A stretch of 64,000 nucleotides of DNA, from assembly GCF_030295405.1 (NCBI RefSeq), contig NZ_AP027080.1:4448001-4512000 (forward strand). Reading direction: 5' to 3'. Both the position numbers and the translations under genes were made by a program. The notes below the pieces were generated by a model. The model did no database searches. It saw nothing but the letters and a program-made list of their open reading frames with translations, and was not told the origin of the DNA. The stretch is from Mesoterricola silvestris. GTDB lineage: Bacteria; Acidobacteriota; Holophagae; Holophagales; Holophagaceae. Positions 1-64,000 of the stretch are shown piece after piece (position 1 is the stretch's first letter; each line of letters opens with the position of its first letter).

Positions 1-617
1 GGGAGGTCCACCGTGAAGGTCGGCTCCGGGTATGAGAACGTCCGCACCACGGCCGTGTCCACCGCAGCGGTCAGGACGGGCTCCCAAGGTACCTTCCGGA
101 TGCCGCCGTCCTCCACTTCCCCGGCCTGCAGGGTGTATGCCCCACGCTGGAGACCGCGGAGGGTGCACGGGGCCTGAACCACCTCCCGGTAGCCCCAGGG
201 GCCCGTTACCGTGACCCAGACCCGCGCGAAGCGGAGCCCCCGGCTCCTAAGCAGGAGCGCGGGCTTCACATCCACGGTGACAGGGCGCGCAACCTCCTGG
301 CCATCAGGGCTGGTGACGGTCAATGTGAAGGTGGTCGGGGTGTCCACGGTTACCCGGACTCCGACCCCCGAAGGCGCCTCCCCTGGCGCCGGTTTGATGT
401 TTCCCCTGCCATGGCGGTAGACCGGCAACAGTTCGACCTCGCGGCCGCTTTCCACGCGTTCATCCGAAACGGTGAATCCCAGGATCTCCGGCGGAGGAAC
501 CTGGTTGGAGTGGGGCTGCCAACAGCCCAAGAGGAAGGCCAGCAAAAGGGCAGGAAGCGCCGCGAGCAGTAAACGCGCAATGGACCGGAACGGCGATTGG
601 CTCGGTTTTCCCATCAT
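1..617 (-). CDS. Putative lipoprotein, C-terminus beyond the window
   Basis: The minus-strand frame from an ATG pair at 617/614 stays open to base 1, so the gene is cut by the window edge (205 codons visible). The N-terminus has basic residues, a long Leu/Ala-rich hydrophobic stretch and a lipobox LLGC (Cys about residue 32), so export and lipidation are expected. The rest is beta-rich and resembles bacterial surface lipoproteins with Ig-like or carboxypeptidase-regulatory-like repeats (for example a segment reading TVDTPTTFTLTVTSPDG). An AGGAG lies 7 nt before the first ATG. No function can be assigned. Confidence 0.7.
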   Translation of the reverse strand, partial: MMGKPSQSPFRSIARLLLAALPALLLAFLLGCWQPHSNQVPPPEILGFTVSDERVESGREVELLPVYRHGRGNIKPAPGEAPSGVGVRVTVDTPTTFTLTVTSPDGQEVARPVTVDVKPALLLRSRGLRFARVWVTVTGPWGYREVVQAPCTLRGLQRGAYTLQAGEVEDGGIRKVPWEPVLTAAVDTAVVRTFSYPEPTFTVDL

Positions 618-738
618 CCGGATGCTCCTGGTGCTGGCCTTGCCCCATACCTGGGAACATGGTTCCGCCCTAGGTGAGGTTCCCCGGCCGACGCGGGGCT
701 TGGAGGTTCTTAATCTCTTGTGGGCCCATGGATTATTT

Positions 739-767
739 ATGGACGTTTTATTCCCGGGACTTATATT
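739..767 (+). promoter_or_regulatory. Candidate promoter for the PilZ gene
   Basis: This is an AT-rich island in the 618-845 spacer between the divergent lipoprotein and PilZ genes. TATATT (762-767) could be a -10 box, with ATGGAC 17 nt upstream as a poor -35. The call rests on position and local AT-richness only. Confidence 0.25.
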
Positions 768-845
768 GGTCGCGCGAGGATCCGCCGGCGCCGGGAAGGG
801 AGAACTGGCGGCGGGGCGGGGGTCCCGCGGCTCATGGAGGCGACC

Positions 846-1235
846 ATGGAGAAGAGGCTGCATCCCCGCATTTCCACGGAGAAGACCTGCACGGCACGGT
901 TCAGGGTGGGGGACCGGACCTGGACCGGGGAGGAGCTGCGGGACCTGGGGGCCCGCGGCTGCGGCATCCGGGTCCCGCTGGCGGACCTGGGGCTCCTGGC
1001 GCCGGGCGCGGTGGTCGAGTCCCTGCGCCTTAGCCACCCCGGCGTTCCGCAGCAGCCGGTGAACGGGAAGGTGGTGTGGACCCGCCGGAACCGGCACCAC
1101 GGCAAGGAATTCGTGGACGCGGGGCTCGTGTTCACGGACCTGCCCGGGGCCTTCGCGGTGGAGCTGGAGGCCTACCTGAATCTCGCGGCGGTCAACAGCA
1201 CGCCGTTCATCGACATGTTCGGAATGCCGACCTGA
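846..1235 (+). CDS. PilZ-domain protein (probable c-di-GMP binder)
   Basis: A 129-residue single-domain protein. The N-terminal KRLHPR matches the RxxxR part of the PilZ c-di-GMP site. The second motif (D/NxSxxG) is present only in a modified form, DLGARG, so binding is likely but not certain. The start at 846 is chosen because GGAGG lies 5 nt upstream; an earlier in-frame ATG at 834 overlaps that site. The gene is followed by htpG but probably independent of it. Such proteins usually couple c-di-GMP to motility, polysaccharide or pilus output; the partner here is unknown. Confidence 0.75.
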   Translation: MEKRLHPRISTEKTCTARFRVGDRTWTGEELRDLGARGCGIRVPLADLGLLAPGAVVESLRLSHPGVPQQPVNGKVVWTRRNRHHGKEFVDAGLVFTDLPGAFAVELEAYLNLAAVNSTPFIDMFGMPT

Positions 1236-1312
1236 CCGCACCGCGGCGCGGGGCCCCTCGTAGATTTGCCCGGACTCTGGTAAAAAGAAATTTTCACCAG
1301 GGAGCGCCCCGC

Positions 1313-3181
1313 ATGTCCGAAAAGCACGTCTTCAAGAGTGAACTCCAGCAGATCCTCAACCTGATCACCCACAGCCTCTACTCCCACAAGGAGATCTTCC
1401 TCCGGGAGCTCATCAGCAACGCCAGCGACGCCATCGACAAGATCCGCTTCAATTCGCTGCAGAACGATCCCCTGCTGGAGGGCGACCGGGACTGGAAGAT
1501 CCGCCTCGTGGTGGACAAGGAGGCCCGCACCCTCACCGTGTCGGACAACGGCATCGGCATGGACCACGACGCCCTGGTGGAGAACCTGGGCACCATCGCG
1601 AAGTCCGGCACCAAGGCCTTCCTGGAGAGCCTCAAGCAGGCCGATGCCGCTGCCAAGCCGGGGCTCATCGGGCAGTTCGGGGTGGGGTTCTATTCCGCCT
1701 TCATGGTGGCCGACAAGGTGACCGTGATCTCCCGCCCCGCCGGAGCGCAGGGCGCGATGAAGTGGGAATCCGACGGCCTCGGGGAATTCACCGTGGACCC
1801 CGCGGAACGGGCCGGGCGCGGCACCGACGTGGTGCTCCACCTCAAGGAGGAGGAGAAGGAGTTCCTGGCGGAGTACCGCCTGCGGTCCATCGTCAAGCAG
1901 TTCTCCGACTTCATCGAGCACCCGGTGGTCATCGACGCGGACAAGGGCGAAGGCAAGACCGAGGAGGAGACCCTCAATTCCCGCAAGGCGCTCTGGCTGC
2001 GCAGCAAGGTGGACGTGACCCCCGAGGAGCACGAGGCCTTCTACAAGCAGATCTCCGACGACTACGACGCCCCGGCCAAGGTGATCCACTACGCGGCCGA
2101 AGGAACGCTGGAATTCAAGGCCCTGCTGTACATCCCCAAGCGCAAGTCCTGGGACCTGCAGTTCGCCGAGCCCAAGGTGGGCCCGCGCCTCTACATCAAC
2201 CGCGTTCAGATCATGGACCACTGCGAGGCCCTGCTGCCGCCCTACCTGCGGTTCGTTAAGGGGGTGGTGGACTGCTCCGACCTGCCGCTGAACGTCAGCC
2301 GCGAGCTCCTCCAGCACAACCCCCTCCTGGAGAAGATCCAGAAGAGCCTGGTGAAGAACGTCTTCCAGGCCCTCAACGACCTGCGCGCCAGCGAGCCCGA
2401 GACCTACGAGGGCGTCTTCAAGGAGCTGGGCCCCTTCCTCAAGGAGGGCCTGGCCCGGGACTTCGCCAACCGCGAACAGATCTGCGACCTGCTCCTGGTG
2501 GGCAGCCTGAAGACGGAGGCGGGCCGGACCACCACCCTCGCCCAGTACGTGGAGGCCATGCCCGAGGGCCAGCAGGACATCTACTTCCTCACCGGCGAGG
2601 ACCGCGCGGTGCTGGAGCACGTGCCGGCCCTGGAGGCCTTCCGCCACCGCGGCTGGGACGTGCTGCTGCTCACCGACCCCATCGACGCCTTCGTGTTCCC
2701 CACGCTCCCCGACTACAAGGGCCGGGCCTTCAAGGCCGCGGACCGCCACCAGCCGGAACTGGATCCCGAGGAGAAGAAGAAGGAGGAGGAGGCCGCGGAG
2801 GCCTACAAGCCCCTGCTGGGCCTCCTCAAGGGCCTCATCGGGGGCCTGAAGGACGTCCGGCTCACCCGGCGCCTCAAGGAGAGCGCCTCCTGCCTCACCT
2901 CGGACGAGGACGCCATGGATCCCCACATGGAGCGCCTGCTCCAGAAGCTGGGCCAGGGCGCCGGCCCCCGGGAGCGCGTCCTGGAGCTGAACCCCGACCA
3001 CCCGGTGGTCAAGGGCCTCCTGGAGATCCACGCCAAGGACATGACCGACCCCCGCATCGAGGCCTACGGCCGCCTCCTCCACGACCAGGCCCTCCTGGCC
3101 GAAGGCTCCCGCCTGGCGGACCCCACGGGCTTCGTGAAGCGCCTGAACGACCTCCTCCTGAAGGACGCGCTACGATCCTAG
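1313..3181 (+). CDS. htpG: Molecular chaperone HtpG (Hsp90 family)
   Basis: The 622-residue protein has the full HtpG layout: an N-terminal GHKL ATPase with the NASDA motif (Asn36), DNGIGM near residue 81 and the GQFGVGFYSAF lid segment, then the middle domain with the NVSRELLQ catalytic-loop segment, then the C-terminal dimerisation domain. It is a cytosolic ATP-dependent chaperone for client folding under stress. The start follows an AGGGAG site. An upstream extension of the frame overlaps the PilZ gene and is rejected because HtpG proteins begin just before the KHVFKSEL-type segment. Length is normal for the family. Confidence 0.97.
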   Translation: MSEKHVFKSELQQILNLITHSLYSHKEIFLRELISNASDAIDKIRFNSLQNDPLLEGDRDWKIRLVVDKEARTLTVSDNGIGMDHDALVENLGTIAKSGTKAFLESLKQADAAAKPGLIGQFGVGFYSAFMVADKVTVISRPAGAQGAMKWESDGLGEFTVDPAERAGRGTDVVLHLKEEEKEFLAEYRLRSIVKQFSDFIEHPVVIDADKGEGKTEEETLNSRKALWLRSKVDVTPEEHEAFYKQISDDYDAPAKVIHYAAEGTLEFKALLYIPKRKSWDLQFAEPKVGPRLYINRVQIMDHCEALLPPYLRFVKGVVDCSDLPLNVSRELLQHNPLLEKIQKSLVKNVFQALNDLRASEPETYEGVFKELGPFLKEGLARDFANREQICDLLLVGSLKTEAGRTTTLAQYVEAMPEGQQDIYFLTGEDRAVLEHVPALEAFRHRGWDVLLLTDPIDAFVFPTLPDYKGRAFKAADRHQPELDPEEKKKEEEAAEAYKPLLGLLKGLIGGLKDVRLTRRLKESASCLTSDEDAMDPHMERLLQKLGQGAGPRERVLELNPDHPVVKGLLEIHAKDMTDPRIEAYGRLLHDQALLAEGSRLADPTGFVKRLNDLLLKDALRS

Positions 3182-3290
3182 GCCAAGGTTCCGACCCACC
3201 TCGGCCATCACTACCGAAGGCAATAAATTGCTTGTCCATGAAACCTACAGCCCGGCTCCTCGGCCGGGAATGGGCTGAGTTCGGGCGCTG

Positions 3291-3442
3291 ATCCCCTTCA
3301 TCCCTTTCATCCGATTCATCCCTGTCCCCGCAGGGCCAAAGCAGGGATGGGTCGGCGCATGCAGATCAACAATGCGCCGCCCCATCACATCGCTGGCCCT
3401 GCTGTAACAGGGATGAATTGGATGCACAGGATGAAGGGGATG
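3291..3442. repeat. Type-1 palindromic intergenic element, copy A
   Basis: A 152-bp imperfect inverted repeat in the 325-bp spacer between the convergent htpG and hybrid-kinase genes. The left arm carries three successive TTCATCC units about 9 nt apart, then CCTGT, CGCAGGGCCA and a core GGGTCGGCGCATGC. The right arm is the reverse complement of all this. The transcript would fold into one long hairpin. Homologous copies are at 11141, 60544 and (decayed) 53741. There is no reading frame. The rest of the spacer has a short CCCGGC/GCCGGG hairpin (3251-3268) and no gene. Confidence 0.85.
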
Positions 3443-3506
3443 GAAGAGGGGGCTACCAATGGCGTCTTCGAAACCGGCCCGTGATCCGGACCTTCGGCGT
3501 GCCTCC

Positions 3507-5045
3507 TCAGGATCCCAGCGCCCTGGCGATGGTTTCCTCCAATGCCTTCAATCCAAAAGGCTTTTTCAGGAAGCCCAGGAACCCGCCGTCCCGCGCCACT
3601 CGCGCGCCGGCCTCCTCGGAGAACCCGGAGCAGAGGATGGCCCGGGCTCCGGGGTCCATTTCCCGGATGATCCGGAAGGCCTCGGGGCCGGCCATGCGCG
3701 GCATGGTGGCATCCATGAGGATGAGGCCGAGGATGCCGCGCTCCCTTCGGTAGGCCTCCACGGCCTCCAGGCCGTCCCGGGCCTGGATGACCCGGTAGCC
3801 GAGGTTATCGCGCAGGAAATCGCCCAGCGTTTCCTGCAGGTCCTCGTCATCATCCACCAGGAGAAGGGCCGCCTTGCCGCTCGGGGGCGCGGGGGGGGCC
3901 GGTTCCGGGGTGGGATCCTCCACGGGGGGGAAGAAGAGCCGGAGGGTGGTGCCCTCGCCGGGGACTGAGCGCACCCAGAGGCCCGCGCCATGGCCCTTGA
4001 GGATGCCCAGGGCGGTGGGGAGGCCCAGGCCCCGGCCGGGGCGGTAGGTGGAGAAGAAGGGATCGAAGGCCCGGTCCAGGACCTCCTGGGTCATGCCGGC
4101 GCCGGGGTCCTCCACGGACAGGCATACCAGGGGTCCCGCGCCGGGGGGCGGATGGATCCAGTGGCCGGAGCCGGGGTCGCCTTCCAGGAGATCCTGGATC
4201 CGGGTGGCGATGCGGATGGTCCCCCCCGCCTCCCCCAGGGCCTCCCGCGCGTTGGAAACGAGGCCGTCCAGGACCTCGGCGAGCTGCCCGGAGTCCCCGT
4301 CCACCGGGGGCAGGCCGCTGCCCGGAACGAAGCTGACGCCGGCGGCGCCGCGGGCCGCGAGGCAATCCTGGACCAGGCGGTTGAGATCGAGATTCTCGGA
4401 GCGGCGGAAGCCCTTGCCCGAGACGTCCAGCATGCGGTGGGCGAGCTCCGAGGCCCTGGCCAGCACCTTGAGGGCCCGGGTCACCGAGGCGCGGGCCGCC
4501 CCGGGGGCGGTTCCCTCCAGGATGGCCACCTCCAGGTTGCCCTGGATGGCCTGGAAGAGGTTGTTGAAGTCGTGGGCGATGCCCCCGGCCATGCGGCCCA
4601 GGCTTTCCATCTTCTGGGCATTGCGCAGGAGCGCGTCGCTGGCCTTGAGCTGCTCCCGGGCCTCCCGGAGCTGGCGCTCGATCCCCACGGCATGGAGGGA
4701 CCTTTCCACCGCCCCGGGAAGGGCGCCCAGGTAGTGGGCGTCCTTCACCAGGTAGTCCAGGGCGCCCTTCTTCATCATCTCCACGGCGATCCGCTCGTCG
4801 CCGCTGCCGGTGGTGACGATGAAGGGCGGCATGTCGGCCCGGTCCAGGATCTCCACCGCCGTCATGTCGGGCAGCGAGAAATCCAGGAGCACGAGATCGG
4901 GGCGCCGGGAGGCCAGCAGCTCCAGGGCGGCCTGCCCCGTGCCGGCGTGGAGGAAGCCCCATCCCCGCTGGGCGATCTCCTCCCTCACCAGTTCCGTGAG
5001 GCCCTGGTCGTCCTCCACCAGCAGGATGAGGATGGGTTCGGTCAT
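3507..5045 (-). CDS. Hybrid histidine kinase, REC-HisKA-HATPase-REC
   Basis: 512 residues. An N-terminal receiver domain (phospho-acceptor Asp55 in LLDFSLPD) is followed by a dimerisation helix with the H-box GGIAHDFNN (His158), an HATPase domain (DPGAGM, FDPFFST, GRGLGLPTALGILKGHG) and a second receiver near residues 395-512 (LILMDATMP). There is no membrane segment, so it is cytosolic. The start overlaps the stop of the upstream CheY-like gene (ATGA), which suggests translational coupling. The architecture is typical of relay kinases that take phosphate or protein signals rather than a ligand. The target is unknown. Confidence 0.9.
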   Translation of the reverse strand: MTEPILILLVEDDQGLTELVREEIAQRGWGFLHAGTGQAALELLASRRPDLVLLDFSLPDMTAVEILDRADMPPFIVTTGSGDERIAVEMMKKGALDYLVKDAHYLGALPGAVERSLHAVGIERQLREAREQLKASDALLRNAQKMESLGRMAGGIAHDFNNLFQAIQGNLEVAILEGTAPGAARASVTRALKVLARASELAHRMLDVSGKGFRRSENLDLNRLVQDCLAARGAAGVSFVPGSGLPPVDGDSGQLAEVLDGLVSNAREALGEAGGTIRIATRIQDLLEGDPGSGHWIHPPPGAGPLVCLSVEDPGAGMTQEVLDRAFDPFFSTYRPGRGLGLPTALGILKGHGAGLWVRSVPGEGTTLRLFFPPVEDPTPEPAPPAPPSGKAALLLVDDDEDLQETLGDFLRDNLGYRVIQARDGLEAVEAYRRERGILGLILMDATMPRMAGPEAFRIIREMDPGARAILCSGFSEEAGARVARDGGFLGFLKKPFGLKALEETIARALGS

Positions 5046-5473
5046 GGGTCCGCCACCTGGATAACCGGGAGGAACCGCCCCAGGAGGGTGAGGGCCGTGG
5101 AGAAGTCCTCGAAATTCCTGGGCTTGGTGATGTACAAATTGCACCCGGCATCATAGCAGACCGCCACCTCCCGGGGGTCGTCGGTGGTGGTGAGCATGAT
5201 GACCGGGGTCCGGCGGGTGCCCGGGTCGGCCTTGAGGCGGCGCAGGACCTCCACACCCCCCACCCGCGGCATGTTGATGTCCAGGAGCAGGAGGCTGCGC
5301 CCCTCCCGCCCGGGGCCCTTGAAATGGTCCAGCACCTCCTGCCCGTCCCGGAACCGCAGGATCGGGCCGGTCACGCCGGCCTCCTGGAGGTGCTCCCGGA
5401 TCAGGACGGCATGGCCCTCGTCGTCCTCGGCGATGAGGATGGTCACGTTCTCGAAGGGCAGTACATGGGGCAT
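5042..5473 (-). CDS. CheY-like response regulator (Rcp1 type)
   Basis: 143 residues, receiver domain only. The acidic pocket is EDD at about residues 16-18, the phospho-acceptor is Asp65 in LLLLDINMP, then TT and a Lys in YITKP. The insertion before the phosphorylation strand and the LLLLDINMPRVGG form are typical of Rcp1-like regulators paired with phytochrome-type or PAS kinases. It lies 4 bp downstream of the triple-PAS kinase (5478-7463) and overlaps the hybrid kinase by 4 bp, so the three probably form one relay. It has no output domain, so it likely acts by protein contact or phosphotransfer. Confidence 0.9.
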   Translation of the reverse strand: MPHVLPFENVTILIAEDDEGHAVLIREHLQEAGVTGPILRFRDGQEVLDHFKGPGREGRSLLLLDINMPRVGGVEVLRRLKADPGTRRTPVIMLTTTDDPREVAVCYDAGCNLYITKPRNFEDFSTALTLLGRFLPVIQVADP

Positions 5474-5477
5474 GGCC

Positions 5478-7463
5478 TCACCCGTTGGGAAGTTCGAGGA
5501 GGAAGCGGGAGCCGAGGCCGGGCGCGGATTCCACCCGCACCCGGCCCCCGTTGCGTTCGGCCATGCGCCGGACCAGGGTCAGGCCCAGGCCCTCGCCCAG
5601 GACGGGGCCCTGGGGGTCCAGGCGCTGGAAGATCTCCCAGATGCGGGCCTGGTGCTCGGGGGAGATCCCCACGCCGTTGTCCTCCACGCAGTAGACGCTG
5701 ACGTCCCCCCGGGCCTCGCCGGAAACGCGCACCCGCAGGGGGCGGTCCGCATGGCGGTACTTGACGGCGTTGTCCAGGAGGTTGGCGATGATCTGGGTGG
5801 CCTGGACCGGGTCGGCCCTGCAGGGCGGGAGGTCCTCCACCTCCAGGGTGCCGTCCACGCTCTGGAACTGGTAGGCCAGGGTCTTCGCGCAGGAGGCCAG
5901 GACCGCGTTCATGTCCAGGGGCCCGGTGCGCAGCACCATGCGCCCGGCCCTCGAGAGCGTGAGCAGGCCGTTGATGATGGCATCCATGCGGATGCCCGAG
6001 GCCCGGATGAATTCCAGGGAGGAAGGCATGCGCTCCTGGAGGTGGGGCCTGGCCGCGGTGGAGAAACCCTCCAGGGTGGCGGCCCCCTCCAGGGCCCTGC
6101 GCACCTCGTCCAGGGACTTGCCCAGCCTCTGGCTGAAGCCCTGGACGTTCACGAGGGGGCTCCTCAGATCGTGGGACGCCACGTACAGCAGGGTCTCCAG
6201 TTCCTTGTTCTTCTGCTCCAGTTCGGCCAGGAGGCGCTCCCGTTCCCGTTCGACCCGTTTCCGGGCCGAGATGTCGGTCACCAGGATGGCCAGGGCCGTG
6301 ACGGCCCCCTGGGCATCGTGGACCGAGGCCAGGGAGACGCGGGCTTCCAGGAGCGATCCGTCCCGGCGCCGCAGGCCCATTTCGAAGGTCTCCGACGCCG
6401 ACGGCTGGGCAAGGAGGTTCTTTTCCACCAGGAAGGCGAGCCCCGCCTCCGGAACGAAGGCCGAGTACGGCCTGCCCAGCATCTCCGCGGGCTCGTAGCC
6501 CCCCATCTCCGCCAGGCGCTGGTTGCAGAAGGTGAGGGCGCCGGAGGAATCCACCAGGGCGAGGCCCTCGTTGAGGGTCTCCACCACCACCCGGTACTTC
6601 TCTTCGCTGGCGCGCAGGGCCCGGGCGGCCTCCACCTTCGCGGACACGTCATCGCCCAGGAGCAGGAGGAGCCGCTCGCCCCGGCTCGTGAAGGGCACCA
6701 GGTGGGCCACCACCCACACCTCCTTGCCGAAGCTGGAGGTGAAGTGGACCTCCAGGGTCTCCTCGGCGCCCGAGGCCAGGGCCCGCTCCGCGGCCTCCCT
6801 CAGGCCCGTCTCCCTCCAGGATTCCAGGCGGCGGAAATTCTGCCGGAGGATCTCCTCCTGGCTGCCGCTGAGGATCCGGGCGGCGGCCTCGTTGACCAGG
6901 ACGCAGGCCCCGTCCGCGGCCCGGTACAGCATGATGCCCGTGGGGGAGGCCGCGATGAGCTTCTGGTTCAGGGACAGGACTTCTGAGAGGTCGAACTGGG
7001 CCTCCACGCGCTCCGTCACGTCCTCCACCAGCCAGAGCACGCCCTGCCCAGGCCGGCCCGGCACCAGCGGTCCCCCCACCAGGTGGGCCCAGAAGGGACT
7101 TCCGTCCACCTTGCGGAGGCGCACGTCGCCCCGGAAGGAGGCTCCCGGTTCCGCGAGCCCCTCGACCACCGCGCCGAAATCCACGTAGGCCGCCTCGTCG
7201 CGGTGCCAGGCCCGGGTCTCCACCCCCGCGATGGCCCCGGCATCCACCCCCAGGATCCCCGCGCACCGCGCGTTGGCCCACACCGCCCTCCGGTCCCGGA
7301 TGAGGATCGCCCCCATGGCGCAGCGGTCCAGGGCCTCCGGCAGGCCCGCGGCGGCCGCCGGGGTCCGCCGGCGCATCACGAGGACCGCCAGGACCGCGCC
7401 GGCCACCACACCGGCGAGAAGCGCGAGGAGGGCCTGGGGGATTCCCGTGGGCACGCTACCCAT
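5478..7463 (-). CDS. Membrane-anchored triple-PAS sensor histidine kinase
   Basis: 661 residues. One N-terminal transmembrane helix (about 9-31) is followed by three PAS-like domains (roughly 40-145, 160-285, 290-405), a coiled coil rich in Glu/Arg/Lys, a HisKA domain with the H-box YVASHDLRSPL (near residue 430) and a C-terminal HATPase (NLLDNAVKY N-box, VEDNGVGI, GLGLTLVRRM). The H-box form is the one seen in phytochrome-like kinases. There is no receiver domain; phosphate probably passes to the adjoining CheY-like regulator. The cytosolic PAS domains suggest sensing of redox, a small ligand or another internal signal. Confidence 0.9.
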   Translation of the reverse strand: MGSVPTGIPQALLALLAGVVAGAVLAVLVMRRRTPAAAAGLPEALDRCAMGAILIRDRRAVWANARCAGILGVDAGAIAGVETRAWHRDEAAYVDFGAVVEGLAEPGASFRGDVRLRKVDGSPFWAHLVGGPLVPGRPGQGVLWLVEDVTERVEAQFDLSEVLSLNQKLIAASPTGIMLYRAADGACVLVNEAAARILSGSQEEILRQNFRRLESWRETGLREAAERALASGAEETLEVHFTSSFGKEVWVVAHLVPFTSRGERLLLLLGDDVSAKVEAARALRASEEKYRVVVETLNEGLALVDSSGALTFCNQRLAEMGGYEPAEMLGRPYSAFVPEAGLAFLVEKNLLAQPSASETFEMGLRRRDGSLLEARVSLASVHDAQGAVTALAILVTDISARKRVERERERLLAELEQKNKELETLLYVASHDLRSPLVNVQGFSQRLGKSLDEVRRALEGAATLEGFSTAARPHLQERMPSSLEFIRASGIRMDAIINGLLTLSRAGRMVLRTGPLDMNAVLASCAKTLAYQFQSVDGTLEVEDLPPCRADPVQATQIIANLLDNAVKYRHADRPLRVRVSGEARGDVSVYCVEDNGVGISPEHQARIWEIFQRLDPQGPVLGEGLGLTLVRRMAERNGGRVRVESAPGLGSRFLLELPNG

Positions 7464-7466
7464 CCC

Positions 7467-8099
7467 TCACGGCTTCTCTTTGGGCGTGAAGGTGTCGGCC
7501 AGGTCCACCACCACCATGGTGCCGTAGGCCTTGTGGTCCCCGATGGCGGCCCCGGCGGCCCGGAACGCGGGGTTGAACAGGTTGTGCCGGTGGCCCCGGT
7601 CCTTCACGCCGTCGTCGATGACCAGCTGGATCACGGTCATCCGGGGGGTCTCCAGTCCGTAGTTGATCACCTCCCCGGTGAGGGACCCGGGCTCGCCGTG
7701 CCGCCGCATGCGCTGGGAGGGCCTGGAGCCGTCGGTGCCGATGTGGCCCGTCTCCCCCGTGGGGCCCTGGTCCGCCACGTGGTCCCGGGCGGCGAGGTGG
7801 AGGTTCTCGTCGTAGGCGATGAGGGCCGTCACCGGCTCCACCCGCTCCAGGAACTCGGCGGCCTCGATCACCGCGGCCCGCCCCTCCTGGGTGCGGATCG
7901 GCACGTGGTCGGCGAGGCGCCAGAGGGTGCCCTCGAAGCGCAGCCCGAGGGCCCGCAGGTACTTGGCATACTCCCGGGGGAAGCGGCGGATCTTGTTGAT
8001 CTCCCGCACGACGGCGATCTCGTCGGGGGTGGATCGCGGAGCGGCCTGGCCCCAGAGGCACAGGGCCGACAGCATCGCCGCCGCCAGGGAACGGAACAT
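7467..8099 (-). CDS. Exported CAP-domain (SCP/PR1-like) protein
   Basis: About 210 residues with an N-terminal signal peptide ending near LCLWGQA. The body is a CAP/SCP domain: conserved His and Glu positions (ENLHLAARDHVADQ, GHRHNLFNP) and the C-terminal strand AYGTMVVVDLA. Bacterial CAP proteins are secreted or periplasmic, and their substrates are mostly unknown. The ATG at 8099 is preferred; a GTG two codons upstream is possible. It lies between the sensor-kinase cluster and the OmpR-type regulator on the same strand, a position that could make it part of that regulon. Confidence 0.8.
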   Translation of the reverse strand: MFRSLAAAMLSALCLWGQAAPRSTPDEIAVVREINKIRRFPREYAKYLRALGLRFEGTLWRLADHVPIRTQEGRAAVIEAAEFLERVEPVTALIAYDENLHLAARDHVADQGPTGETGHIGTDGSRPSQRMRRHGEPGSLTGEVINYGLETPRMTVIQLVIDDGVKDRGHRHNLFNPAFRAAGAAIGDHKAYGTMVVVDLADTFTPKEKP

Positions 8100-8120
8100 G
8101 GGCACCCCCGTGGGGGGATT

Positions 8121-8840
8121 CTACTCCTCTCCCCGCCTCGGCGTGCCTTCCGGGTCGAAGAGATATCCGACGCTGCGCACGGTGTGGACCCATCGCGGGG
8201 CGTGGGGATCCCGCTCCATGGCGCGGCGGATGCGGACGATGAAATTGTCAACCGTGCGCGTGGTGGGGTAGGTCTCCTCCCCCCAGACCTTGTCCAGGAT
8301 GTCGGTGCGGCTCACCACCTGGCCGGACTGCTCCATGAGGAGCTTGAGGATCATGCACTCCTTCACGCCCAGCACAAAGGGCCCCTGCGGGCCTTCCCCG
8401 CAGAAGTTCTCGAAGTCCACCCAGAACTCCCCGAAGCGCTGGCGGCCCCCGAGGCTGCGGTTGCGGTACCAGTCCTCCCGACGGAGGATGGCCCGGATCC
8501 GGAGGAGCAGTTCGGTCACCTGGAAGGGCTTGCCCAGGTAGTCGTCGCCCCCGGTCTCGAAGCCCCGCACCCGGTCGTCCTCTGTGTTCTTGGCGGTGAG
8601 GAAGAGGATGGGCGTGTAGTTCTTGGCTTCGCGAACCTTCTGGCAGACCGTGAAGCCGTCCATGCCCGGCAGCATCACGTCCAGGATCACCAGCTCGTAC
8701 TGCCCGGCCAGGATCCGCTTCAGGGCGTCGTCTCCGCGGGTGACCCAGGTGCAGGGAAGTCCCTCCAGTTCGAGGTTGAGCTTGATCCCCTCGGCGAGGC
8801 TGAGCTCGTCTTCCACCAGCAGTATCTTCGGTTCGTTCAT
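8121..8840 (-). CDS. OmpR/PhoB-family response regulator
   Basis: 239 residues. A receiver domain (acidic EDE near 10-12, phospho-acceptor Asp54 in VILDVMLPG, Lys in YLGKPF) is followed by a winged-helix Trans_reg_C domain with the segment VDNFIVRIRRAME and the wing VRSVGYLF. It is a cytosolic DNA-binding transcription regulator. No dedicated histidine kinase is adjacent; the nearest is the triple-PAS kinase two genes downstream on the same strand, a possible but unproven partner. It is divergent from the glycosyltransferase at 8899, with a 58-bp shared spacer. Confidence 0.93.
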   Translation of the reverse strand: MNEPKILLVEDELSLAEGIKLNLELEGLPCTWVTRGDDALKRILAGQYELVILDVMLPGMDGFTVCQKVREAKNYTPILFLTAKNTEDDRVRGFETGGDDYLGKPFQVTELLLRIRAILRREDWYRNRSLGGRQRFGEFWVDFENFCGEGPQGPFVLGVKECMILKLLMEQSGQVVSRTDILDKVWGEETYPTTRTVDNFIVRIRRAMERDPHAPRWVHTVRSVGYLFDPEGTPRRGEE

Positions 8841-8898
8841 GGAGGGCTCCTGCAGGTCCCCGGGTGTTGAGGGTAGAATGGTCCCATCGGAGTCCCGG

Positions 8899-9861
8899 AT
8901 GGTTTCCTATCTCAGTATCGTAATTCCCATCTATAACGAAGAAGCAAATATTACCAACCTTTGGGCGAGGCTGTCCAAGGTGCTGAAGGAGAACTGGCCG
9001 GGACAGGAAAAAACCTGGGAGGTCGTCTTCACCGACGACGGCAGCCGGGACCGCTCCCTGGACATGCTCCTGGCCATCGCGGCGGAGGAGCCGCGGGTGA
9101 CGGTGGTGGAGTTCAACCGGAACTACGGCCAGCACTCCGCCATCTTCGGGGCCTTCGCCGTCGTGCGGGGGGAGGTGGTGGTGACCATGGACGCCGACCT
9201 CCAGAACCCGCCCGAGGAGATCCCCAAGCTGGTGGCCAAGATCGAGGAGGGCTTCGACGTGGTGGGCGGCTGGCGCCAGGGCCGCACCCACAACGACAGC
9301 TTCTTCCGCACCATGCCCAGCAAAATCGTCAACGCCGTCACCCGCAGGACCACCGGCGTGCGGCTCCACGACTACGGATGCATGCTCCGGGCCTACCGCC
9401 GGGAGGTCGTTGACGCCATGCTGCTGTGCAAGGAACGCTCCAGCTTCATCCCCGCCCTGGCCAACAGCTTCGCCAAGCGCATCGCCGAAGTGCCCGTGGG
9501 GCACGCGGAACGCGCCGCGGGCGACTCGAAGTACGGCCTCTGGAAGCTCATCAACCTCCAGTTCGACCTGCTCACCAGCTTCTCCCTCCTGCCCCTCCAG
9601 ATGCTCAGCGTCCTGGGGGTGATCATCTCCCTCCTGGGCATCGGCTTCGGCGTCTTCCTCATGGCCTACCGGTTCCTGCACCCGGAAGGGTCGGTGGGCG
9701 GGGTCTTCACCCTGTTCGCCGTGCTCTTCTTCTTCGTGGGAGCCCAGTTCCTCGCCTTCGGCCTCCTGGGGGAGTACATTGGGCGGATCTACCAGGAAGT
9801 GCGGGACCGCCCCCGCTACGTCGTCAAGAAGCACCACCGCAGCGAACCCGGCAAGTCCTGA
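8899..9861 (+). CDS. GT2 glycosyltransferase, polyprenyl-phosphate sugar transferase type
   Basis: 320 residues. The N-terminal GT-A domain has IVIPIYNEE, DDGSRD and DADLQNPPEEI, the signature of the DPMS/ArnC/GtrB group that puts a sugar from a nucleotide donor onto undecaprenyl phosphate. Two C-terminal hydrophobic helices (about 230-285) anchor it in the inner membrane, and a basic tail follows. GGAG six bases before the ATG fixes the start. The sugar transferred cannot be read from the sequence. A TAGAAT at 8874-8879 could be its -10 box. Confidence 0.88.
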   Translation: MVSYLSIVIPIYNEEANITNLWARLSKVLKENWPGQEKTWEVVFTDDGSRDRSLDMLLAIAAEEPRVTVVEFNRNYGQHSAIFGAFAVVRGEVVVTMDADLQNPPEEIPKLVAKIEEGFDVVGGWRQGRTHNDSFFRTMPSKIVNAVTRRTTGVRLHDYGCMLRAYRREVVDAMLLCKERSSFIPALANSFAKRIAEVPVGHAERAAGDSKYGLWKLINLQFDLLTSFSLLPLQMLSVLGVIISLLGIGFGVFLMAYRFLHPEGSVGGVFTLFAVLFFFVGAQFLAFGLLGEYIGRIYQEVRDRPRYVVKKHHRSEPGKS

Positions 9862-9902
9862 GCCGCCGGGCCGCCCACCTGGATTCCTCCGGGGAGGATG
9901 GC

Positions 9903-11123
9903 ATGGGCAGACGCAAGCGCATCCTCTTCGTGGAGGACGACCCCATCCTCCTGGGCCGCCTCCGGGAGGCGATGGCGGACATGTCCGAAACCTGGGCCAT
10001 GACCTTCGTGGGCAGCGGCGAGGCCGCCCTGCAGGCCCTGGGGAAATCCCCGTTCCACGCGGTGGTGGCCGACCTGGGGATGCCCGGCATGAACGGGGCC
10101 CAGCTCCTGGAGAAGGTCATGGCGCGCCACCCCGGAACCCTGCGCTTCGTGCTTTCCGGCCGGGACGACCGCCATCAGGCCGTGGAGGTGGTGGACCGGG
10201 CCCACCAGTTCCTGGGCAAGCCCTGCGACCCGGCCTTCCTGAAGTCCGCCCTGCTGCGCGCCTTCCACCTGGGCTCCCGGGTGCGCAATGACCATGCGAA
10301 GGAACTGGTGGCCCGCATCGGGCGGCTGCCCAGCGTGCCCGCGCTGTTCCAGGAGATCACCGGCCTCATGGGCTCGGAGCGGGCCACCCTGGAGGACCTG
10401 GCCGCCGCCATCGGCAAGGACATGGCCATGACGGCCATGGTCCTCAAGCTGTCCAATTCCGCCTTCTTCAGCCCGCGCCAGACGGTGTCCGCCCCGGCGG
10501 AGGCCATCTCCATCCTGGGCATCGACCTGCTCCGCTCCCTGGTGCTGGCCCATGGGCTCTTCAGCCAGGCGGGAGCCTTCCGCTTCTCCCAGTTCAGCCT
10601 GGCCCACCTGTGGCGCCACAGCCTCGCGGTGGCCTCGGCCACCCAGCAGATCGCCGAGATGCGGGGCCTGGGCCGGTCCGCCTCCGCGGACCACTTCACC
10701 GCCGGCCTTCTCCACGACATCGGCATCCTGGTGCTGGCCTCCCGGTTCCCCGACGAGTACGCCCGGGTCCTCGACCTGGCCCGCCCGGGCGGGGCGGACC
10801 TGGAGACCGCCGAATTCCACGTGCTGGGCGCCACCCACGGCGAGGTGGGGGCCTACCTCCTGGGCCTGTGGGGCCTCCCCCATGCCGTGATCCAGGCCGC
10901 CGCCTGGCACCACCAGCCCGCCCACCAGGACACCCCCGGCTTCACCCCGGCCCTGGGCGTGCACATCGCCGACAGCCTCCACGCCGGGGACCCCGAACAC
11001 GAACTCTTCTCCACCGCCACGCTGGACGAGGCCTACCTGCGCGCCCAGGGCCTACGGGACCTGGTCCCGAAGCTGAGCGCCGCCCTGGAACCGGATCCGT
11101 CCGGGATGAGGGATCTCTTCTAG
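9903..11123 (+). CDS. REC-HDOD signalling protein
   Basis: 406 residues. An N-terminal receiver domain (VEDDP, phospho-acceptor in VVADLGMPG, Lys in FLGKP) is joined to an HDOD domain (about 130-330) with the segments IGRLPSVPALF, ILGIDLLRSLVLAHG and GLLHDIGILVLA. HDOD proteins are catalytically silent HD relatives that organise signalling and cell-cycle or motility outputs. A strong GGGGAGG site lies 5 nt before the ATG. It follows the glycosyltransferase by about 40 bp and may be cotranscribed. The type-1 element B lies after its stop. Confidence 0.88.
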   Translation: MGRRKRILFVEDDPILLGRLREAMADMSETWAMTFVGSGEAALQALGKSPFHAVVADLGMPGMNGAQLLEKVMARHPGTLRFVLSGRDDRHQAVEVVDRAHQFLGKPCDPAFLKSALLRAFHLGSRVRNDHAKELVARIGRLPSVPALFQEITGLMGSERATLEDLAAAIGKDMAMTAMVLKLSNSAFFSPRQTVSAPAEAISILGIDLLRSLVLAHGLFSQAGAFRFSQFSLAHLWRHSLAVASATQQIAEMRGLGRSASADHFTAGLLHDIGILVLASRFPDEYARVLDLARPGGADLETAEFHVLGATHGEVGAYLLGLWGLPHAVIQAAAWHHQPAHQDTPGFTPALGVHIADSLHAGDPEHELFSTATLDEAYLRAQGLRDLVPKLSAALEPDPSGMRDLF

Positions 11124-11140
11124 CCCATGGAGGCACGTTC

Positions 11141-11293
11141 ATCCCCTTTATCCTTTGCATCCGATTCATCCCTGTTCCCGCAGGGCCAGGGCAGGGACGG
11201 GTCGGCGCATGCAGATCAACTGGGCGCCACCCCACCTCATCGCTGGCCCTGCGGGAACAGGGATGAAATCGGATGAACAGGATGAATGGGATG
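11141..11293. repeat. Type-1 palindromic intergenic element, copy B
   Basis: A 153-bp inverted repeat in the spacer between the convergent REC-HDOD and mrp genes. It has the same plan as copy A: left arm with ATCC/TTCATCC units, CCTGTTCCCGCAGGGCCAG, core GGGTCGGCGCATGCAGATCA, then the reverse-complement arm CTGGCCCTGCGGGAACAGGG with TTCATCC units in reverse. A further GGTGGGTCGGAAC (11377-11389) follows just before the mrp stop; the same 13-mer is in copy D, and inverted at 3188-3200 near copy A. Confidence 0.85.
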
Positions 11294-11395
11294 ATGGGCG
11301 TTTTCGAACTGGACAGGTGATTCCTGACGAGTTGCCGACCGAAAATCCTCGCGACGTTTTCGCTTTGAAGAGACTGGGTGGGTCGGAACGTTGGG

Positions 11396-12424
11396 CTAGG
11401 CCTTCGCCAGCTCCCGGGCCATTCCCATGAAGGCCTTGGTCTGGGGGCTGTCCGGGTGGGCCGCCACCAGGGGCACCCCCGAGTCGCCGCCGATGCGGAT
11501 GGCCAGGTCGATGGGCACCTCCCCCAGGAAGGGCAGGCCCAGGCGCTGGGCGGCGGCCTTCACGCCGCCGTGGCCGAAGATCTGGGTCTCCGTGTGGCAG
11601 GTGGGGCAGACGAAGCTGGACATGTTCTCCACCACGCCGGTGACGGGGACCTTGACGGTCTGGAAGAGCCCGATGGCCTTGCGCGCGTCCAGGAAGGCCA
11701 CGTCCTGCGGGGTGCTGACGATGACGGCGCCGTCCACCTTGGCGTTCTGGATGAGCGAGATCTGGGTGTCGCCGGTGCCGGGGGGCAGGTCGATGAAGAG
11801 GAAGTCCAGGTCGCCCCAGAGCACGTCGCCCAGGAACTGGGTGAGGGCCTTGTTGAGCATGGGGCCGCGCCAGATGACGGGCCGGTCCTCGTCGATGAGG
11901 AAGGCGATGGACATGAGCTTGAGGCCGAACTTCTCCACGGGGATGATCTTGCCCTCGGGGGTGGCCTCGGGGCCCTCCTTGATGCCGAACATCATGCCCA
12001 TGCTGGGGCCGTGGATGTCGGCGTCCAGGAGCCCCACCTTGTAACCCAGCGCGGCCATGGCCACGGCCAGGTTGGAGGCGACGGTGCTCTTGCCCACCCC
12101 GCCCTTGCCCGAGGCGATCACGTAGCACTTCTTGACGGTGGGCAGCAGGTTCTTGAACTCGGCCTGGGCGGTGCGCTCCCATTCGATGGCGATGGTCACC
12201 TTCTCCACGCCGTCGATGGCGCCCACGGCGCCGCCCAGGGCCTGGCGCACCACCTGCTCCCGGTCCTGGTAGGCGTCCAGGAGCTGGAGGCGCAGGATGA
12301 CCTCGGCGTCCTCCACGTCGATGGCCTTGACGGCCTTCAGGGCCACCAGGTTGGCGTTGGCCCCGGGGATCTGGTAGGCGTTCAGGACATCATAGATGGC
12401 GGCGCGACTGATTCTCGTTCCCAT
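11396..12424 (-). CDS. mrp: Mrp/NBP35-type Fe-S cluster carrier ATPase
   Basis: 342 residues. An N-terminal DUF59/MIP18-like domain (about 1-85) precedes a P-loop ATPase with the deviant Walker A SGKGGVGKST (starting near residue 104), the switch segment DADIHGPSMG and the Walker B stretch FLFIDLPPGTGD. The CPTC pair in the C-terminal half is the usual Fe-S bridging motif of the ApbC/Mrp group. It is cytosolic and carries Fe-S clusters to apoproteins. ppk1 lies 51 bp beyond it on the same strand. Confidence 0.94.
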   Translation of the reverse strand: MGTRISRAAIYDVLNAYQIPGANANLVALKAVKAIDVEDAEVILRLQLLDAYQDREQVVRQALGGAVGAIDGVEKVTIAIEWERTAQAEFKNLLPTVKKCYVIASGKGGVGKSTVASNLAVAMAALGYKVGLLDADIHGPSMGMMFGIKEGPEATPEGKIIPVEKFGLKLMSIAFLIDEDRPVIWRGPMLNKALTQFLGDVLWGDLDFLFIDLPPGTGDTQISLIQNAKVDGAVIVSTPQDVAFLDARKAIGLFQTVKVPVTGVVENMSSFVCPTCHTETQIFGHGGVKAAAQRLGLPFLGEVPIDLAIRIGGDSGVPLVAAHPDSPQTKAFMGMARELAKA

Positions 12425-12475
12425 GGCGGTCTCCAGCCTTATAGACTGCCACGAAGGGCGCCCCAGGCCCAGCGT

Positions 12476-14608
12476 TCAGATATCGGAGTCCCCCAGATCC
12501 GGCAGCTTGCGGGTCAGGGCCTTGATGCCGCTGGTGAGGAGGCCGTGCTCGTAGCTGCGGTGCTGGCTCCGCAGGGGGGGCCAGGAGGGGTCCAGGCCCC
12601 GGCGGGCCACGCTGCCGTCCTGGCTCAGCACCCGGCCCTTGACGGTGTCGTGGATCTGCAACTCGAGCATTTCCACCACCTGTGCGGCAACGAGGGGGTC
12701 CACCAGGGGGAAGGCCACCTCCACCCGGTTGTCCAGGTTGCGCTGCATCAGGTCCCCGGAGGCCAGGAGGGTCTCCGGCTCCCCGTTGTTGTGGAAGTGG
12801 TACACCCGCGCGTGCTCCAGGAACCGGTCGATGATGGAGACCGCCCGGATGTTGTCGGAGAGCCCGGGCACGCCGGGCCGCAGGCAGCACGTCCCCCGCA
12901 CCAGGAGGTCGATCTGAACCCCGTCCTGGCTGGCCTCGTAGAGGCGCTGGATCATGGGGGGATCCACCAGGGCGTTCATCTTCAGGACCATCCGCGCGGG
13001 ATGGCCGGCGCGGGCATGGTCCCGTTCCCGGTCGATGCGGGCATAGAGGGCGTTCCGGAAGTACTGGGGCGCCATGATGAGCTTGTGGAGCGCCGGCGGG
13101 CGCGTGTAGCCCGTGAGCACGTTGAAGAGGTTGGAAAGGTCCTCGCCGAATTCCCTCCTGGCCGTGAACAGGCCGATGTCGCTGTAGAGGCGGGAGGTGC
13201 GCTCGTTGTAGTTCCCCGTGGAGAGGTGGCAGTACCGGCGGATGCCTTCGGGTTCCTGCCGGATGACGAGGCAGGCCTTGCCGTGGGTCTTGTAGGCGAT
13301 CATGCCGTACACCACATGGACCCCCGCCTTCTCCAGGCGCCGGGCCCAGGCGATGTTGCCCTCCTCGTCGAAGCGGGCCCGCAGCTCCACGATGGCCGCC
13401 ACCTGCTTGCCCCGCTCCGCGGCGCGCTCCAGGGCCGCGGCGATGGGGCTGGTGGTGCTGATGCGGTAGAGGGTCATCTTGATGGCCAGGACCTTGGGAT
13501 CGTCCGCCGCCTCGCGCACGAAGCGCACCACGCTGTCGTCGAAGCTCTGGTAGGGGTGCATGAGGAGGATGTCGTGCCGGCCGATGGCGTCGAAGACGCT
13601 CTGGGCCGTCTCCAGCTGCGGCACCGGCAGGGGCGGCATGGGCGCGTCCTTGAGGTGGGGCAGGTCCAGCTGGGCGTAGAGCTGCATCAGGTCGGAGAAG
13701 GCCGCGAAGCCTTCGCTGGGGTAGAGGTCCTCGGGGCTGAGCTCCAGCTCGTCGATGAGCATCGCCAGCAGGGTCGGGCTCAGGTCCTGCTCGTACTGGA
13801 GGCGCACCACCGCCCCGCGCCGCCGGCTCCGGAGGTGCTCCTCCACCGCCTTCATCAGGTCCTCGTTGGGGTCCTCCTCCACCGGCAGGTCGGAATCCCG
13901 GGTCACCCGCAGCGCGTGGCAGTTGCGGATGGCGTATCCGTGGAAGATCTGGGCGATGTGCATGCGCACCACGTCCTCGAGCATGAGGAAGGCGTGGGTC
14001 CCCGGGGCCGAGGGCACCCGCAGGAACCGGGCCGAAACCGGCGTGGGGATGGGGATGACGGCCAGTTCGGAGACGGGGAAGGCCTCCTCCGGGGAGGCCT
14101 CGGCCTCCAGTTCGGCCATGAGCACCAGGGCGCGGTTGCCCAGGCGCGGGAAGGGGTGCCCGGTGTCCACGGCCAGGGGCGTGATCAGGGGCAGGAGGTT
14201 GTTCTCGAAGTACTCCCGAACGAAGCGGAGCTGCTCGGCGTCCAGGTCCTCGGCCTGGAGGATGAAGAGGCCCTCCCGCACCATCTGGGGCTTGATGACG
14301 TACTGGAAGAGCTCGTGCTGCCGGTGGGCCAGGTCGTGGATGCGGCGGGAGACCTCCTCCAGCATCTGCCGGGGGGTGCGCCCGTCGGCCCCGGGCTGGG
14401 TGATGCCGGCGTCGATCTGCCGCCAGATGCCCGCCACCCGCACCATGAAGAATTCGTCCCAGTTGCTGGAGGTGATGGCCAGGAACTTCACCCTTTCCAG
14501 GAGGGGAACCGTCGGATCCTCCGCCTCTTCCAGGACTCTTTCATTGAAGGCCAGCCAGCTCAACTCCCGGTTGAGGATGTTTTCCGGTCGGGGGGCATGG
14601 CGGCTCAT
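12476..14608 (-). CDS. ppk1: Polyphosphate kinase 1
   Basis: 710 residues, normal for PPK1. The N-terminal domain begins NRELSWLAFNERVL, the head domain follows, and two PLD-like catalytic domains carry HxK motifs; the active-site His is in YKTHGK, with nearby LSTGNYNE. It makes polyphosphate from ATP reversibly via a phospho-His. The ATG at 14608 is chosen because the family starts just before NRELSW; the frame is open much further upstream, but that part is antisense to rplY. It is divergent from rplY. Confidence 0.96.
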   Translation of the reverse strand: MSRHAPRPENILNRELSWLAFNERVLEEAEDPTVPLLERVKFLAITSSNWDEFFMVRVAGIWRQIDAGITQPGADGRTPRQMLEEVSRRIHDLAHRQHELFQYVIKPQMVREGLFILQAEDLDAEQLRFVREYFENNLLPLITPLAVDTGHPFPRLGNRALVLMAELEAEASPEEAFPVSELAVIPIPTPVSARFLRVPSAPGTHAFLMLEDVVRMHIAQIFHGYAIRNCHALRVTRDSDLPVEEDPNEDLMKAVEEHLRSRRRGAVVRLQYEQDLSPTLLAMLIDELELSPEDLYPSEGFAAFSDLMQLYAQLDLPHLKDAPMPPLPVPQLETAQSVFDAIGRHDILLMHPYQSFDDSVVRFVREAADDPKVLAIKMTLYRISTTSPIAAALERAAERGKQVAAIVELRARFDEEGNIAWARRLEKAGVHVVYGMIAYKTHGKACLVIRQEPEGIRRYCHLSTGNYNERTSRLYSDIGLFTARREFGEDLSNLFNVLTGYTRPPALHKLIMAPQYFRNALYARIDRERDHARAGHPARMVLKMNALVDPPMIQRLYEASQDGVQIDLLVRGTCCLRPGVPGLSDNIRAVSIIDRFLEHARVYHFHNNGEPETLLASGDLMQRNLDNRVEVAFPLVDPLVAAQVVEMLELQIHDTVKGRVLSQDGSVARRGLDPSWPPLRSQHRSYEHGLLTSGIKALTRKLPDLGDSDI

Positions 14609-14797
14609 GGGTCGAATTATGCCCGGTCTCCAACCCGGAGGCTTGTAAATTGCATGGAACGGCCGGGACCGGACGGCAGTTATCGATGGCTCCGAGGCCC
14701 GATCCAGGGTAATCTGACCCTTCGTCCCAAACCGGGGTCCCGTCGGACCCCGCCTTCCCAACGAGAGGGCCGGAGATCCGGCCAGGTAGGAGGAACC

Positions 14798-15436
14798 ATG
14801 ACTCAGGAAACCATCCAGGTCGCGCTCCGCGAGACCATCGGCAAGTCGGCCAGCAAGGGCCTGCGCAAGCAGGGCATGATCCCCGCCGTCATCTACGGCC
14901 TCAACGAGCCCCCCGTCGCCATCGCCATCAGCCCCAAGACCGTGGCCCGCATCATCGCCAGCGACAGCGGCATGAACTCCCTCATCCACCTCCAGCGCGA
15001 GGGCACGGAGATCAAGCGCCACGTCATCATCAAGGACGTGCAGCGCGACCCCGTCACCCGCCGCCTGGTCCACGTGGACCTCATGCGCGTCGATCCCGAC
15101 CACCGGGTCCGGGTCAAGGTGCGCATCGTCCTCAAGGGCACCCCCGCGGGCGTCAAGGACGGCGGCCTGCTGGACTTCACCCACCGCGAGATCGAGGTGG
15201 AGTGCCTGCCCAGCTTCATCCCCGCCCACATCGACGTGAACGTCGAGCACCTCAAGATCGGCGACTCCCTGCGCCTGGACCAGCTGAACCTGGATTCCCA
15301 CCTGACCCTGCACGGCGACGCCCACAACGTGGTGTGCAGCGTCGTCGGCAAGCAGGCCGAGGAAGAGGCCCCCGCCGCCGAAGCCGCCCCCGCCGCGGCC
15401 GCCGCCCCCGCCCCCGCCGCCAAGGCCAAGAAGTAG
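14798..15436 (+). CDS. rplY: Ribosomal protein bL25, Ctc form
   Basis: 212 residues: an N-terminal 5S-rRNA-binding L25 domain (about 1-95; RKQGMIPAVIYG) plus the C-terminal Ctc/TL5 beta domain. An Ala/Pro/Lys-rich low-complexity tail (about 185-212) probably adds flexible contacts. GTAGGAGG lies just before the ATG. pth begins 2 bp after the stop, the common rplY-pth order, so the two are cotranscribed. Confidence 0.95.
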   Translation: MTQETIQVALRETIGKSASKGLRKQGMIPAVIYGLNEPPVAIAISPKTVARIIASDSGMNSLIHLQREGTEIKRHVIIKDVQRDPVTRRLVHVDLMRVDPDHRVRVKVRIVLKGTPAGVKDGGLLDFTHREIEVECLPSFIPAHIDVNVEHLKIGDSLRLDQLNLDSHLTLHGDAHNVVCSVVGKQAEEEAPAAEAAPAAAAAPAPAAKAKK

Positions 15437-15437
15437 G

Positions 15438-16001
15438 GTGTTCGTCCTCGTCCCGCTGGGCAATCCCGGTGCGGCCTACACGGCCACCCGGCACAACCTG
15501 GGACGCCTGCTGCTCCAGCGCTGGATGGAAGCGCACTGCCCGCACCCCGCGGTCGTGCACACCTTCAGCACTGGAGCCTTGTATCGTCTGGGCCACCCCT
15601 TCCTGGCCCTAGTGCCCGGCACCTACATGAACCTCAGCGGCCAGTGCTGCGCCGAGGCCGCCAAGGCCGGGTTCGAGCCCGGGCGGATGATCCTCCTGCA
15701 CGACGACAAGGACCTCCCCCTGGGCGAGGGCCGCTTCCGCCTCTCGGGCAGCGACGGGGGCCACAACGGCCTGAAGTCCGTCTTCGGGCACCTGGGCACC
15801 CAGGATATCCCGCGCCTGCGCCTGGGCATCGGCCCCTTCCAGCGCCCCCTGGTGGATTTCGTGCTGGGGGAGTGGACCGACGACGAGTGGGAGCGCATCG
15901 ACGCCCTGGACGAGCCCTTCGCCCGGTTCATGGAACAGCTCGGGTCCGCTCCCGACGCCCCGGCCCTGGTCGGCCGCGCCGGCTTCAAGCTTCCGGCTTG
16001 A
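15438..16001 (+). CDS. pth: Peptidyl-tRNA hydrolase
   Basis: 187 residues starting at a GTG two bases after the rplY stop. It has the LGNPG signature, the catalytic His in TRHNLG (about residue 19), the conserved MNLSG and the HDDKDLPLG strand with the catalytic Asp, then GGHNGLKS. It releases tRNA from peptidyl-tRNA dropped by ribosomes. The start of this gene overlaps no Shine-Dalgarno site of its own, so re-initiation after rplY is likely. Confidence 0.95.
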   Translation: MFVLVPLGNPGAAYTATRHNLGRLLLQRWMEAHCPHPAVVHTFSTGALYRLGHPFLALVPGTYMNLSGQCCAEAAKAGFEPGRMILLHDDKDLPLGEGRFRLSGSDGGHNGLKSVFGHLGTQDIPRLRLGIGPFQRPLVDFVLGEWTDDEWERIDALDEPFARFMEQLGSAPDAPALVGRAGFKLPA

Positions 16002-16101
16002 AAAACATGCCCTTTCCTGAGATGCTGATCTTTCGCGTCCCCGCCTGGGGACCTCCTTGCTCCGGTACCATGTCGGGGCTTCACATCCACGAGGAGGAAT
16101 G

Positions 16102-16491
16102 ATGCGTCGCTATGAGACCATCTTCATCGCCTCCCCTACGTTGACTGACGAACAGGCTGAAGAGCTTGTGAAGCACTTCGAGGGGATCATTGCCGAGCAG
16201 AATGGCGAGCTGCTCAAGACCGAGAAGTGGGGCCGCAAGAAGCTGGCCTACGAAGTGCAGAAGTTCAGCGAGGGCTACTACACCCTGTTCGACATGAACG
16301 CGGGTCCCACCCTCATCGCCGAGCTCGAGCGCCGCTTCCGCAACCACGATTCGGTCATCAAGTACATGTCCGTCCGCATGGACGAGCAGACCAAGGCCGC
16401 GGAGCGCCAGAAGGTGCGCTACGAGCGCGAAGGCCGCCGCAAGGCCCAGGCCGGGATCAAGGAACGTTCCCTTGAAGAGGTGATGGGATGA
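16102..16491 (+). CDS. rpsF: Ribosomal protein bS6
   Basis: 129 residues with the bS6 fold signature RRYETIFI near the N-terminus and the WGRKKLAY and GYYTLFDM segments. The second of two adjacent ATGs (16102) is preferred, because the GAGGAGG site at 16091-16097 is too close to the first. It overlaps rpsR by 4 bp (ATGA). The ssb gene that often lies between rpsF and rpsR is missing here, and no rplI follows. Confidence 0.96.
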
Positions 16492-16751
16492 AGCGTCGCA
16501 CGGACGGAAAAGGCAAGCCCAAGAAGAAGAAGGTATTTGGCGGTCGGCGCAGCAAGTTCTGCAAGTTCTGCGTCGAGAAGTCCACCTTCATCGATTACAA
16601 GGACGTGAAGACCCTCGGCGGCTTCACCCCCGAGCGCGGCAAGGTCCTGCCCCGCCGCACCAGCGGCGTGTGCGCCCTCCACCAGCGCATGCTGGTCGAG
16701 GCCATCAAGCGGGCCCGCAACATCGCCCTGCTGCCCTTCGCCACGGACTAG
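16488..16751 (+). CDS. rpsR: Ribosomal protein bS18
   Basis: 87 residues with a Lys/Arg-rich N-terminus, the KFCKFC cysteine pair (with a later CALH a zinc-binding C+ form is plausible), IDYKDV and the family C-terminus [12 protein letters not shown]. It binds bS6 on the platform of the 30S subunit. Translation is probably coupled to rpsF through the ATGA overlap. A strong terminator follows. Confidence 0.96.
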
Positions 16752-16770
16752 AACCGAACAGGCACGTCTC

Positions 16771-16818
16771 CGGGAGCCCCCGGGCGGATCCTTCCGCCCT
16801 GGGGCTCCCGGTGCTTTT
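16771..16818 (+). terminator. Rho-independent terminator after rpsR
   Basis: A long GC-rich stem: CGGGAGCCCC(C)GGGCGGA pairs with TCCGCCC(T)GGGGCTCCCG (16771-16810), then GTGCTTTT. It ends the rplY-pth-rpsF-rpsR unit. Confidence 0.85.
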
Positions 16819-16822
16819 CAGC

Positions 16823-16835
16823 TAGAATGGCCGGA
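16823..16835 (+). promoter_or_regulatory. -10 box placing the start site on the ATG (leaderless candidate)
   Basis: TAGAAT (16823-16828) lies 6 nt before the ATG at 16835, so transcription would begin at or next to the start codon. No Shine-Dalgarno site precedes that ATG. A clear -35 is not visible. Confidence 0.4.
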
Positions 16836-17356
16836 TGAGCGAAGCCCAACCCCTGCCCAAGCTGCCGGCCCCCCTCCGGGGCGCCAAGGCCTTCCACGCC
16901 TCCTGGAAGCCCGTGCTCCTGAACTGGCTGGTGCCGGGCCTCGGCTACTGGCTCATCGGCGAGAAGGGCCGGGCCAAGGCCCTCTTCTCCGTGACGGTGG
17001 TGTTCCTCGTCCTGGGCTTCCTGCAGTTGCAGAACGGCGCCGTGGACGGCATCCGGGGCGGCGTCTACGTTCCCCAGCTTTCGCCCCTCCAGTGGATGCC
17101 CACCCTGGGCGCCGCGGCCACGGCGGGCACGGGCCCGGTGTACGCCCTCTTCGGCTACCTCTTCGGGGGCGTGGGCACGGAGCCCGTGCGCAACCTGGTG
17201 CAGGAGTACGGCGCCTCGTACGTCATGGTCACGGGCCTCCTGAACTGGCTGGCCTGCTTCGATATCTTCGACAGGACCACGGGGCGCTGGGTGTGGCGCC
17301 TCCCCCAGGACGAGCAGGACGCCCTGGCCGGGAAGGACATCCCGGCCGCCAAGTGA
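16835..17356 (+). CDS. Small multi-pass membrane protein of unknown function
   Basis: 173 residues. A hydrophilic N-terminus with PLPKLPAP is followed by an LNWLVPGLGYWLIGEKGRAKAL segment (a helical hairpin also seen in TM2-like proteins) and three to four transmembrane helices. It resembles uncharacterised membrane proteins of Acidobacteria (possibly the DUF6677 group; I could not check this). Its stop overlaps the GTG of the MFS transporter, so it is the first gene of the 16835-22984 operon. The function is unknown. Confidence 0.7.
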   Translation: MSEAQPLPKLPAPLRGAKAFHASWKPVLLNWLVPGLGYWLIGEKGRAKALFSVTVVFLVLGFLQLQNGAVDGIRGGVYVPQLSPLQWMPTLGAAATAGTGPVYALFGYLFGGVGTEPVRNLVQEYGASYVMVTGLLNWLACFDIFDRTTGRWVWRLPQDEQDALAGKDIPAAK

Positions 17357-18543
17357 CCTCGAGGTTCCTCACCCGCAACTTCGTCCTGGTTTTCGCGATC
17401 ACGTTCATCACGTTCTTCGCCGCCTTCCAGCTCTTCCCCACCGTGCCCCTGCGCCTCCTCGCCCTGGGGGCGAGCATCGCCGAATCCGGGCGGTTCATGA
17501 CCGCCTTCACCGCGGGTTCGGCCCTGGGGGCGCTGGTCACCGGCCCCTTCGGGGACCGGGTGGGAAAGCGGCGCATGGTGGTGGGGTGCTCCATCGGGTT
17601 CGGACTCTTCCTGGGCGCCTACGGCCTCCTCCACGCGCGGTGGGCCTTCTACGCCCTGGCCTTCCCCCACGGCGTGGTGTGGTCGGGGCTGCTCACGGCC
17701 ACCATGGCCACCCTCGGCGAGGTGCTGCCCGAGGACGGCAGGGCCGACGGCATGTCGCTGTATGGCCTGGCCAGCCCCGGGGGCGTCATCTTCGGTCCCG
17801 TGGTGGGCCTGGCGGCCTACGGCCGCATGGGGTTCCCGACCATGACCTCGGTGCTGGCGGCGGCCTTCGTGGTGCTGGGCGGGCTCTCCCTCACCCTGCC
17901 TCCGGACCGGCTGGACCGGGAGCGGCGGCCGGCCTTTCAGTGGCCGGACCGGACCCTGCTGGCCCCCTGCCTCGTATTCTTCACCACGGCCCTGGGCTAC
18001 GGCGCCCTGGGCACCTACACGGCCCAGGAGGCCCTGAAGCAGGGGTTCCCGCCCCTGTTCGGCCTGCTGCCCACGGACGCGGCCTTCTTGTCCTGCATGG
18101 CCATCGGCATGGTGGCCATGCGGGTCTTCATGACCCGGGTCGGCTTCGGAGCGCGGCCCACGCGGCTGCTGCCCGGGATGCTCCTGGCGGCGGGGGCGGG
18201 CCTCGGGATGCTGGCCCTGATGCCCGGCGGCGCCAGCCGCCACGCCCTGTCGGCCCTTCTCTACGGCGGCGGCTACAGCATGGTGCACACCCTCCTCAAC
18301 GCCCACGTGCTGGAGATCACCCACCCCGACCGCCGGGGCGCGGCCTTCGGCACCACCCTCTTCTCCTTCGATTCGGGCATCGGCATCGGCTCCCTGCTCA
18401 TCGGCGGCGTCATCGGCTGGGGCTGCCAGCACCTGGGGGCCCAGGGCTACCGCCTGGGCTGGGCCGTGGCCGCGCTCTTCGCCCTGGCCTCCCTGCCCCT
18501 CTCGCGGCGCCTTTTGCGCGAATCGGCCCCCACGGCGGGTTAG
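17353..18543 (+). CDS. MFS transporter
   Basis: 396 residues, about 12 transmembrane helices. The cytosolic loop after helix 2 reads GDRVGKRRMV, a clear form of the MFS A-motif (GxxxDRxGRR). The start is the GTG in the GTGA overlap with the previous gene. Substrate unknown. The operon context (LtaS-like sulfatase, metallophosphoesterase) makes an envelope-related lipid or metabolite possible, but this is inference. Confidence 0.85.
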   Translation: MTSRFLTRNFVLVFAITFITFFAAFQLFPTVPLRLLALGASIAESGRFMTAFTAGSALGALVTGPFGDRVGKRRMVVGCSIGFGLFLGAYGLLHARWAFYALAFPHGVVWSGLLTATMATLGEVLPEDGRADGMSLYGLASPGGVIFGPVVGLAAYGRMGFPTMTSVLAAAFVVLGGLSLTLPPDRLDRERRPAFQWPDRTLLAPCLVFFTTALGYGALGTYTAQEALKQGFPPLFGLLPTDAAFLSCMAIGMVAMRVFMTRVGFGARPTRLLPGMLLAAGAGLGMLALMPGGASRHALSALLYGGGYSMVHTLLNAHVLEITHPDRRGAAFGTTLFSFDSGIGIGSLLIGGVIGWGCQHLGAQGYRLGWAVAALFALASLPLSRRLLRESAPTAG

Positions 18544-18573
18544 AATCTCCCCAGACCCATAGGAAGGCCGTCC

Positions 18574-20745
18574 ATGCCCCGAACCAAGCTCCGGCTCCTG
18601 GCCGTCCTCCTCGCGCTGCTGGTGATCCTGTTCGGGCTCCTGCGCCTGGCCTTCCTGCTGCGCTTCGGCGGGGCCGAGGGCGGCACCGCCCACGCGCTCT
18701 ACATCGGCCTGAAGTTCGACGCGCGCCTCGCGGCCATCCTGGTGCTGCCCGCGCTGCTCCTCCTGAAGGCCGGCAACCCCGGGCGCCCCTCCCGCGCCGC
18801 CCTGGGGGCCCTGACCCTGGCGGCGGCCCTCCTGGTCTACGCGGGCCTCATCCTGGTGGCCATGGTGGACACCGTGGAGGCCCGGGCCTGGCTCTACGGG
18901 TTCCTGGTCCTCGCGGGGATCCACCACGGCCTCTGCGGCGGCTTCGGCCTGGGCATGAAATCCGCCCGGCGCATCTGGGCCGCCTACGCCCTCGCGGCGC
19001 TGTCCGCGGTGCTCCTCGCCTACGTCGCCGACTTCGGCGCCTACGGCTACATCCACACCCGGCTCAACGGCACCCTGGTGATGTTCCTGGAGAACGCGGG
19101 CACCAGCCTGAAGATGGTCTGGCAGAGCTATCCCGTGGTCCGCATCGCCCTGGCCCTGGCCGCCGTCCTGGCCCTTTCCGCCTGGGGCCTGCGGGCCCTG
19201 GCCTCCAGGCTCGAGCTCGCGTCCCCCGTGCCCCGGGGCCGGAAGGCCCTCCACGCCCTGGCCGCCTTCGGCCTGCTGGCGCTCATGTGGGGCCGCTGGT
19301 CGGCCTATCCCCTGCGCTGGGCCGAGGCCTTCGAACTGCCCGGCACCTTCCAGGCCCACCTGGCCCTCAACCCCGTGCTGTTCTTCCTGGAGACGCGGCG
19401 GGACATGGACGGCGGCTTCGACCTCCGGAAGGTGAAGGCCTCCGCGCCGGTGATGGCGGAGTACTTCGGCATCCCGGAGGCCACCGATGCCGAGGGCCTG
19501 CCCACCCTGGCCCGAAGGGGCGTCCCCCACCCCCTCATCGACCCGGCCCGGCGCCCCAACGTCGTCTTCATCCAGCTGGAGAGCTTCGCCTCCTTCAAGA
19601 CCGGCATCCAGGGCAACCCCCTGGACCCGACGCCCTGCTTCGACCGGCTCTGCCGCGAAGGGATCTTCTTCGACCGGTTCTACGTCGCCATGGAGAACAC
19701 CAGCCGCAGCATGTTCGCCACGCTCTTCGGCGTGCCGGACGTGAGCGCCGTGGAGAACGCCACGCGCAACCCGCTCCTGCTGGACCAGGGCACGGTCCTC
19801 TCCGGGCTGGACGCCTATTCCAAGACCTTCTTCCTGGGCGGCAGCGCCAACTGGGCCCAGATCCGCGGCGTCCTCAAGAAGAACTTCCCGGGGCTGAGGA
19901 TCCACGAGGAGGGCTCGTTCCGCAGCCCCGTGGTGGACGTGTGGGGCATCAGCGACGCCGATCTCCTGCGGGAGGCCGCGGACAACCTGGGGACCCAGGC
20001 CCCCCCCTTCTGGAGCTACATCCAGACCTCGGGAAACCATCCCCCCTTCACCATTCCCAAGCACCTCAAGGACTTCCGCAAGGCCGAACTGGACCCGGCG
20101 GCCCTGGCCAGGGGGGGCTTCATCGGCAACGACGAGTTCAACGCGGTGCGCCTCATGGACCACAGCCTGGAGACCTTCTTCGAGGCCGCGCGCAGGCAGC
20201 CCTGGTTCGCCGACACCGTCTTCGTCCTGTGGGGCGACCACGGACTGCCCCGGGGCACGGAGGATCCCCGCTTCGACGACGCCTTCCGCAACGACGTGGA
20301 CAAGCGCTTCGGCGACCTCAAGCTGGCCATCCACAATGTGCCCCTCCTCATCTACGCGCCGGGCCTCCTCAAGCCCCGGCGGGTGCACACGGTGGCCACC
20401 CAGATGGACCTCCTGCCCACCCTGTCCAGCCTCCTGGGCGTGCCCTGGCGCACTTCCACCCTGGGCAAGGACGCCCTGGACCCGGCCTTCCAGGAGCGTT
20501 CCGCCGCCTTCACCTTCACCACGTTCCGCAGGCCGCCCCGCATCGGGCTCCTTCAGGGCGACTACTACCTCACCGTGGACCCCGGGGGGCGCGCCCAGCT
20601 CTTCCGCACGGACCGCGGCGATCCTTCCGACCTGGCGGCCCTGGAGCCCGCGCGGGTGGAGCGGATGCGCGCCCTGGCCGAGGGGTTCCACCAGTGGTCG
20701 AAGTTCCTCCTTTCCCACAACAGGCCCCTGAAGGACCGGCCGTGA
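18574..20745 (+). CDS. LtaS-like membrane sulfatase / phosphoglycerol transferase family
   Basis: 723 residues: about five N-terminal transmembrane helices (to about residue 225), then a periplasmic alkaline-phosphatase-fold domain starting at NVVFIQLESF, with metal-site elements ENTSRS (candidate nucleophile Thr/Ser) and WGDHG, as in LTA synthase and OPG phosphoglycerol transferases. It probably moves a phospho-alcohol (phosphoglycerol or phosphoethanolamine) from a lipid onto an envelope acceptor; which one is not readable. It is 30 bp after the MFS gene and overlaps the metallophosphoesterase by 4 bp. Confidence 0.85.
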   Translation: MPRTKLRLLAVLLALLVILFGLLRLAFLLRFGGAEGGTAHALYIGLKFDARLAAILVLPALLLLKAGNPGRPSRAALGALTLAAALLVYAGLILVAMVDTVEARAWLYGFLVLAGIHHGLCGGFGLGMKSARRIWAAYALAALSAVLLAYVADFGAYGYIHTRLNGTLVMFLENAGTSLKMVWQSYPVVRIALALAAVLALSAWGLRALASRLELASPVPRGRKALHALAAFGLLALMWGRWSAYPLRWAEAFELPGTFQAHLALNPVLFFLETRRDMDGGFDLRKVKASAPVMAEYFGIPEATDAEGLPTLARRGVPHPLIDPARRPNVVFIQLESFASFKTGIQGNPLDPTPCFDRLCREGIFFDRFYVAMENTSRSMFATLFGVPDVSAVENATRNPLLLDQGTVLSGLDAYSKTFFLGGSANWAQIRGVLKKNFPGLRIHEEGSFRSPVVDVWGISDADLLREAADNLGTQAPPFWSYIQTSGNHPPFTIPKHLKDFRKAELDPAALARGGFIGNDEFNAVRLMDHSLETFFEAARRQPWFADTVFVLWGDHGLPRGTEDPRFDDAFRNDVDKRFGDLKLAIHNVPLLIYAPGLLKPRRVHTVATQMDLLPTLSSLLGVPWRTSTLGKDALDPAFQERSAAFTFTTFRRPPRIGLLQGDYYLTVDPGGRAQLFRTDRGDPSDLAALEPARVERMRALAEGFHQWSKFLLSHNRPLKDRP

Positions 20746-22106
20746 AAGCCTGGGGCCTCCTCCTGGCGCTGGGGGCGGCGATCATCGTCGCCACGGGGCT
20801 CCCGCTCCGGGTGCGCCTGGACCGGCCCCGCCTGGGCACCCCCCAGGTCCAGGCCCCGGGCACGACGCTGGAAGTGTACCTGCGCACCAGCCTGCCCTGG
20901 GCGGCGCCGGAAACGGCGCTGAGCCTGGAGGACGACGGGGGCGCCGCCTTCCCCCTGCCGCCCCCCACCCGCTGGTGGCGCGGCAACATCCTCTGCCTCG
21001 CCACCCGCATCCCGGACCTGAGGGACGGACGCTACGCCCTGCGGGTGCGCACCTCCAGCCAGGACCTGCGCCAGCCGGGAGCCGTGTTCGTGCGCAGGAC
21101 CTGGCCCGCGTCCTTCTTCATCGTCCAGGCCGGAGACTTCCCGCCCCCGGGCCGGGAGGCCCTCCTGCCCCAGTTCATCGAGGAGATGAATCTCCTGCAG
21201 CCCGCGGCGGTGCTGGGCAGCGGGGACATCTCGTACGACGTGCGGCCCGAATGGTACGCCTTCCTCCTGGAGAACCTCGGCCGCCTGGAGATGCCCTTCC
21301 TGGCCGCGCCCGGCAACCACGAGCGCAAGGGTTGGGCGGCCTACCTGCGGGCCTTCGGACCCGGCCCCCAGCGGGCCGATCTGGGTCCCCTGCGCGTGCT
21401 GAGCCTGGATTCCTCCCACGGCCGGGACCAGTTCACCCCCTCGGAATTCAACTGGATCAAGGGGGAGCTGGAGCACCTGGAGGGGCGCACCCCCGTCATC
21501 CAGCTCCACCACCCGGTGCTGCCCGCGGGATCGGCCATCCACGGCGAGGCCGGCGGCAGCGGCGGCCACCTCAACGGCTACCGGGGGGCCTTCATGGACC
21601 TCTGCCGCCTCCACGGCGTGCCCCTGGTGCTCAGCGGGCACTGGCACTCCGACGCGATCTTCGACGCGGAGGGGAACCTGCGGGATGACCGCGCCGACTT
21701 CCCGGGCACCCACTACGCGGTGGTCACCGCCCTGGGCAACGAGCTCCGGCGGGTGACCCGCTGGCCCCACACTTACCACGGGTACCGCATCATCCGCTTC
21801 ACGGAAGGCCGCCTGGTGAGCGAAACCTACGACCTCGCGGGCACGGGCCGCCCCAACCCCATCGCCAGCGTACCGCTGGGCCGGCTCCACGTGCGGACCC
21901 TGCCGGGGGGCGCCGTGGAGGTCCGCAACGACCTCAACGAATCCTTCGACGCCGTGCGGGTGACCCTCCAGGGCGCCGCCCCGGACCTGCGGCCCGATGG
22001 GGGCGTCCTGGAATCCGTCCTGCCCAACGGCCCCTCCTTCAGCTACCGGGTCCGTCTCCCCCTGCCGGCCCACGGCGTGCGGACCGTTCGCCTGGAGCGT
22101 CCATGA
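20742..22106 (+). CDS. Exported calcineurin-like metallophosphoesterase
   Basis: 454 residues starting with GTG inside a GTGA overlap. An N-terminal hydrophobic segment (signal or anchor) and a beta-rich region (about 25-125) precede a metallophosphoesterase domain: QAGD, GSGDISYD, PGNHE, LHHPVLP and SGHWHSD are the five blocks of the fold. A beta-sandwich tail follows. It probably acts outside the cytoplasm on a phosphodiester made or used by the adjacent LtaS-like enzyme; that link is inference from coupling. Confidence 0.85.
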   Translation: MKAWGLLLALGAAIIVATGLPLRVRLDRPRLGTPQVQAPGTTLEVYLRTSLPWAAPETALSLEDDGGAAFPLPPPTRWWRGNILCLATRIPDLRDGRYALRVRTSSQDLRQPGAVFVRRTWPASFFIVQAGDFPPPGREALLPQFIEEMNLLQPAAVLGSGDISYDVRPEWYAFLLENLGRLEMPFLAAPGNHERKGWAAYLRAFGPGPQRADLGPLRVLSLDSSHGRDQFTPSEFNWIKGELEHLEGRTPVIQLHHPVLPAGSAIHGEAGGSGGHLNGYRGAFMDLCRLHGVPLVLSGHWHSDAIFDAEGNLRDDRADFPGTHYAVVTALGNELRRVTRWPHTYHGYRIIRFTEGRLVSETYDLAGTGRPNPIASVPLGRLHVRTLPGGAVEVRNDLNESFDAVRVTLQGAAPDLRPDGGVLESVLPNGPSFSYRVRLPLPAHGVRTVRLERP

Positions 22107-22984
22107 TCGCGGCCTGGCTCTTCCTCTACCTGGGCGGGCTGGTGCACGGCCTGGCCATCTATGGCCTGGATTTCCAGGGCCCGCGCTTCTGGGTGCTGGT
22201 GCTGCCCGTGGCCCTCCTGCCGGTGCCGGTGCTGCTCAAGCGCCACCGGCCGCGCCTTTTCGACGCGGTGCCCATCCGGCCCCTGGCCCTGGCGGGCCTG
22301 GCGGCGGCCCTCCTCTTCATGCGGGGACTCAACCTGGACCACTGGAGCACACCCGACCTGGTGCCCAGCGCCCTGGTGGCCCTCATGGGCGCCGCATCCC
22401 TGTGGGTGGCCCTCAAGGACCCCATGCGGGAGGACGGGGCCCTCATCTGGCTGCGCATCGGCCTATGGCAACTCACCGGCTTCCTGCATCCGGTGATGCC
22501 CCTGGCCGGCGCCAGCGTCTTCGCCTTCCTGGGAGCCTTCGGCCAGCTCCACCCCGTGCCCTTCCGCCCCTGCCGGGCGCCGTCGCCCCGGGCCTTCCCG
22601 GCGGCCCTGGCCCTGGGCCTGGTGCTGGCCAAGCCCTGGTGGGACTATGCGGCCAACCCCGGCTGGGCGCCGGACCTGGCCGCGTGGGGCCTGGGCGCGG
22701 GCCTCACCTACCTGCTGCCCCTGCAGCGCCTGGGCTGCCGCGTGCCCATGAAGGCCCTGTACGGGGCCCTGGCGCTGCTCTTCGTGGCCTACCTGCCCCA
22801 GTGGGGCTGGGCGTGGGGCCTCCTGCTGGGCCTCACCTGGGGCTGGACCTGGCAGCGCCTGGAGCGCCCCCTCCCCTTCCGGCGCCTCTCCTACGGCCTC
22901 CTCCTGGGCTTCGTCCTGTCCTTCGCCCTCCACGCCAACCTGCAGATCCCCGTCCTCCGCCACGTGCTTTGGCTGGGCAATTGA
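22103..22984 (+). CDS. Multi-pass membrane protein, unknown
   Basis: 293 residues, about 8 to 9 hydrophobic helices with Trp- and Leu-rich loops. The ATG overlaps the metallophosphoesterase stop (ATGA). The topology with many short loops resembles CPBP-type or other integral membrane families, but the EExxxR and HxxxN motifs are not seen. Last gene of the envelope operon. No function assigned. Confidence 0.65.
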   Translation: MIAAWLFLYLGGLVHGLAIYGLDFQGPRFWVLVLPVALLPVPVLLKRHRPRLFDAVPIRPLALAGLAAALLFMRGLNLDHWSTPDLVPSALVALMGAASLWVALKDPMREDGALIWLRIGLWQLTGFLHPVMPLAGASVFAFLGAFGQLHPVPFRPCRAPSPRAFPAALALGLVLAKPWWDYAANPGWAPDLAAWGLGAGLTYLLPLQRLGCRVPMKALYGALALLFVAYLPQWGWAWGLLLGLTWGWTWQRLERPLPFRRLSYGLLLGFVLSFALHANLQIPVLRHVLWLGN

Positions 22985-23032
22985 TTGCATTCCCTGCACG
23001 ATGGCGCGAAAATAAACAGAAAGAGGTTCGAG

Positions 23033-23281
23033 ATGGATGGAATCCGCCCTGGCGTGTGCATGATCTGGAAACCCGCGGGAGGAGGCGTCTCGGCGCTGGT
23101 CACCGTCGTCGCCCTGGATCTGGACCGGGACCGGGCCCAGGTGCACGTGAAGAAGGCCTCCACCGGAGCCTGCGCGGCCCACTGGGTGGACATGGCCCTC
23201 CTGGCCGAGGCCGGCGCCAACGCGCAGCCCTGCTCCTGCGTGGAAAAACCCCACGAGCCCGGCGAAAACCACGCCGCCTAG
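23033..23281 (+). CDS. Small hypothetical protein
   Basis: 82 residues. The start at 23033 follows AAGAGG by 6 nt. Three of the four Cys are in the C-terminal half (TGACAAHW, CSC), and the tail is hydrophilic. The central stretch reads ALVTVVALDLDRDRAQVHVK, likely a beta hairpin. It ends 1 bp before the convergent alpha/beta hydrolase. No family recognised. Confidence 0.55.
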   Translation: MDGIRPGVCMIWKPAGGGVSALVTVVALDLDRDRAQVHVKKASTGACAAHWVDMALLAEAGANAQPCSCVEKPHEPGENHAA

Positions 23282-23282
23282 G

Positions 23283-23819
23283 TTATTTACTCACCTGGAA
23301 CGCGTCCCAGCTCCCGTGGATCCAGTCCACGATCCGCGGCATCCAGGCGTCGAAGTCGTGGGTGCCCTTGGGGTCGAGGGTGAGGGGGATGGAATCGGGG
23401 AGCATCTGCAGGTGCTGGGTGGGGGGCACCAGGGTGTCCTCCTGGCCGTGCAGCACGCGCCACTCGGGGCGGGCGGCGGCGCGCTGGATGGCGTCCGGGG
23501 TCAGCTGGGACCAGGGGCTGCACACCGAAAGGCGGAGGGGGGACGGCGCGAAGGCCGAAAGGAGGCCCCCGAAGCTGAAGCCCACCGTCAGGTGGGGCAC
23601 CCGCGTGCCAAGGAAGGCGTTCATCTCGTCCCAGGCCTGCACGAAGACGCGGTCCATGGGCTTGCCTTCGGGGGGCATGTGGACGGCCTGGAGGGTGGGG
23701 CGCAGGAAGACCGCGTTCTCCCAGCCCCCGGCCTGGAGGCTTTCTTCCAGGAGCTTGACGGTCCCGAGACCGCTTCCTCCCAGGCCGTGCAGAAGGAGTA
23801 TGGAGGAGGGTGCCGGCAT
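23283..23819 (-). CDS. Alpha/beta hydrolase (RBBP9/YdeN-like size)
   Basis: 178 residues. It has the oxyanion strand ILLLHGLGGSG, the nucleophile elbow GFSFGG (Ser), a late Asp in GQEDTLVPP and a His in GTHDFDAW, so a complete Ser-Asp-His triad is present. It is small for the superfamily and has almost no cap domain. Substrate unknown. A hairpin terminator (23911-23936) lies between it and the upstream SDR gene, so the two are probably separate transcripts. Confidence 0.8.
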   Translation of the reverse strand: MPAPSSILLLHGLGGSGLGTVKLLEESLQAGGWENAVFLRPTLQAVHMPPEGKPMDRVFVQAWDEMNAFLGTRVPHLTVGFSFGGLLSAFAPSPLRLSVCSPWSQLTPDAIQRAAARPEWRVLHGQEDTLVPPTQHLQMLPDSIPLTLDPKGTHDFDAWMPRIVDWIHGSWDAFQVSK

Positions 23820-23910
23820 AGATCCTCATGATGCCACAGGAGCGGGGCAGGTGGCCAGCCAAGGCCCGAAGGGGCCCGCCAGCCATGACAGAGGATGGGT
23901 CAAAACCCGC

Positions 23911-23936
23911 AAAAGGGAACCCCCATGTTCCCTTTT
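23911..23936 (-). terminator. Hairpin terminator between the SDR and hydrolase genes
   Basis: AAAAGGGAAC / GTTCCCTTTT, a perfect 10-bp stem with a 6-nt loop. The terminal A/T runs make it work as a terminator in either direction; on the minus strand it ends the SDR transcript. Confidence 0.7.
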
Positions 23937-23957
23937 GCCCAAAAGCGGACCGGCGGA

Positions 23958-24731
23958 TCAGGCGCGGCGGTGGATCCGGGTGCCGTTGTGGCTGGCCTGG
24001 TCCCGGCACTTGACGATCATCTGGTCGATGTTCACGTGGTCCGGCAGGGCCAGGGCCCAGCGGATGCACTCGGCGATGTCCTCGGCCACCAGCGGTTCGA
24101 CCCCGGTGTAGACGGAATCCGCCTTGGCGGCGTCCTGCAGGCGCACCAGGGAGAACTCGGTGACGGCCATGCCGGGGTCCACCTCGGTGATGCGGATGGG
24201 CTCGCCGCAGAGTTCCAGGCGGAGGGTGCGGGTGAGGGCCTTCAGGGCGTGCTTGGAGGCGCAGTAGGCGCCGCCGCCCTCGTAGACCCAGTGCCCTGCG
24301 GTGGAGCCGATGGTGAAGTAGTGGCCCCATCCGCTGCGGCGCACATGGGGAAGGGTCGCCTTGATGGTGCGGATGACGCCCTCCACGTTGGTGTGGAGCA
24401 TGGCCTGCCAGTCCTCCTCGAGGACGGAATCCATGCGGTCGGTGCCCCGGGCCAGGCCGGCGTTGGCCACCACCACGTGCAGCCCCCCCAGGGCCGCGGC
24501 GGCCTCGGCCACGAACCGCTCCACGCTGGCGGTGGCACGGGTGTCCAGGGCCCCGGCGAAGGTCCTCACCCCGTGCTTGGAGGCCAGTTCCGCGGCCAGG
24601 GCCCTCACCTTCTCCACGCGCCGGGCGCCCAGCGCCAGATGGCAGCCCTGGGCCGCGAGCATGCGCGCGGTGGCCTCTCCGAAACCGGAGGACGCGCCGG
24701 TGATGAGGACGATGGGGTTTTCAGGGCGCAT
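23958..24731 (-). CDS. Short-chain dehydrogenase/reductase
   Basis: 257 residues, classical SDR. It has the cofactor motif TGASSGFG (residues 11-18), ARR after strand 2 (NADP(H) preference likely), NAG, a catalytic Ser near residue 143 and YCASK. DPG follows. The whole resembles the YdfG (3-hydroxy acid dehydrogenase) group by its ITGASSGFGEATARML start. The substrate cannot be told. A -10-like TATAGA lies about 35 bp upstream. Confidence 0.88.
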   Translation of the reverse strand: MRPENPIVLITGASSGFGEATARMLAAQGCHLALGARRVEKVRALAAELASKHGVRTFAGALDTRATASVERFVAEAAAALGGLHVVVANAGLARGTDRMDSVLEEDWQAMLHTNVEGVIRTIKATLPHVRRSGWGHYFTIGSTAGHWVYEGGGAYCASKHALKALTRTLRLELCGEPIRITEVDPGMAVTEFSLVRLQDAAKADSVYTGVEPLVAEDIAECIRWALALPDHVNIDQMIVKCRDQASHNGTRIHRRA

Positions 24732-24853
24732 GGCGGTTTCTCCGGGATGGCAGGGGTAGTTCTATAGGATATCGCTGAAGGCAGAGGATTTGGGGACCCA
24801 GGGCGGGGGTGGGGGCGGGGTCCCGAAAAAAATATTGAAATTCCCGTGAAATC

Positions 24854-24882
24854 TTGGGGAACTTTTTGAATTCCTATATTAT
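24854..24882 (+). promoter_or_regulatory. Sigma-70-type promoter of the first cold-shock gene
   Basis: TTGGGG (24854-24859), 17-nt spacer, TATTAT (24877-24882). Transcription would start near 24889, giving a leader of about 130 nt before the ATG at 25019. Long structured leaders are a known feature of cspA-type genes. The region 24732-24853 is an AT-richer spacer shared with the divergent SDR gene. Confidence 0.65.
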
Positions 24883-25018
24883 CCTCATGGCCTAATCTAT
24901 TTCTCATCCCCCAACCAGAACCGCCCGTTCCCAACGGTACGGTCCTGGTGCCATGGATCCTCACCTGGGAGGAGCGTGGCGATAACCCTACCCAGGATCA
25001 TTTTTCTAGGAAGTGGCA

Positions 25019-25222
25019 ATGGCTCAGGGCACCGTCAAGTGGTTCAACGCTGAAAAGGGCTTCGGTTTCATCACCCCCGATGAGGGTGGGGCCGATCTGT
25101 TCGTTCACCACACCGCCATCCAGGACCGGGGCTTCCGCACCCTCCAGGAGAACCAGCGCGTGAGCTTCGATGTGGCGCAGGGCCAGAAGGGGCCCCAGGC
25201 CACGAACGTCGTCAAGCTGTAG
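25019..25222 (+). CDS. Cold-shock protein 1 (CspA family)
   Basis: 67 residues, one OB-fold cold-shock domain. RNP-1 is KGFGFITP and RNP-2 is DLFVHHTAI. It starts [14 protein letters not shown]. It binds single-stranded RNA/DNA and melts secondary structure. AGGAAG lies 5 nt before the chosen ATG (25019); an ATG two codons earlier is less well placed. It is nearly identical to the second copy at 25438. Confidence 0.95.
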
Positions 25223-25227
25223 ACCCG

Positions 25228-25250
25228 ACGGCCCCCTCCCCGGGGGCCGT
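25228..25250 (+). terminator. Hairpin after cold-shock gene 1
   Basis: ACGGCCCCC / GGGGGCCGT, a perfect 9-bp stem with a 5-nt loop, starting 5 bp after the stop. The T-run is poor (TTCC), so this may be a weak terminator or an mRNA 3'-end stabiliser. Confidence 0.55.
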
Positions 25251-25270
25251 TCCATGTACGTTCCTCTCCG

Positions 25271-25299
25271 TTGAAGCGGTTCCCCGGCTGGGTTATGAT
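25271..25299 (+). promoter_or_regulatory. Sigma-70-type promoter of the second cold-shock gene
   Basis: TTGAAG (25271-25276), 17-nt spacer, TATGAT (25294-25299). Predicted start near 25306, again about 130 nt before the ATG at 25438, the same leader length as for the first copy. Confidence 0.7.
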
Positions 25300-25437
25300 C
25301 CCAGGGGTGATCCGCCCCCGGCGGGTCATGAACGCGTTCTCCCCGGGAGCTCCGCTCCCCCCGGCGCCTTGGCCTGGCAAGGACCCTGAACTGAAAACCC
25401 CAGGCGAGAAGGGGCAGGCCCCCGCAGGAAAGACACC

Positions 25438-25641
25438 ATGTCCGAAGGCACCGTCAAGTGGTTCAACGCTGAAAAGGGTTTCGGTTTCATCACCCCCGAT
25501 GGGGGTGGCGCCGATCTGTTCGTCCACCATTCCGCGATCCAGGATCGCGGCTTCCGCACCCTCGCCGAGAACCAGCGGGTGAGTTTCGAGGTCGCCCAGG
25601 GCCAGAAGGGCCCCCAGGCCACGAACGTCGTCAAGCTCTAG
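25438..25641 (+). CDS. Cold-shock protein 2 (CspA family)
   Basis: 67 residues, same family and motifs as the copy at 25019 ([17 protein letters not shown]). The two proteins differ at only about seven positions, so this is a recent duplication. It has its own promoter (25271) and its own terminator (25663), so the two can be regulated separately. Confidence 0.95.
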
Positions 25642-25662
25642 GCGACGGCAGGGCCGGAACGG

Positions 25663-25694
25663 GAGGGCGGCTGTGATGGCCGCCCTCTTTTTTT
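25663..25694 (+). terminator. Rho-independent terminator after cold-shock gene 2
   Basis: GAGGGCGGC / GCCGCCCTC, a perfect 9-bp stem with a 7-nt loop, followed directly by seven T. One of the two clearest intrinsic terminators in the window. Confidence 0.92.
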
Positions 25695-25775
25695 GGCATG
25701 AAAGTAACATTGTTGATTCCAACCCAGGCCACCGATAGTCTTTGCCCAGCGGAAGGCCCGCCGAGGAAGGCGAAC

Positions 25776-25979
25776 ATGTCGTCTGGTTTCGTGAAGAGCT
25801 TCAGCACCCAGAAGGGTTTCGGATTCATCACCCCCGACGAGGGAGGGCCGGATATCTTCGTCCACCACTCCGCGGTGCAGTCCGGCGGATTCCGGACCCT
25901 GGACATCAACGCCCGGGTCCAGTTCGAGATCACCCAGGGGGCCCGCGGGCCCCAGGCCATCATGGTGAGCCGGGCCTGA
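25776..25979 (+). CDS. Cold-shock protein 3 (divergent CspA family)
   Basis: 67 residues. RNP-1 (KGFGFITP) and RNP-2 (DIFVHHSAV) are kept, but the rest is diverged from copies 1 and 2 (it begins SSGFVKSFSTQKG; the Trp of VKWF is Ser), so an aromatic nucleic-acid contact is lost. A separate regulatory leader of about 75 bp with a possible TTGATT (25713-25718) lies after the terminator of copy 2. No clear terminator follows. Confidence 0.93.
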   Translation: MSSGFVKSFSTQKGFGFITPDEGGPDIFVHHSAVQSGGFRTLDINARVQFEITQGARGPQAIMVSRA

Positions 25980-25985
25980 GAACGA

Positions 25986-26023
25986 TTGGACGCGGCCGGG
26001 GCCAGCGCGTAGGATACCGGATA
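25986..26023 (+). promoter_or_regulatory. Promoter with start site on the ATG (leaderless candidate)
   Basis: TTGGAC (25986-25991), 18-nt spacer, TAGGAT (26010-26015); 7 nt further on is the ATG at 26023. No Shine-Dalgarno site is present, so the mRNA for the GAF-HD-GYP gene probably begins at its start codon. Confidence 0.55.
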
Positions 26024-27621
26024 TGCTGCCAAGCCTCCGCAGTCTAAGCGATCCGCTCATCCAGCGGCTTTCCCAACTGATCTACCGGTGCCTGGAGGAT
26101 CTGGGCAGCACCAAGGCTGCGCTCTACCTGCGGGATCCCGCCACCGGAGCCTTCGAACTGGTCAGCCATTACGGCTGGCCCCGCACCCTGCCGCCCCAGG
26201 AGCGCATCGCGCCCCAGGACCCCGTCCTGGTCCTCATGGCCCGGGAACGGCGGAGCCTGACGGTGAACGATCCCAAGAACTACCCGGAACTCAAGCCCTT
26301 CAGTCTGGGAGCCGCCAACGTGGCGCGTTTCCACATCTCACCCATCTACGACCGGGGCGACTGGAAGGCCCTGCTCATCCAGCGGGACCCCTCCAAGGGC
26401 GGGGTCTACGACGCGGCGCGGCAGGATCCCCTGGCCCAGGCCATCTGCGCCGAGATCGTCCTGGCCCTCAACGCCTTCCCCATCCCCGCCGCCCAGCCCG
26501 ACCCCGAGCCCCCGGCCCCCGCCGTGGAGGAGCTGCCCGCGCTGAGGGTCCCCGCGCCCCCTTCCGGGGCCATGGTGCAGGTGGAGGCGCCGGAGGCCGA
26601 TGCCTATCCCGCGACGGAAACCGAGGGGGTCGTCCCCGAGCAGCAGACCTTCTTCTGGGAAGCCGCGAGCCTGCTCTGCCAGATGGTCCCATCCGCCGCC
26701 GTGGCCCTGCGCCTCAGCGAAACCCAGGAGGCCAGGCCGCTGCTGGTCTACAGCCGCCTGCCCCTTTCCGCCGACCTCCAGAAGGAGGTCCTCCGGCACA
26801 TCCTGGCCCAGGCGCCCCAGGGGGCGGATGCCGATCCGCCGATCCTGGCCCGGTCCGAATGGCCGGAACGGGAGCCCCGCACCGGGCACTTCGCCACCCT
26901 GCTGCCGGTCCTCCTGGAGGAAGAGGCGGGGGGAGAGAACCTCCTCATGCTCTTCCGCCTGGAGGACCGCCCCTTCTCCATGCACGAGCAGGACCTGGTG
27001 CGCCAGGTTTCGCGCATGCTGGGCTTCTACCTCCAGGAGGTGGGCCTCCACGAGCGCTACCACCAGGCCTTCCTCTCCGTGAGCCACCGCATCCTGGCCT
27101 CCGCCGAGGGGCGGATCCCCTCCCTCAAGACCCACAGCATCCATACCGCCGAACTCTCCCGGGACCTGGCGCGCAAGGTGGACCTGCCCACGGCGGCCGT
27201 GGAGGCGGTGAGCATCTCGGCCATCCTCCACGATGTGGGGACCCTGCTCCTGGACTACCGGGTGCTGGACAAGCCCCGGCTCACCCCCGAGGAACTGGAG
27301 AAGGTGCGCCAGCACCCGGTCCTGGCCTCCACGTTCCTGAAGGATCTGTACTTCCCCTTTGATGTCCTGCACATCATCCGCCACCATCACGAGCACTGGG
27401 ACGGCGGCGGGTACCCGGACGGGCTGAAGGGCGAGGCCATCCCCATGGGCAGCCGGATCATCCACCTGGTGGAAGCCTACGAAATGATGATTTCGGAAAC
27501 ACCGTACCGGGCCGCCAAGACCCCCGCCCAGGCCGAGGCGGAAATCCAGCGCCTGGCGGGCATCCAGTTCGATCCCCACCTGGTGGGCCAGCTCATCCAG
27601 ATTCTCAAATCCCGGCACTAA
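26023..27621 (+). CDS. GAF-GAF-HD-GYP protein, possibly c-di-GMP phosphodiesterase
   Basis: 532 residues. Two GAF-like domains (about 20-150 and 205-340) are linked by a Pro/Ala/Glu-rich stretch, followed by an HD-GYP domain (about 350-532). The metal ligands HDVG and HHHEHWDGGGYPDGLKGE are intact. However, the Lys of the usual HDIGK is Thr (HDVGT), and the usual VADVYDA segment reads VEAYEMM, losing an Asp. Catalysis is therefore uncertain; it may be a c-di-GMP-binding effector. No membrane segments. The putative leaderless promoter is just upstream. Confidence 0.82.
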   Translation: MLPSLRSLSDPLIQRLSQLIYRCLEDLGSTKAALYLRDPATGAFELVSHYGWPRTLPPQERIAPQDPVLVLMARERRSLTVNDPKNYPELKPFSLGAANVARFHISPIYDRGDWKALLIQRDPSKGGVYDAARQDPLAQAICAEIVLALNAFPIPAAQPDPEPPAPAVEELPALRVPAPPSGAMVQVEAPEADAYPATETEGVVPEQQTFFWEAASLLCQMVPSAAVALRLSETQEARPLLVYSRLPLSADLQKEVLRHILAQAPQGADADPPILARSEWPEREPRTGHFATLLPVLLEEEAGGENLLMLFRLEDRPFSMHEQDLVRQVSRMLGFYLQEVGLHERYHQAFLSVSHRILASAEGRIPSLKTHSIHTAELSRDLARKVDLPTAAVEAVSISAILHDVGTLLLDYRVLDKPRLTPEELEKVRQHPVLASTFLKDLYFPFDVLHIIRHHHEHWDGGGYPDGLKGEAIPMGSRIIHLVEAYEMMISETPYRAAKTPAQAEAEIQRLAGIQFDPHLVGQLIQILKSRH

Positions 27622-27668
27622 AACGCCCTTGCCGGCATCCTGAGGTAAGCTGGGGGCCGGAGGTCCGG

Positions 27669-28205
27669 ATGGCGCGCGTCACCACAGAGGAACGGGGATT
27701 CATCCTGGCCATGCTGCTGGCGATCATCGTGGCCATGGGCATCCTCCTCACCGCGCTCCTGCCCTCCGCCCATGCGGAGATCCAGCGGGACCAGGAAGCG
27801 GAGCTCATCTTCCGGGGCGAGGCCCTGGCCGCGGGCATCCGCGCCTACCGGGCCAAGACCGGCGGCTACCCCCTAAGCCTGGAGGACCTGGGCAAGATGC
27901 GGCCCCCGGTCGTCCGCAAGGTCTACAAGGACCCCATGAGCCGCGAAGGGGAATGGGACCTCATCACCGCCGTGCAGCCCGGAGCCTCCGGGGACACCTC
28001 GGGGCTGCCCATCGTCGGGGTCAAGACCAAGGTCCAGGAGAACAGCTTCCGCATCTACAACGGCAAGACCCTCACCAGCGACTGGGCCTTTTCCGCGGCC
28101 GGGAACCTGCTGGGGGTGCCGGGGGCCGCCGCCGCCGCCACCGCCCCGGGGGCCGCCACGGACGCGACCCCGAAAACCGACACCCCCACGACGACCCCCA
28201 AATAG
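27669..28205 (+). CDS. Type II secretion/type IV pilus pseudopilin-like protein
   Basis: 178 residues. The prepilin-type N-terminus (EERGFILAMLLAIIVAMGIL) has Gly before Phe at the processing site and a hydrophobic helix, but Glu(+5) is replaced by Ala or Leu. The soluble part has the GspG/PulG-like segment LAAGIRAYRAKTGGYPLSLEDL. The tail is Ala/Thr/Pro-rich and probably disordered. It likely needs the prepilin peptidase; no other pilus gene is in the window. Seven bp before the carboxypeptidase gene. Confidence 0.75.
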   Translation: MARVTTEERGFILAMLLAIIVAMGILLTALLPSAHAEIQRDQEAELIFRGEALAAGIRAYRAKTGGYPLSLEDLGKMRPPVVRKVYKDPMSREGEWDLITAVQPGASGDTSGLPIVGVKTKVQENSFRIYNGKTLTSDWAFSAAGNLLGVPGAAAAATAPGAATDATPKTDTPTTTPK

Positions 28206-28211
28206 GCCCCC

Positions 28212-29345
28212 ATGATCCGATGCCTCCTCGCCATCTCCTGTCTTCTGGCCACCGTTTCCGCTTCCGCCGATCTCCCGGCCTGGGGGCGCCGCATGGAGGC
28301 CCGGGGCATCCGGGCCTCCGCGGGCCTCTGGGACCTGCAGACCGGTAAGCTCCTTGACGGCTACGACACCGACCGCGCCCTGGTGCCCGCCTCCACCACC
28401 AAGGTGCTCTCCACCTACGCCCTCCTCAAGACCTGGAAGCCCGATTACGAGATCGAGACGGAGGTGTGGGGGGACCTGCGGGGCGGCACGGTGGCGGGGG
28501 ATCTCGTCCTCAAGGGGGCCGGGGACCCGTACCTGACCTCCGAGCGCATCTGGCTCATGGCCGAGGAGCTCAAGGCGCGGGGCGTCACGGCGGTGAGGGG
28601 CCGGGTGCGCCTGGACCAGTCCGCCTTCGACGGCCAGCGCTACGGCGACGGCTGGGAGAACACCTCCTCCAACACCACGCCGCCGGTCCTGCCCCTTTCC
28701 GTGAACTTCAACCGGGACCGGGGCCGCCTGGTGACCGATCCGGAACGCCTGGCCACCGAGACCCTCACCCGGATCTTCATCCAGGACGGCATCGCCGTCG
28801 AGGGCGCCCCGGCCGGCGAAGGGCAGCCCCGCAAGCTCCTGGCCTTCCACTCCCCGCCCCTGCGGGACCTGGTGGCCGACATCAACAAGTTCTCCAACAA
28901 CTTCATGATCGAGATGCTTGTCAAGCGCTTCGGCGGGGGCACCTGGGCCCAGGGCGTCAAGCAGATCCAGGGGTTCTACTCGACCATGCTGGGCCTGGGC
29001 CCGGACAAGGTGGCCATCACCGACGGCTCGGGCCTGAGCAAGGAGAACCGCCTCTCGGCGCGCACCCTGGCCATCGCCCTCCGGGCCGCGTGGAACGACT
29101 TCGAGGTGGGCCCGGAAATGATCGCCTCCCTCAAGATCATCGGCGGGGAGCCCTTCCGCCTCCACATCAAGGACCCCGCCCTGGCCCGGCGCGTGCGGGT
29201 CAAGACCGGCCACCTGGGCGGCGTGTGGAGCGCCTGCGGCTTCCTCCAGACCCGGGACGGCAAGGAGCACGTCTTCGCCATCCTCCTCAACGGCGACTGC
29301 GCCGAAGGGGACGTGTGGGACCAGATCAAGGCCTGGGCGGACTAG
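28212..29345 (+). CDS. dacB: D-alanyl-D-alanine carboxypeptidase/endopeptidase (PBP4 type)
   Basis: 377 residues with a signal peptide (cleavage near SASA). The three penicillin-binding motifs are in order: STTK (nucleophile Ser, about residue 61), SNN and KTG. It is shorter than E. coli PBP4 (477 aa), because the insertion domain between the motifs is reduced. It trims or cuts peptidoglycan cross-links in the periplasm. The type-2 element copy 1 follows its stop. Confidence 0.9.
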   Translation: MIRCLLAISCLLATVSASADLPAWGRRMEARGIRASAGLWDLQTGKLLDGYDTDRALVPASTTKVLSTYALLKTWKPDYEIETEVWGDLRGGTVAGDLVLKGAGDPYLTSERIWLMAEELKARGVTAVRGRVRLDQSAFDGQRYGDGWENTSSNTTPPVLPLSVNFNRDRGRLVTDPERLATETLTRIFIQDGIAVEGAPAGEGQPRKLLAFHSPPLRDLVADINKFSNNFMIEMLVKRFGGGTWAQGVKQIQGFYSTMLGLGPDKVAITDGSGLSKENRLSARTLAIALRAAWNDFEVGPEMIASLKIIGGEPFRLHIKDPALARRVRVKTGHLGGVWSACGFLQTRDGKEHVFAILLNGDCAEGDVWDQIKAWAD

Positions 29346-29350
29346 GCGCG

Positions 29351-29757
29351 CGTGTCCCGGAATTTCGCCCCGGGTCGTGGCTGCGGGCACGGCCCGCAGC
29401 CACGGAAGGATCTCCACCCGGGGATCGGGCTGTGTTTCACCCATTGGCCCCGACCCACGCCGGGGCCTCGCTTCGTGTGGTTCGGGGTGGACCTGGGGAC
29501 GCGCCGACACTGATCGGTGAAGCGATGGCGATCAGCGTCGGCGCCTGCCGGCGTCGGTCTCGCTCACGCGGAGCGAATCCATGCCGCATTGGAAGCCGCG
29601 CGCCAAGCCCGGGGCCTCCCGGAGGGCGCTTCCCTCCCGGACACCCCCCCGCTCAACGAAGCCAATAGGCGTAGCCTAGCCCCATCGTCCCTTCCTCACC
29701 CCCCGTCATCGCCGGCTTGTCCGGTGATGACGACCCGGGGCGCAGGTCCGGAACCCG
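29351..29757. repeat. Type-2 inverted-repeat element, copy 1
   Basis: A ~405-bp non-coding element filling the 417-bp spacer between the convergent dacB and MglA-fusion genes. Terminal inverted repeats: 29354-29377 against 29731-29754 (sharing CGCCCCGGGTCG). Just inside are hairpin 1 (29376-29388/29392-29404, a perfect 13-bp stem) and hairpin 2 (29704-29715/29721-29732). The interior carries TCACCCATTGGCCCCGACCCA and GGCGTAGC, shared with the copy at 40417 in the opposite orientation. No gene is seen in it. Confidence 0.8.
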
Positions 29758-29762
29758 GACGC

Positions 29763-32126
29763 TCAGTTCGCCCTGCTTGCCTTGAGGTCCAGGATCGCCT
29801 GGCGGAGCTTCTTCAGGTCGAAGGGCTTGCCCAGGTGGGGCAGTTTGGCCTGCTCCAGGAAGGCGCGGGTTTCCGGGTCGAAGGAATCGCCGGTGGTGAA
29901 GAGGATGCGGCTGGCCATGGCGGGCTGGTGCTCCTTGATCCACTCGAAGAGCTGGATGCCGGTGAGGCCGGGCATGCGGATATCGGAGACGATGAGGTCG
30001 TAGGCGCCGCCCTGGAGCTTCTGGATGGCTTCGGCCGCCAGGGAGCAGGGGGTCACCTGGCTGCCCCAGGATTCGATGGCGTCCACCAGGCATTCCAGGA
30101 GGAACTGCTCGTCATCCACCACGAGGATGCGGGCACCCTCCAGGTTCGCGGGCACGGACGGGGACGGCGGTGCTTCGGCCATGGACAACTCCACCAGATA
30201 AGCGTTACCAAGTCCTTCCTGGCTGCGGACTGTGACCTTTCCGCCGTGGGCCTTGGCCACGGAGGCGACCACGCACATGCCCAGGGAATCCACGTCGGTG
30301 GCCTGGGCGGGATCGAAGACCCTGCGGGATTCCTCCTCGGAGAGGGCCGGGCCGGTGTCCTGGGCCACCAGCTGCTGCCCGGTGGAGGTCTGCCGGGTGC
30401 CCACCCGCAGGCGCTTGGCGGCGGAACGGGCCGAGGCCCGGATCCCCGTGCGCAGGAGGCAGAGGGTGGCTTCCAGCACCATCCCGGCGTCCATGGCCGT
30501 GGGCTGGAGGGCGGGGTCCAGGGAGAGCTCCACCGAGACGCCCGCGGCCGCCGCCTCCCCTTCCACGCGGCGGGCGGATTCCTGCACCAGCTCGTTGAGG
30601 CTGGCGTTGGCCATGCGCAGCGAGGAGGGGGAGAAGAGCATGAAGAGGGGCTTGAGGAGCATCTGCGCGTGGTCCACGCCCGCCAGGACCTTGGCCAGGC
30701 GCGGGGCGACGACGGGGTCCGCCTCCCCCAGGAGCAGGTCCCGCTGGAGCGTCATGGGGCTGAGCCGGTTGGCCACCTCGTTGAGCATGGGCGGCAGGAT
30801 CCGGGTCAGGACGGCCGCGCCCTGCGCATCGGCGAGCCGGGCCTCCAGGGACTGGCGCTCCCCCTCGTCCCGGATCAGGGCGGAGTACGCCAGGACCCGG
30901 TCGTCGCTGCCGCGGATGGGCGCGTAGGTGACCTTGGCGGGGAACTCCGTGCCGTCCTTGCGCAGGCGCACCGTGGGCACGTCGCGGATGACCTGGCCCC
31001 GGCCCACCTGGGCCATGACCTGGTCCAGTTCCCCGGCGCAGGAGGCCGGGGCCAGCTGGTGGAGGGTGCGGCCCACGATCTCCGCCCGGGCGTAGCCGAA
31101 GATGCGCTCGGCGGCGGCGTTCCACGTGAGGATGCGGCCGTCGGAGCTGAAGGACACGATGGCCTCGCCCACGCTCTGGATGAGGCCCTCCAGGTAGCGG
31201 CGGGTCTTGAGGTTGTCCTGGTTGGCGCGCTCCAGCTGGCCGTAGATCTGGCGGAGCTCCTCGTTCTTCTTCTCCAGGGAGTCCTTCACGGTGCGCAGTT
31301 CGGTGTAGAGCCGCGCGGTCTCCATGTTGGAGGTGAGGGCGTCCTCCAGGAGGTCCTGGGCGTCCGCCACCTTTCCCGGGGCCAGGTCCGTGATGGACAC
31401 GCCGGAATGCCGGAGCACCGTGGATTCCTGCGGGGGCGCCACCGGTTCCGCCGCCCGGGGCAGCTCGTGCATGCTGGCCTTGATATTGGAATCGATGAGA
31501 TTGAGCATCTCGTCGAAGTCCTTGATCTTCTTGTCCAGGTGATACTTCTTGAAGGTGGTGCCCACGGTCTCCCGGGCGATGGCCAGGAAGGTGTCCAGGA
31601 CCCCCTCCCCCCGGTTGGCCATGGATTCGAAGTAGGGCACCGAACGGAAGTTCAAGCGGCGGTTCATGACGCCCACGGGCATGGCGTCCGGGAGATCCCG
31701 CTTGTTGTACTGCAGGACGAAGGGTATCTGCTTGATGTTCAAGCGGTTGGCATTGAGGTTGTGGTAGAGGTTGGAGAGCGAGTCCACGTTCTCCTGCATC
31801 TTGGCTTCGCTGGAATCCGCCACGAACACCACGCCGTCCGAACCGCCCAGCACCACCCGGCGGCTGGCGTCGTACTGCACCTGCCCGGGCACCGTGTAGA
31901 TCTGGAGGTGGATGGCGTTCCCGTAGATGTACCCGAGGTTGATGGGCAGCAGATCGAAGAACAGCGTCCGGTCCTCCTGGGTGTTCACGGAGAACATCTC
32001 GCCCCGGTTGGATTCCGAGCACATGGCGTGGAGCGCCTGGAGATTGGTCGTCTTGCCGGAAAGGCCCGGCCCGTAATAGACCAGCTTCAGCAGGATCTCG
32101 TTCGCGCGGGTGTTGAATTGGACCAT
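29763..32126 (-). CDS. MglA-like GTPase fused to PAS, degenerate histidine kinase and receiver
   Basis: 787 residues. Residues 1 to about 195 are an MglA-type Ras-like GTPase: P-loop GPGLSGKTT (19-27), PGQ (80-82, switch II) and NKRD (141-144). A helical linker with coiled coil (about 255-305) leads to a PAS domain (about 310-430), then a kinase-like region (about 440-650), then a receiver (about 665-787; phospho-acceptor in SDIRMPG, Lys in LGKPF). In the kinase part the H-box His is missing (MLNEVANRL where HEFNN is usual) and the N-box lacks its Asn, so it is probably a pseudokinase. MglA sets cell polarity in Myxococcus; a role in motility or polarity is inference. Confidence 0.88.
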   Translation of the reverse strand: MVQFNTRANEILLKLVYYGPGLSGKTTNLQALHAMCSESNRGEMFSVNTQEDRTLFFDLLPINLGYIYGNAIHLQIYTVPGQVQYDASRRVVLGGSDGVVFVADSSEAKMQENVDSLSNLYHNLNANRLNIKQIPFVLQYNKRDLPDAMPVGVMNRRLNFRSVPYFESMANRGEGVLDTFLAIARETVGTTFKKYHLDKKIKDFDEMLNLIDSNIKASMHELPRAAEPVAPPQESTVLRHSGVSITDLAPGKVADAQDLLEDALTSNMETARLYTELRTVKDSLEKKNEELRQIYGQLERANQDNLKTRRYLEGLIQSVGEAIVSFSSDGRILTWNAAAERIFGYARAEIVGRTLHQLAPASCAGELDQVMAQVGRGQVIRDVPTVRLRKDGTEFPAKVTYAPIRGSDDRVLAYSALIRDEGERQSLEARLADAQGAAVLTRILPPMLNEVANRLSPMTLQRDLLLGEADPVVAPRLAKVLAGVDHAQMLLKPLFMLFSPSSLRMANASLNELVQESARRVEGEAAAAGVSVELSLDPALQPTAMDAGMVLEATLCLLRTGIRASARSAAKRLRVGTRQTSTGQQLVAQDTGPALSEEESRRVFDPAQATDVDSLGMCVVASVAKAHGGKVTVRSQEGLGNAYLVELSMAEAPPSPSVPANLEGARILVVDDEQFLLECLVDAIESWGSQVTPCSLAAEAIQKLQGGAYDLIVSDIRMPGLTGIQLFEWIKEHQPAMASRILFTTGDSFDPETRAFLEQAKLPHLGKPFDLKKLRQAILDLKASRAN

Positions 32127-32343
32127 CGAGGGTTTCCCATTTCCAAGGAATGATCTAGATTACCGTATCCCTTCTGTTCCAAGGCAAGAACCGGCGCGAA
32201 TTTGTCGCCGGCGGAAGGAAGGGGCCCGGGCGCCATGGTAGAATTCGCACCATCCGTCCGCCGCGCCCCGTGTGCGCCCTTCGTGCCAATCGCCTGGAGA
32301 TGCCTCGTTTGATCGTCTACGCTTCCGCTCCCCGGATGGGCCT

Positions 32344-33030
32344 GTGACCGTTCCCCGCCACGTCGCGCTGATCATGGACGGCAACGGCCGCTGGGCGGCC
32401 CAGCGGGGCTGGCCCCGCATCAAGGGCCACAAGGAGGGCGTGCGCGCGGTCCAGGATATCCTGGACGCCGCCTCCGACGCCGGCATCGGCCACCTCACGC
32501 TGTACGCCTTCTCCACGGAGAACTGGAAGCGCCCCGCCCAGGAGGTCGCCGTCCTCATGGCCCTCCTGCGCATGTACCTGAGGATGTTCCTGCCCAAGCT
32601 CCGGAAGCGGGGCATCCGGTTCCACCACCTGGGCGCCCCGGAGGGACTGCCCGGGGGGATCCTCAAGGATCTGCGCACCCTGGAAGAACAGACCGCCGGC
32701 CACACCGGGATGGTCTTCCACCTGGCCGTGAACTACGGGGCCCGGCTGGAACTGGCCACGGCGGCACGGAAATGCCTCGAGGACGGGGTCTTGCCCGCCG
32801 ATCTGGACGAGGAGGCCCTGGCGAGCCGCCTGTGGACCGCCGGCGCCCCGGACGTGGACCTGCTCATCCGCACCTCGGGGGAACTGCGCATTTCCAACTT
32901 CCTGCTCTGGCAGGCCGCCTACGCCGAGTTCTACATGACCGAGTGCCTCTGGCCCGACTTCCGGGGCCCCCAGCTCCGGGAGGCCCTGGAGGCCTATTCC
33001 CAGCGCGAACGCCGCTTCGGCGGCATCTGA
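32344..33030 (+). CDS. uppS: Isoprenyl (undecaprenyl) diphosphate synthase
   Basis: 228 residues from the GTG at 32344, which places the conserved HVALIMDGNGRWA at its usual distance from the N-terminus. The family segments NYGAR and DLLIRTSGELRISNFLLWQ are intact, with the catalytic Asp in MDGNG. It makes the C55 lipid carrier for wall and polysaccharide synthesis. A longer version from the GTG at 32272 is possible but gives an unusual N-terminus. First gene of uppS-cdsA-dxr-rseP, a common bacterial order. Confidence 0.95.
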   Translation: MTVPRHVALIMDGNGRWAAQRGWPRIKGHKEGVRAVQDILDAASDAGIGHLTLYAFSTENWKRPAQEVAVLMALLRMYLRMFLPKLRKRGIRFHHLGAPEGLPGGILKDLRTLEEQTAGHTGMVFHLAVNYGARLELATAARKCLEDGVLPADLDEEALASRLWTAGAPDVDLLIRTSGELRISNFLLWQAAYAEFYMTECLWPDFRGPQLREALEAYSQRERRFGGI

Positions 33031-33041
33031 GCGGAGTCCCC

Positions 33042-33947
33042 ATGACCCCAGCCCCTCCCCCCAAGCGCGCTGGCATCGACAAGGGCAACCTTGCCGTGCG
33101 GGTGGGCACCGCCCTGGTGTTCGCGATCTTCTTCTTCACCCTCCTCTACCTGGGCTCCAACCCCTGGGCCAAGACCCTGTTCATGGGCCTCCTGGCCGGG
33201 GCCCTGCTCATGGCCATGCATGAATTCACCCTCATGGGCCGGAAGATGGGCTTCAATCCCTCCCTGGCCGCCGGGACCCTGGCGGGCTGGGGCTTCCTCC
33301 TGCATTTCTACCTGCTGGGCCGGGATGCCACGGACCCCCTGCCCCTTTGGCTGGTGTTGGCCCTTTCGGCGCTGGTCATCCATTTCGGGGCCCTCCTCAC
33401 GGACCGGGACCTGGACAAGGCCCTCCCCAGCCAGGCCATCACCTGGATGGGGGCCGTGTACCTGGGCATGGGCACCGGCTTCATGGTGAAGCTCTTCATG
33501 TTCGACGAAACGACCCTGTCCAACACCGGCGGGCGCCTGGTGCTGGCCCTCTTCCTCATCACCTGGATCGGGGACACCTGCGCCTACTTCGTCGGCAGCC
33601 TCCTGGGCCGCCACAAGCTGGCGCCCCGGGTGAGCCCCAAGAAGACCTGGGAGGGGGTGGGGGGCAACCTCGCGGGCAATGTCCTGGCGGCCTTCCTCAT
33701 CCGGGCCTTCGTGTGCGTCCAGTGGTCCGTGGTGGATGCCCTGGCCATCGGGCTGCTGCTGGGGGTGGCGGGCCTCATGGGCGACCTGGTGGAGAGCATG
33801 TGGAAGCGCAGCGCGGGGGCCAAGGATTCCAACATGGGCGGCATCTCCATTCCCGGCCACGGGGGCATGCTGGACCGGCTGGACAGCCTGGTCTTCGCCG
33901 CCCCGGTGTTCTACGCCTACATCCACTTCGTCCACGGGCTGAACTGA
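33042..33947 (+). CDS. cdsA: Phosphatidate cytidylyltransferase
   Basis: 301 residues with about 8 transmembrane helices and the CDP-alcohol signature near the C-terminus (SAGAKDSNMGGISIPGHGGM, then LDRLDSL). It makes CDP-diacylglycerol in the inner membrane. 11 bp after uppS, 3 bp before dxr. The conserved RVSPKKTWEG is present. Normal length. Confidence 0.95.
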   Translation: MTPAPPPKRAGIDKGNLAVRVGTALVFAIFFFTLLYLGSNPWAKTLFMGLLAGALLMAMHEFTLMGRKMGFNPSLAAGTLAGWGFLLHFYLLGRDATDPLPLWLVLALSALVIHFGALLTDRDLDKALPSQAITWMGAVYLGMGTGFMVKLFMFDETTLSNTGGRLVLALFLITWIGDTCAYFVGSLLGRHKLAPRVSPKKTWEGVGGNLAGNVLAAFLIRAFVCVQWSVVDALAIGLLLGVAGLMGDLVESMWKRSAGAKDSNMGGISIPGHGGMLDRLDSLVFAAPVFYAYIHFVHGLN

Positions 33948-33950
33948 TCC

Positions 33951-35117
33951 ATGCGCAAGGTCGCCCTCCTGGGATCCACCGGCTCCATCGGCACCTCCAC
34001 CCTGGATGTGGTGACCGCCCACCCGCACCGCCTGGAAGTCACGGCCCTGGCCGCCGGGCGCAACCGGGATCTCCTCCGGGCCCAGTGCGAGCGGTTCCGG
34101 CCCCGGCTGGTGTCCCTCACCCGCCCGGAGGACGCCCAGTGGCTGGCCGGCCAGCTCTCCTACCGGCCGGAGATCCTCCACGGCATGGACGGCCTCCGGG
34201 CCTGCGCCCTGGAATCCGGGGCCGACACCCTCCTGGCTGCGGTGGTGGGGGCCGCGGGCCTGGCCAGCGCCGAAGCCGCGCTGCGGGCCGGCCTGCGGGT
34301 CTGCGTGGCCAACAAGGAGAGCCTCGTGGTGGGCGGCGCGCTCATGCGCCAGGCCCTGGCGGCCGGCGGCGGCGAGCTGCTCCCCGTGGATTCCGAACAC
34401 GCCGCCCTGCACCAGCTCCTGGCCGGACACCCCCCGGAGGCGGTGCGGGAGGTGCGCATCACCGCCAGCGGCGGCCCCTTCCGGGACTGGGACCGCCCGC
34501 GGATCGAAGGCGCCACCATCGACCAGGCCCTGAACCACCCCACCTGGAAGATGGGACCCAAGATCACCATCGATTCCGCCACCCTCATGAACAAGGGCCT
34601 GGAGGTGATCGAGGCCGCCTTCCTCTTCGGCCTGGGCGCGGACCAGATCGCCGTGACCATCCACCCCCAGAGCCAGGTGCACGCCATGGCGGGGTTCCAC
34701 GACGGCACCTACCAGCTCCAGGTGTGCGCCAACGACATGAAGCTGCCCATCCAGTACGCCCTCCTCTACCCCGATCGCTTGCCCGGTCCGGTCCCCCCCT
34801 ACGACTGGGAGGCCGCCCGCACCTGGACCTTCGAGCCCCCGGACCTGGAGCGCTTCCCCTGCCTGGCCCTGGCCTACCAGGCCCTGGCCGAGGGGGGCAC
34901 CGCCCCGGCCATCCTCAACGCGGCCAACGAGGTGGCGGTGGCCGCCTTCCTGGAAGGCCGGATCAGTTTCTGGCGGATCCAGGCCTGTTGTGGCGCGATC
35001 CTGTCCGCCATTCCAGCCGAACCGGCCCATACTTTGGATCAGGTGATGGAAACGGACCGGCGTGCCCGGGACGCCGCCCGCACCTGGATCCTTCAACACA
35101 CCCAAGGAAACCCATGA
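33951..35117 (+). CDS. dxr: 1-deoxy-D-xylulose-5-phosphate reductoisomerase
   Basis: 388 residues. The NADPH motif LLGSTGSIGTSTLDV is at the N-terminus, ANKESLV and VDSEHAAL follow, then SGGPFR, MGPKITIDSATLMNKGLE and the conserved C-terminal helical domain. It commits carbon to the MEP isoprenoid route that feeds uppS. Its stop overlaps the rseP start (ATGA). Confidence 0.97.
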   Translation: MRKVALLGSTGSIGTSTLDVVTAHPHRLEVTALAAGRNRDLLRAQCERFRPRLVSLTRPEDAQWLAGQLSYRPEILHGMDGLRACALESGADTLLAAVVGAAGLASAEAALRAGLRVCVANKESLVVGGALMRQALAAGGGELLPVDSEHAALHQLLAGHPPEAVREVRITASGGPFRDWDRPRIEGATIDQALNHPTWKMGPKITIDSATLMNKGLEVIEAAFLFGLGADQIAVTIHPQSQVHAMAGFHDGTYQLQVCANDMKLPIQYALLYPDRLPGPVPPYDWEAARTWTFEPPDLERFPCLALAYQALAEGGTAPAILNAANEVAVAAFLEGRISFWRIQACCGAILSAIPAEPAHTLDQVMETDRRARDAARTWILQHTQGNP

Positions 35118-36238
35118 AGCGTCTGCTGTACACGGCCCCCGCCCTCCTCCTGGTCTCCTTCATCCCCGGCGCGGGCTTCTGGGGACCGGTGGTGCTCCTG
35201 GTGGGCCTGATCTTCTTCCATGAACTGGGCCATTTCCTGGTGGCCAAGTGGATGGGCCTGCCCGTGGAGGTCTTCTCCCTGGGCTTCGGCCCCCGGGTGG
35301 CCGGCTTCGCCTGGCAGGAGACGGACGTTCGCCTGTCCCTGCTTCCGCTCGGCGGTTACGTTCGTTTGGCGGGCTACAACCCCGAGGATCCGGACGCCGA
35401 GGACCCCCACGGCTTCCTGGCCCAGCCCGCCTGGAAGCGCATGGCCTTCTATTCCGGCGGCATCCTGGCCAACGTCCTCATCACCGTCGTGATCTTCTTC
35501 TTCCTGGGCATCAACAACGCCCGCACCACCGCCGCCCATCCCCAGCCCTCCCCCCTCCTGGTGGTGGAAGTGAACGCCGGCATGCCCGGCGCCCAGGGCG
35601 GCCTCAAGCCGGGCGACCAGATCACCCGCTTCGGGGATCTGAAATTCCCCGGAAACAGCAACGAGGAGGCCATCACCTACATCCGGGCCCGCTCCGGCCA
35701 GCCCATCCCGGTGGCCCTGGACCGGGAAGGCACGAGCCGCACCCTCACCATCACCCCCGCGGAGGTGGGCGGGGCCGGAAAGATCGGCGTGGCCTTCGAG
35801 CCCTCCAGCTGGACCTTCGACCGGCGGCCCATGCGGGCCGGGGATCTCCTCCTGGGCGCGACCTTCGCGGTGAAGGGCAGCGCGCTCCTCGGCTGGGAGA
35901 TCCTGGGGAATTTCGGCAAGCTGGTGAGCCGCCAGGTCAGCCTCAAGGAAGTGGGCGGCCCCATCACCATCGTGCGGGCCGGAAGCCGTGCGGCCAAGGC
36001 CGGCCTCCTCCAGTTCATGGGCCTCGTCGCCCTGATCTCCATGAACCTCGCCGTGCTCAACGCCCTGCCCATCCCCTTCCTGGACGGCGGCCACGCGGCC
36101 CTGCTGCTCATCGAGAAGATCCGGGGGAAGGACCTGTCGAACCTGGTGAAGGAGCGCATCCTCACCGGCGGGTTCCTGTTCTTCGTGGGGCTGTTCGCGC
36201 TGATCATCTTCCAGGACCTCTGGAAGCTCCGGCACTGA
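35114..36238 (+). CDS. rseP: Site-2 protease RseP
   Basis: 374 residues. HELGH (zinc site, in the first transmembrane part), a single PDZ domain (about 145-230) and the later NALPIPFLDGGH with the third zinc ligand Asp. About four transmembrane helices. It cuts membrane-bound regulators in the envelope-stress response. The E. coli protein has two PDZ domains; one here is common outside Gammaproteobacteria. The gene's last 150 bp are repeated downstream (37261-37341 and 38363-38466). Confidence 0.95.
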   Translation: MKRLLYTAPALLLVSFIPGAGFWGPVVLLVGLIFFHELGHFLVAKWMGLPVEVFSLGFGPRVAGFAWQETDVRLSLLPLGGYVRLAGYNPEDPDAEDPHGFLAQPAWKRMAFYSGGILANVLITVVIFFFLGINNARTTAAHPQPSPLLVVEVNAGMPGAQGGLKPGDQITRFGDLKFPGNSNEEAITYIRARSGQPIPVALDREGTSRTLTITPAEVGGAGKIGVAFEPSSWTFDRRPMRAGDLLLGATFAVKGSALLGWEILGNFGKLVSRQVSLKEVGGPITIVRAGSRAAKAGLLQFMGLVALISMNLAVLNALPIPFLDGGHAALLLIEKIRGKDLSNLVKERILTGGFLFFVGLFALIIFQDLWKLRH

Positions 36239-36307
36239 CCCCATGAGCCCTTCCGTGGCCAACGCCCGGGAATGCCCCTAGGCTTTCCCCGGGAGGGCCC
36301 CGGTCCC

Positions 36308-37240
36308 ATGAGCGTCGCCAATCCGATCTACGATGTCGTCTTCAAGTTCCTCCTGGATGACGAGCGGATCGCGCGGATGCTGCTTTCCGCGCTCCTGGGG
36401 CGGGAGGTGGTGGAGCTCTCCTTCGTGCCCACGGAGACCCGGGAGCCGGTGGCGCGCCCCGATGGCACCAGCCTCCTGGTCCTGCGCATGGACTTCGCCG
36501 CGAAGGTGCTCATGGAGGACGGCAGCCGCAAGCTGGTGCTCATCGAGATCCAGAAGGCCCGCGACACCTCCGACATCCAGCGGTTCCGGAGGTACCTGGG
36601 AACCAGCTACGCCGATCCGCGGAATTCCTACCGGGACGCCCAGGGCGTGGAGCTGCCCCTGCCCATCCTCACCATCTACTTCCTGGGCGAGGGCCTGAAG
36701 GGCCTCGATCTTCCGGTGCTGAGGGTCGACCGGCGCTGCTGGGACCCGGCCACGGGCGACGAGGTCCGCATCGCAGATCCCTTCGTGGAGGCCCTGACCC
36801 ACGATTCGGTCATCATCCAGATGAACCGCCTCAAGGACCGCCGCCGGACCGATCTGGAGCGGCTCCTGGAGGTCTTCGACCAGGGCGTCGCCTCCCACAC
36901 CGACCCCCACTTCCTGGACATCCTGGAGGTGAACTTCCCGGAGCGCTACCGGGACGTGCTTCGCAGGCTCAAGCTGGCCTACTCCGAACCCGGCCTCCGG
37001 GTGAAGATGGACCTGGAGGACGAGATCCTCCACGCCTTCCAGGAACGCGCGAGGGAGGCCGCGGATCTGCGGATTGGCCTGTCGAGCCGGGACCGGGTGA
37101 TCAGCGACCAGGGCAAGGCCCTTGCGGACAAGGACCGGGTGATCGAGGACAAGGACCGGCTGATCGAGGACAAGAACCGGTTGCTCGAGGACAAGGACCG
37201 CACCATCGTCGAACTGCTGCGCCGCCTGGACGCCACCTGA
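36308..37240 (+). CDS. Rpn-family PD-(D/E)XK nuclease, copy 1
   Basis: 310 residues. It belongs to the PDDEXK_2 (Rpn, recombination-promoting nuclease/putative transposase) family. It starts MSVANPIYDVVFKFLLDDE. The catalytic pattern is Asp62, then Glu80-Ile-Gln82-Lys83 (EIQK). The C-terminal tail has four 7-residue units of the type DKDRVIE, probably a coiled coil. Apart from the tail and its last residues it matches copy 3 at every position. Copy 2 differs at two residues. Rpn proteins are tied to DNA uptake and phage defence in E. coli; the role here is inference. Confidence 0.88.
   Translation: MSVANPIYDVVFKFLLDDERIARMLLSALLGREVVELSFVPTETREPVARPDGTSLLVLRMDFAAKVLMEDGSRKLVLIEIQKARDTSDIQRFRRYLGTSYADPRNSYRDAQGVELPLPILTIYFLGEGLKGLDLPVLRVDRRCWDPATGDEVRIADPFVEALTHDSVIIQMNRLKDRRRTDLERLLEVFDQGVASHTDPHFLDILEVNFPERYRDVLRRLKLAYSEPGLRVKMDLEDEILHAFQERAREAADLRIGLSSRDRVISDQGKALADKDRVIEDKDRLIEDKNRLLEDKDRTIVELLRRLDAT
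37127..37210 (+). repeat. 21-bp tandem repeats coding the Rpn copy 1 tail
   Basis: Four in-frame 21-bp units (GACAAGGACCGGGTGATCGA type). The same region has three units in copy 2 (39313-39375) and six in copy 3 (40238-40363). The unit number changes the protein length in steps of 7 residues (310, 303, 324). Confidence 0.9.
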
Positions 37241-37260
37241 AGGACGGCCACACCAGGGGA

Positions 37261-37341
37261 GGAGGCCACGCGGCCCGGCTGCTCTTCGAAAAGATCCGAG
37301 GGAAGGACCTGTCGAACCTGGTGAAGGAGCGCATCCTCACC
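37261..37341 (+). pseudogene. Duplicated rseP fragment, part 1
   Basis: 81 bp matching rseP 36086-36166 with five mismatches that I counted. It lies 20 bp after Rpn copy 1. It breaks off in the middle of the CTCACC/GGCGGG sequence, where a 1021-bp insertion (37342-38362) begins; the match resumes at 38363. Confidence 0.9.
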
Positions 37342-37930
37342 AGAACGCAAGCATGGCGTTGTAGCCGGAGTGGCAGGCCACGCACAGCAGGAGGGACCGG
37401 GTTCGCACGCCGAGGATGCCCAGGGCGATGCCCGCGGAGAATGCGTGGGGCATGAAGCCGGGTTGCCGGTGGTCCAGGGCGAAGGCCGCCGCAGAACCCA
37501 GGATGCCCAGGACTGGGCCATGGCGCCTGGAAGCGACCCGGCAGAAGAGGCCCCGGTAGAGGAGCTCCTCCACGTAGGGCACGATTCCCACCACCTCCAG
37601 GGCGATGGAAGGCGGCACGGGCCCGGGGGCTGGCGGGGCCAGCAGGAGGCGGAGAACCTTGACTCCCGTCAGGAACCCCCAGGGGAGGAGCGCCAGGGGC
37701 CACTCCCAGGGGCGGAAACGTTCCACCGGATGGTACCGGCTGCAGAAGGCGAGGAGGAAGGCCGTCGCCAGGAACGTCGCGGCCAGCGTGGGGCCGCAAG
37801 GCAGCAGCCAAACCCCACCTTCCCCCTCCCAGGCCGCAATGCTTCCCACCCACGCCTTGACGGCCACCATCGCCAGGATATCGCGGAGGCGGACCGCAGG
37901 GAGGTCCCGGGACCAGGGACCCTCCGTCAA
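37337..37930 (-). CDS. CPBP-family intramembrane metalloprotease
   Basis: About 197 residues, several transmembrane helices. The CPBP (Abi) motifs are in order: EELLYRG (EExxxR), FALDH and HSGYN (HxxxN). The stop codon (TGA at 37339-37337) falls inside the rseP fragment at the insertion border, so the C-terminus may be cut short by the insertion junction. The start is probably TTG at 37930, overlapping the stop of the next upstream gene in a TTGA; an ATG at 37870 is the other option. These enzymes cleave membrane substrates, often prenyl or bacteriocin related. Confidence 0.8.
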   Translation of the reverse strand: MTEGPWSRDLPAVRLRDILAMVAVKAWVGSIAAWEGEGGVWLLPCGPTLAATFLATAFLLAFCSRYHPVERFRPWEWPLALLPWGFLTGVKVLRLLLAPPAPGPVPPSIALEVVGIVPYVEELLYRGLFCRVASRRHGPVLGILGSAAAFALDHRQPGFMPHAFSAGIALGILGVRTRSLLLCVACHSGYNAMLAFW

Positions 37931-38362
37931 TTAAGCCAGCGGTGGGTACGATCGGCCACGGGCCTAGATGACATGGGAATGGACTGCCCCATGGCCACCA
38001 ACTGGCCGACAGCCTTCGCGGCATTCAATCCAGCTCGCAGGGTTTCCGATGCGATTTCCGATTTGACGGTCTCCAGGATCGCTCTCCCCACGGGTCCCGT
38101 GGTCGTCCCCTGGGGGCCAGTCCACGCGCTGGAGGAAGATGGGATGTGGCCCGGAATGGCCGCTTGCTGGCGGTGCATCATGCCGCCGGTGATACAGGCA
38201 AGGACCCCATCCTCCAATTTGGGAGGAAGTTTGGATGGAAATGCATCATTGGGGTGGATCATGGGCGCACCTGTTGGAGTACCGAGAACCCTCGGATGGA
38301 GGATCACGTTAGGCCGCGAGGGGTGCCCGTCAATGGCTTTCACACCGGGCGATGGTTTGGCA
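37342..38362. mobile_element. 1021-bp insertion carrying the CPBP gene pair
   Basis: It interrupts the duplicated rseP fragment between 37341 and 38363, with the two flanks matching rseP 36166 and 36167 directly (no lost base, no obvious target duplication). It holds the CPBP protease gene, the small gene before it and about 100 bp with no gene. I see no transposase and no terminal repeats, so the mechanism is unclear. Confidence 0.65.
37927..38262 (-). CDS. Small hypothetical protein upstream of the CPBP gene
   Basis: 111 residues starting at an ATG with AGGTG 6 nt upstream. It ends in a 4-bp overlap (TTGA) with the CPBP start, which suggests the two are coupled. The middle is Pro/Thr/Gly-rich, and the C-terminal half has a helical AILETVKSEIASETLRAG stretch. 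No family is recognised. Support comes from the RBS and the overlap; the composition fits the rest of the 1-kb insertion. Confidence 0.45.
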   Translation of the reverse strand: MIHPNDAFPSKLPPKLEDGVLACITGGMMHRQQAAIPGHIPSSSSAWTGPQGTTTGPVGRAILETVKSEIASETLRAGLNAAKAVGQLVAMGQSIPMSSRPVADRTHRWLN

Positions 38363-38466
38363 GGCGGGTTCCTGGTCTTCGTATGGCTGTTCGCGCCGAT
38401 CATCTTCCAGAACCTCCAGAAGCACTCGATGAGCCGTTCCGTGGCCAACGCCCGGGAATGCCCCTA
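38363..38466 (+). pseudogene. Duplicated rseP fragment, part 2, with the pre-rpn leader
   Basis: It continues the rseP match (36167 onward), diverged, with the stop codon of rseP lost. It then runs in frame into the same short leader that precedes Rpn copy 1 (ATGAGCC...GTGGCCAACGCC..., coding SVANARECP). The leader before copies 1 and 2 is the same over about 60 bp. Confidence 0.85.
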
Positions 38467-38493
38467 GGCTTTCCCCGGGAGGGCCCCGGTCCC

Positions 38494-39405
38494 ATGAGCG
38501 TCGCCAATCCGATCTACGATGTCGTCTTCAAGTTCCTCCTGGATGACGAGCGGATCGCGCGGATGCTGCTTTCCGCGCTCCTGGGGCGGGAGGTGGTGGA
38601 GCTCTCCTTCGTCCCCACGGAGACCCGGGAGCCGGTGGCGCGCCGCGATGGCACCAGCCTCCTGGTCCTGCGCATGGACTTCGCCGCGAAGGTGCTCATG
38701 GAGGACGGCAGCCTCAAGCTGGTGCTCATCGAGATCCAGAAGGCCCGCGACACCTCCGACATCCAGCGGTTCCGGAGGTACCTGGGAACCAGCTACGCCG
38801 ATCCGCGGAATTCCTACCGGGACGCCCAGGGCGTGGAGCTGCCCCTGCCCATCCTCACCATCTACTTCCTGGGCGAGGGCCTGAAGGGCCTCGATCTTCC
38901 GGTGCTGAGGGTCGACCGGCGCTGCTGGGACCCGGCCACGGGCGACGAGGTCCGCATCGCCGATCCCTTCGTGGAGGCCCTGACCCACGATTCGGTCATC
39001 ATCCAGATGAACCGCCTCAAGGACCGCCGCCGGACCGATCTGGAGCGGCTCCTGGAGGTCTTCGACCAGGGCGTCGCCTCCCACACCGACCCCCACTTCC
39101 TGGACATCCTGGAGGTGAATTTCCCGGAGCGGTACCGGGACGTGCTTCGCAGGCTCAAGCTGGCCTACTCCGAACCCGGCCTCCGGGTGAAGATGGACCT
39201 GGAGGACGAGATCCTCCACGCCTTCCAGGAACGCGCGAGGGAGGCCGCGGATCTGCGAATCGGCCTGTCGAGCCGGGACCGGGTGATCAGCGACCAGGGC
39301 AAGGCCCTTGCGGAAAAGGACCGGGTGATCGAGGACAAGGACCGGCTGCTCGAGGACAAGGACCGCACCATCGTCGAACTGCTGCGCCGCCTTGAAACAA
39401 CGTGA
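38494..39405 (+). CDS. Rpn-family PD-(D/E)XK nuclease, copy 2
   Basis: 303 residues, same family and active-site residues as copy 1 (Asp62, Glu80, Gln82, Lys83). Outside the tail it differs from copies 1 and 3 only at residue 51 (Arg for Pro) and residue 74 (Leu for Arg); residue 74 is close to the active-site strand. The tail has three 7-residue units (the shortest). The gene is preceded by the duplicated rseP end and leader, so this copy arose from a duplication that included the end of rseP. Copy 3 starts 13 bp after its stop. Confidence 0.88.
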   Translation: MSVANPIYDVVFKFLLDDERIARMLLSALLGREVVELSFVPTETREPVARRDGTSLLVLRMDFAAKVLMEDGSLKLVLIEIQKARDTSDIQRFRRYLGTSYADPRNSYRDAQGVELPLPILTIYFLGEGLKGLDLPVLRVDRRCWDPATGDEVRIADPFVEALTHDSVIIQMNRLKDRRRTDLERLLEVFDQGVASHTDPHFLDILEVNFPERYRDVLRRLKLAYSEPGLRVKMDLEDEILHAFQERAREAADLRIGLSSRDRVISDQGKALAEKDRVIEDKDRLLEDKDRTIVELLRRLETT

Positions 39406-39418
39406 TGGAGGCCATCCC

Positions 39419-40393
39419 ATGAGCGTCGCCAATCCGATCTACGATGTCGTCTTCAAGTTCCTCCTGGATGACGAGCGGATCGCGCGGATGCTGCTTTCGG
39501 CGCTCCTGGGGCGGGAGGTGGTGGAACTCTCCTTCGTGCCCACGGAGACCCGGGAACCGGTGGCGCGCCCCGATGGCACCAGCCTCCTGGTCCTGCGCAT
39601 GGACTTCGCCGCGAAGGTGCTCATGGAGGACGGCAGCCGCAAGCTGGTGCTCATCGAGATCCAGAAGGCCCGCGACACCTCCGACATCCAGCGGTTCCGG
39701 AGGTACCTGGGAACCAGCTACGCCGATCCGCGGAATTCCTACCGGGACGCCCAGGGCGTGGAGCTGCCCCTGCCCATCCTCACCATCTACTTCCTGGGCG
39801 AGGGCCTGAAGGGCCTCGACCTTCCGGTGCTGAGGGTCGACCGGCGCTGCTGGGACCCGGCCACGGGCGACGAGGTCCGCATCGCAGATCCCTTCGTGGA
39901 GGCCCTGACCCACGATTCGGTCATCATCCAGATGAACCGCCTCAAGGACCGCCGCCGGACCGATCTGGAGCGGCTCCTGGAGGTCTTCGACCAGGGCGTC
40001 GCCTCCCACACCGACCCCCACTTCCTGGACATCCTGGAGGTGAATTTCCCGGAGCGGTACCGGGACGTGCTTCGCAGGCTCAAGCTGGCCTACTCCGAAC
40101 CCGGCCTCCGGGTGAAGATGGACCTGGAGGACGAGATCCTCCACGCCTTCCAGGAACGCGCGAGGGAGGCGGCGGATCTGCGGATTGGCCTGTCGAGCAG
40201 GGACCGGGTGATCAGCGACCAGGGCAAGGCCCTTGCGGACAAGGACCGGGTGATCGAGGACAAGGACCGGGTGATCGAGGGCAAAGACCGGCTGATCGAG
40301 GACAAGGACAAGGCCCTCGGGGACAAGGACCGGTTGCTCGAGGACAAGGACCGCACCATCGTCGAACTGCTGCGCCGCCTTGAAACGACGTGA
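39419..40393 (+). CDS. Rpn-family PD-(D/E)XK nuclease, copy 3
   Basis: 324 residues, the longest copy, with six 7-residue tail units (40238-40363) and otherwise the same protein as copy 1 up to the tail. Only 13 bp separate it from copy 2, so the two are probably one transcript. The rseP-derived leader found before copies 1 and 2 is missing, so this copy came from a second, shorter duplication. The type-2 element copy 2 begins 23 bp after its stop. Confidence 0.88.
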   Translation: MSVANPIYDVVFKFLLDDERIARMLLSALLGREVVELSFVPTETREPVARPDGTSLLVLRMDFAAKVLMEDGSRKLVLIEIQKARDTSDIQRFRRYLGTSYADPRNSYRDAQGVELPLPILTIYFLGEGLKGLDLPVLRVDRRCWDPATGDEVRIADPFVEALTHDSVIIQMNRLKDRRRTDLERLLEVFDQGVASHTDPHFLDILEVNFPERYRDVLRRLKLAYSEPGLRVKMDLEDEILHAFQERAREAADLRIGLSSRDRVISDQGKALADKDRVIEDKDRVIEGKDRLIEDKDKALGDKDRLLEDKDRTIVELLRRLETT

Positions 40394-40416
40394 TGGAAGG
40401 CCACTGGAGCCTGGCA

Positions 40417-40893
40417 ACGTAATCGTACGCGTCCCGGACTTTCGCCCTGTTTCGTCATCGCCGGCCAAGCCGGCGATGACGGGGGATGCGGAAGAGATGT
40501 TGGGGCTGTGCTACGCCCAACTCACTTCGTTGAGCAGAAGGGAATTCGGAAGGGAATGGCTCTCCTGGAAGGCCAAGACGAGGAGAGCGGCTCCCATGGG
40601 TTTGTGGGTTTGCTTCGCGATGGCCCTCTCGGTGCCGGTGGGCGCCGACGCTGTTTTGAAGTTGGCTCGAGCCCAGACCTGCTGAAGGGCTGGTTCGAGA
40701 CGAGGTCGCTTTTCCTAATGAGCGTTGGCGCGGTCCAATGCCCTCCTCGCAGCACTCGAAGAGAGGCCCTGAGGTGGGTCGGGGCCAATGGGTGAAAACA
40801 CAGGCCCAACCATGGGGTGAGAGCATTCCGTTGCTGCGGGCTTGGCCCTCAGCAACGAACCGGGGCGAAAGTCCGGGACACGTGCGATTACGT
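40417..40893. repeat. Type-2 inverted-repeat element, copy 2
   Basis: 477 bp in the 510-bp spacer between convergent Rpn copy 3 and the DUF2007 gene. The terminal inverted repeats are 38 bp (40417-40454 and 40856-40893) with only a few mismatches; both begin ACGTAATCG. Hairpins lie inside each end: 40453-40465/40469-40481 (a perfect 13-bp stem) and 40829-40841/40845-40857 (13 bp, one mismatch). It is homologous to the element at 29351, in reverse orientation. No convincing gene. Confidence 0.85.
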
Positions 40894-40903
40894 AGCCAGG
40901 CTC

Positions 40904-41227
40904 CTAGGCCTGGCGTTCCCCCTGGCATTTCCAGCAGGACTGGAACTGGGGTTCCAGGACTTCCCCGCATGCGGGGCAGGTCCAGGGTTCCCCTTCCGGG
41001 GCCTTGCGGAGGAGCTCGAGGTAGTCCTGGACGAAGGCCTTGGCCCGGGGGGCGTCGGCGTCGTCCAGCACCCAGACCTCGGGGAGGAGGCCGCGGATGT
41101 TGTAGAGCTCGCCCCGCACCGAATGGTGGGCGCCGCCCCGCACTTCGGCGGGGACGCCCTTCTCGCACAAGTACACGGCGATCAGATTCCCCTCCCGAAG
41201 GTTGATCGCTTCATGAACGGCCTTCAC
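40904..41227 (-). CDS. DUF2007-type protein with C-terminal zinc ribbon
   Basis: 107 residues starting with GTG behind GGAGG. Residues 1-70 resemble DUF2007 (putative signal-transducing domain; REGNLIAVYLCEKGVPAEVRGG). The C-terminal 25 residues form a zinc ribbon, CPACG and CWKC. The protein is small and cytosolic; function unknown. It lies 10 bp after smpB on the same strand, so it is likely cotranscribed. Confidence 0.75.
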   Translation of the reverse strand: MKAVHEAINLREGNLIAVYLCEKGVPAEVRGGAHHSVRGELYNIRGLLPEVWVLDDADAPRAKAFVQDYLELLRKAPEGEPWTCPACGEVLEPQFQSCWKCQGERQA

Positions 41228-41237
41228 GGTTCCTCCG

Positions 41238-41696
41238 TCAGCTGTGGTCGCCCTTGCGGACCCGGTCCATTTCCCGCTTCTGCTCCCGCTCCTTCAGGGC
41301 CTCGCGCTTGTCGCCCAGGGTCTTGCCCTCGGCCAGGGCGATGCGCACCTTGATCCTGCCCCGGGGGGTGAGGTAGATGGCCAGGGGGATCACCGTGTAG
41401 CCCTTGCGGGTGGCCTTGGCCATGATCTTGTCGATCTCGGCCCGGTTCAGCAGGAGCTTGCGGGGGCGCAGGGGGTCGTGGTTGGCGTAGGTGCCGAACT
41501 CGTAGGGGCTGATATGGGCCTGTTTGAGCCACAGCTCGCCCCCGGTGGCGTCCACGTACGCGTCCTGCAGCTGCCCGTGGCCGCCGCGCAGGGACTTCAC
41601 TTCGGTGCCCAGGAGCGCCACGCCGGCCTCCCAGGTGTCGACGATGTGGAAGGCATGGAGCGCCTTCCGGTTGCGGACCAGGTCTTCAGTCATCAT
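41238..41696 (-). CDS. smpB: SsrA-binding protein SmpB
   Basis: About 152 residues with the OB-fold segments VRNRKALHAFHIVDTWEAG, GTEVKSLR, HISPYEFG, the loop RPRKLLLNR and the basic C-terminal tail. It pairs with tmRNA to rescue stalled ribosomes; no ssrA gene was found in this window. Two ATGs (41696, 41693) are adjacent; either could be used. A TAGACT sits 6 nt before the second. Confidence 0.96.
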   Translation of the reverse strand: MMTEDLVRNRKALHAFHIVDTWEAGVALLGTEVKSLRGGHGQLQDAYVDATGGELWLKQAHISPYEFGTYANHDPLRPRKLLLNRAEIDKIMAKATRKGYTVIPLAIYLTPRGRIKVRIALAEGKTLGDKREALKEREQKREMDRVRKGDHS

Positions 41697-41738
41697 TCCA
41701 GTCTATCCCGGTTAGGCTAGGGGGATCAGGAGACACCA

Positions 41739-42386
41739 GTGCTTCATAAAATCCTCGCCCCGATCATCGTCTGGATGACCGCCGTCATGGCGGCCATGGG
41801 ACCCCTGGGGGTCGCCCTCCTCATGGGCATCGAAAGCGCCTGCATCCCCCTCCCCAGTGAAGTGATCATGCCCTTCGCCGGGTTCCTGGCCTTCAAGGGG
41901 CAGATGACCTTCCTGGGCCTGGGGGCCGGCAGCCCGGTGGCCCAGATCTGGATCGCGGGGATCTTCGGGGCCCTGGGGTGCAACCTGGGCTCCATCCCCG
42001 CCTACGAGCTGGGGGCCTGGGGTGGCCGCAAGGCGGTGGAGCGCTACGGGAAGTACGTCCTCCTCAACCTGGACCACCTGGACCAGGCCCACCGCTTCTT
42101 CGAGCGGTTCGGGCGCTGGGCCATCCTCATCGGGCGCATGCTCCCCGTGATCCGCACCTTCATCGCCCTGCCCGCGGGCATCGCGAAGATGGACCGCACG
42201 AAATTCCACCTGTACACCTTCGCCGGCAGCCTCCCCTGGTGCCTTGTCCTGGCCTGGGTGGGCTTCAAGCTGGGCGAGAAATGGGACACCCTGGGGGTCT
42301 GGTTCCACCGCTTCGACCTGGTCATCGGGGTGGGGATCGTGGCGGGGATCGTCTGGTTCCTTTGGAGCCATCTCCGGAAGCGTTAA
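41739..42386 (+). CDS. DedA-family membrane protein
   Basis: 215 residues beginning with GTG; AGGAG lies 6 nt before. DedA (SNARE-associated/VTT) features: PLPSEVIMPFAGFLA, the GALGCNLGSIPAYELGAWGG segment and FERFGRWAILIGRMLPVIRTFIALPAGIA, with the conserved Gly/Arg/Pro of the re-entrant loop. Family members flip phospholipids or undecaprenyl phosphate and affect membrane potential. It is 10 bp before the MscS gene and likely cotranscribed with it. Confidence 0.92.
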   Translation: MLHKILAPIIVWMTAVMAAMGPLGVALLMGIESACIPLPSEVIMPFAGFLAFKGQMTFLGLGAGSPVAQIWIAGIFGALGCNLGSIPAYELGAWGGRKAVERYGKYVLLNLDHLDQAHRFFERFGRWAILIGRMLPVIRTFIALPAGIAKMDRTKFHLYTFAGSLPWCLVLAWVGFKLGEKWDTLGVWFHRFDLVIGVGIVAGIVWFLWSHLRKR

Positions 42387-42396
42387 TATCTCAACC

Positions 42397-43812
42397 ATGT
42401 TTCGAGACCTCCGCACGGCCGTGAGCTCCACCCGCAGGATCGCGGCCTTCGGCCTGCTGATCCTGGCCCTGGGCCTGGGCGCCTACGTGCTGGGCACCCA
42501 GCACCAGCATCCGCGGTTCATCCAGGCCGCCGGAACCATCTTCTGGGTGGTGGGGGCCTACCTGGGGATCCGCGTCTTCACGTACGTCCTCCTGGATCCC
42601 CTGCTGAGCAACCGGGAGACCGCCGTCCCGGGCTTCGCCCGGGACCTGGTGGTCTTCGGATTGTACGTGGGAGCGGCCGTGCTGCTCCTCCACAAGGCGG
42701 GCGGGGTGAACCTGGGGGCGATCCTGGGCACCGGCGCCATCGCCGCGGCCGTGGTGGGCCTTTCCCTCCAGGAGACCCTGGGCAACCTCTTCGCGGGCAT
42801 CTCCCTCCACCTGGACGAGGCCTTCCGGCCCGGGGACTGGATCGAGGTCACGGGCAACCTCCGCAACATGGCCGGCCAGGAGACCTTCGTGGGCCAGGTG
42901 GAGACCATGACCTGGCGGTCCGTGCAGATCCTCACGGAGAACGGGGACACCACCGTTTTCCCCAACCGCATCCTGGCCCAGGCGGTGGTCACCAACCTCT
43001 ACGCCCCCTCCGGGCTGCACCGCCGCACCCTGAAGGTCACCGTGGAACCCCACGGCCCCATGGTCGACACCGTGGCGGCCCTGGAGCAGGCCCTGGGCGG
43101 CATTCCCCACTACCCCCACCGCAAGCCCGAGGTGGTCACCCACAGCTTCGACATGGGGGGCGTGGTCCTGGAACTGCGCTGGTGGGCCCTGGGCTGGCGC
43201 CACGGGCGGGCCGCCAACTTCCTGGCGGTGCGCCTCACCCAGACCGTCCTCAACCGCCGCGGCGTCCCCCTCCTGGGTCCCCACGGCGCCACCACGCCCC
43301 GGTCCGTCCCCATCGTCCTCCCGGAGGGCGCCGTCCCGGACATCCTGGAGCGCATCGGGCTCCCCCCGGATTGGGCCGACGAATTGCGGGAGGGCATCAT
43401 CCTCCGCCGGGCCGCGCCCGGGGAGGCCGTCATCCGCGCCGGGGACCCGGGCGGGTCGCTCTTCATGGTCATGCAGGGCGGCCTGCAGGTGGTGCGCGTG
43501 GCCGAACGCACCGAGCCCTACACGGGCCTCTACTGGGAGGAGCTGGCCGAGCTGAAGCCCGGGGACTGGTTCGGGGAGGGCTCCCTGCTCACCGGCGCCG
43601 TGCGCAGCGCCACCGTTGTGGCCAGGACCCCCTGCGAACTGGTGGAACTGCCCAAGGCCGCCTTCGAGAAGTGCGTGCAGCGCAACCCCCAGGTGGTGGA
43701 CCGGCTGGTGGACCTCATGGAATCCCGGTCCCTGCGCATGAACGAGGCCCCCAAGGCCGAGTCCCGGCGCGAGGAATGGCTCGCCCAGATCAAGAACTGG
43801 TTCCGGCTGTGA
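42397..43812 (+). CDS. MscS-family channel with C-terminal cyclic-nucleotide-binding domain
   Basis: 471 residues. Three to four transmembrane helices, then the MscS pore and beta domain (GTGAIAAAVVGLSLQETLGNLFAG, FRPGDWIEV, FPNRILAQAVVTN), then a CAP-like cNMP-binding domain (about 335-450; AAPGEAVIRAGDPGGSLFMVMQG and GDWFGEGSLLTG). This resembles bCNG channels, where cyclic nucleotide gates the MscS pore. The usual phosphate-binding Arg-Ser pattern (RSA) is present after LLTGAV, so ligand binding is plausible. Confidence 0.9.
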   Translation: MFRDLRTAVSSTRRIAAFGLLILALGLGAYVLGTQHQHPRFIQAAGTIFWVVGAYLGIRVFTYVLLDPLLSNRETAVPGFARDLVVFGLYVGAAVLLLHKAGGVNLGAILGTGAIAAAVVGLSLQETLGNLFAGISLHLDEAFRPGDWIEVTGNLRNMAGQETFVGQVETMTWRSVQILTENGDTTVFPNRILAQAVVTNLYAPSGLHRRTLKVTVEPHGPMVDTVAALEQALGGIPHYPHRKPEVVTHSFDMGGVVLELRWWALGWRHGRAANFLAVRLTQTVLNRRGVPLLGPHGATTPRSVPIVLPEGAVPDILERIGLPPDWADELREGIILRRAAPGEAVIRAGDPGGSLFMVMQGGLQVVRVAERTEPYTGLYWEELAELKPGDWFGEGSLLTGAVRSATVVARTPCELVELPKAAFEKCVQRNPQVVDRLVDLMESRSLRMNEAPKAESRREEWLAQIKNWFRL

Positions 43813-43855
43813 CATTGGCCTTCCCGCAGGCATTACTATGGAACCGGAGGCGGCC

Positions 43856-44134
43856 ATGAAGATCCCTGAGAACCTTCGCGAAATCGTGGACCGCCTGGGT
43901 TCCGCCATGGTCCAGGCCCTGGCCAAGGACGAGGAGACCCGGGCCCTGGCCCGGGCCATCCAGGACAAGGGCTTCGACATCGCCCTGGTGCTGGAGGCCA
44001 CCGTGGCCCTCCACCGGCGGGAGGAGGAGGAGGACACGGCCCCCGGCTTCACCCTGCCGGGCGCTTCCGAGGACGACGGCCAGTGGAGCGAATCGGACAA
44101 GGCCTTCCTGCGCACCTTCCGGATCTCGATGTGA
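43856..44134 (+). CDS. Small acidic hypothetical protein
   Basis: 92 residues, helical and acidic, starting with MKIPENLREIVDRLGSAMV. GGAGG lies 5 nt before the ATG at 43856. Its stop overlaps the rlmN GTG (GTGA), so it is probably coupled to rlmN. No family recognised. Confidence 0.6.
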   Translation: MKIPENLREIVDRLGSAMVQALAKDEETRALARAIQDKGFDIALVLEATVALHRREEEEDTAPGFTLPGASEDDGQWSESDKAFLRTFRISM

Positions 44135-45234
44135 GCTTCCACGAGCCCGCCCCCGAACTCGCCGCGGGCCCCAGCCCCAACGCCGCCGGCATGGACCTCC
44201 CGCGCCTGAAGGCCCTGGTGGCCTCCCTGGGCGAGAGCCCCTTCCGGGCCGCCCAGCTCCACCACGGCCTCTACCGCATGCGGTGGACCGCCTGGGAGCA
44301 GTTCACCAACCTTTCCAAGGCCCTGCGCACCCGCCTGGAGCGGGAGGTGCGCCTGGCCTGGCCCGAGCTGGCCGAGAGCGTGCGCTCCGAGGACGGTTCC
44401 ACCAAGCACGCCTTCCTGCTGGAGGACGGCTCCCAGGTGGAGGGCGTCCACATGCCCTACGGCCGGCGCACCACCCTGTGCCTGTCCAGCCAGGTGGGCT
44501 GCGCCATGGGCTGCACCTTCTGCGCCACGGGCCTCATGGGCATCAAGCGCAACCTCACCCCCGGCGAGATCGCCGGCCAGGTGGTGACCATGCTCAACGC
44601 CCACGGCCACGGCCCCGACGAGGCGGTGAACCTGGTCTTCATGGGCATGGGCGAGCCCCTGCACAACCTGGACAACCTCATGGCGGCCTTCGCCCTCCTC
44701 ACGGACCCCGCCGGCCTGGGCATCGCCCCCAGGCGCATCACCCTCTCCACCTCCGGCCTGGTCTCCGGCATCCAGCGCCTGGCCGGGTTCAAGCCCAGGC
44801 CCCGCCTGGCCCTGAGCCTCAACGCCACCACCGACGCCTACCGGTCCACCATCATGCCCGTGAACCGGGTCTGGAACCTGGAGGCCCTGGCCGCCGCCCT
44901 CAAGGCCTTCCCCCTGGAGCACGGGGAGCGCATCACGCTGGAGTACGTCCTCCTGAAGGGCGTCACCGACGCCCCGGAGGACGGCGCGCGCCTGGCCGCC
45001 TTCGCCGCGCGTTTCCCGTCCAAGGTGAACCTCATCCCCTTCAACCCCCACGAAGGCGCCGGCTTCGAGCCGCCCTCGGAGGAACGGATCGTGGAACTGT
45101 GCGGCCTGCTCGCCGGCCGGGGCATCACGGTGAGCGTGCGCCGGAGCCGGGGCCAGGATGTGGCTGGGGCGTGCGGACAGCTGGTGAGGCAGGCGACGCG
45201 GAATCGGGACGAGGGGGACGGGGACCCGGACTGA
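44131..45234 (+). CDS. rlmN: 23S rRNA/tRNA (adenine-C2)-methyltransferase RlmN
   Basis: 367 residues. The radical-SAM triad is CAMGCTFC (CxxxCxxC), followed by MGMGEPLHNLDN, and near the C-terminus RRSRGQDVAGACGQL with the catalytic Cys pair partner. It methylates A2503 in 23S rRNA and A37 in some tRNAs. The GTG in the overlap with the small gene is taken as the start; an ATG at 44191 would remove 20 residues. The tail is Arg/Asp rich. Confidence 0.95.
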   Translation: MSFHEPAPELAAGPSPNAAGMDLPRLKALVASLGESPFRAAQLHHGLYRMRWTAWEQFTNLSKALRTRLEREVRLAWPELAESVRSEDGSTKHAFLLEDGSQVEGVHMPYGRRTTLCLSSQVGCAMGCTFCATGLMGIKRNLTPGEIAGQVVTMLNAHGHGPDEAVNLVFMGMGEPLHNLDNLMAAFALLTDPAGLGIAPRRITLSTSGLVSGIQRLAGFKPRPRLALSLNATTDAYRSTIMPVNRVWNLEALAAALKAFPLEHGERITLEYVLLKGVTDAPEDGARLAAFAARFPSKVNLIPFNPHEGAGFEPPSEERIVELCGLLAGRGITVSVRRSRGQDVAGACGQLVRQATRNRDEGDGDPD

Positions 45235-45303
45235 AAAAGGCCTCCCCGACCGGGCGCGGGCGTTGACAAGCGCGCCCGGGGAACCGAACCTGGATCAATG
45301 AAT

Positions 45304-45316
45304 ATTTCATTGAAAT
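45304..45316 (+). promoter_or_regulatory. Palindrome upstream of the methyltransferase gene
   Basis: ATTTCA-T-TGAAAT, a perfect 6-bp dyad 8 bp before the ATG at 45324. A TTGACA lies at 45263-45268, but no -10 box fits at 17 nt. A regulator site is possible. Confidence 0.3.
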
Positions 45317-45323
45317 CCCCACC

Positions 45324-46094
45324 ATGCTGAACCGATCCGCCTCCCGCCTGGCCCTCCTCCTTTCCCTGGCGCCGCTCGCCTGTGAGGCCCCCCGGACCCT
45401 GGCCCCGGCCGCCGCCCGGCCTCCGGTCCTGTCCTGGCGGGTGGCCTCGGCCCACCTGGAGGATATCTTCGAGCAGATCCCCAGCAGTTCCATCGAGGAT
45501 TTCCGCAGGGACACCCCGGACGCCGAGCGCGTGCGGGTGAACGCCTCCCACGGCGAGGCCGGCGTCAAGGACGACAAGGCCCACGTCTACGGCGAGCCCG
45601 CGCCGGCCACCACGGACCTCATGCTCCGGCGCCTGGGGGCCGCGGAGGACGATGTGCTGTACGACCTGGGCAGCGGCCGGGGCTACTTCCTCATGCAGGC
45701 CCTCCTCACCACGCCCCTGCGCCGGGCCGTGGGAGTGGAACTGGCCTCCTCCCGCGTCGCCGTGGCCTTGGCCGCCCGCAAGGCCCTGGAGGAAAGGGGC
45801 CTTCTGGCGGGCAGGACCCTGGATCTGCGCGAACAGGATATGGCCCAGGCCGACTACGGGGACGCCACCCTGGTGTACATGGATTCGGTCTTCTACTCCG
45901 ACGAACTGCTCAGGACCGTGGCCCAGCGCCTTTCCCGGGCGAAGAAGCTGCGCACGATCGTCATGATCATGAAGGGCCTTCCCCCCAACCCCTGGTTCGA
46001 GGTGGAGGCCCGGGAGCGCTGGAAGATGAGCTGGAGTCCGAAATTCGGGTCGGAGGTGATCTTCTACCGCCGGACCGCGGCGCCCGCGGGCTGA
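45324..46094 (+). CDS. Class I SAM methyltransferase with a signal sequence
   Basis: 256 residues. The N-terminus is basic, then LALLLSLAPLAC, a signal peptide and possible (imperfect) lipobox. The rest is a Rossmann methyltransferase with motif I DLGSGRGYFLMQA and the acidic end of strand 2 (GVELASSR). The spacing and the aromatic YDLGSGRGY resemble DOT1-like lysine methyltransferases. Export of a SAM enzyme is odd: SAM is not available in the periplasm, so the N-terminus may be an anchor instead. Function unknown. Confidence 0.75.
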   Translation: MLNRSASRLALLLSLAPLACEAPRTLAPAAARPPVLSWRVASAHLEDIFEQIPSSSIEDFRRDTPDAERVRVNASHGEAGVKDDKAHVYGEPAPATTDLMLRRLGAAEDDVLYDLGSGRGYFLMQALLTTPLRRAVGVELASSRVAVALAARKALEERGLLAGRTLDLREQDMAQADYGDATLVYMDSVFYSDELLRTVAQRLSRAKKLRTIVMIMKGLPPNPWFEVEARERWKMSWSPKFGSEVIFYRRTAAPAG

Positions 46095-46116
46095 CCTTGG
46101 CCCTTCCCCCCCCCTC

Positions 46117-46137
46117 CGGTAAACTAATCGTTTACCG
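46117..46137 (+). promoter_or_regulatory. 8-bp inverted repeat upstream of leuS
   Basis: CGGTAAAC-TAATC-GTTTACCG, a perfect 8-bp dyad ending 12 bp before the leuS ATG. It could be an operator or a short hairpin limiting ribosome access. No T-box signature is seen. Confidence 0.35.
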
Positions 46138-46149
46138 CGAGGCTGCCCC

Positions 46150-48573
46150 ATGCCCTTCGATCCCCTGCACCAGGAATCCCAGATCCAGCGCCGCTGGATG
46201 GAGGCGCAGGCCTTCCGCGCGCCCCGCGCGTCCGAACTCAAGCCCAGTGACCGCACCTTCTACATGCTGGTCATGCTCCCCTACCCCAGCGGGCGCATCC
46301 ACATGGGGCACGTGCGCAACTACACCCTGGGCGACGTGGTGGCGCGGTTCCGGCGCATGCGGGGCGACAAGGTCATGAACCCCCTGGGCTGGGACTCCTT
46401 CGGCATGCCCGCGGAGAACGCGGCCATCAAGAACGGCATCCACCCCGCCATCTGGACCCGGGCCAACATCCAGGAGATGAAGGGCCAGATCCAGAAGATG
46501 GGCATCAGCTACGACTGGGACCGGGAGATCGCCACCTTCCTGCCCGAGTACTACCGCTGGAACCAGTGGTTCTTCCTCAAGATGTGGGAGCGGGGCGACG
46601 TGTTCCGGGCCCTGCGCAACGTGAACTGGTGCGAGGCCCTGGGCACGGTGCTGGCCAACGAGCAGGTGGTGGACGGCAAGGATGAGCGCACGGGGCACCC
46701 GGTGGTGCAGAAGGCGCTGGAGCAGTACTTCTTCGCCATCACCAAGTACGCCGACGAGCTCCTGGACGGCCATGCCCAGCTGGACTGGCCCGAGAACGTC
46801 AAGGCCATGCAGCGGCACTGGATCGGCAAGTCCGAAGGGGCCCGCCTCACCTTCGACCTGGCCGACGGCGAGCAGGTGACCGTCTTCACCACCCGCCTGG
46901 ACACCCTCTGCGGCGTGACCTTCATGGCGCTCTCCACGGAGCACCCCTTCATCCTCAAGGCGGCGGAATCGGACCCCGGCCTCAAGGCCTTCTGCGCCCA
47001 GGTGGCCGCCATGAGCCGGGAGGACCGGCTCATGAGCGACATCAAGCTGGGCTTCCGCTCGAAGCTGGAGGCCATCCACCCCTTCACCGGGGAGCGGATC
47101 CCCATCTTCGCCGCCAACTACGTCCTCATGGACTACGGCACCGGCGCCGTCATGGGCGTGCCCGCCCACGACGAGCGCGACCACGAGTTCGCGGAGAAGT
47201 ACGGCCTGCCCATCCCCAAGGTCATCGAGAGCGAGAACCCCTGGGAGCCCGGCATCCTCGTGAATTCCGGCGAATTCGACGGCCTGACCTCGGAGGCGGC
47301 CGTGGACGCCATGGTGGAAAGGCTCGGCGGCCGCGCCGAGAAGGCCATCACCTTCAAGCTCAAGGACTGGGGCCTCTCCCGCCAGCGCTACTGGGGCACG
47401 CCCATCCCCACCGTGCACTGCCCGGACTGCGGCGTGGTGCCGGAAAAGGAGGAGAACCTCCCCATCCGCCTCCCCGAGGACGTGGCCTTCGCGGGCGTGG
47501 GGGCCTCCCCGCTGCTCACGTCCCCCACCTTCCTGGACTGCCCCTGCCCGCGGTGCGGCCGCCCCGCGCGGCGCGAGACGGACACCATGGACACCTTCGT
47601 GGACTCCAGCTGGTACTGGATGCGCTACCTGGACCCCAGGAACGAGACGCTCCCCTTCGCCAAGGCCGAGGCCGACGCCTGGAGCCCCGTGGACCTCTAC
47701 ATCGGCGGCATCGAGCACGCCACCATGCACCTCATCTACGCCCGGTACTTCCACAAGATCATGCGCGACCTGGGGCTGGCCTCCGGGGACGAGCCCTTCA
47801 AGAAGCTCATCTGCCAGGGCATGGTCCTCAAGGACGGCTTCAAGATGTCCAAGTCCAAGGGCAACATCGTCGACCCCGACGAGGTCATCGCCAAGTACGG
47901 GGCGGACGCCCTGCGCCTGTTCATGATCTTCGCGGCGCCCATCGAGAAGGAGATCGACTGGACCGGCTTCGAGGGCATCGACGGCGCCACCCGCTTCCTG
48001 CGCCGCATCACGCGCATGGTGGAGGAGCACGCCCCCACCCGGGAACCCCTCCCCCCCAAGGACCAGCTCACCGCCGAGGAGAAGACCCTCCTGGTCAAGC
48101 TCCACCAGACCCTCCACAAGGTCACCGACGACCTGGACCACCGCTACCAGTTCAACACCCTGGTATCGAGCCTCATGGAGACCTCCAACGCCCTGGCGGA
48201 CCTGCCCGCCGGCGCCCCCCACCGCGGCCCCGTGCTGCAGCACGCCCTGGAGGTCTTCACCCTCATGCTGAGCCCGGCGGCGCCCCACCTGGCCGAGCAG
48301 CTCTGGGCCACCCTGGGCCACGAGGGCTTCTGCATGCACGCCGCCTGGCCCTCGGTGGATCCCGCGTGGCTTTCCGCCGACGAGGTGACGGTGGTGGTGC
48401 AGGTGAACGGCAAGGTGCGGGGCCGCATCCTGGTGGCCGCCTCGGCCACCGAGGACGAGCGCCGCGCCGCGGCCCTGGCCTGCCCCGAAGCCCTCCACCA
48501 CATGGAAGGCAAGGAGGTCGTCAAGGTGGTGGTGCCTCCCGGGGGCAAGCTCGTGAGCATCGTCGTCAAATAG
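46150..48573 (+). CDS. leuS: Leucyl-tRNA synthetase
   Basis: 807 residues. The HIGH motif is in PYPSGRIHMGHVRN; the CP1 editing domain follows (GTGAVMGVPAHDERDHEFA with the editing Asp). The KMSKS loop reads KMSKSKGN. A zinc-ribbon-like CPDCG and CPRCG pair is present, as in many bacterial LeuRS. It charges tRNA-Leu. pyrE begins 8 bp after its stop. Confidence 0.98.
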   Translation: MPFDPLHQESQIQRRWMEAQAFRAPRASELKPSDRTFYMLVMLPYPSGRIHMGHVRNYTLGDVVARFRRMRGDKVMNPLGWDSFGMPAENAAIKNGIHPAIWTRANIQEMKGQIQKMGISYDWDREIATFLPEYYRWNQWFFLKMWERGDVFRALRNVNWCEALGTVLANEQVVDGKDERTGHPVVQKALEQYFFAITKYADELLDGHAQLDWPENVKAMQRHWIGKSEGARLTFDLADGEQVTVFTTRLDTLCGVTFMALSTEHPFILKAAESDPGLKAFCAQVAAMSREDRLMSDIKLGFRSKLEAIHPFTGERIPIFAANYVLMDYGTGAVMGVPAHDERDHEFAEKYGLPIPKVIESENPWEPGILVNSGEFDGLTSEAAVDAMVERLGGRAEKAITFKLKDWGLSRQRYWGTPIPTVHCPDCGVVPEKEENLPIRLPEDVAFAGVGASPLLTSPTFLDCPCPRCGRPARRETDTMDTFVDSSWYWMRYLDPRNETLPFAKAEADAWSPVDLYIGGIEHATMHLIYARYFHKIMRDLGLASGDEPFKKLICQGMVLKDGFKMSKSKGNIVDPDEVIAKYGADALRLFMIFAAPIEKEIDWTGFEGIDGATRFLRRITRMVEEHAPTREPLPPKDQLTAEEKTLLVKLHQTLHKVTDDLDHRYQFNTLVSSLMETSNALADLPAGAPHRGPVLQHALEVFTLMLSPAAPHLAEQLWATLGHEGFCMHAAWPSVDPAWLSADEVTVVVQVNGKVRGRILVAASATEDERRAAALACPEALHHMEGKEVVKVVVPPGGKLVSIVVK

Positions 48574-48581
48574 GAGGCCCC

Positions 48582-49205
48582 ATGCTGGATCTCGCCGCAG
48601 GTCTGCTGGACGCGGGCGCCGTGCGCCTCTCGCCCCGGAGCCCCTTCACCTGGGCCTCGGGCCTGCGCTCCCCGATCTACTGCGACAACCGCCAGCTCCT
48701 GGGCTTCCCGGACCTGCGCTCCCGGATCCGCAAGGCCCTGGCCGAGGCCGCGGCGGCGGCCCGCCCCACCCTCGTCGCCGGCACCAGCACCGCCGGCATC
48801 GCCTGGGCCGCCCTGGTGGCCGACGAACTGGGCCTGCCCATGGCCTACGTGCGCCCCGAACCCAAGAAGCACGGCATGGGCCGGCAGGTGGAGGGCCCCC
48901 ACACCGACGGCCACCGGGTGGTGCTCATCGAGGACCTCATCTCCACCGGGGGCTCCAGCATCAAGTGCGTGGAGGCCCTGCGCCACGAGGACGCCCAGGT
49001 GACGCAAGTGCTGGCGCTCTTCAGCTATGGCCTGCCCCAGGCGGACGCCGCCTTCCGGGACGCGGGGGTGGAGCTGAAGGTGCTGGCCACCTTCCCGGAA
49101 CTGGCCGCCCGGGCCCAGGAGAAGGGAATCCTGGACGCGCGGGATATGGAGTCGCTGAAGGAGTGGCGGGCTGATACCGTGGCCTGGAGCAAACGCCACG
49201 AGTGA
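48582..49205 (+). CDS. pyrE: Orotate phosphoribosyltransferase
   Basis: 207 residues. It has the PRPP-binding motif VVLIEDLISTGGSS, the TWASGLRSPIYCDNR N-terminal strand and KKHGMG. It makes OMP in UMP synthesis. The ATG follows AGGAGG by about 6 nt. Cotranscribed with leuS (8-bp gap) and the adenosyltransferase (7-bp gap). Confidence 0.96.
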   Translation: MLDLAAGLLDAGAVRLSPRSPFTWASGLRSPIYCDNRQLLGFPDLRSRIRKALAEAAAAARPTLVAGTSTAGIAWAALVADELGLPMAYVRPEPKKHGMGRQVEGPHTDGHRVVLIEDLISTGGSSIKCVEALRHEDAQVTQVLALFSYGLPQADAAFRDAGVELKVLATFPELAARAQEKGILDARDMESLKEWRADTVAWSKRHE

Positions 49206-49212
49206 GGAACCC

Positions 49213-49764
49213 ATGAAGATCTACACGCGCACCGGGGACGAAGGGGTCTCCGGACTCTTCGGGGGGGAGCGGGTGCCCAAGGACCACCTGCGCCTGGCCG
49301 CCTACGGCACCCTGGACGAACTGAACAGCCTCCTGGGCGTGCTGGGCCTCCACCTCCCGGCGGACCTGGCCGGTCCCCTGGAAGCCGTGCAGCACGACCT
49401 CTTCTCCCTGGGGGCCATCCTCGCCACGCCGCCCTCGTGCGCTAGCCTGCTTGACCAGCGCATGACCCGCCAGACCTGGTCCATCGCCGCCATGGAGGCG
49501 GACATCGACCGCCTCACGGCCCTGGCGCCGCCCATGACGGCCTTCGTTCTTCCGGGCGGCTGCCCGGCTTCCGCCTATGCCCACTGGGCGCGAACGGTGT
49601 GCCGAAGGGCCGAGCGGGACGTGGTGACCCTCGGCGCTCAGGAGGAGGTGCATCCGGACGTCCTCGTGTACCTGAACCGCCTCAGCGACTGGCTCTTCTC
49701 CCTGGCCCGGGCCGCCAACGCCCTGGCGGGGGTCCCGGATGTGAAGTGGGTCCCGAAGGGTTAA
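49213..49764 (+). CDS. Cob(I)alamin adenosyltransferase, PduO type
   Basis: 183 residues. The family N-terminus IYTRTGDEG is clear, and the segments GTLDELNS and VVTLG...VLVYLNRLSDWLFSLARAAN follow. It makes adenosylcobalamin from cob(I)alamin and ATP. The catalytic Arg/Asn residues of the C-terminal helix (RLSD, ARAAN) are in place. Confidence 0.94.
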   Translation: MKIYTRTGDEGVSGLFGGERVPKDHLRLAAYGTLDELNSLLGVLGLHLPADLAGPLEAVQHDLFSLGAILATPPSCASLLDQRMTRQTWSIAAMEADIDRLTALAPPMTAFVLPGGCPASAYAHWARTVCRRAERDVVTLGAQEEVHPDVLVYLNRLSDWLFSLARAANALAGVPDVKWVPKG

Positions 49765-49787
49765 ACTGGTGGCTGGATGATTTGCGA

Positions 49788-50606
49788 ATGAAGGCCCCCG
49801 CTCTGCTCCTCCTCGCCCTGGCCGCCCACGCGGGCAGCCCCGCGAAGCGCGGCCAGACCTACCTCTACACGTATTTCGACCGCAACGGCAACACCGTCAT
49901 CAACAACCTGCCCCCCGCCTACATGAAGGGCCAGGGGCTCACCCTCAAGCACGTGGGCGTGGGCCACATCCGCCTGGCCATCTCCTCGTCGGAGATGGCC
50001 AAGGTCCTCAAGAGCCCCGAGCTCCTGGCCATGGTGGACACCATCGCAACGGCCGAGGGGGTGGACCCCTACCTGGCCCGGGCCATCATCCAGGCCGAGA
50101 GCGCCTTCTACACCAAGGCCCGCAGCCGCGCCGGGGCCCTGGGCCTCATGCAGCTCATGCCCCAGACCGCCGAGCGCTTCGGGGTGCTGGACCCCTTCGA
50201 CCCCCAGCAGAACATCACGGGCGGCGTGAAGTACCTGCGATGGCTCATGAACACCTTCGAGGGGGACCTGCCCCGGGTGGTGGCCGCCTACAATTCGGGC
50301 GAGAACAACGTGATCAAGTACAAGGGCATCCCCCCCTTCGCGGAGACCCGGGCCTACGTGCCCCGGGTGATGAACCTCTACGCCAAGCGCCTGGTGCAGC
50401 CCGATCCCAAGGCGGCCGGGTCCATGGCCCTCCTGAAGAAGGGCCGGGGCGGCTTCGACGTGAGCGAGAAGCCCGTGGAACCGGAAGCCGTGGCCGAGAA
50501 CCATCCCCGCACCAGCAAGCTCTTCCAGTGGGTGGACGCCTCCGGGCGCACGCAGATCAGCGACCAGCCCCCCCCCAAGGGCACGGCGGGGGTCAAGGTC
50601 TTCTGA
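49788..50606 (+). CDS. Lytic transglycosylase (SLT domain)
   Basis: 272 residues with a signal peptide (MKAPALLLLALAAHA). The SLT domain has the catalytic Glu in IIQAESAFY, then GALGLMQLMPQTA and AAYNSGE. A DUF4124-like beta strand pair is present both at the N-terminus (TYLYTYFDRNGNTVINNLPP) and at the C-terminus (LFQWVDASGRTQISDQPP), so the same small module flanks the catalytic domain. It cuts peptidoglycan glycan strands in the periplasm. Confidence 0.9.
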   Translation: MKAPALLLLALAAHAGSPAKRGQTYLYTYFDRNGNTVINNLPPAYMKGQGLTLKHVGVGHIRLAISSSEMAKVLKSPELLAMVDTIATAEGVDPYLARAIIQAESAFYTKARSRAGALGLMQLMPQTAERFGVLDPFDPQQNITGGVKYLRWLMNTFEGDLPRVVAAYNSGENNVIKYKGIPPFAETRAYVPRVMNLYAKRLVQPDPKAAGSMALLKKGRGGFDVSEKPVEPEAVAENHPRTSKLFQWVDASGRTQISDQPPPKGTAGVKVF

Positions 50607-50610
50607 CCGG

Positions 50611-51465
50611 TCAGAGGAGGCGCGCGCCGGGCAGGTTCTCGTCCAGCCAGCCCTGGGCCAGCTGGCGCATGCCGGCCTCGTGGACGGAGTGCCAGGCCGC
50701 CTCCAGCGCCGGGAAATCCCTCAGGGTGTCCCGGAAGCAGCGGAAGGGCTTGGGCAGGCGCAGGGCCCGGGCCAGGGACCGGGCAGGCTCCCCGTCCTCC
50801 AGGTTCTCCACGAATTCCTCCATGATCCGGAAGCGGTCCCGGGACGGCAGGGGCTCGATGGGCAGGAGATCCTCGCTGTTCGTGCCGCCGTCCGGATCCA
50901 CCAGCACCTCGCCGGTTTCCAGGTCCAGGTACCAGGTCACGTCGTAGGGGTTGCCCTCCAGGGCCTCCGTGAGATCCGCGGCCGCCACCTCCAGGTAGGC
51001 GTACTGCCCCGGGTCCTCCTCCTCCCGGGCGAAGGTGATGAACCCCACGTCCACGGGTTCGCGCCCCGCCTGGCGCAGCAGGGTCGCGATCTGGCCCCGG
51101 TGGTGCACCCCGTGGGTGGCCACGTGGAGGAGGATATCCTGCAGGGGCGTCCAGTATTCCTCGCCCTTGATGTTCCGGTAGTGCACCGGTGCCGCCAGGC
51201 GGCTGGCGGTGGCGGCCTTGAGCACCTCCCGGTACCCCTCGGCGTTGGCCCGGGCCCGCGCCCCGGCCTCGGCCAGGGTCAGGTCCATCCAGGGGTTGGC
51301 CTTGGCCTCGTCGCCGCACCGGATGCGGTCCAGCCAGGTCTTCTCGGCGCCCAGGACGTGGCCCAGGAGCCGCATCACGTCCGCCGGGGCATCCTCCAGG
51401 GCCTCCACCAGCCTTTCGTCCGCCCATTCCAGATGGCTGAAGAGCCGTTCCAGGTGCGCGTGCAT
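50611..51465 (-). CDS. DinB-domain protein fused to a UPF0158 domain
   Basis: 284 residues from the ATG at 51465 (GGGAGG upstream). Residues 1 to about 160 are a DinB/YfiT-like four-helix domain with the metal-site histidines (GHVLGAE, THGVHHRGQ). From about 185 to the end a UPF0158-like domain follows (YLDLETGEV, IEPLPSRDRFRIMEEFVENL, ALRLPKPFRCFRDTL, WLDENL). DinB enzymes use glutathione or other thiols; UPF0158 is uncharacterised. The lytic transglycosylase ends 5 bp before its stop on the other strand. Confidence 0.75.
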   Translation of the reverse strand: MHAHLERLFSHLEWADERLVEALEDAPADVMRLLGHVLGAEKTWLDRIRCGDEAKANPWMDLTLAEAGARARANAEGYREVLKAATASRLAAPVHYRNIKGEEYWTPLQDILLHVATHGVHHRGQIATLLRQAGREPVDVGFITFAREEEDPGQYAYLEVAAADLTEALEGNPYDVTWYLDLETGEVLVDPDGGTNSEDLLPIEPLPSRDRFRIMEEFVENLEDGEPARSLARALRLPKPFRCFRDTLRDFPALEAAWHSVHEAGMRQLAQGWLDENLPGARLL

Positions 51466-51479
51466 GGCATCCTCCCGTT

Positions 51480-51887
51480 TCACCCCGCCTTGCGCGCGGC
51501 CACGAAGGCCTCCAGGGCCGCGACGGATTCCCCGTAGGCGGCCTTGAGCCGCTCCAGCAGCTCGCCCGCGGGCGCCTCCCACTTCCCCTGGCGCCCGCCC
51601 CCCTCCAGGAGCGCGGCCACGGCCCGCACCTTCGGGGCGCCCATGGTGCCCGCCGAGCCCTTCACGGCGTGGGCCACGTCGGCCATCTCCGCCATGTCCC
51701 CCTCGGCCAGGGCCACGCCGATGGCCTCGATGCGCCCCGGGGTGTCCTCCTTGTAGAGGCCCAGCATTTCCTCCAGGAGCCCCACCTCGCCGTCGTCCAG
51801 GCCCAGCAGCTGGTCCATGACGTCCAGGTCCAGCCGGGAATCCGCAGGATCCTCGCCGCGCAAGCCGGAATCGGGGTCGGTGGCCAT
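51480..51887 (-). CDS. Hpt-domain phosphotransfer protein
   Basis: 135 residues with one Hpt domain. The phosphorylatable His is in [13 protein letters not shown], the typical HxxKG context. It has an acidic N-terminal extension. It passes phosphate between receiver domains, and candidates for its partners are the hybrid kinase and the REC proteins elsewhere in the window. The ATG follows GGAGGACTCC. Confidence 0.9.
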
Positions 51888-51987
51888 GGAGTCCTCCTCC
51901 GGGCCATTATTCCAGAAGCGCGGAGAACATGGCGATTTGAAACGGCGGCGCCGCCGCGTCAAACTTGGAGGCCAGCGAAGGGACACC

Positions 51988-52554
51988 ATGAAGAACCTGC
52001 TCCTGCAGCATGTGGAAGAATCCATCACCCTCAAGAAGGCCTTCTTCGCCAGGGAGGCCGACCATATCGTCGCCCAGGCAGCGGACATGGCCGAGCGGCT
52101 CCGGCGGGGCTGCCGGATCCTGGTGTGCGGCAACGGCGGCAGCGCCGCCGACGCCCAGCACTTCGCCGCCGAGCTCAGCGGGCGCTACGTGAAGGAGCGC
52201 CGGGCCCTGGCGGGCATCGCCCTCACCGTGGACACCTCCGCCCTCACCGCCATCGGCAACGACTACGGCTTCGACCAGGTCTTCAGCCGGCAGGTGGAGG
52301 CCCTGGGCCGGCCCGGGGACCTCCTGGTGGGCATCTCCACCAGCGGCAACAGCCCCAATATCATCCTGGCGGTGGAGGAGGCCAAGAAGCTGGGCATGCG
52401 CACCCTCGTCCTCACGGGCCGGGACGGCGGCAAGCTCAAGGACCTGGCCGACGATGTCCTGGTGGTGCCCAGCCAGGTGACGGCGCGGATCCAGGAGATC
52501 CACCTCATGACCTACCACTTCTGGTGCGAGGCCCTTGATACCCATTTCGACTAG
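51988..52554 (+). CDS. gmhA: Phosphoheptose isomerase
   Basis: 188 residues, one SIS domain. [20 protein letters not shown] and [12 protein letters not shown] are the sedoheptulose-7-phosphate isomerase segments. It begins the route to ADP-heptose for LPS core, so this organism makes heptose-based LPS. It overlaps hemW by 20 bp. Confidence 0.93.
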
Positions 52555-53701
52555 CCGCCTGCGGGAGGCCGCGGCCCGGGAGCCGCTGGGGCTCTACCTC
52601 CACGTGCCCTTCTGCCGGGACCGGTGCACCTACTGCTCCTTCGTCACCACCCGGGACGAATCCCTCAAGGAGGCCGTCCTGGCGCGCCTGGAGCGGGACC
52701 TGCGGGACTGGGGCGCGCGCCTGGGCCGGCCCCGGGTGGACACCCTGTACCTGGGCGGGGGCACCCCTTCCCTCCTCACCGCGCCGGAACTCGCGCGGCT
52801 CACCGGGGCGGCGCGGGAGGCCTTCCACCTGGACCCGGCCGAGGCCACCCTGGAGGCCAACCCCGGGACCCTGGACCTGCCCTGGCTGGAGGCCGCCCGG
52901 GACCAGGGCTGGGACCGCGTCAGCTTCGGCGTCCAGGCCCTGGACGACGTCCTCCTGGAGCGCCTGGGGCGCATCCACGATTCCGCCGCCGCCCTGGAGG
53001 CCCTGGACGCGGCGCGGCGCGCGGGGTTCACCCGCGTGAGCGCGGACCTCATGGTGGGCATCCCCGGCCAGCGCCTGGACCGGGTGCTCCAGGACGCCCG
53101 GACCCTCGTGGAGGCCGGCGCCTCCCACCTCTCCATCTACCTCCTGGACCTGGACAAGGCCTGCCCGCTGCGGGGCCAGGTGGATTCCGGCAAGCTCGCC
53201 CTGCCCACCGAGGACGAGGTCGCCGACGTCTTCGAGGCCCTCCAGGCCGAACTGCCCCGCCTGGGCCTGGAGCCCTACGAAGTGAGCAACTACGCCCGCC
53301 CCGGCCAGGAATCCATCCACAACAGCCGCTACTGGGAGCGCCGGCCCTACCTGGGCCTGGGGCCCAGCGCCGCCTCCCAGCTGGGCGACTGGCGCTGGAC
53401 GGAGAGCGGCGTCATCACCGCCTGGGCCGAGGACCGGGGCCGGGCCGACATCCAGGAACTGGACGCCGCCGAGGCCCTGGCCGAGATCCCCCTCCTGGGC
53501 CTGCGCATGCACCGCGGGGTCCACTGGGGCGACCTGCGCGCCCGGGCCGCCGCCCTGAACCTGCTGCCCCTGGCCGACGCCTGGGAGGCGAAGCTGGAGC
53601 CCTTCGTGGGGGCGGGGATCCTGCTGCGGGACGGGGAGGTCCTGCGGTTCAGCGCCCGGGGGATGCTGGTTTCCAACGGAGTGCTGGAAATCTTCGTCTA
53701 G
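52535..53701 (+). CDS. hemW: Radical SAM HemW-like protein
   Basis: About 388 residues. The radical-SAM motif is CRDRCTYC (CxxxCxxC) right after LYLHVPF; GGGTPS follows, and the HemN C-terminal domain has [11 protein letters not shown]. This is the HemW type (short N-terminus), a heme chaperone rather than a coproporphyrinogen dehydrogenase. The TTG at 52535 is the only in-frame start seen before the motif at the expected distance, and it lies within gmhA. Confidence 0.88.
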
Positions 53702-53740
53702 GGCGCTAGACCGTGATGAAGGGGTTGTTCCAGGTTGAGC

Positions 53741-53907
53741 GGATCCCGGTTCATCCCATCAATCGGCGTTCATCCCAGTTTCCGCAGGGCTGATGCCGAG
53801 GTGGGTCGGAACGCATGTTACTCGACGTCCTTGAACCAGAGGTGGCGAGAACTCCCAGCGAAGTTCAAACGGGGATAAATGGGATCCAGGGGAAAAGGCA
53901 GGATAAA
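53741..53907. repeat. Type-1 palindromic element, copy D (decayed)
   Basis: It lies between convergent hemW and the DUF3999 gene. The left side matches the reverse complement of copy C's right arm, including its flank (GAGCGGATCC, TTCATCCCATC, CGGCGTTCATCCC, TTTCCGCAGGGC). The core has GGTGGGTCGGAAC, and the right side keeps only weak traces (ATAAATGGGATCC, AGGATAAAG). The whole 53702-53916 spacer holds no gene. Confidence 0.65.
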
Positions 53908-53916
53908 GAACGTCCG

Positions 53917-55779
53917 TTAATCCTTGCCCAGTACCCTGGCCAGCATGTAAAGCAGCCCCGCCACCGCGATCACCAGGGCCCCCCAGAACACCGCCTTCAG
54001 GGGCGCCCCCGCCGCCGGGGCGGGCTCGGTGCCCGCGGCCAGGACGATTTCCTGGGCCGGCGCCTCCCGCAGGCGCCCGGCGAGGAGGGCCATGTCGTAG
54101 TCCGGCGCCTCCAGGTCGCGGCCATAGCAGAGCTGGAAGGCATCCCCAGGCCGGAAGAAGCGCAGGCGCCAGGACGGGAGCAGGAGCCGGGCCGAGGCGA
54201 TGGGCAGGGGCTGGTTGTCGCCTTCCTCCACCTCCACGGCGAGGTCGGGGCCCGCCCCGGGCAGGGGGATCACCAGGGCCTGGGCCGGCGCGCCGGGGTC
54301 CGCGTGGCTCCATTCCGCCACGGCGCGCACCTGGGCCGGATCGGCGTCCAGGACCCGCACCCGGCGCCGGAAGACCCGGGCCCCGGTCTCGAGCACCAGC
54401 CGCGAGGCGGGAAGGCCCGCCTGGGGCAGCCGGATCCGGTAGGTGGTGACGCGGTCCCGGGTGGTGCCCGCGGGCCAGGCCAGGGGCAGGGAGAGGGGCT
54501 CGTCCCGGGATTCCAGAAGGTAGGGGATCTGGCGGCCCCCCGCGTCCAGGAGACGCAGGTCCTGGAGCCGGGGGCTGGTGGCCAGGACGTGGGCGTCCAG
54601 GGCCAGGGCGGAAAGCCCGGGGGCCCCGGCGGGCACCTGGCGCCGGAAGCGGAAGCCGGCGGCGTCCAGGCTCGCGCCCACGCCCCCGTCCAGCGCCGCC
54701 GCGGGCGCGGGGGGCGCGGCCGCCTCCGGGCCCCAGGACGCGCGGGCCGCGGGGGCGCGGGAGAGCTGGTCCCTGCGCGCCTCCAGGTCGTAGCTGGGCG
54801 CCCGCAGGCGGGCATCGCCGCAGGTGGCGGTGAGAGGCCCGCCGTCCCGGGCCTCGAAGTAGATCCAGGGCTGGGGTTCCAGCTCGGCGCGCACGCCGGT
54901 GAGCTCCAGGCCCGGGTTGTCCCCGTCCTGCACGCGCAGATCGATCTCGGAGCCTTCGGGGACCTCCACGGGAATCCGCAGATCGAAGGCCGCGCCGCCC
55001 GGGACGCGCCGCAGCCGCGCGGCGCCCAGGCTCCGGGGCGCCAGGCTGGAGGCGGAGAGGCGGGGCTCGGTGACCTGGGCCTCCCGCAGGAGGGGGCCGT
55101 CCCCCGCCACGGTGAGCACCAGGGCCCGCAGGGGGACGCGCGGCCCCGGGAGCCGCAGGGTGAAGCGGCTCACGCCGGGCTCGGAGGGGCGCCGCAGGAA
55201 GGGCAGCTCGGCCATGGGCAGGACCGGGGCGGAGGCGGCCTTGAGGAGGAAGGCCGCCCGGGGCGCCGGGGCCGGCGCGCTGGCGCGGTCGTCCCACACG
55301 ATGCGCAGGTAGCGGTAGTCCCCGGCCGGGAAATCCACCTCCAGCAGGCGCAGGCCTTCGCCGGGCAGGTCGAAAAGGCTGCCGGCCGACACCAGCTCCG
55401 TCCAGCGCTGGCGGTCGCCGCTGCCCTCCAGCCGGAACCGCTTGAGGAAGGGGGGGCGAAGGCCCTCCAGGCGCAGGCGGGAGGTGGACAGGGGGGCCCC
55501 CAGGTCCAGCTCCAGGCCGCTGGTGGTCTTCGTGGCGGGCAGCGGCAGCAGGCGCGCCGGGACCCACACCGCGGCCCGGGGATCGGGTGGCACCAGCACG
55601 TAGGGCACCTCCCGCCCCGCCCCGTCCCGGATGCGCAGGTCGGCCAGGGCGTTCCGGGTGGCGCCCAGGAGGGCCAGGTCCACGTCCAGGCGCTGGGGCC
55701 CGGGGTCCGCGGGCCGGATGGCGCGGTTCTGGGCCGCCAGGCCCAGGCAGAGCAGGCCTGCGACGACGAGGCGGATCAT
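53917..55779 (-). CDS. DUF3999-type exported protein
   Basis: 620 residues with a signal peptide (LVVAGLLCLGLAAQ) and one C-terminal transmembrane helix (VFWGALVIAVAGLLYMLARVLG). The body repeats beta-rich blocks and DUF3999-like segments such as DYRYLRIVWDD. The start at 55779 overlaps the DUF2339 stop (ATGA). The frame is open far upstream, but that part is antisense to the DUF2339 gene and is rejected. Usually found beside DUF2339; function unknown. Confidence 0.8.
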   Translation of the reverse strand: MIRLVVAGLLCLGLAAQNRAIRPADPGPQRLDVDLALLGATRNALADLRIRDGAGREVPYVLVPPDPRAAVWVPARLLPLPATKTTSGLELDLGAPLSTSRLRLEGLRPPFLKRFRLEGSGDRQRWTELVSAGSLFDLPGEGLRLLEVDFPAGDYRYLRIVWDDRASAPAPAPRAAFLLKAASAPVLPMAELPFLRRPSEPGVSRFTLRLPGPRVPLRALVLTVAGDGPLLREAQVTEPRLSASSLAPRSLGAARLRRVPGGAAFDLRIPVEVPEGSEIDLRVQDGDNPGLELTGVRAELEPQPWIYFEARDGGPLTATCGDARLRAPSYDLEARRDQLSRAPAARASWGPEAAAPPAPAAALDGGVGASLDAAGFRFRRQVPAGAPGLSALALDAHVLATSPRLQDLRLLDAGGRQIPYLLESRDEPLSLPLAWPAGTTRDRVTTYRIRLPQAGLPASRLVLETGARVFRRRVRVLDADPAQVRAVAEWSHADPGAPAQALVIPLPGAGPDLAVEVEEGDNQPLPIASARLLLPSWRLRFFRPGDAFQLCYGRDLEAPDYDMALLAGRLREAPAQEIVLAAGTEPAPAAGAPLKAVFWGALVIAVAGLLYMLARVLGKD

Positions 55780-58700
55780 TCGGAGGCCTCCGTGCGGCGC
55801 AGGACGAACTTCTGGAGGATGACCGCCACCCCGGCCAGGCACATGGCGAGCCCCACGAAGGAGGCCACGCGGTAGAGCCCGCTCAGGCTGGAGAGGTCGT
55901 GCAGGAAGGCCTTGAGCACCGTCACGGTCAGCAGCAGGATGGCCGCGACCCGGGCCAGGCGGCTCCGGGAGGTGACCCCCGCCACCAGCATGAGGATGGC
56001 GAACACGGCCCAGCCGATGGTGTAGCTCAGGTCCTGGGCCAGGCTCCCGTGGGCCAGGTTGAAGGTGAGCACGGGCCCGGTGCTGAAGGCGTCGGCGATC
56101 TCGATATTGAGGAGCAGGAAGAGCAGCACCGCGCCGCCGCCGGGGAGGATGCGGGAAAGCCCCGGAAGTCCCGCCAGGAAGCGGTCGTCCGAGTCCTTCA
56201 GCAGGCGCGCCGCGGCGAAGAAGCACACCGCGGGAACCAGGTAGGCGTAGAGGTACCAGTTGAGGATCACGAGGCCCCCGCGGGGGTGGTACGCGAACAC
56301 GGCCTCGTTGAACACCAGGCGCACGAAGACCGCGGCGAAGAGCCCCGCGCACCAGAGCAGCAGGCCCTTGTGGGGCACCCGCGTGTAGAGCCAGGCCAGG
56401 GCCGCGGCCAGCAGGGCCCAGCCCAGGGTGATCCATTCGTTGTCCAGCTGGAGGGGGATGGCCACGGTGATGAAGGCCAGCGCCGCCCCCGCCACCAGGG
56501 CAAGGTTGGCCAGGGCCAGGGGGCCTTCCCGCCGGCGCATGCGCACCACGTGGGGCACCAGGAGCAGGGCCTGGGCCACGGGCAGGGCGCCGATGGCGCC
56601 CGCGTACCCCAGCGCGCCCAGCGCGGGCCGCGCGCCCAGGAAGAACACGGCGCTGGTGAGCACCGCCGCGATCCAGGGCAGCCGGGATTCCGCGCCCGCA
56701 TCGTCCAGCAGGAGCGGGTTGAGGAGCTGCATGGCGTAGAGGGGCGCCGCCACCGCGAGCAGGTCCACGGCCTGGGCCGGCGTCCGCATCGGGTCGGCCA
56801 GGGCGAGGACCACCAGTCCGGTGGAGCCCGCCAGCGCCACGGCCCAGGCCTGGGCCCCCGCGCGCCGCGCCAGGACCAGGAGGCCCAGGCCCAGGGCCGC
56901 GTGCACGGGCACCTGGGTCGCCAGGGAAGGATGCGGGGCATTGCCGTGGTGCAGGACCAGGACCACCTGGGCGGAAACCAGCCCCAGGCCCGCGGCCAGC
57001 GCGAACAGCGCGTCCCCGCGGCCCCGGGACAACTCGAACCAGAGGTAGCCCAGGGCCGCGAAGGCCAGGGCGGCCCAGGGGGCCAGGACCATGGCCGGAC
57101 CGGTGCGTCCGCCGCCCAGGATCCACACCGCCAGCACCAGTTGGGTGATCACGGCGCATCCCGCCAGCAGGGCCCCCCGGCGCAGGCGCAGGGCCGCCAC
57201 GCCCATGGCCAGCCCCAGCACGGCCATCACCGCCAGGAAGGGCCAGGGGGGCTGGGCCAGGCGGGGATCGCCGGCCACCGGCAGCAGGAAGAGGAGGCCC
57301 GTGAGGCCCATGAGGGTCTCAGGGCTGCCCTTGGCGCCCAGGGGCGACGCCTCGCCGCGCTCCCGCAGGAACACGGTGCCGCCCACCACCAGGAGGCTGA
57401 AGGCCAGCACCACCGCTAGGGCTGGCAAGAGCTGCTCCCGCACGGGGGCGCAGGCCCACCACGCCACCAGGGCCAGGAAACTGAAGGCCAGTCCCAGGAC
57501 GCAGAGCCAGGGGCGCCGCCCCTGCCCGGCCTCGAAAAGCAGGCCCAGGTTCAGGAGGCCCAGGAGCGCCGCCAGCACGCCCAGGCTGTGGGGCGCCACG
57601 CCGGGTCCCGCCAGGAAGAACAGGAGCCCGACGCTGAGGAAGGCCAGGATGGCCCCGCTCCCCTCGGGCTCCAGGGGCCGGCCCCGCCGCGCCGCCAGGA
57701 GGGGCACGCCCAGGAAGACCAGGCTGAAGCCGCCGTAGATGAGCAGCGCGGGCAGGAGGCGGGTGGGGTCCAGGTGGCGCATGGACCAGGCGGTTTCCGC
57801 GGCCAGGGCGAAGAGGGCGGCCAGGAACCACACGGTGCCTTCCCCGAAGCGGATGGCGAAGGCCCCGGCCAGGACCAGCACCAGGAGGACCGCCCCGAAG
57901 AGCGCCAGGGGCGAGGCCGTGGCGGGCTCCAGGAAGACCAGGGCCGTGAAGGCGCCCATGAGGACCGGGGCGGCGCTCACCGCGAGCTGGCCCGCGCCCA
58001 GGAAGGGGCGCTTCACCTTGAGCCGCGCCTGGATCCAGGGGATCCCCAGGTACAGCGCCGCGAAGAGCGCCGTGAAGCCCAGGATGCCGGGCCAGGCCTC
58101 CGAGGTGTAGCTGAAGCCCAGCCAGGTGGCGAAGATGACCAGGACGCATCCGGCGCCCAGGGCGTGGAGCCATTCCGGACCGCGCAGGAGGGCCACGGCG
58201 GCGAGGCCCGCGGCCACCAGGAACAGGAACCCGAACATGAGGCCGAAATGCCGCCCGTACACCGGGTTCATGGCCATGTGCACGGCGAAGAGCACCGGCG
58301 GAAGCGCGGAGAGGGTGGCCGAATGCCGGAAGAGCGCGGGCGCCTCCCGGTCCCGGGAAAGGAACAGGGCCCCCAGCCCCAGGACGGGGAACAGCAGGAA
58401 GATCCCCAGGCCGATGCCCAGTTTCGATTCATCCAGGAAGTTCGCCACCCACCCCAGCTGGTAGAGCGCCGTGAAGGCCAGGGTGAGGGCGGTGAGCAGG
58501 GGCCAGCGCTTCCGGTAGGCCACCCACCCCAGCCCGATGTTCAGGAGGGCCAGGTACCCGAAGAGGCCGATGGGGTGGTCCTCCCCGGTGGAGAGCAGGA
58601 GCGGGGTGGCGAAGCCCCCCAGGAGCCCCAGGAGGGCGATGAACACGGAATCCCTGCGGATGGAGAGCCCGACGGCGATGGCCGTCACCAGGGCCATGAG

Positions 58701-59369
58701 CGCGAAGGAGGCCGGCGCCGGCAGCAAATGCCACAGGGCCGAGGCCGCGTAGAAGGTGGAGAAGAGCGTGGCGATGCCCGCGGCCGTGAGGGCCTGGGCC
58801 GTGACGGCGTAGGCCCGGGCCCGCCTCGTCTCGCACCCGGCCAGGAGCCCCAGGCCCACCAGGAGGCCGATGGACATGCGCACCGGGGCCCCGAGCCAGC
58901 CGTGCTCCACCCCGTACTTCAGGAAGGCCACCGCCGCCACCAGCAGGGCGATGCCGGCGATGTAGGAGAAGAGCTTGACCCCCACCAGGGATTCCCAGTC
59001 GAAGGGCGCGCGGGGTTCCGCGGGGGGCGGCGGCGGAAGAGGGGGAGGCGGCGGGGGCGCCGGAAGGGGCGGGGGCGCCGGGAGGGGCGCGGCCGCCGGA
59101 GGCCTGGGGACCGCGGGCAGGGGCGGCGGCTCCACCCGGGGAGGCGGCGGGAGTTCCCGGATCCACGGGGGAATCACCACGGGGGCGGTGTCATCCAGAC
59201 GCGGGGCGGGAGGCGCTTCGGGCGCCGCGGGGGGCCGGGTTCCCCGCAGCCGGAGGAGCTCGCCCTTCAGGAGATCCAGATCGGATTCCAGCTGGGAGAC
59301 CCGGGCCCTCCGCTGGACGGTCTCCAGAAGGAGCCACACGAACGCGACGAAGATGAAGAACCCTTCCAA
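55776..59369 (-). CDS. DUF2339 polytopic membrane protein
   Basis: 1197 residues from the TTG at 59369 (GAGAGGTG upstream). The N-terminal helix is followed by a short coiled coil, then a Pro-rich stretch of about 80 residues (runs of P with A and E), then WESLVGVKLFSYIAGIALL and some 30 or more transmembrane helices. The family has many paralogous helical units; its function is unknown. Coupled to the DUF3999 gene by an ATGA overlap. Confidence 0.85.
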   Translation of the reverse strand: MEGFFIFVAFVWLLLETVQRRARVSQLESDLDLLKGELLRLRGTRPPAAPEAPPAPRLDDTAPVVIPPWIRELPPPPRVEPPPLPAVPRPPAAAPLPAPPPLPAPPPPPPLPPPPPAEPRAPFDWESLVGVKLFSYIAGIALLVAAVAFLKYGVEHGWLGAPVRMSIGLLVGLGLLAGCETRRARAYAVTAQALTAAGIATLFSTFYAASALWHLLPAPASFALMALVTAIAVGLSIRRDSVFIALLGLLGGFATPLLLSTGEDHPIGLFGYLALLNIGLGWVAYRKRWPLLTALTLAFTALYQLGWVANFLDESKLGIGLGIFLLFPVLGLGALFLSRDREAPALFRHSATLSALPPVLFAVHMAMNPVYGRHFGLMFGFLFLVAAGLAAVALLRGPEWLHALGAGCVLVIFATWLGFSYTSEAWPGILGFTALFAALYLGIPWIQARLKVKRPFLGAGQLAVSAAPVLMGAFTALVFLEPATASPLALFGAVLLVLVLAGAFAIRFGEGTVWFLAALFALAAETAWSMRHLDPTRLLPALLIYGGFSLVFLGVPLLAARRGRPLEPEGSGAILAFLSVGLLFFLAGPGVAPHSLGVLAALLGLLNLGLLFEAGQGRRPWLCVLGLAFSFLALVAWWACAPVREQLLPALAVVLAFSLLVVGGTVFLRERGEASPLGAKGSPETLMGLTGLLFLLPVAGDPRLAQPPWPFLAVMAVLGLAMGVAALRLRRGALLAGCAVITQLVLAVWILGGGRTGPAMVLAPWAALAFAALGYLWFELSRGRGDALFALAAGLGLVSAQVVLVLHHGNAPHPSLATQVPVHAALGLGLLVLARRAGAQAWAVALAGSTGLVVLALADPMRTPAQAVDLLAVAAPLYAMQLLNPLLLDDAGAESRLPWIAAVLTSAVFFLGARPALGALGYAGAIGALPVAQALLLVPHVVRMRRREGPLALANLALVAGAALAFITVAIPLQLDNEWITLGWALLAAALAWLYTRVPHKGLLLWCAGLFAAVFVRLVFNEAVFAYHPRGGLVILNWYLYAYLVPAVCFFAAARLLKDSDDRFLAGLPGLSRILPGGGAVLLFLLLNIEIADAFSTGPVLTFNLAHGSLAQDLSYTIGWAVFAILMLVAGVTSRSRLARVAAILLLTVTVLKAFLHDLSSLSGLYRVASFVGLAMCLAGVAVILQKFVLRRTEASE

Positions 59370-59484
59370 GCTGCACCTCTCGCGGATTGACGGAAAACCC
59401 ACTATAACCCGCAAGCCGCATCGCCGGAAATTGCCTATAGTTGTTCAACCCGGTCCCCGGGTTCCCGACCCCCTTGGAGAAACC

Positions 59485-60462
59485 ATGAATCCGCATCCCG
59501 TGAAGGACCCCCTCACCTGGCTGTACCCCCCCATCGAACCCTACGCCACCGGCCGGCTCAAGGTGTCCGCCACGCACGAGCTCTACTACGAGGAGAGCGG
59601 GAATCCGCAGGGCAAGCCCGTGGTGTTCCTCCACGGCGGGCCCGGCGGGGGCAGCGATCCCAAGCAGCGGCGCTTCTTCCACCCGGAGAAGTACCGCATC
59701 ATCCTCTTCGACCAGCGGGGCTGCGGCAAGAGCACGCCCTACGCCAGCCTGGAGGACAACACCACCTGGGACCTGGTGGCCGACACCGAGAAGCTGCGGG
59801 TCCACCTGGGCATCGCCCGGTGGCAGGTGTTCGGCGGGTCCTGGGGCTCCACCCTGGCCCTGGCCTACGCCGAGAAGCACCCCGAGGCCTGCACGGAGCT
59901 GGTGCTGCGGGGGATCTTCCTGCTGCGCAAGCAGGAGATCGATTGGTTCTACCAGCGGGGCGCCTCCATCCTCTACCCGGACGCCTGGGAACCCTACCTG
60001 GCCCACATCCCCGAAGCCGAGCGGGGCGACCTGCTCGCCGCCTACCACCGGCGCCTCACCAGCCCCGACCCCGCCGTGCGCCTCGCGGCCGCCAAGACCT
60101 GGAGCGGCTGGGAGGGCGGCACCAGCAAGCTCATCCCCGACGCCGATTTCACCGGCCACTACGAGGAGGACGAATTCGCCCTGGCCTTCGCGCGCATCGA
60201 GTGCCACTACTTCGTGAACAAGGGCTGGTTCGACCCCGAGGACCAGCTCCTGCGGGACGCCGGGAAGATCCGCCACATCCCCGGCGTCATCGTCCAGGGC
60301 CGCTACGACGTGGTGTGCCCCATGGAGAGCGCCTGGGCCCTGCACCGCGCCTGGCCCGAGGCCGATCTGGTGATCACGCCGGATTGCGGGCACAGCGCCT
60401 TCGACGCCCCCAACTGCCGCGCGCTGGTGGCGGCCACGGACCGGTTCGCGGGAATCCCGTAA
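59485..60462 (+). CDS. pip: Proline iminopeptidase
   Basis: 325 residues, alpha/beta hydrolase (peptidase S33). HGGPGGG oxyanion segment, DQRGCGKS, nucleophile elbow GGSWGS, a late Asp in GRYD and His in CGHSAF. It releases N-terminal proline from peptides. The start at 59485 follows GGAGAAACC. The type-1 element C lies after it. Confidence 0.92.
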   Translation: MNPHPVKDPLTWLYPPIEPYATGRLKVSATHELYYEESGNPQGKPVVFLHGGPGGGSDPKQRRFFHPEKYRIILFDQRGCGKSTPYASLEDNTTWDLVADTEKLRVHLGIARWQVFGGSWGSTLALAYAEKHPEACTELVLRGIFLLRKQEIDWFYQRGASILYPDAWEPYLAHIPEAERGDLLAAYHRRLTSPDPAVRLAAAKTWSGWEGGTSKLIPDADFTGHYEEDEFALAFARIECHYFVNKGWFDPEDQLLRDAGKIRHIPGVIVQGRYDVVCPMESAWALHRAWPEADLVITPDCGHSAFDAPNCRALVAATDRFAGIP

Positions 60463-60543
60463 GGGGCATCGTGGAACGCCTGATGGCGCCGCGCCGATCG
60501 CCGGGGATCCCGGGTGGGGCACGCGGACAAGGTTCTGCTTTTT

Positions 60544-60694
60544 CCCCTTCATCCCCTTCATCGCATTCATCCCTGTTCCAGCAGGGCCAGCACCGGGGTG
60601 CGTCGGCGCGTGATTGATCCGCATGCGCCGACCCATCCCGGCGCTGGCCCTGCGGAAACCGGGATGAACGCCGATGGATGGGATGAACGGGGAT
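60544..60694. repeat. Type-1 palindromic intergenic element, copy C
   Basis: A 151-bp inverted repeat in the 295-bp spacer between convergent pip and the ThiE-like gene. Left arm CCTTCATCC, CATTCATCC, CCTGTTCCAGCAGGGCCAG; core GTCGGCGCGTGATTGATCCG; right arm CGCTGGCCCTGCGGAAACCG then GGATGAACGCCGATGGATGG. Its right flank extends the match to copy D. The remaining spacer has no gene. Confidence 0.85.
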
Positions 60695-60757
60695 CCGCTC
60701 CACCTTGAACGGTCCCTTCATCGGGGGGGCGAGGCGCCTTGGACCTGCCGACGCCCC

Positions 60758-61327
60758 CTAGAACCCCTCCCAGGCCCCTTTAAGGCCCTCCACGACCTCC
60801 CGCGGATCCTCTTTCGACCAGAGCCCCCGGATCAGCGCCACCCCCGCGAGGCGGGGATGCCGGAGGGCGCCGGCGTTGGCGGGGTGGATGCCGCCCAGGG
60901 CCAGCACCCGGCAGGGGGCTTCCGGCATCCCGTCCAGCACCTGCCCAAGGCGGGCCGCGCCCCAGGGCTCCCCTTTCCCCGGCACCGGGAAGATGGGCGA
61001 CAGGATCAATTGGACCGCCCCCGCCCTGCCGGGGATCTGGGCGGGGTCGTGGATGGGCCGGGACAGGGGCAGGAGCCCCGGCGGCACCTCGGGGTGGGCT
61101 TCCCCGGCGTGGAGGCCGCAGCCCGCGGCCAGGGCCACGTCGAGGCGCCCGTTGACCCACAGCTCGACCCCGGGGGCGCGGTCCCGCGCCCACCGCGCGG
61201 CCCGCAGGAGCCCGGCGGCCTCCAGGCGGGGCTCCCGGATCATGAAGGCGTCCACCCCCGAAGCCAGCACCCGGGACCACCGCGGGGCGTCGAAGCCCTC
61301 CCCCGGGGAGATGGCCAGGACGAACAT
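60758..61327 (-). CDS. ThiE-like thiamine phosphate synthase family protein
   Basis: 189 residues, TIM-barrel fragment of the ThiE/TenI type. It begins FVLAISPGEG; the pattern MIREPRL, GLHAGEAHPEVP and LILSPIFPVPGKG fits the family. The GGIHPANAG motif near the C-terminus binds phosphate. It is short, and the usual KDR/REK of ThiE is changed, so it could be TenI-like rather than a full synthase. Starts right after the stop of the next gene (0-bp gap). Confidence 0.75.
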   Translation of the reverse strand: MFVLAISPGEGFDAPRWSRVLASGVDAFMIREPRLEAAGLLRAARWARDRAPGVELWVNGRLDVALAAGCGLHAGEAHPEVPPGLLPLSRPIHDPAQIPGRAGAVQLILSPIFPVPGKGEPWGAARLGQVLDGMPEAPCRVLALGGIHPANAGALRHPRLAGVALIRGLWSKEDPREVVEGLKGAWEGF

Positions 61328-62938
61328 CTAGGGCTGCTGCGCCAGCACCCGTTCCCGGTCCAGGGCGGGGATGATCCGCCAGTTGTCGGAGGTGCCGGGG
61401 TTCAGGGACGGCCGGGAAAGGACGTGGGCCAGGAGGAGGTTGCGCAGGGAGGTGGGCGTCACCAGGTCGGGGGTGCCCTTCCAGCCCATGGCCTCCAGGT
61501 AGCCGCCCTCCCCCGCCAGGCGCCGCGCCGGCAGGCCCAGGGTGAAGACCTGGTCGTCCTGGACGGGCTGGCCCTGGAAGGTGAGCTTCACCACCCGGGA
61601 CCCCGGCGCCCGGGAAAGGTCCAGGGCGTAGGCGCATCCGTCCAGGGTGTCGAAGGCGTCCGGGGCGGCGGCGCGGTTGAAGAGATCGGGCTGGTGGCTG
61701 AAGTTGAAGGCCCGGGCGGCCTGCTCCAGGTAGGCCCGCAGCTGGCGCCCGTCCACGCGGATCCGCGCCGCGGCCTCCTCCGTGGGGGCCAGGGCGTAGA
61801 ACTGCCGCACCGAGGTGGGGCCCTTGGGAATGAAGAACTTCGAGTTGGGCGCGGGCACGGCGGTGATCTGGGCGCCCGTGGCCTGGCGCACCACCGTGTG
61901 CAGGAGGTGGGCCAGGGGGGTGTCCTCCATGCGGCACCAGCGCCCGTCCAGGTCCGTGGCCAGGTTCGTGGCCAGGGTGTTCAGGTAGGATTCGGTGAAG
62001 GCCCTCAGATCCGCGGTGGCCAGCAGCACGGCGGGATCCGGTTCCAGGTCCGCGGGGGGCACGGCGAGGCGGGCCTCGCAGCCGGTCACCTCCCACCGGG
62101 AGCGCACCCGGCGCAGCACCACGTCCGCCACGCCCAGGGCCCGGCCCCCGGTGCCCGCCTGGAGGATGGGGACGCCGTTGCGCCGGGTGGCGACCTGCTG
62201 CCCGGTGTGGCCGCCCAGGATCAGGTCGATGCCCTTGACCTGGTCCGCCAGGCACAGGGCCTGGTTCTCCAGGTCCTTGCCGCAGGGGGCGTCCCCCACG
62301 CCGCCGTGCAGGGCCACGATGACCAGGTCCACCTTCTCCTGCTCGCGGAGGCGGGGGATGAGGTCCCGGGCGGCCTGCACCGGATCCTGGAAGCTAAGGC
62401 CCTCCGTGGTCTCGGGCCCCACCAGCCGGGGCAGGGCCTGGGTCACCAGGCCCAGGATCGCCACCTGCACGCCGCCCACCTCCACCTTGAGGTAGGGCGT
62501 GAAGGCGCGCTTGTCCGTGCCGGTGAAGAAGATGTTCGCCGCCAGCCACGGGAACTGGGCCTGCTCCTCCATGGTCCGCAGCAGCTTGAACCCGTTGTCG
62601 AACTCCTGGTGCCCCACCACCATGGCGGTGTAGCCCAGGGCGTTCATGATGGCCATGGTGGGCTCGGGGGAGGCCGGCTTGAGGTGGCTCCACACGTAGT
62701 TGATGGGCTCGCCCTGGGTGCCGTCCCCGCAGTCCACCAGGAGGGTGTTGGGGTTGGCGGCCCTCAGGGCCCGGATGGAGGCGCCGAGGCGGGCCCATCC
62801 CCCCGGGGCCGGCTGGAGGGTGAAGGTGTCCAAAGGCAAAACATGCCCACGGACATCCGTGGTGCCCAGGATCTGGAGCCGAACCTCCTGGGCATGCAGG
62901 AAGGCGGCGCAGAGCAGGATTCCGACGGCACGAAGCAC
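61328..62938 (-). CDS. 5'-nucleotidase-like bimetal phosphoesterase
   Basis: 536 residues from the GTG at 62938 (GGGGGAAAG just upstream). A signal peptide (GILLCAAFLHA) leads to a calcineurin-type domain (LGTTDVRGH, DCGDGTQG, VGHQEFDNG, ALHGG, GGHTGQQ) and then the 5'-nucleotidase C-terminal domain (PNSKFFIPKG, FYALAPTEE). It hydrolyses nucleotide or 2',3'-cyclic phosphate in the periplasm. The first His-Asp pair reads TTDVRGH rather than the common TNDxHG, so metal binding could differ slightly. Confidence 0.88.
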   Translation of the reverse strand: MLRAVGILLCAAFLHAQEVRLQILGTTDVRGHVLPLDTFTLQPAPGGWARLGASIRALRAANPNTLLVDCGDGTQGEPINYVWSHLKPASPEPTMAIMNALGYTAMVVGHQEFDNGFKLLRTMEEQAQFPWLAANIFFTGTDKRAFTPYLKVEVGGVQVAILGLVTQALPRLVGPETTEGLSFQDPVQAARDLIPRLREQEKVDLVIVALHGGVGDAPCGKDLENQALCLADQVKGIDLILGGHTGQQVATRRNGVPILQAGTGGRALGVADVVLRRVRSRWEVTGCEARLAVPPADLEPDPAVLLATADLRAFTESYLNTLATNLATDLDGRWCRMEDTPLAHLLHTVVRQATGAQITAVPAPNSKFFIPKGPTSVRQFYALAPTEEAAARIRVDGRQLRAYLEQAARAFNFSHQPDLFNRAAAPDAFDTLDGCAYALDLSRAPGSRVVKLTFQGQPVQDDQVFTLGLPARRLAGEGGYLEAMGWKGTPDLVTPTSLRNLLLAHVLSRPSLNPGTSDNWRIIPALDRERVLAQQP

Positions 62939-63051
62939 CTTTCCCCCCAGGATTCTTGATCTCCCTACGATAACCGGAGGCGGCCTCCGGCGCACTTTGC
63001 TTGGAGAGGCGGCGCTCTGGAGGTAGACTTGCAGTTCAACCAGGAGATCCC

Positions 63052-63519
63052 ATGCAAGAAGTCCAGATCAAGGCGCCCAAGCACGAATTCACCCTTCTTT
63101 GCGACGACATCCGGCAGGAAATGGGCGGCAAGACCTCCCTCATGGGTCTGTACGACCACCACATCGTGGTGCCCCAGATTCCCTTCGTCCTCCCCAAGGT
63201 GTGTTTCTACACCCGCTTCTCCCGCATGGACGGGATCTTCAAGTTCAGCTTCTCCATCGTCGCCCCCGGCGGCGAGCGCAAGGACATCATCCGCGACAGC
63301 GACGTCCAGATCCCCGACGGCGCCAAGGAGGGCACCTTCAACGTCATCGCGTCCCCCTTCGAGGTGGGCGGCGAAGGCGTCTACGAAGTGATCATCGGCC
63401 TCACCAAGGGCGCCGACCGCTTCGAGTACATCTACAAGTTCGCCATCTCCGACGGCCAGCGCCTCCAGAGCGACTATGAAAAGGCCATGGCGGAAGCCCA
63501 GAACGGCGCCGGCAACTGA
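63052..63519 (+). CDS. Uncharacterised cytosolic protein
   Basis: 155 residues. AGGAG lies 5 nt before the ATG. The N-terminus EVQIKAPKHEFTLLCDDIRQEMGGKTSLMGLYD and the beta-rich middle resemble the DUF6941 type (recalled, not checked). No membrane segment or catalytic motif visible. The gene is monocistronic: a terminator follows at 63541, and the upstream nucleotidase is divergent. Confidence 0.7.
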   Translation: MQEVQIKAPKHEFTLLCDDIRQEMGGKTSLMGLYDHHIVVPQIPFVLPKVCFYTRFSRMDGIFKFSFSIVAPGGERKDIIRDSDVQIPDGAKEGTFNVIASPFEVGGEGVYEVIIGLTKGADRFEYIYKFAISDGQRLQSDYEKAMAEAQNGAGN

Positions 63520-63540
63520 TCGTAGATTCCCCACGGACCC

Positions 63541-63572
63541 AAGGGACGGATACGCATCCGTCCCTTGTTGTC
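63541..63572 (+). terminator. Hairpin terminator before the ThiF-family gene
   Basis: AAGGGACGGAT / ATCCGTCCCTT, a perfect 11-bp stem with a 4-nt loop (63541-63566), then GTTGTCT. It separates the 63052 gene from the ThiF-type gene. Confidence 0.8.
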
Positions 63573-63585
63573 TATGATGGTGGAA
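63573..63585 (+). promoter_or_regulatory. -10 box with start site on the ATG (leaderless candidate)
   Basis: TATGAT (63573-63578) lies 6 nt before the ATG at 63585, so transcription would begin at the start codon. No good -35 is seen at 16-18 nt. Confidence 0.4.
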
Positions 63586-64000
63586 TGTCCGAACGGTACG
63601 CCAAGCAGCGCATCTTCCTGGGGGCCCCGGCCGACGCCCGGCTCCGGACCCGCCGCGTGGCGGTGGTGGGGGTGGGGGCCACCGGCTCGGTCATCGCCGG
63701 GTGGCTGGCCCGGGCCGGGGTGGGGCTCCTGACCCTCATCGACCGGGATATCGTCGAGACCTCCAACCTCCAGCGCCAGATCCTCTTCCAGGAGGGCGAC
63801 CTGTTCCGGCCCAAGGCCGAGGTGGCGGCCCAGAGGCTGCGGGAGGCCAATTCCTCCATCCAGGTGGAGGCCGCGGTCACCGACCTCACCAGCGGCAACG
63901 CCCGGGAGCTCCTGGGCGGCTACGACCTCATCATGGACGGCACGGACAACTTCGAGGCCCGGTACCTCATCAACGACTACGCCATCCTCACGGGCACCCC
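63585..64000 (+). CDS. ThiF/MoeB/HesA-family adenylyltransferase, C-terminus beyond the window
   Basis: 138 codons are visible before the window ends. The N-terminal Rossmann fold has VGVGATGS (nucleotide binding), then LIDRDIVETSNLQRQIL with the Arg/Gln contacts of the family, and DGTDNFEARYLIND, the Mg-binding segment. It activates a ubiquitin-like sulfur carrier (ThiS or MoaD) by adenylation. Which partner is meant cannot be told from this piece. Confidence 0.88.
   Translation, partial: MSERYAKQRIFLGAPADARLRTRRVAVVGVGATGSVIAGWLARAGVGLLTLIDRDIVETSNLQRQILFQEGDLFRPKAEVAAQRLREANSSIQVEAAVTDLTSGNARELLGGYDLIMDGTDNFEARYLINDYAILTGT

What the first reader, a model, noticed from the sequence alone, without database searches (positions are those of the whole stretch)
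36308..40393. Three almost identical Rpn nucleases that differ in the number of 7-residue tail units
The three proteins (310, 303, 324 aa) are alike outside the tail: copies 1 and 3 match, and copy 2 has two changes (residues 51 and 74). The tails hold 4, 3 and 6 units of the DKDRVIE type, each coded by a 21-bp tandem repeat (37127, 39313, 40238). Slippage or recombination in the repeats changes length in frame, so the tail could tune partner choice or oligomer form while the nuclease core stays fixed. Rpn proteins in E. coli have been tied to phage defence with intragenic antitoxins. Tandem copies with variable tails would suit a defence locus under arms-race pressure.
Basis: partly seen in the sequence, partly recalled or inferred. 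Interest (0 to 1): 0.75.

Follow-up and report, generated by a model that had tools for sequence, protein, structure and literature searches.

The report
Triplicated Rpn-like nucleases with variable-length tails
A soil-type bacterium carries three back-to-back, nearly identical genes for a probable DNA-cutting enzyme whose main difference is how many 7-residue blocks extend a rod-like tail; the same pattern recurs in distant bacteria and an archaeon, so tail length looks like the part that evolution changes, as already seen in a different form in E. coli Rpn defence proteins.

Summary
Three intact genes (310, 303, 324 aa) have 99-100% identical cores and tails of 4, 3 and 6 heptads, each coded by 21 bp. 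The copies are real: they have distinct SNPs and flanks in a one-contig genome. They form a 4.7-kb island absent from sister genomes, built by two tandem duplications with different ends, and the cores look homogenised. The proteins are a divergent Rpn-like family. They have the RpnA catalytic set (D9, D62, E80, Q82, R92) in RpnA's order and spacing and a weak profile match, but score far below the TIGR01784 cut-off. The tail is predicted as one ~96-residue helix. The pattern is general: in 25 of 25 same-genome pairs with cores at least 96% identical, from four genomes including a Bacteroidota bin and an archaeon, tails differ by a non-zero multiple of 7 residues. Tail-repeat variation and tandem arrays are already published for Rpn proteins, but with 4-residue repeats; the heptad, register-keeping tail is the new variant. 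Partner tuning is plausible by analogy. Phage defence and an intragenic antitoxin are not shown here: housekeeping neighbours, no PADLOC hit, no Shine-Dalgarno at the internal start.

The parts
36242..40920 (.). 4.7-kb island between rseP and the next gene; in sister genomes G004 and G005 the same site has only about 10-50 bp
   Evidence: blastn of the window against five genus genomes: alignment stops at 36240-36242 and resumes at 40921 in G004 and G005
36308..37240 (+). Rpn-like nuclease gene, copy 1 (310 aa)
   Evidence: ORF and alignment; catalytic D9, D62, E80, Q82, R92 present
37127..37210 (+). tail repeats of copy 1: 4 x 21 bp (DKDRVIE DKDRLIE DKNRLLE DKDRTIV)
   Evidence: Tandem Repeats Finder, sequence
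37007..37009 (+). conserved Met234 near the start of the tail helix, copy 1 (candidate internal start; no Shine-Dalgarno)
   Evidence: 30 of 31 family members have M; no SD
37261..37341 (+). duplicated 3' end of rseP, first half (94% to 36086-36166)
   Evidence: the repeat finder, polarised alignment
37342..38362 (.). 1,021-bp insert splitting the duplicated rseP end; carries a CPBP/Rce1-like protease ORF (37337-37930, - strand)
   Evidence: PF02517, E 1.9e-15
38363..38423 (+). duplicated 3' end of rseP, second half
38494..39405 (+). Rpn-like nuclease gene, copy 2 (303 aa; P51R, R74L, D274E)
39313..39375 (+). tail repeats of copy 2: 3 x 21 bp; the second unit is a hybrid of two unit types found separately in the neighbouring copies
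39193..39195 (+). Met234 codon, copy 2
39419..40393 (+). Rpn-like nuclease gene, copy 3 (324 aa), 13 bp after copy 2
40238..40363 (+). tail repeats of copy 3: 6 x 21 bp; the first two units are identical
40118..40120 (+). Met234 codon, copy 3

Best explanation
The locus is a tandem array of one divergent Rpn-like PD-(D/E)XK nuclease gene. SHOWN: an rpn gene lies in an island downstream of rseP that sister genomes lack. A unit of rseP 3' end plus rpn (1,175 bp without the later insert) was duplicated, and an rpn-only 925-bp unit was duplicated as well. The cores stayed nearly identical (pattern best explained by gene conversion plus purifying selection). The tails change length only in whole 21-bp units, so both reading frame and heptad register are kept. 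INFERRED from structure prediction and from E. coli Rpn: the tail is a rod-like helix that pairs with other tails (coiled coil), and its length decides which tails pair well, hence which nuclease subunits assemble or inhibit each other. The nuclease core would be the effector (DNA cleavage), kept in check by tail-mediated assembly. Anti-phage function is a reasonable but unproven guess.
For: Core fixed, tail free: every complete genus member has Met234 (or its equivalent) at exactly the same position, while tails are 48-91 aa. In 25 of 25 same-genome pairs with core identity at least 96% (window array, G001 array, Bacteroidota bin G064, archaeal bin G070), tails differ by a non-zero multiple of 7. 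Pure heptad signal: lag-7 identity 0.404 against 0.116 shuffled, lag-4 0.077, over 52 tails, with aliphatics at unit positions 5-6 and a conserved C-terminal cap. Unit-level slippage: G001 copies 1 and 3 differ by one exact 21-bp unit; window copy 2 has a hybrid unit. Empty sites. Two duplications with different ends. Homogenisation: rseP remnant 15/148 changed against 4/176 synonymous sites in the core (Fisher p 0.0035; 0.0004 with the spacer added); in the G001 array all three possible splits of four copies occur among core sites. dN/dS at most 0.17 in the window array. Catalytic set intact and spaced as in RpnA (D11, D63, E82, Q84, R94; PMC5350276). HHalign to a canonical Rpn set E 2e-4, 200 colinear columns, score 23 against 1-7 for shuffled controls. 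Tail predicted as one helix, residues 228-323, pLDDT mostly 74-89. Function by analogy: one added repeat switches RpnC recognition (PMC10327210).
Against: No direct evidence of oligomerisation, cleavage or defence. 'All tail lengths different' could be chance: P 0.025 when units are drawn from the pooled distribution for all close pairs, but only 0.26 for the two complete genomes, and short-read bins collapse identical copies. Fold searches are inconclusive: best Z about 5 to unrelated domains, with PD-(D/E)XK enzymes such as EndoMS (Z 4.3), MspJI and McrC only among weak hits. The heptad has one aliphatic patch per 7 residues and a mostly charged surface, so a single stable helix is possible instead of a coiled coil.
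Confidence: 0.55

Rival explanations
1. Tail length is neutral: the 21-bp repeats slip often, any whole-heptad change is tolerated because the rod keeps its register, and the number of units has no function.
For: Repeats are near-perfect at DNA level, so slippage is expected; tail lengths in the two complete genomes are compatible with random draws (P 0.26).
Against: The heptad pattern and C-terminal cap are kept across Acidobacteriota, Bacteroidota, Planctomycetota and Desulfobacterota, so the tail itself is selected; in E. coli RpnC one extra repeat changes recognition (PMC10327210).
Confidence: 0.3
2. Intragenic toxin-antitoxin as in E. coli: Met234 is an internal start that yields the tail helix alone (RpnS-like), which inhibits the full-length nuclease, and tail length sets cognate specificity.
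For: Met234 is kept in 30 of 31 relatives close to where the tail helix begins; 7 of 18 genus members have an 8-base Shine-Dalgarno match (AGGAGGTG or AAAGGAGG) 9-11 nt upstream.
Against: None of the three window copies has an SD there. In relatives the SD is largely what the encoded Gln/Lys-Glu-Val codons give anyway (synonymous resampling P 0.08). No domain like the three-helix RpnS bundle follows.
Confidence: 0.25
3. The array is the product of self-mobilisation (putative transposase) rather than of selection on the host.
For: Island absent from sisters; patchy distribution; weak PHROG 'transposase' match; MITE-like element and a transposase remnant near the arrays.
Against: Duplicated units have different ends and one includes host rseP sequence, i.e. 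tandem duplication, as reported for Rpn arrays (PMC10327210); no inverted ends or target-site duplications seen.
Confidence: 0.07
4. Assembly artefact: one gene wrongly repeated.
For: Near identity of the copies.
Against: Distinct SNPs, tails, flanks and a 1-kb insert separate the copies; an independent array exists in another one-contig genome.
Confidence: 0.02

Closest known systems
Rpn (YhgA-like, COG5464/PF04754/TIGR01784) toxin-antitoxin nucleases of E. coli, C. difficile and others (PMC10327210; PMC5350276)
   Same: D-D-E-x-Q-R catalytic set in the same order and near-identical spacing; variable repeats in the C-terminal part with a fixed N-terminal nuclease; tandem arrays made by direct duplication; patchy distribution.
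   Different: 7-residue repeats that keep helix register rather than 4-residue repeats; tail ends in a short cap instead of the three-helix RpnS domain; score far below the family cut-offs; internal start lacks an SD here.
H. pylori alpha-1,3-fucosyltransferases and beta-1,4-galactosyltransferase with heptad repeats (described in PMC3858298)
   Same: Variable number of heptads (DDLRVNY, DELTGKY); repeat lengths in homo- and heterodimers are said to determine how many sugar units are modified.
   Different: Unrelated enzymes (sugar transfer on LPS); there the variation is between strains, here it is documented between paralogues.
NeuO poly-psi domain of E. coli K1 (PMC3046976)
   Same: Heptad number changes by slipped-strand repeats and tunes activity in steps.
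   Different: N-terminal, assumed unfolded, with heptanucleotide repeats that also switch the gene on and off; unrelated fold.
EcoR124I/II repeats (cited in PMC10327210)
   Same: Repeat number in a defence nuclease system changes a spacing and thereby specificity.
   Different: 4-residue TAEL repeats that set the DNA gap recognised.

Membership tests
Rpn / TIGR01784 (COG5464) nucleases | Score above the curated family cut-off (Pfam or NCBIfam) | tested here: not met
   TIGR01784 17.4 bits against cut-off 52.1; Pfam no hit even at E 10
Rpn / TIGR01784 (COG5464) nucleases | Catalytic residues as in RpnA (D11, D63, E82, Q84, R94) | tested here: met
   D9, D62, E80, Q82, R92 in all three copies and in 30-31 of 31 relatives; spacings 53/18/2/10 against 52/19/2/10 in RpnA
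Rpn / TIGR01784 (COG5464) nucleases | Core homologous over its length to canonical Rpn | tested here: met
   HHalign E 2.2e-4, 200 colinear columns with IEIQ aligned on IEIQ; score 23 against 1-7 for column-shuffled controls; probability only 20%, so distant
Rpn / TIGR01784 (COG5464) nucleases | PD-(D/E)XK fold by structure comparison | tested here: inconclusive
   Model pLDDT 85-87; no match above Z 5.1; EndoMS, MspJI and McrC only among weak rows
Rpn intragenic toxin-antitoxin (RpnL/RpnS) | Internal start with ribosome-binding site before the C-terminal domain | tested here: inconclusive
   Met234 conserved 30/31, but no SD in the three copies; SD in relatives largely explained by codon choice
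Rpn intragenic toxin-antitoxin (RpnL/RpnS) | 4-residue repeats varying in the first helix of RpnS | tested here: not met
   Lag-4 identity 0.077 (below shuffled 0.115), lag-7 0.404: repeats are heptads
Anti-phage defence system | Similarity to known defence proteins or location in a defence island | tested here: not met
   No PADLOC hit; neighbours dxr, rseP, smpB, dedA (names by inspection); only one other rpn locus lies near an HsdR_N protein
Rpn intragenic toxin-antitoxin (RpnL/RpnS) | Growth inhibition by full-length protein relieved by the C-terminal fragment | not testable with these tools
   needs expression experiment

The most novel reading that the evidence does not exclude
Tail length is a private recognition code: near-identical nucleases in one cell each carry a different number of heptads so that each pairs only with itself, insulating several copies of one toxin-like enzyme by coiled-coil length alone, in bacteria of several phyla and in an archaeon.
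Probability: 0.25. Interest if true: 0.78.

Novelty: new variant of a known kind. Interest (0 to 1): 0.55.

Why it matters
If the tail is a length code, duplicated toxic nucleases can be kept from cross-reacting, or made to cross-react, by adding or removing 21 bp, without touching the enzyme. Here nature supplies matched sets (3, 4 and 6 heptads on one core; four more on another core) that make the idea directly testable. It also extends Rpn repeat variation to a divergent family that curated models miss and that occurs in Acidobacteriota, Bacteroidota, Planctomycetota, Desulfobacterota and an archaeal bin, with heptads in place of 4-residue repeats. A 4-residue unit rotates a helix, whereas the heptad keeps its face, so the two variants separate 'length' from 'register' as the thing recognised.

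Tried and rejected
Assembly artefact: rejected (distinct SNPs, flanks, insert). Phage- or plasmid-borne family: no match in the phage and plasmid collections, one partial hit in viral contigs. Known defence system: no PADLOC hit. Solved structures by sequence: nothing useful. Structure searches with the full model and the core-only model gave no clear match in PDB or BFVD; this is not evidence that the fold is new. Internal-start Shine-Dalgarno: strong in 7 of 18 genus members, but codon choice largely explains it and it is absent in the window copies. 'All lengths differ' as proof of insulation: not significant in complete genomes, so kept only as the novel case.
Full report
OBSERVATION. Cores are identical in copies 1 and 3; copy 2 has P51R and R74L, plus D274E at the first tail unit. 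Tails hold 4, 3 and 6 heptads coded by 21-bp repeats, far from chance (0 of 10,000 codon shuffles in each copy). The genome is one 4.99-Mb contig with two further, divergent copies elsewhere. The nearest relative comes from a genome whose record is titled Holophagaceae bacterium UBA692 (a contig of the same length, 6,591 bp, carries the same match in G005, a genome of the window's genus), so the host is most likely a Holophagaceae bacterium. Among 60 relatives the gene is found only in this genus.

WHAT THE PROTEIN IS. Pfam, NCBIfam and PADLOC give nothing above threshold; TIGR01784 (Rpn) matches at 17.4 bits against a cut-off of 52.1. Three lines place it as a divergent Rpn relative. First, RpnA of E. 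coli needs D11, D63, E82 and Q84 (R94 was also examined; PMC5350276); this family has D9, D62, E80, Q82 and R92 in the same order with spacings 53/18/2/10 against 52/19/2/10, in all three copies and 30-31 of 31 relatives. Second, profile-profile alignment to canonical Rpn proteins of a class relative is colinear over 200 columns, E 2e-4, score 23 against 1-7 for shuffled controls. Third, the predicted secondary structure puts D62 and E80/Q82 on successive strands, followed by a helix carrying R92, as expected for PD-(D/E)XK. Structure searches were inconclusive. So it is best called Rpn-like: homologous, with intact catalytic residues, but outside the curated family models.

THE TAIL. AlphaFold gives one continuous helix, residues 228-323. 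Over 52 tails from several phyla, lag-7 identity is 0.404 against 0.116 for shuffles, lag-14 0.377, while lag-4 is 0.077. The unit is charged except for an aliphatic pair at positions 5-6, and most tails end in a cap of the type I-x-E-L-x-R/K-x-L. In the genus, every complete protein has Met234 at exactly the same position (no net length change in the core) but tails of 48-91 residues.

HOW THE LENGTHS CHANGE. In sister species G001 an unrelated array (cores 68-69% identical to the window's) holds four tandem copies of 307, 286, 314 and 300 aa: all differ by multiples of 7. Two of them differ in the tail by one exact 21-bp unit, and window copy 2 carries a hybrid of two unit types that are separate in its neighbours. 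Across genomes, 25 of 25 same-genome pairs with cores at least 96% identical differ by a non-zero multiple of 7, and none are equal. They come from G000, G001, a Bacteroidota bin with ten full copies (G064) and one pair in a bin labelled Methanomicrobiales (G070). Caution: short-read bins collapse identical copies, and if units are drawn from the pooled distribution the 'no ties' result has P 0.025 overall but 0.26 for the two complete genomes. The multiples-of-7 result is solid; the 'every copy different' result is only suggestive.

HOW THE ARRAY AROSE. In G004 and G005 rseP is followed after 10-50 bp by the sequence that in the window begins at 40921, so 36242-40920 is an insertion peculiar to this genome. 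Inside it, the 3' end of rseP occurs a second time (37261-37341 and 38363-38423, split by a 1,021-bp insert with a CPBP/Rce1-like protease ORF). One duplication was therefore rseP-end plus rpn (spacing 1,175 bp without the insert). Copy 3 repeats only the rpn gene (spacing 925 bp from copy 2). Different ends and no terminal repeats mean tandem duplication, as Zhong et al. describe for other Rpn arrays (PMC10327210). The rseP remnant has 15 differences in 148 bp (most of them on the remnant's branch), yet the rpn cores show 4 synonymous differences in about 176 sites and the 57-bp spacer none (Fisher p 0.0035 and 0.0004). Simple divergence since duplication does not explain that; gene conversion of the copies does. 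In the G001 array, core sites support all three possible groupings of the four copies, again a sign of exchange. Amino-acid change in the cores is rare (dN/dS 0-0.17 in the window array).

FUNCTION. Shown in E. coli by others: Rpn nucleases are toxic, are blocked by their own C-terminal fragment, and one added 4-residue repeat changes which partner is recognised; one plasmid-borne member protects against some T-even phages (PMC10327210). By analogy, the most likely role of this tail is assembly and regulation, with length as the selector. Adding 7 residues keeps the helix face, unlike adding 4, so here length alone would change. This step is inference. The specific RpnS mechanism is unproven here: Met234 is conserved (30 of 31) near the start of the tail helix, but the window copies have no Shine-Dalgarno there, and the strong ones in relatives largely follow from the encoded residues (resampling P 0.08). 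Defence is likewise unproven: no PADLOC hit, housekeeping neighbours, no phage or plasmid relatives beyond one partial viral-contig hit.

COMPARISON AND VERDICT. Closest known are the Rpn proteins; precedents for heptad number as a tuner are H. pylori fucosyltransferases (described in PMC3858298) and NeuO (PMC3046976). The finding is real, general and well explained at the DNA level. As a phenomenon it is a new variant (heptad, register-keeping) of a published one (4-residue repeat variation in Rpn). The insulating length code is the novel reading that the evidence does not exclude.

Noticed in passing
40406-40904; also about 29347-29761 in the window: A ~500-bp element with 69-nt terminal inverted repeats (83%) forms the right end of the island. 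About 11 near-full copies at 84-90% or better and more than 20 weaker or partial ones occur across the genome (74 match rows); MITE-like; whether it has been described was not checked.
   Followed up: partly
37342-38362: 1,021-bp insert with a CPBP/Rce1-like membrane protease ORF (37337-37930, - strand; PF02517 E 1.9e-15) inserted cleanly into the duplicated rseP end; no target-site duplication seen.
   Followed up: partly
L095:13522-13700: In G001 the coding 3' end of the fourth rpn copy is 87% complementary to the tRNA-Arg(CCT) gene just downstream, so the protein's last residues may derive from tRNA sequence.
   Followed up: no
residue 74 of the arrays (window copy 2; L095 copies 3 and 4): Residue 74, just before the catalytic E80/Q82, differs within both independent arrays (R74L; R74Q), although the cores are otherwise almost fixed.
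   Followed up: no
L096:10431-11507: One of the other rpn loci of this genome lies about 1.5 kb from an HsdR_N-type restriction protein gene (PF04313).
   Followed up: no
L154:1462-2490: A canonical Rpn from the class relative G048 has a long tail of repeated 7/14-residue type (RADAEKRKAEVERQ), so heptad-like tails may occur in canonical Rpn too.
   Followed up: no
contigs of genomes G060-G076: Many metagenome-bin contigs begin or end inside genes of this family, as expected if near-identical multicopy genes break short-read assemblies; copy numbers are probably underestimated.
   Followed up: no

Follow-up and report, generated by a model that had tools for sequence, protein, structure and literature searches.

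Downstream of the last of three Rpn-like genes, the chromosome of Mesoterricola silvestris carries about 0.5 kb of DNA bounded by inverted repeats, a locus that raises the questions of whether this sequence is a mobile element, where exactly it ends, what could have moved it and whether its Rpn-like neighbours have any part in it. The window analysed here is a stretch of 64,000 nucleotides (contig NZ_AP027080.1, positions 4,448,001 to 4,512,000; assembly GCF_030295405.1); features inside it are given in window coordinates and other sites of the genome in chromosomal coordinates. The sequence belongs to a real family of miniature inverted-repeat elements (MITEs), ordinary in kind, elaborately built and seen in one genus only, of which the copy in question is a typical member. 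The family probably derives from a DDE transposon with long and complex ends and was probably inserted into CTAG by a trans-acting transposase.

Structure and boundaries of the element

The element occupies positions 40407..40903 of the plus strand (497 bp) and consists of a short core flanked by two terminal modules in inverted orientation; both end points were placed by aligning 22 copies from the same genome together with their flanks. On the left, a terminal inverted repeat (40407..40452, plus strand) is followed by a sub-terminal hairpin with a perfect 13-bp stem and a 3-nt loop (40453..40481, plus strand), and on the right the corresponding hairpin (40829..40857, plus strand), whose 13-bp stem has one mismatch in this copy, is followed by the second terminal repeat (40858..40903, minus strand). 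Further inside lies a box, GGGTCGGGGCCAATGGGTGA, that is kept in old copies (40776..40795, plus strand). The right end adjoins a CTAG (40904..40907), in which the TAG of the reverse strand is the stop codon of the neighbouring convergent ORF, a zinc-ribbon-like gene (40904..41227, minus strand). At the left end, the letters CT-G (40404..40406) probably represent a CTAG that has lost its A, judging from the other copies.

The inverted repeat pairs 40406-40474 with 40836-40904, that is 69 nt per arm at 83% complementarity, and the single-strand folding energy of this copy has a z of -12.1 relative to 100 shuffles; the repeat is not due to chance. The initial annotation had described 38-bp arms at 40417-40454 and 40856-40893, beginning ACGTAATCG, with hairpins just inside them. 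These arms are real and both hairpins were found, but the arms are only the inner part of the 69-nt repeat. Likewise, the 23 bp counted from the stop codon of the third Rpn gene (40391-40393) to the start of the annotated arm is correct, but the true end of the element lies 13 bp from that codon.

The ORF that runs into the element (40380-40685) has no Pfam match, and Rfam models found nothing in positions 36000-42500 of the window up to E 1. The last part of this ORF (40650..40685, plus strand) reads ..VLKLARAQTC followed by a stop, and might conceivably be the remnant of a transposase tail.

A family of dispersed copies in one genus

A BLAST search of the genome (one contig, 4,994,678 bp) with this copy returned 74 matching pieces, which include ten further copies of nearly full length with 84-90% identity. 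We built a covariance model (R1) of the 80-nt end from 30 ends; it matches both ends of the copy at 40407 (E 1.8e-23 and 1.4e-22), by construction since both were in the building set, and it detects at least 149 ends in the genome at E 0.01 or better, out of the 150 candidates scored. Among the matches listed, pairing of opposite ends yields 55 two-ended copies and 39 unpaired ends, with lengths of 277-550 bp for 47 of the 55 pairs and of 85-137 bp for the remaining eight. Two of these eight, one of 85 bp at 2308289 and one of 88 bp at 1931216, are longer copies in which a hairpin matched itself; their real right ends, at 2308657 and 1931590, were entered as unpaired, so that the stop-codon and flanking-orientation counts given below used a wrong right end for both. 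The others are short elements in which both ends share one hairpin. For seven of the unpaired ends, a weak partner end was detected inside their own locus. The window itself holds a second, older copy, recognised by the end model (29326..29782, minus strand). The closest pair among the 22 aligned copies is 94.3% identical, which gives no sign of recent activity or of a burst.

Among 41 genomes searched with R1, matches occur in six, all of the same genus. Under stricter filters there are 113 ends in M. silvestris and 2, 3, 2, 9 and 7 in the five congeners (G001 to G005, respectively). Phage and plasmid collections, from which this and near genomes may be absent, gave no family match. Exact matches to the end pattern were found in 29 contigs of the genome_contigs collection, of which only that of Holophagaceae MAG UBA692, apparently the same as G005, also fits the end model well; one of the 29, from Streptomyces, has an end-model E of 5e-4. 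The inner box has no exact match among viral contigs, a collection from which near genomes may likewise be absent.

Two side observations concern unusual copies. At one end of copy 3815689 (L092), the terminal repeat of the family is combined with a hairpin stem that is longer and very unlike the usual one. Several one-ended modules (L093, L274, L279, L286, L291, L292) adjoin a GATGAA-rich repeat (..GGGATGAATCGGATGAACAGGATGAAGGGGATGAA..) that apparently represents another repeat family.

Element-free sites and the insertion target

We joined 100 nt of each flank for 20 sites of the M. silvestris genome and searched the five congeners with them. Ten of the 20 sites have a match that spans the junction without the element in at least one congener, and at the other ten either one flank only or nothing spanning the junction was found in the five genomes. 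The element-free sites are 3885913 (in G001, G004 and G005), 2274610 (G005), 1919884 (G004, with a single CTAG), 4010706 (G002, which reads CTAGCTAG), 4477326, the site of the second copy of the window (G001, G003, G004 and G005), 2976098 (G005), 2658885 (G005, with one TTAG), 4976359 (G004), 3151390 (G004 and G005) and 4053167 (G005). The cleanest case is 3885913, where G004 and G005 read ..TTCTAG.., with one CTAG that provides the stop codon of both convergent genes, and M. silvestris reads CTAG-element-CTAG. Unrelated short indels are present at several junctions, so the ends are not fixed by every site. The element itself was seen in a congener at none of the 20 sites. The empty sites to which the initial annotation had looked in relatives thus exist, with a single CTAG at the best one, and together with the sharp ends and the dispersed copies they bear out its description of a mobile-type, non-coding element that lacks a transposase.

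Sites of M. silvestris that are interrupted in a relative carry other DNA there, as far as the long inserts were inspected. At the orthologue of site 4010706 in G004 and G005 (L187, L188), for example, inspection by eye suggests a small toxin-antitoxin cassette, with CTAG on both sides in G005.

Of 118 ends inspected, 52 have an intact outer repeat, and these are flanked by CTAG (17), CTAA (3), GTAG (2), TTAG (1) or other sequences (29). Many copies have lost their target sequence, presumably where no stop codon maintains the CTAG. The presence of CTAG on both sides of the element and a single CTAG at the element-free 3885913 fits a target-site duplication of either 4 bp or 2 bp, a 4-bp duplication of CTAG being indistinguishable from a TA duplication inside CTAG. 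The same element might have been moved by an IS630-type transposase that duplicates TA. In keeping with that reading, IS630 copies in G004 are inserted in CTAG, some flanks of the family fit TA better (for example, GTAG/CTAC at 371964 and TTAG/CTAG at 2301146), and RUP, whose ends resemble IS630-Spn1 according to the consulted part of its description (PMC3049150), provides a precedent. We nevertheless consider it rather unlikely, as the ends of the G004 IS630 copies are unlike those of the element, site 2988826 is bordered by TTAG at either end, which is the outcome predicted for a 4-bp duplication, and DDE_3 is not matched in the M. silvestris genome. IS630 and IS701 copies of congeners (L251, L262, L213, L233, L238, L031) are also found in CTAG, sometimes beside the same element ends, which points to CTAG as a target shared within the genus.

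Insertion at stop codons

A stop was counted as gene-like if it ended at least 120 open codons with GC3-GC2 above 0.25 and lay within -40 to +60 of an element end; these thresholds and the control offsets were set after inspection of the data. For the 55 pairs among the matches listed, gene-like stops occur at 73 of 110 ends; of 1100 flanking control positions, 47 have one (4.3%). Counted per copy, 22 have such a stop at both ends, 29 at one end and four at neither, and the stop codons concerned are TAG (50), TGA (15) and TAA (8). The genes flanking the 55 copies are convergent in 24 cases, tandem in 19 and divergent in two, the other ten having no assigned orientation. CTAG occurs only 25 times in the window, which is 69% G+C, where base composition would predict 181 occurrences and a second-order expectation about 61; 11 of these 25 CTAGs are at gene-like stops. 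Since CTAG is rare and often located at stops, a CTAG target is enough to direct insertions to gene ends, with no dedicated machinery needed. Both strands of CTAG contain TAG and the insertion leaves CTAG on both sides, so both neighbours keep their stop codons; insertions would therefore be harmless and pile up at gene 3' ends. A rare palindromic target that serves as a stop codon on both strands would allow a transposon, by simple means, to persist without harm in a dense genome of high G+C content.

The neighbouring Rpn-like genes

The third Rpn-like gene (39419..40393, plus strand) lies outside the element, and its proximity, together with the naming of Rpn proteins as putative transposases, had raised the question of a link between nuclease and element, to be checked by whether copy number follows Rpn. 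The distribution of the two does not support such a link. An Rpn protein is encoded at one of 60 M. silvestris loci with copies or ends, namely the locus of the reported copy, where the check covered two genes of the tandem three. All five congeners contain Rpn-like DNA, yet each has only 2-9 element ends. The three ORFs themselves match TIGR01784 at 15-17 bits, the cut-off being 52.1, and have no Pfam family at E 0.05. In the orthologous loci, rseP and the zinc-ribbon ORF are separated by 10 bp in G004, 15 bp in G002 and 49 bp in G005, and in G001 rseP directly precedes smpB. None of these four loci contains the three Rpn-like genes or the element.

Adjacency alone connects the two, and we rejected Rpn as the transposase of the element. 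That Rpn proteins mobilise it is extremely improbable: one copy is located 13 bp after an Rpn-like gene, but the other M. silvestris loci examined lack Rpn, the congeners have Rpn-like DNA but few elements, and the Rpn genes form a tandem array of copies whose second member is preceded by an rseP-like tail. The three tandem genes extend over 36272-40393 of the window, and in the ORF that precedes the second of them the C-terminus of rseP is present as a degenerate copy, which suggests that the cluster probably grew by duplication of a unit consisting of an rseP tail and an Rpn gene.

Hairpins and the conserved inner box

Covariation in the sub-terminal hairpin was analysed in 120 ends from M. 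silvestris and its congeners (E 5e-8 or better; 74 loci given). In the 11-bp stem, 97.3% of cells are paired and 10 of the 11 pairs show double-sided changes. The structure of the whole model outscores all 500 shuffles as well as each of its slid versions, a score favoured by an alignment that had been fitted to the structure. The stem sequence varies among subfamilies (CATCGCCGGC, GCTGCGGGC, GGCGCAG and others), and compensated stem changes occur in some individual old copies. In the consensus fold of 28 two-ended copies, most of each module is paired with the other module. Co-evolution of left and right hairpins within an element found no support, as their mean similarity is 0.743 vs 0.729 in permuted pairs (p 0.30; 12 pairs left of 42 after removal of those with the CATC/CCTC stem).

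Of 118 ends, 34 have the box GGGTCGGGGCCAATGGGTGA at a constant distance inward of the right hairpin with at most two mismatches, and in 24 of these it is exact. In nine old copies, which differ from the young-copy consensus by 17-28%, this box, chosen as the most conserved after inspection of the data, has no changes in 171 positions, as compared to 866 in 3692 elsewhere. The nine copies came from BLAST, which may favour an intact box, and copies detected by their ends only were therefore checked: the box is exact in 2258356, 4426343 and 457112 and has one mismatch in 2242285, and other ends-only ends lack the inner box altogether. Six right modules without a detected partner (457112, 2242285, 2684743, 3419502, 3540825 and 4683288), which are presumably immobile since the other end was not found, have 0, 1, 1, 0, 3 and 0 mismatches per 20 nt, respectively. 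Younger copies show eight box changes in 11 copies, in a comparison whose branch lengths are inflated where flanks were aligned. The box is absent from the congener loci examined.

Neutral decay after insertion does not explain this conservation. The elements may have begun as MITEs whose surviving modules now function in place, as a structured RNA or a protein-binding site at gene 3' ends, for instance as a two-way terminator or a stabiliser of mRNA 3' ends, which would be the source of the constraint on hairpin and box. Such a function would account for the unchanged box of the nine old copies, its retention in the six one-ended modules, the compensated stem changes in individual old copies and the location at gene 3' ends. 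We regard it as unlikely, because the element was seen in no congener at the 20 sites checked, the box does change in younger copies and is absent from the congener loci, the copies read show no U-tract after their hairpins, and the same pattern would arise if active source elements had been under constraint before they inserted. A still more specific scenario is similarly doubtful: the modules might be a domesticated structured element, selected at gene 3' ends after the loss of mobility by way of the covarying hairpin and the near-invariant 20-nt box, and serving across the genome as 3'-end signals, with a role in termination, stability or the binding of proteins, which each species rebuilds from its own MITEs. 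The copies, being of graded age and in part one-ended, make it possible to ask whether remnants turn into working 3'-end signals.

The transposase and the origin of the family

In the preferred reading as a MITE moved in trans, each end forms a module of about 230 bp in which the CTAG target is followed inwards by a terminal repeat of some 45 nt, the sub-terminal hairpin, further conserved boxes and an inner CAGCGTYGGCGC box. Two such modules face each other across a short core that would once have contained the transposase, and a transposase acting in trans would have put the element into CTAG. Movement in trans, as had been proposed from the sequence, would call for a partner transposase; none was found in the M. 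silvestris genome at the sensitivity of the family models used, and the partner has presumably been lost. Models of the IS701, DDE_3 (IS630), DDE_5 and DDE_Tnp_1_6 families had no match in this genome, and the IS1182 model had two weak ones (E 0.02 and 0.083), which coincide with the only two DDE_Tnp_1 matches and represent two copies of one IS4/5-type element.

The best lead to the transposase class comes from a relic in the congener G004 (L041), which points to an IS701-like enzyme. This relic is 1.23 kb long and contains the remains of an IS701-family transposase (NF033540, E 2.6e-26); like the M. silvestris element, it has CTAG on both sides, sub-terminal hairpins and homologous inner modules, its ends aligning with M. 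silvestris copies over about 200 nt per side (69% over 201 nt for own_244218, E 9e-12). The relic differs in that transposase remains are present and in the outermost ~30 bp, which makes it a relative and not the parent. We also rejected as direct partners the intact IS701 and IS630 copies found in G001 and G004, since the ends of the former are unrelated and those of the latter differ.

IS1182 was likewise considered as a parent and rejected. In the core of copy L012, a longer version of the tail peptide aligns with the final 22 aa of the IS1182 model at a borderline E of 0.041; the IS1182-type loci inspected have other ends, and IS1182-type proteins of congeners gave no convincing match to the element interiors.

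Comparison with known elements

The consulted portion of the report on MITEPsy1 of Pseudomonas syringae describes an element of 100 nt with 18-nt repeats and without a transposase that has been seen to move, inserts behind CTAG or YTAA, duplicating 4 nt, and is proposed to originate from the related ISPsy2 (PMC3189936). As portrayed there, MITEPsy1 resembles the Mesoterricola element in being short and free of a transposase, with terminal inverted repeats and insertion at CTAG. The Mesoterricola element differs from it in its size of about 0.5 kb, two long modules, sub-terminal hairpins and inner boxes. RUP and BOX of Streptococcus pneumoniae, again as far as covered by the text consulted, are present in many dispersed copies with terminal inverted repeats and are enriched between convergent genes, and RUP, at 107 bp, has IS630-Spn1-like ends and folds tightly with its terminal repeats paired (PMC3049150). 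Compared by description and not by sequence, the Mesoterricola family shares with them the dispersed copies, the terminal repeats, the bias towards convergent genes and the folds in which terminal repeats pair. REP/BIME elements are defined by a RAYT transposase gene in the genome and by units that are palindromes of 20-40 bp, as opposed to a Mesoterricola unit of ~0.5 kb with long terminal repeats. What is apparently the same convergent gene pair carries a short single-hairpin element in G005 (L043) and a one-ended right module in M. silvestris (L093, 2242285), which may reflect either shared ancestry or two insertions at one site.
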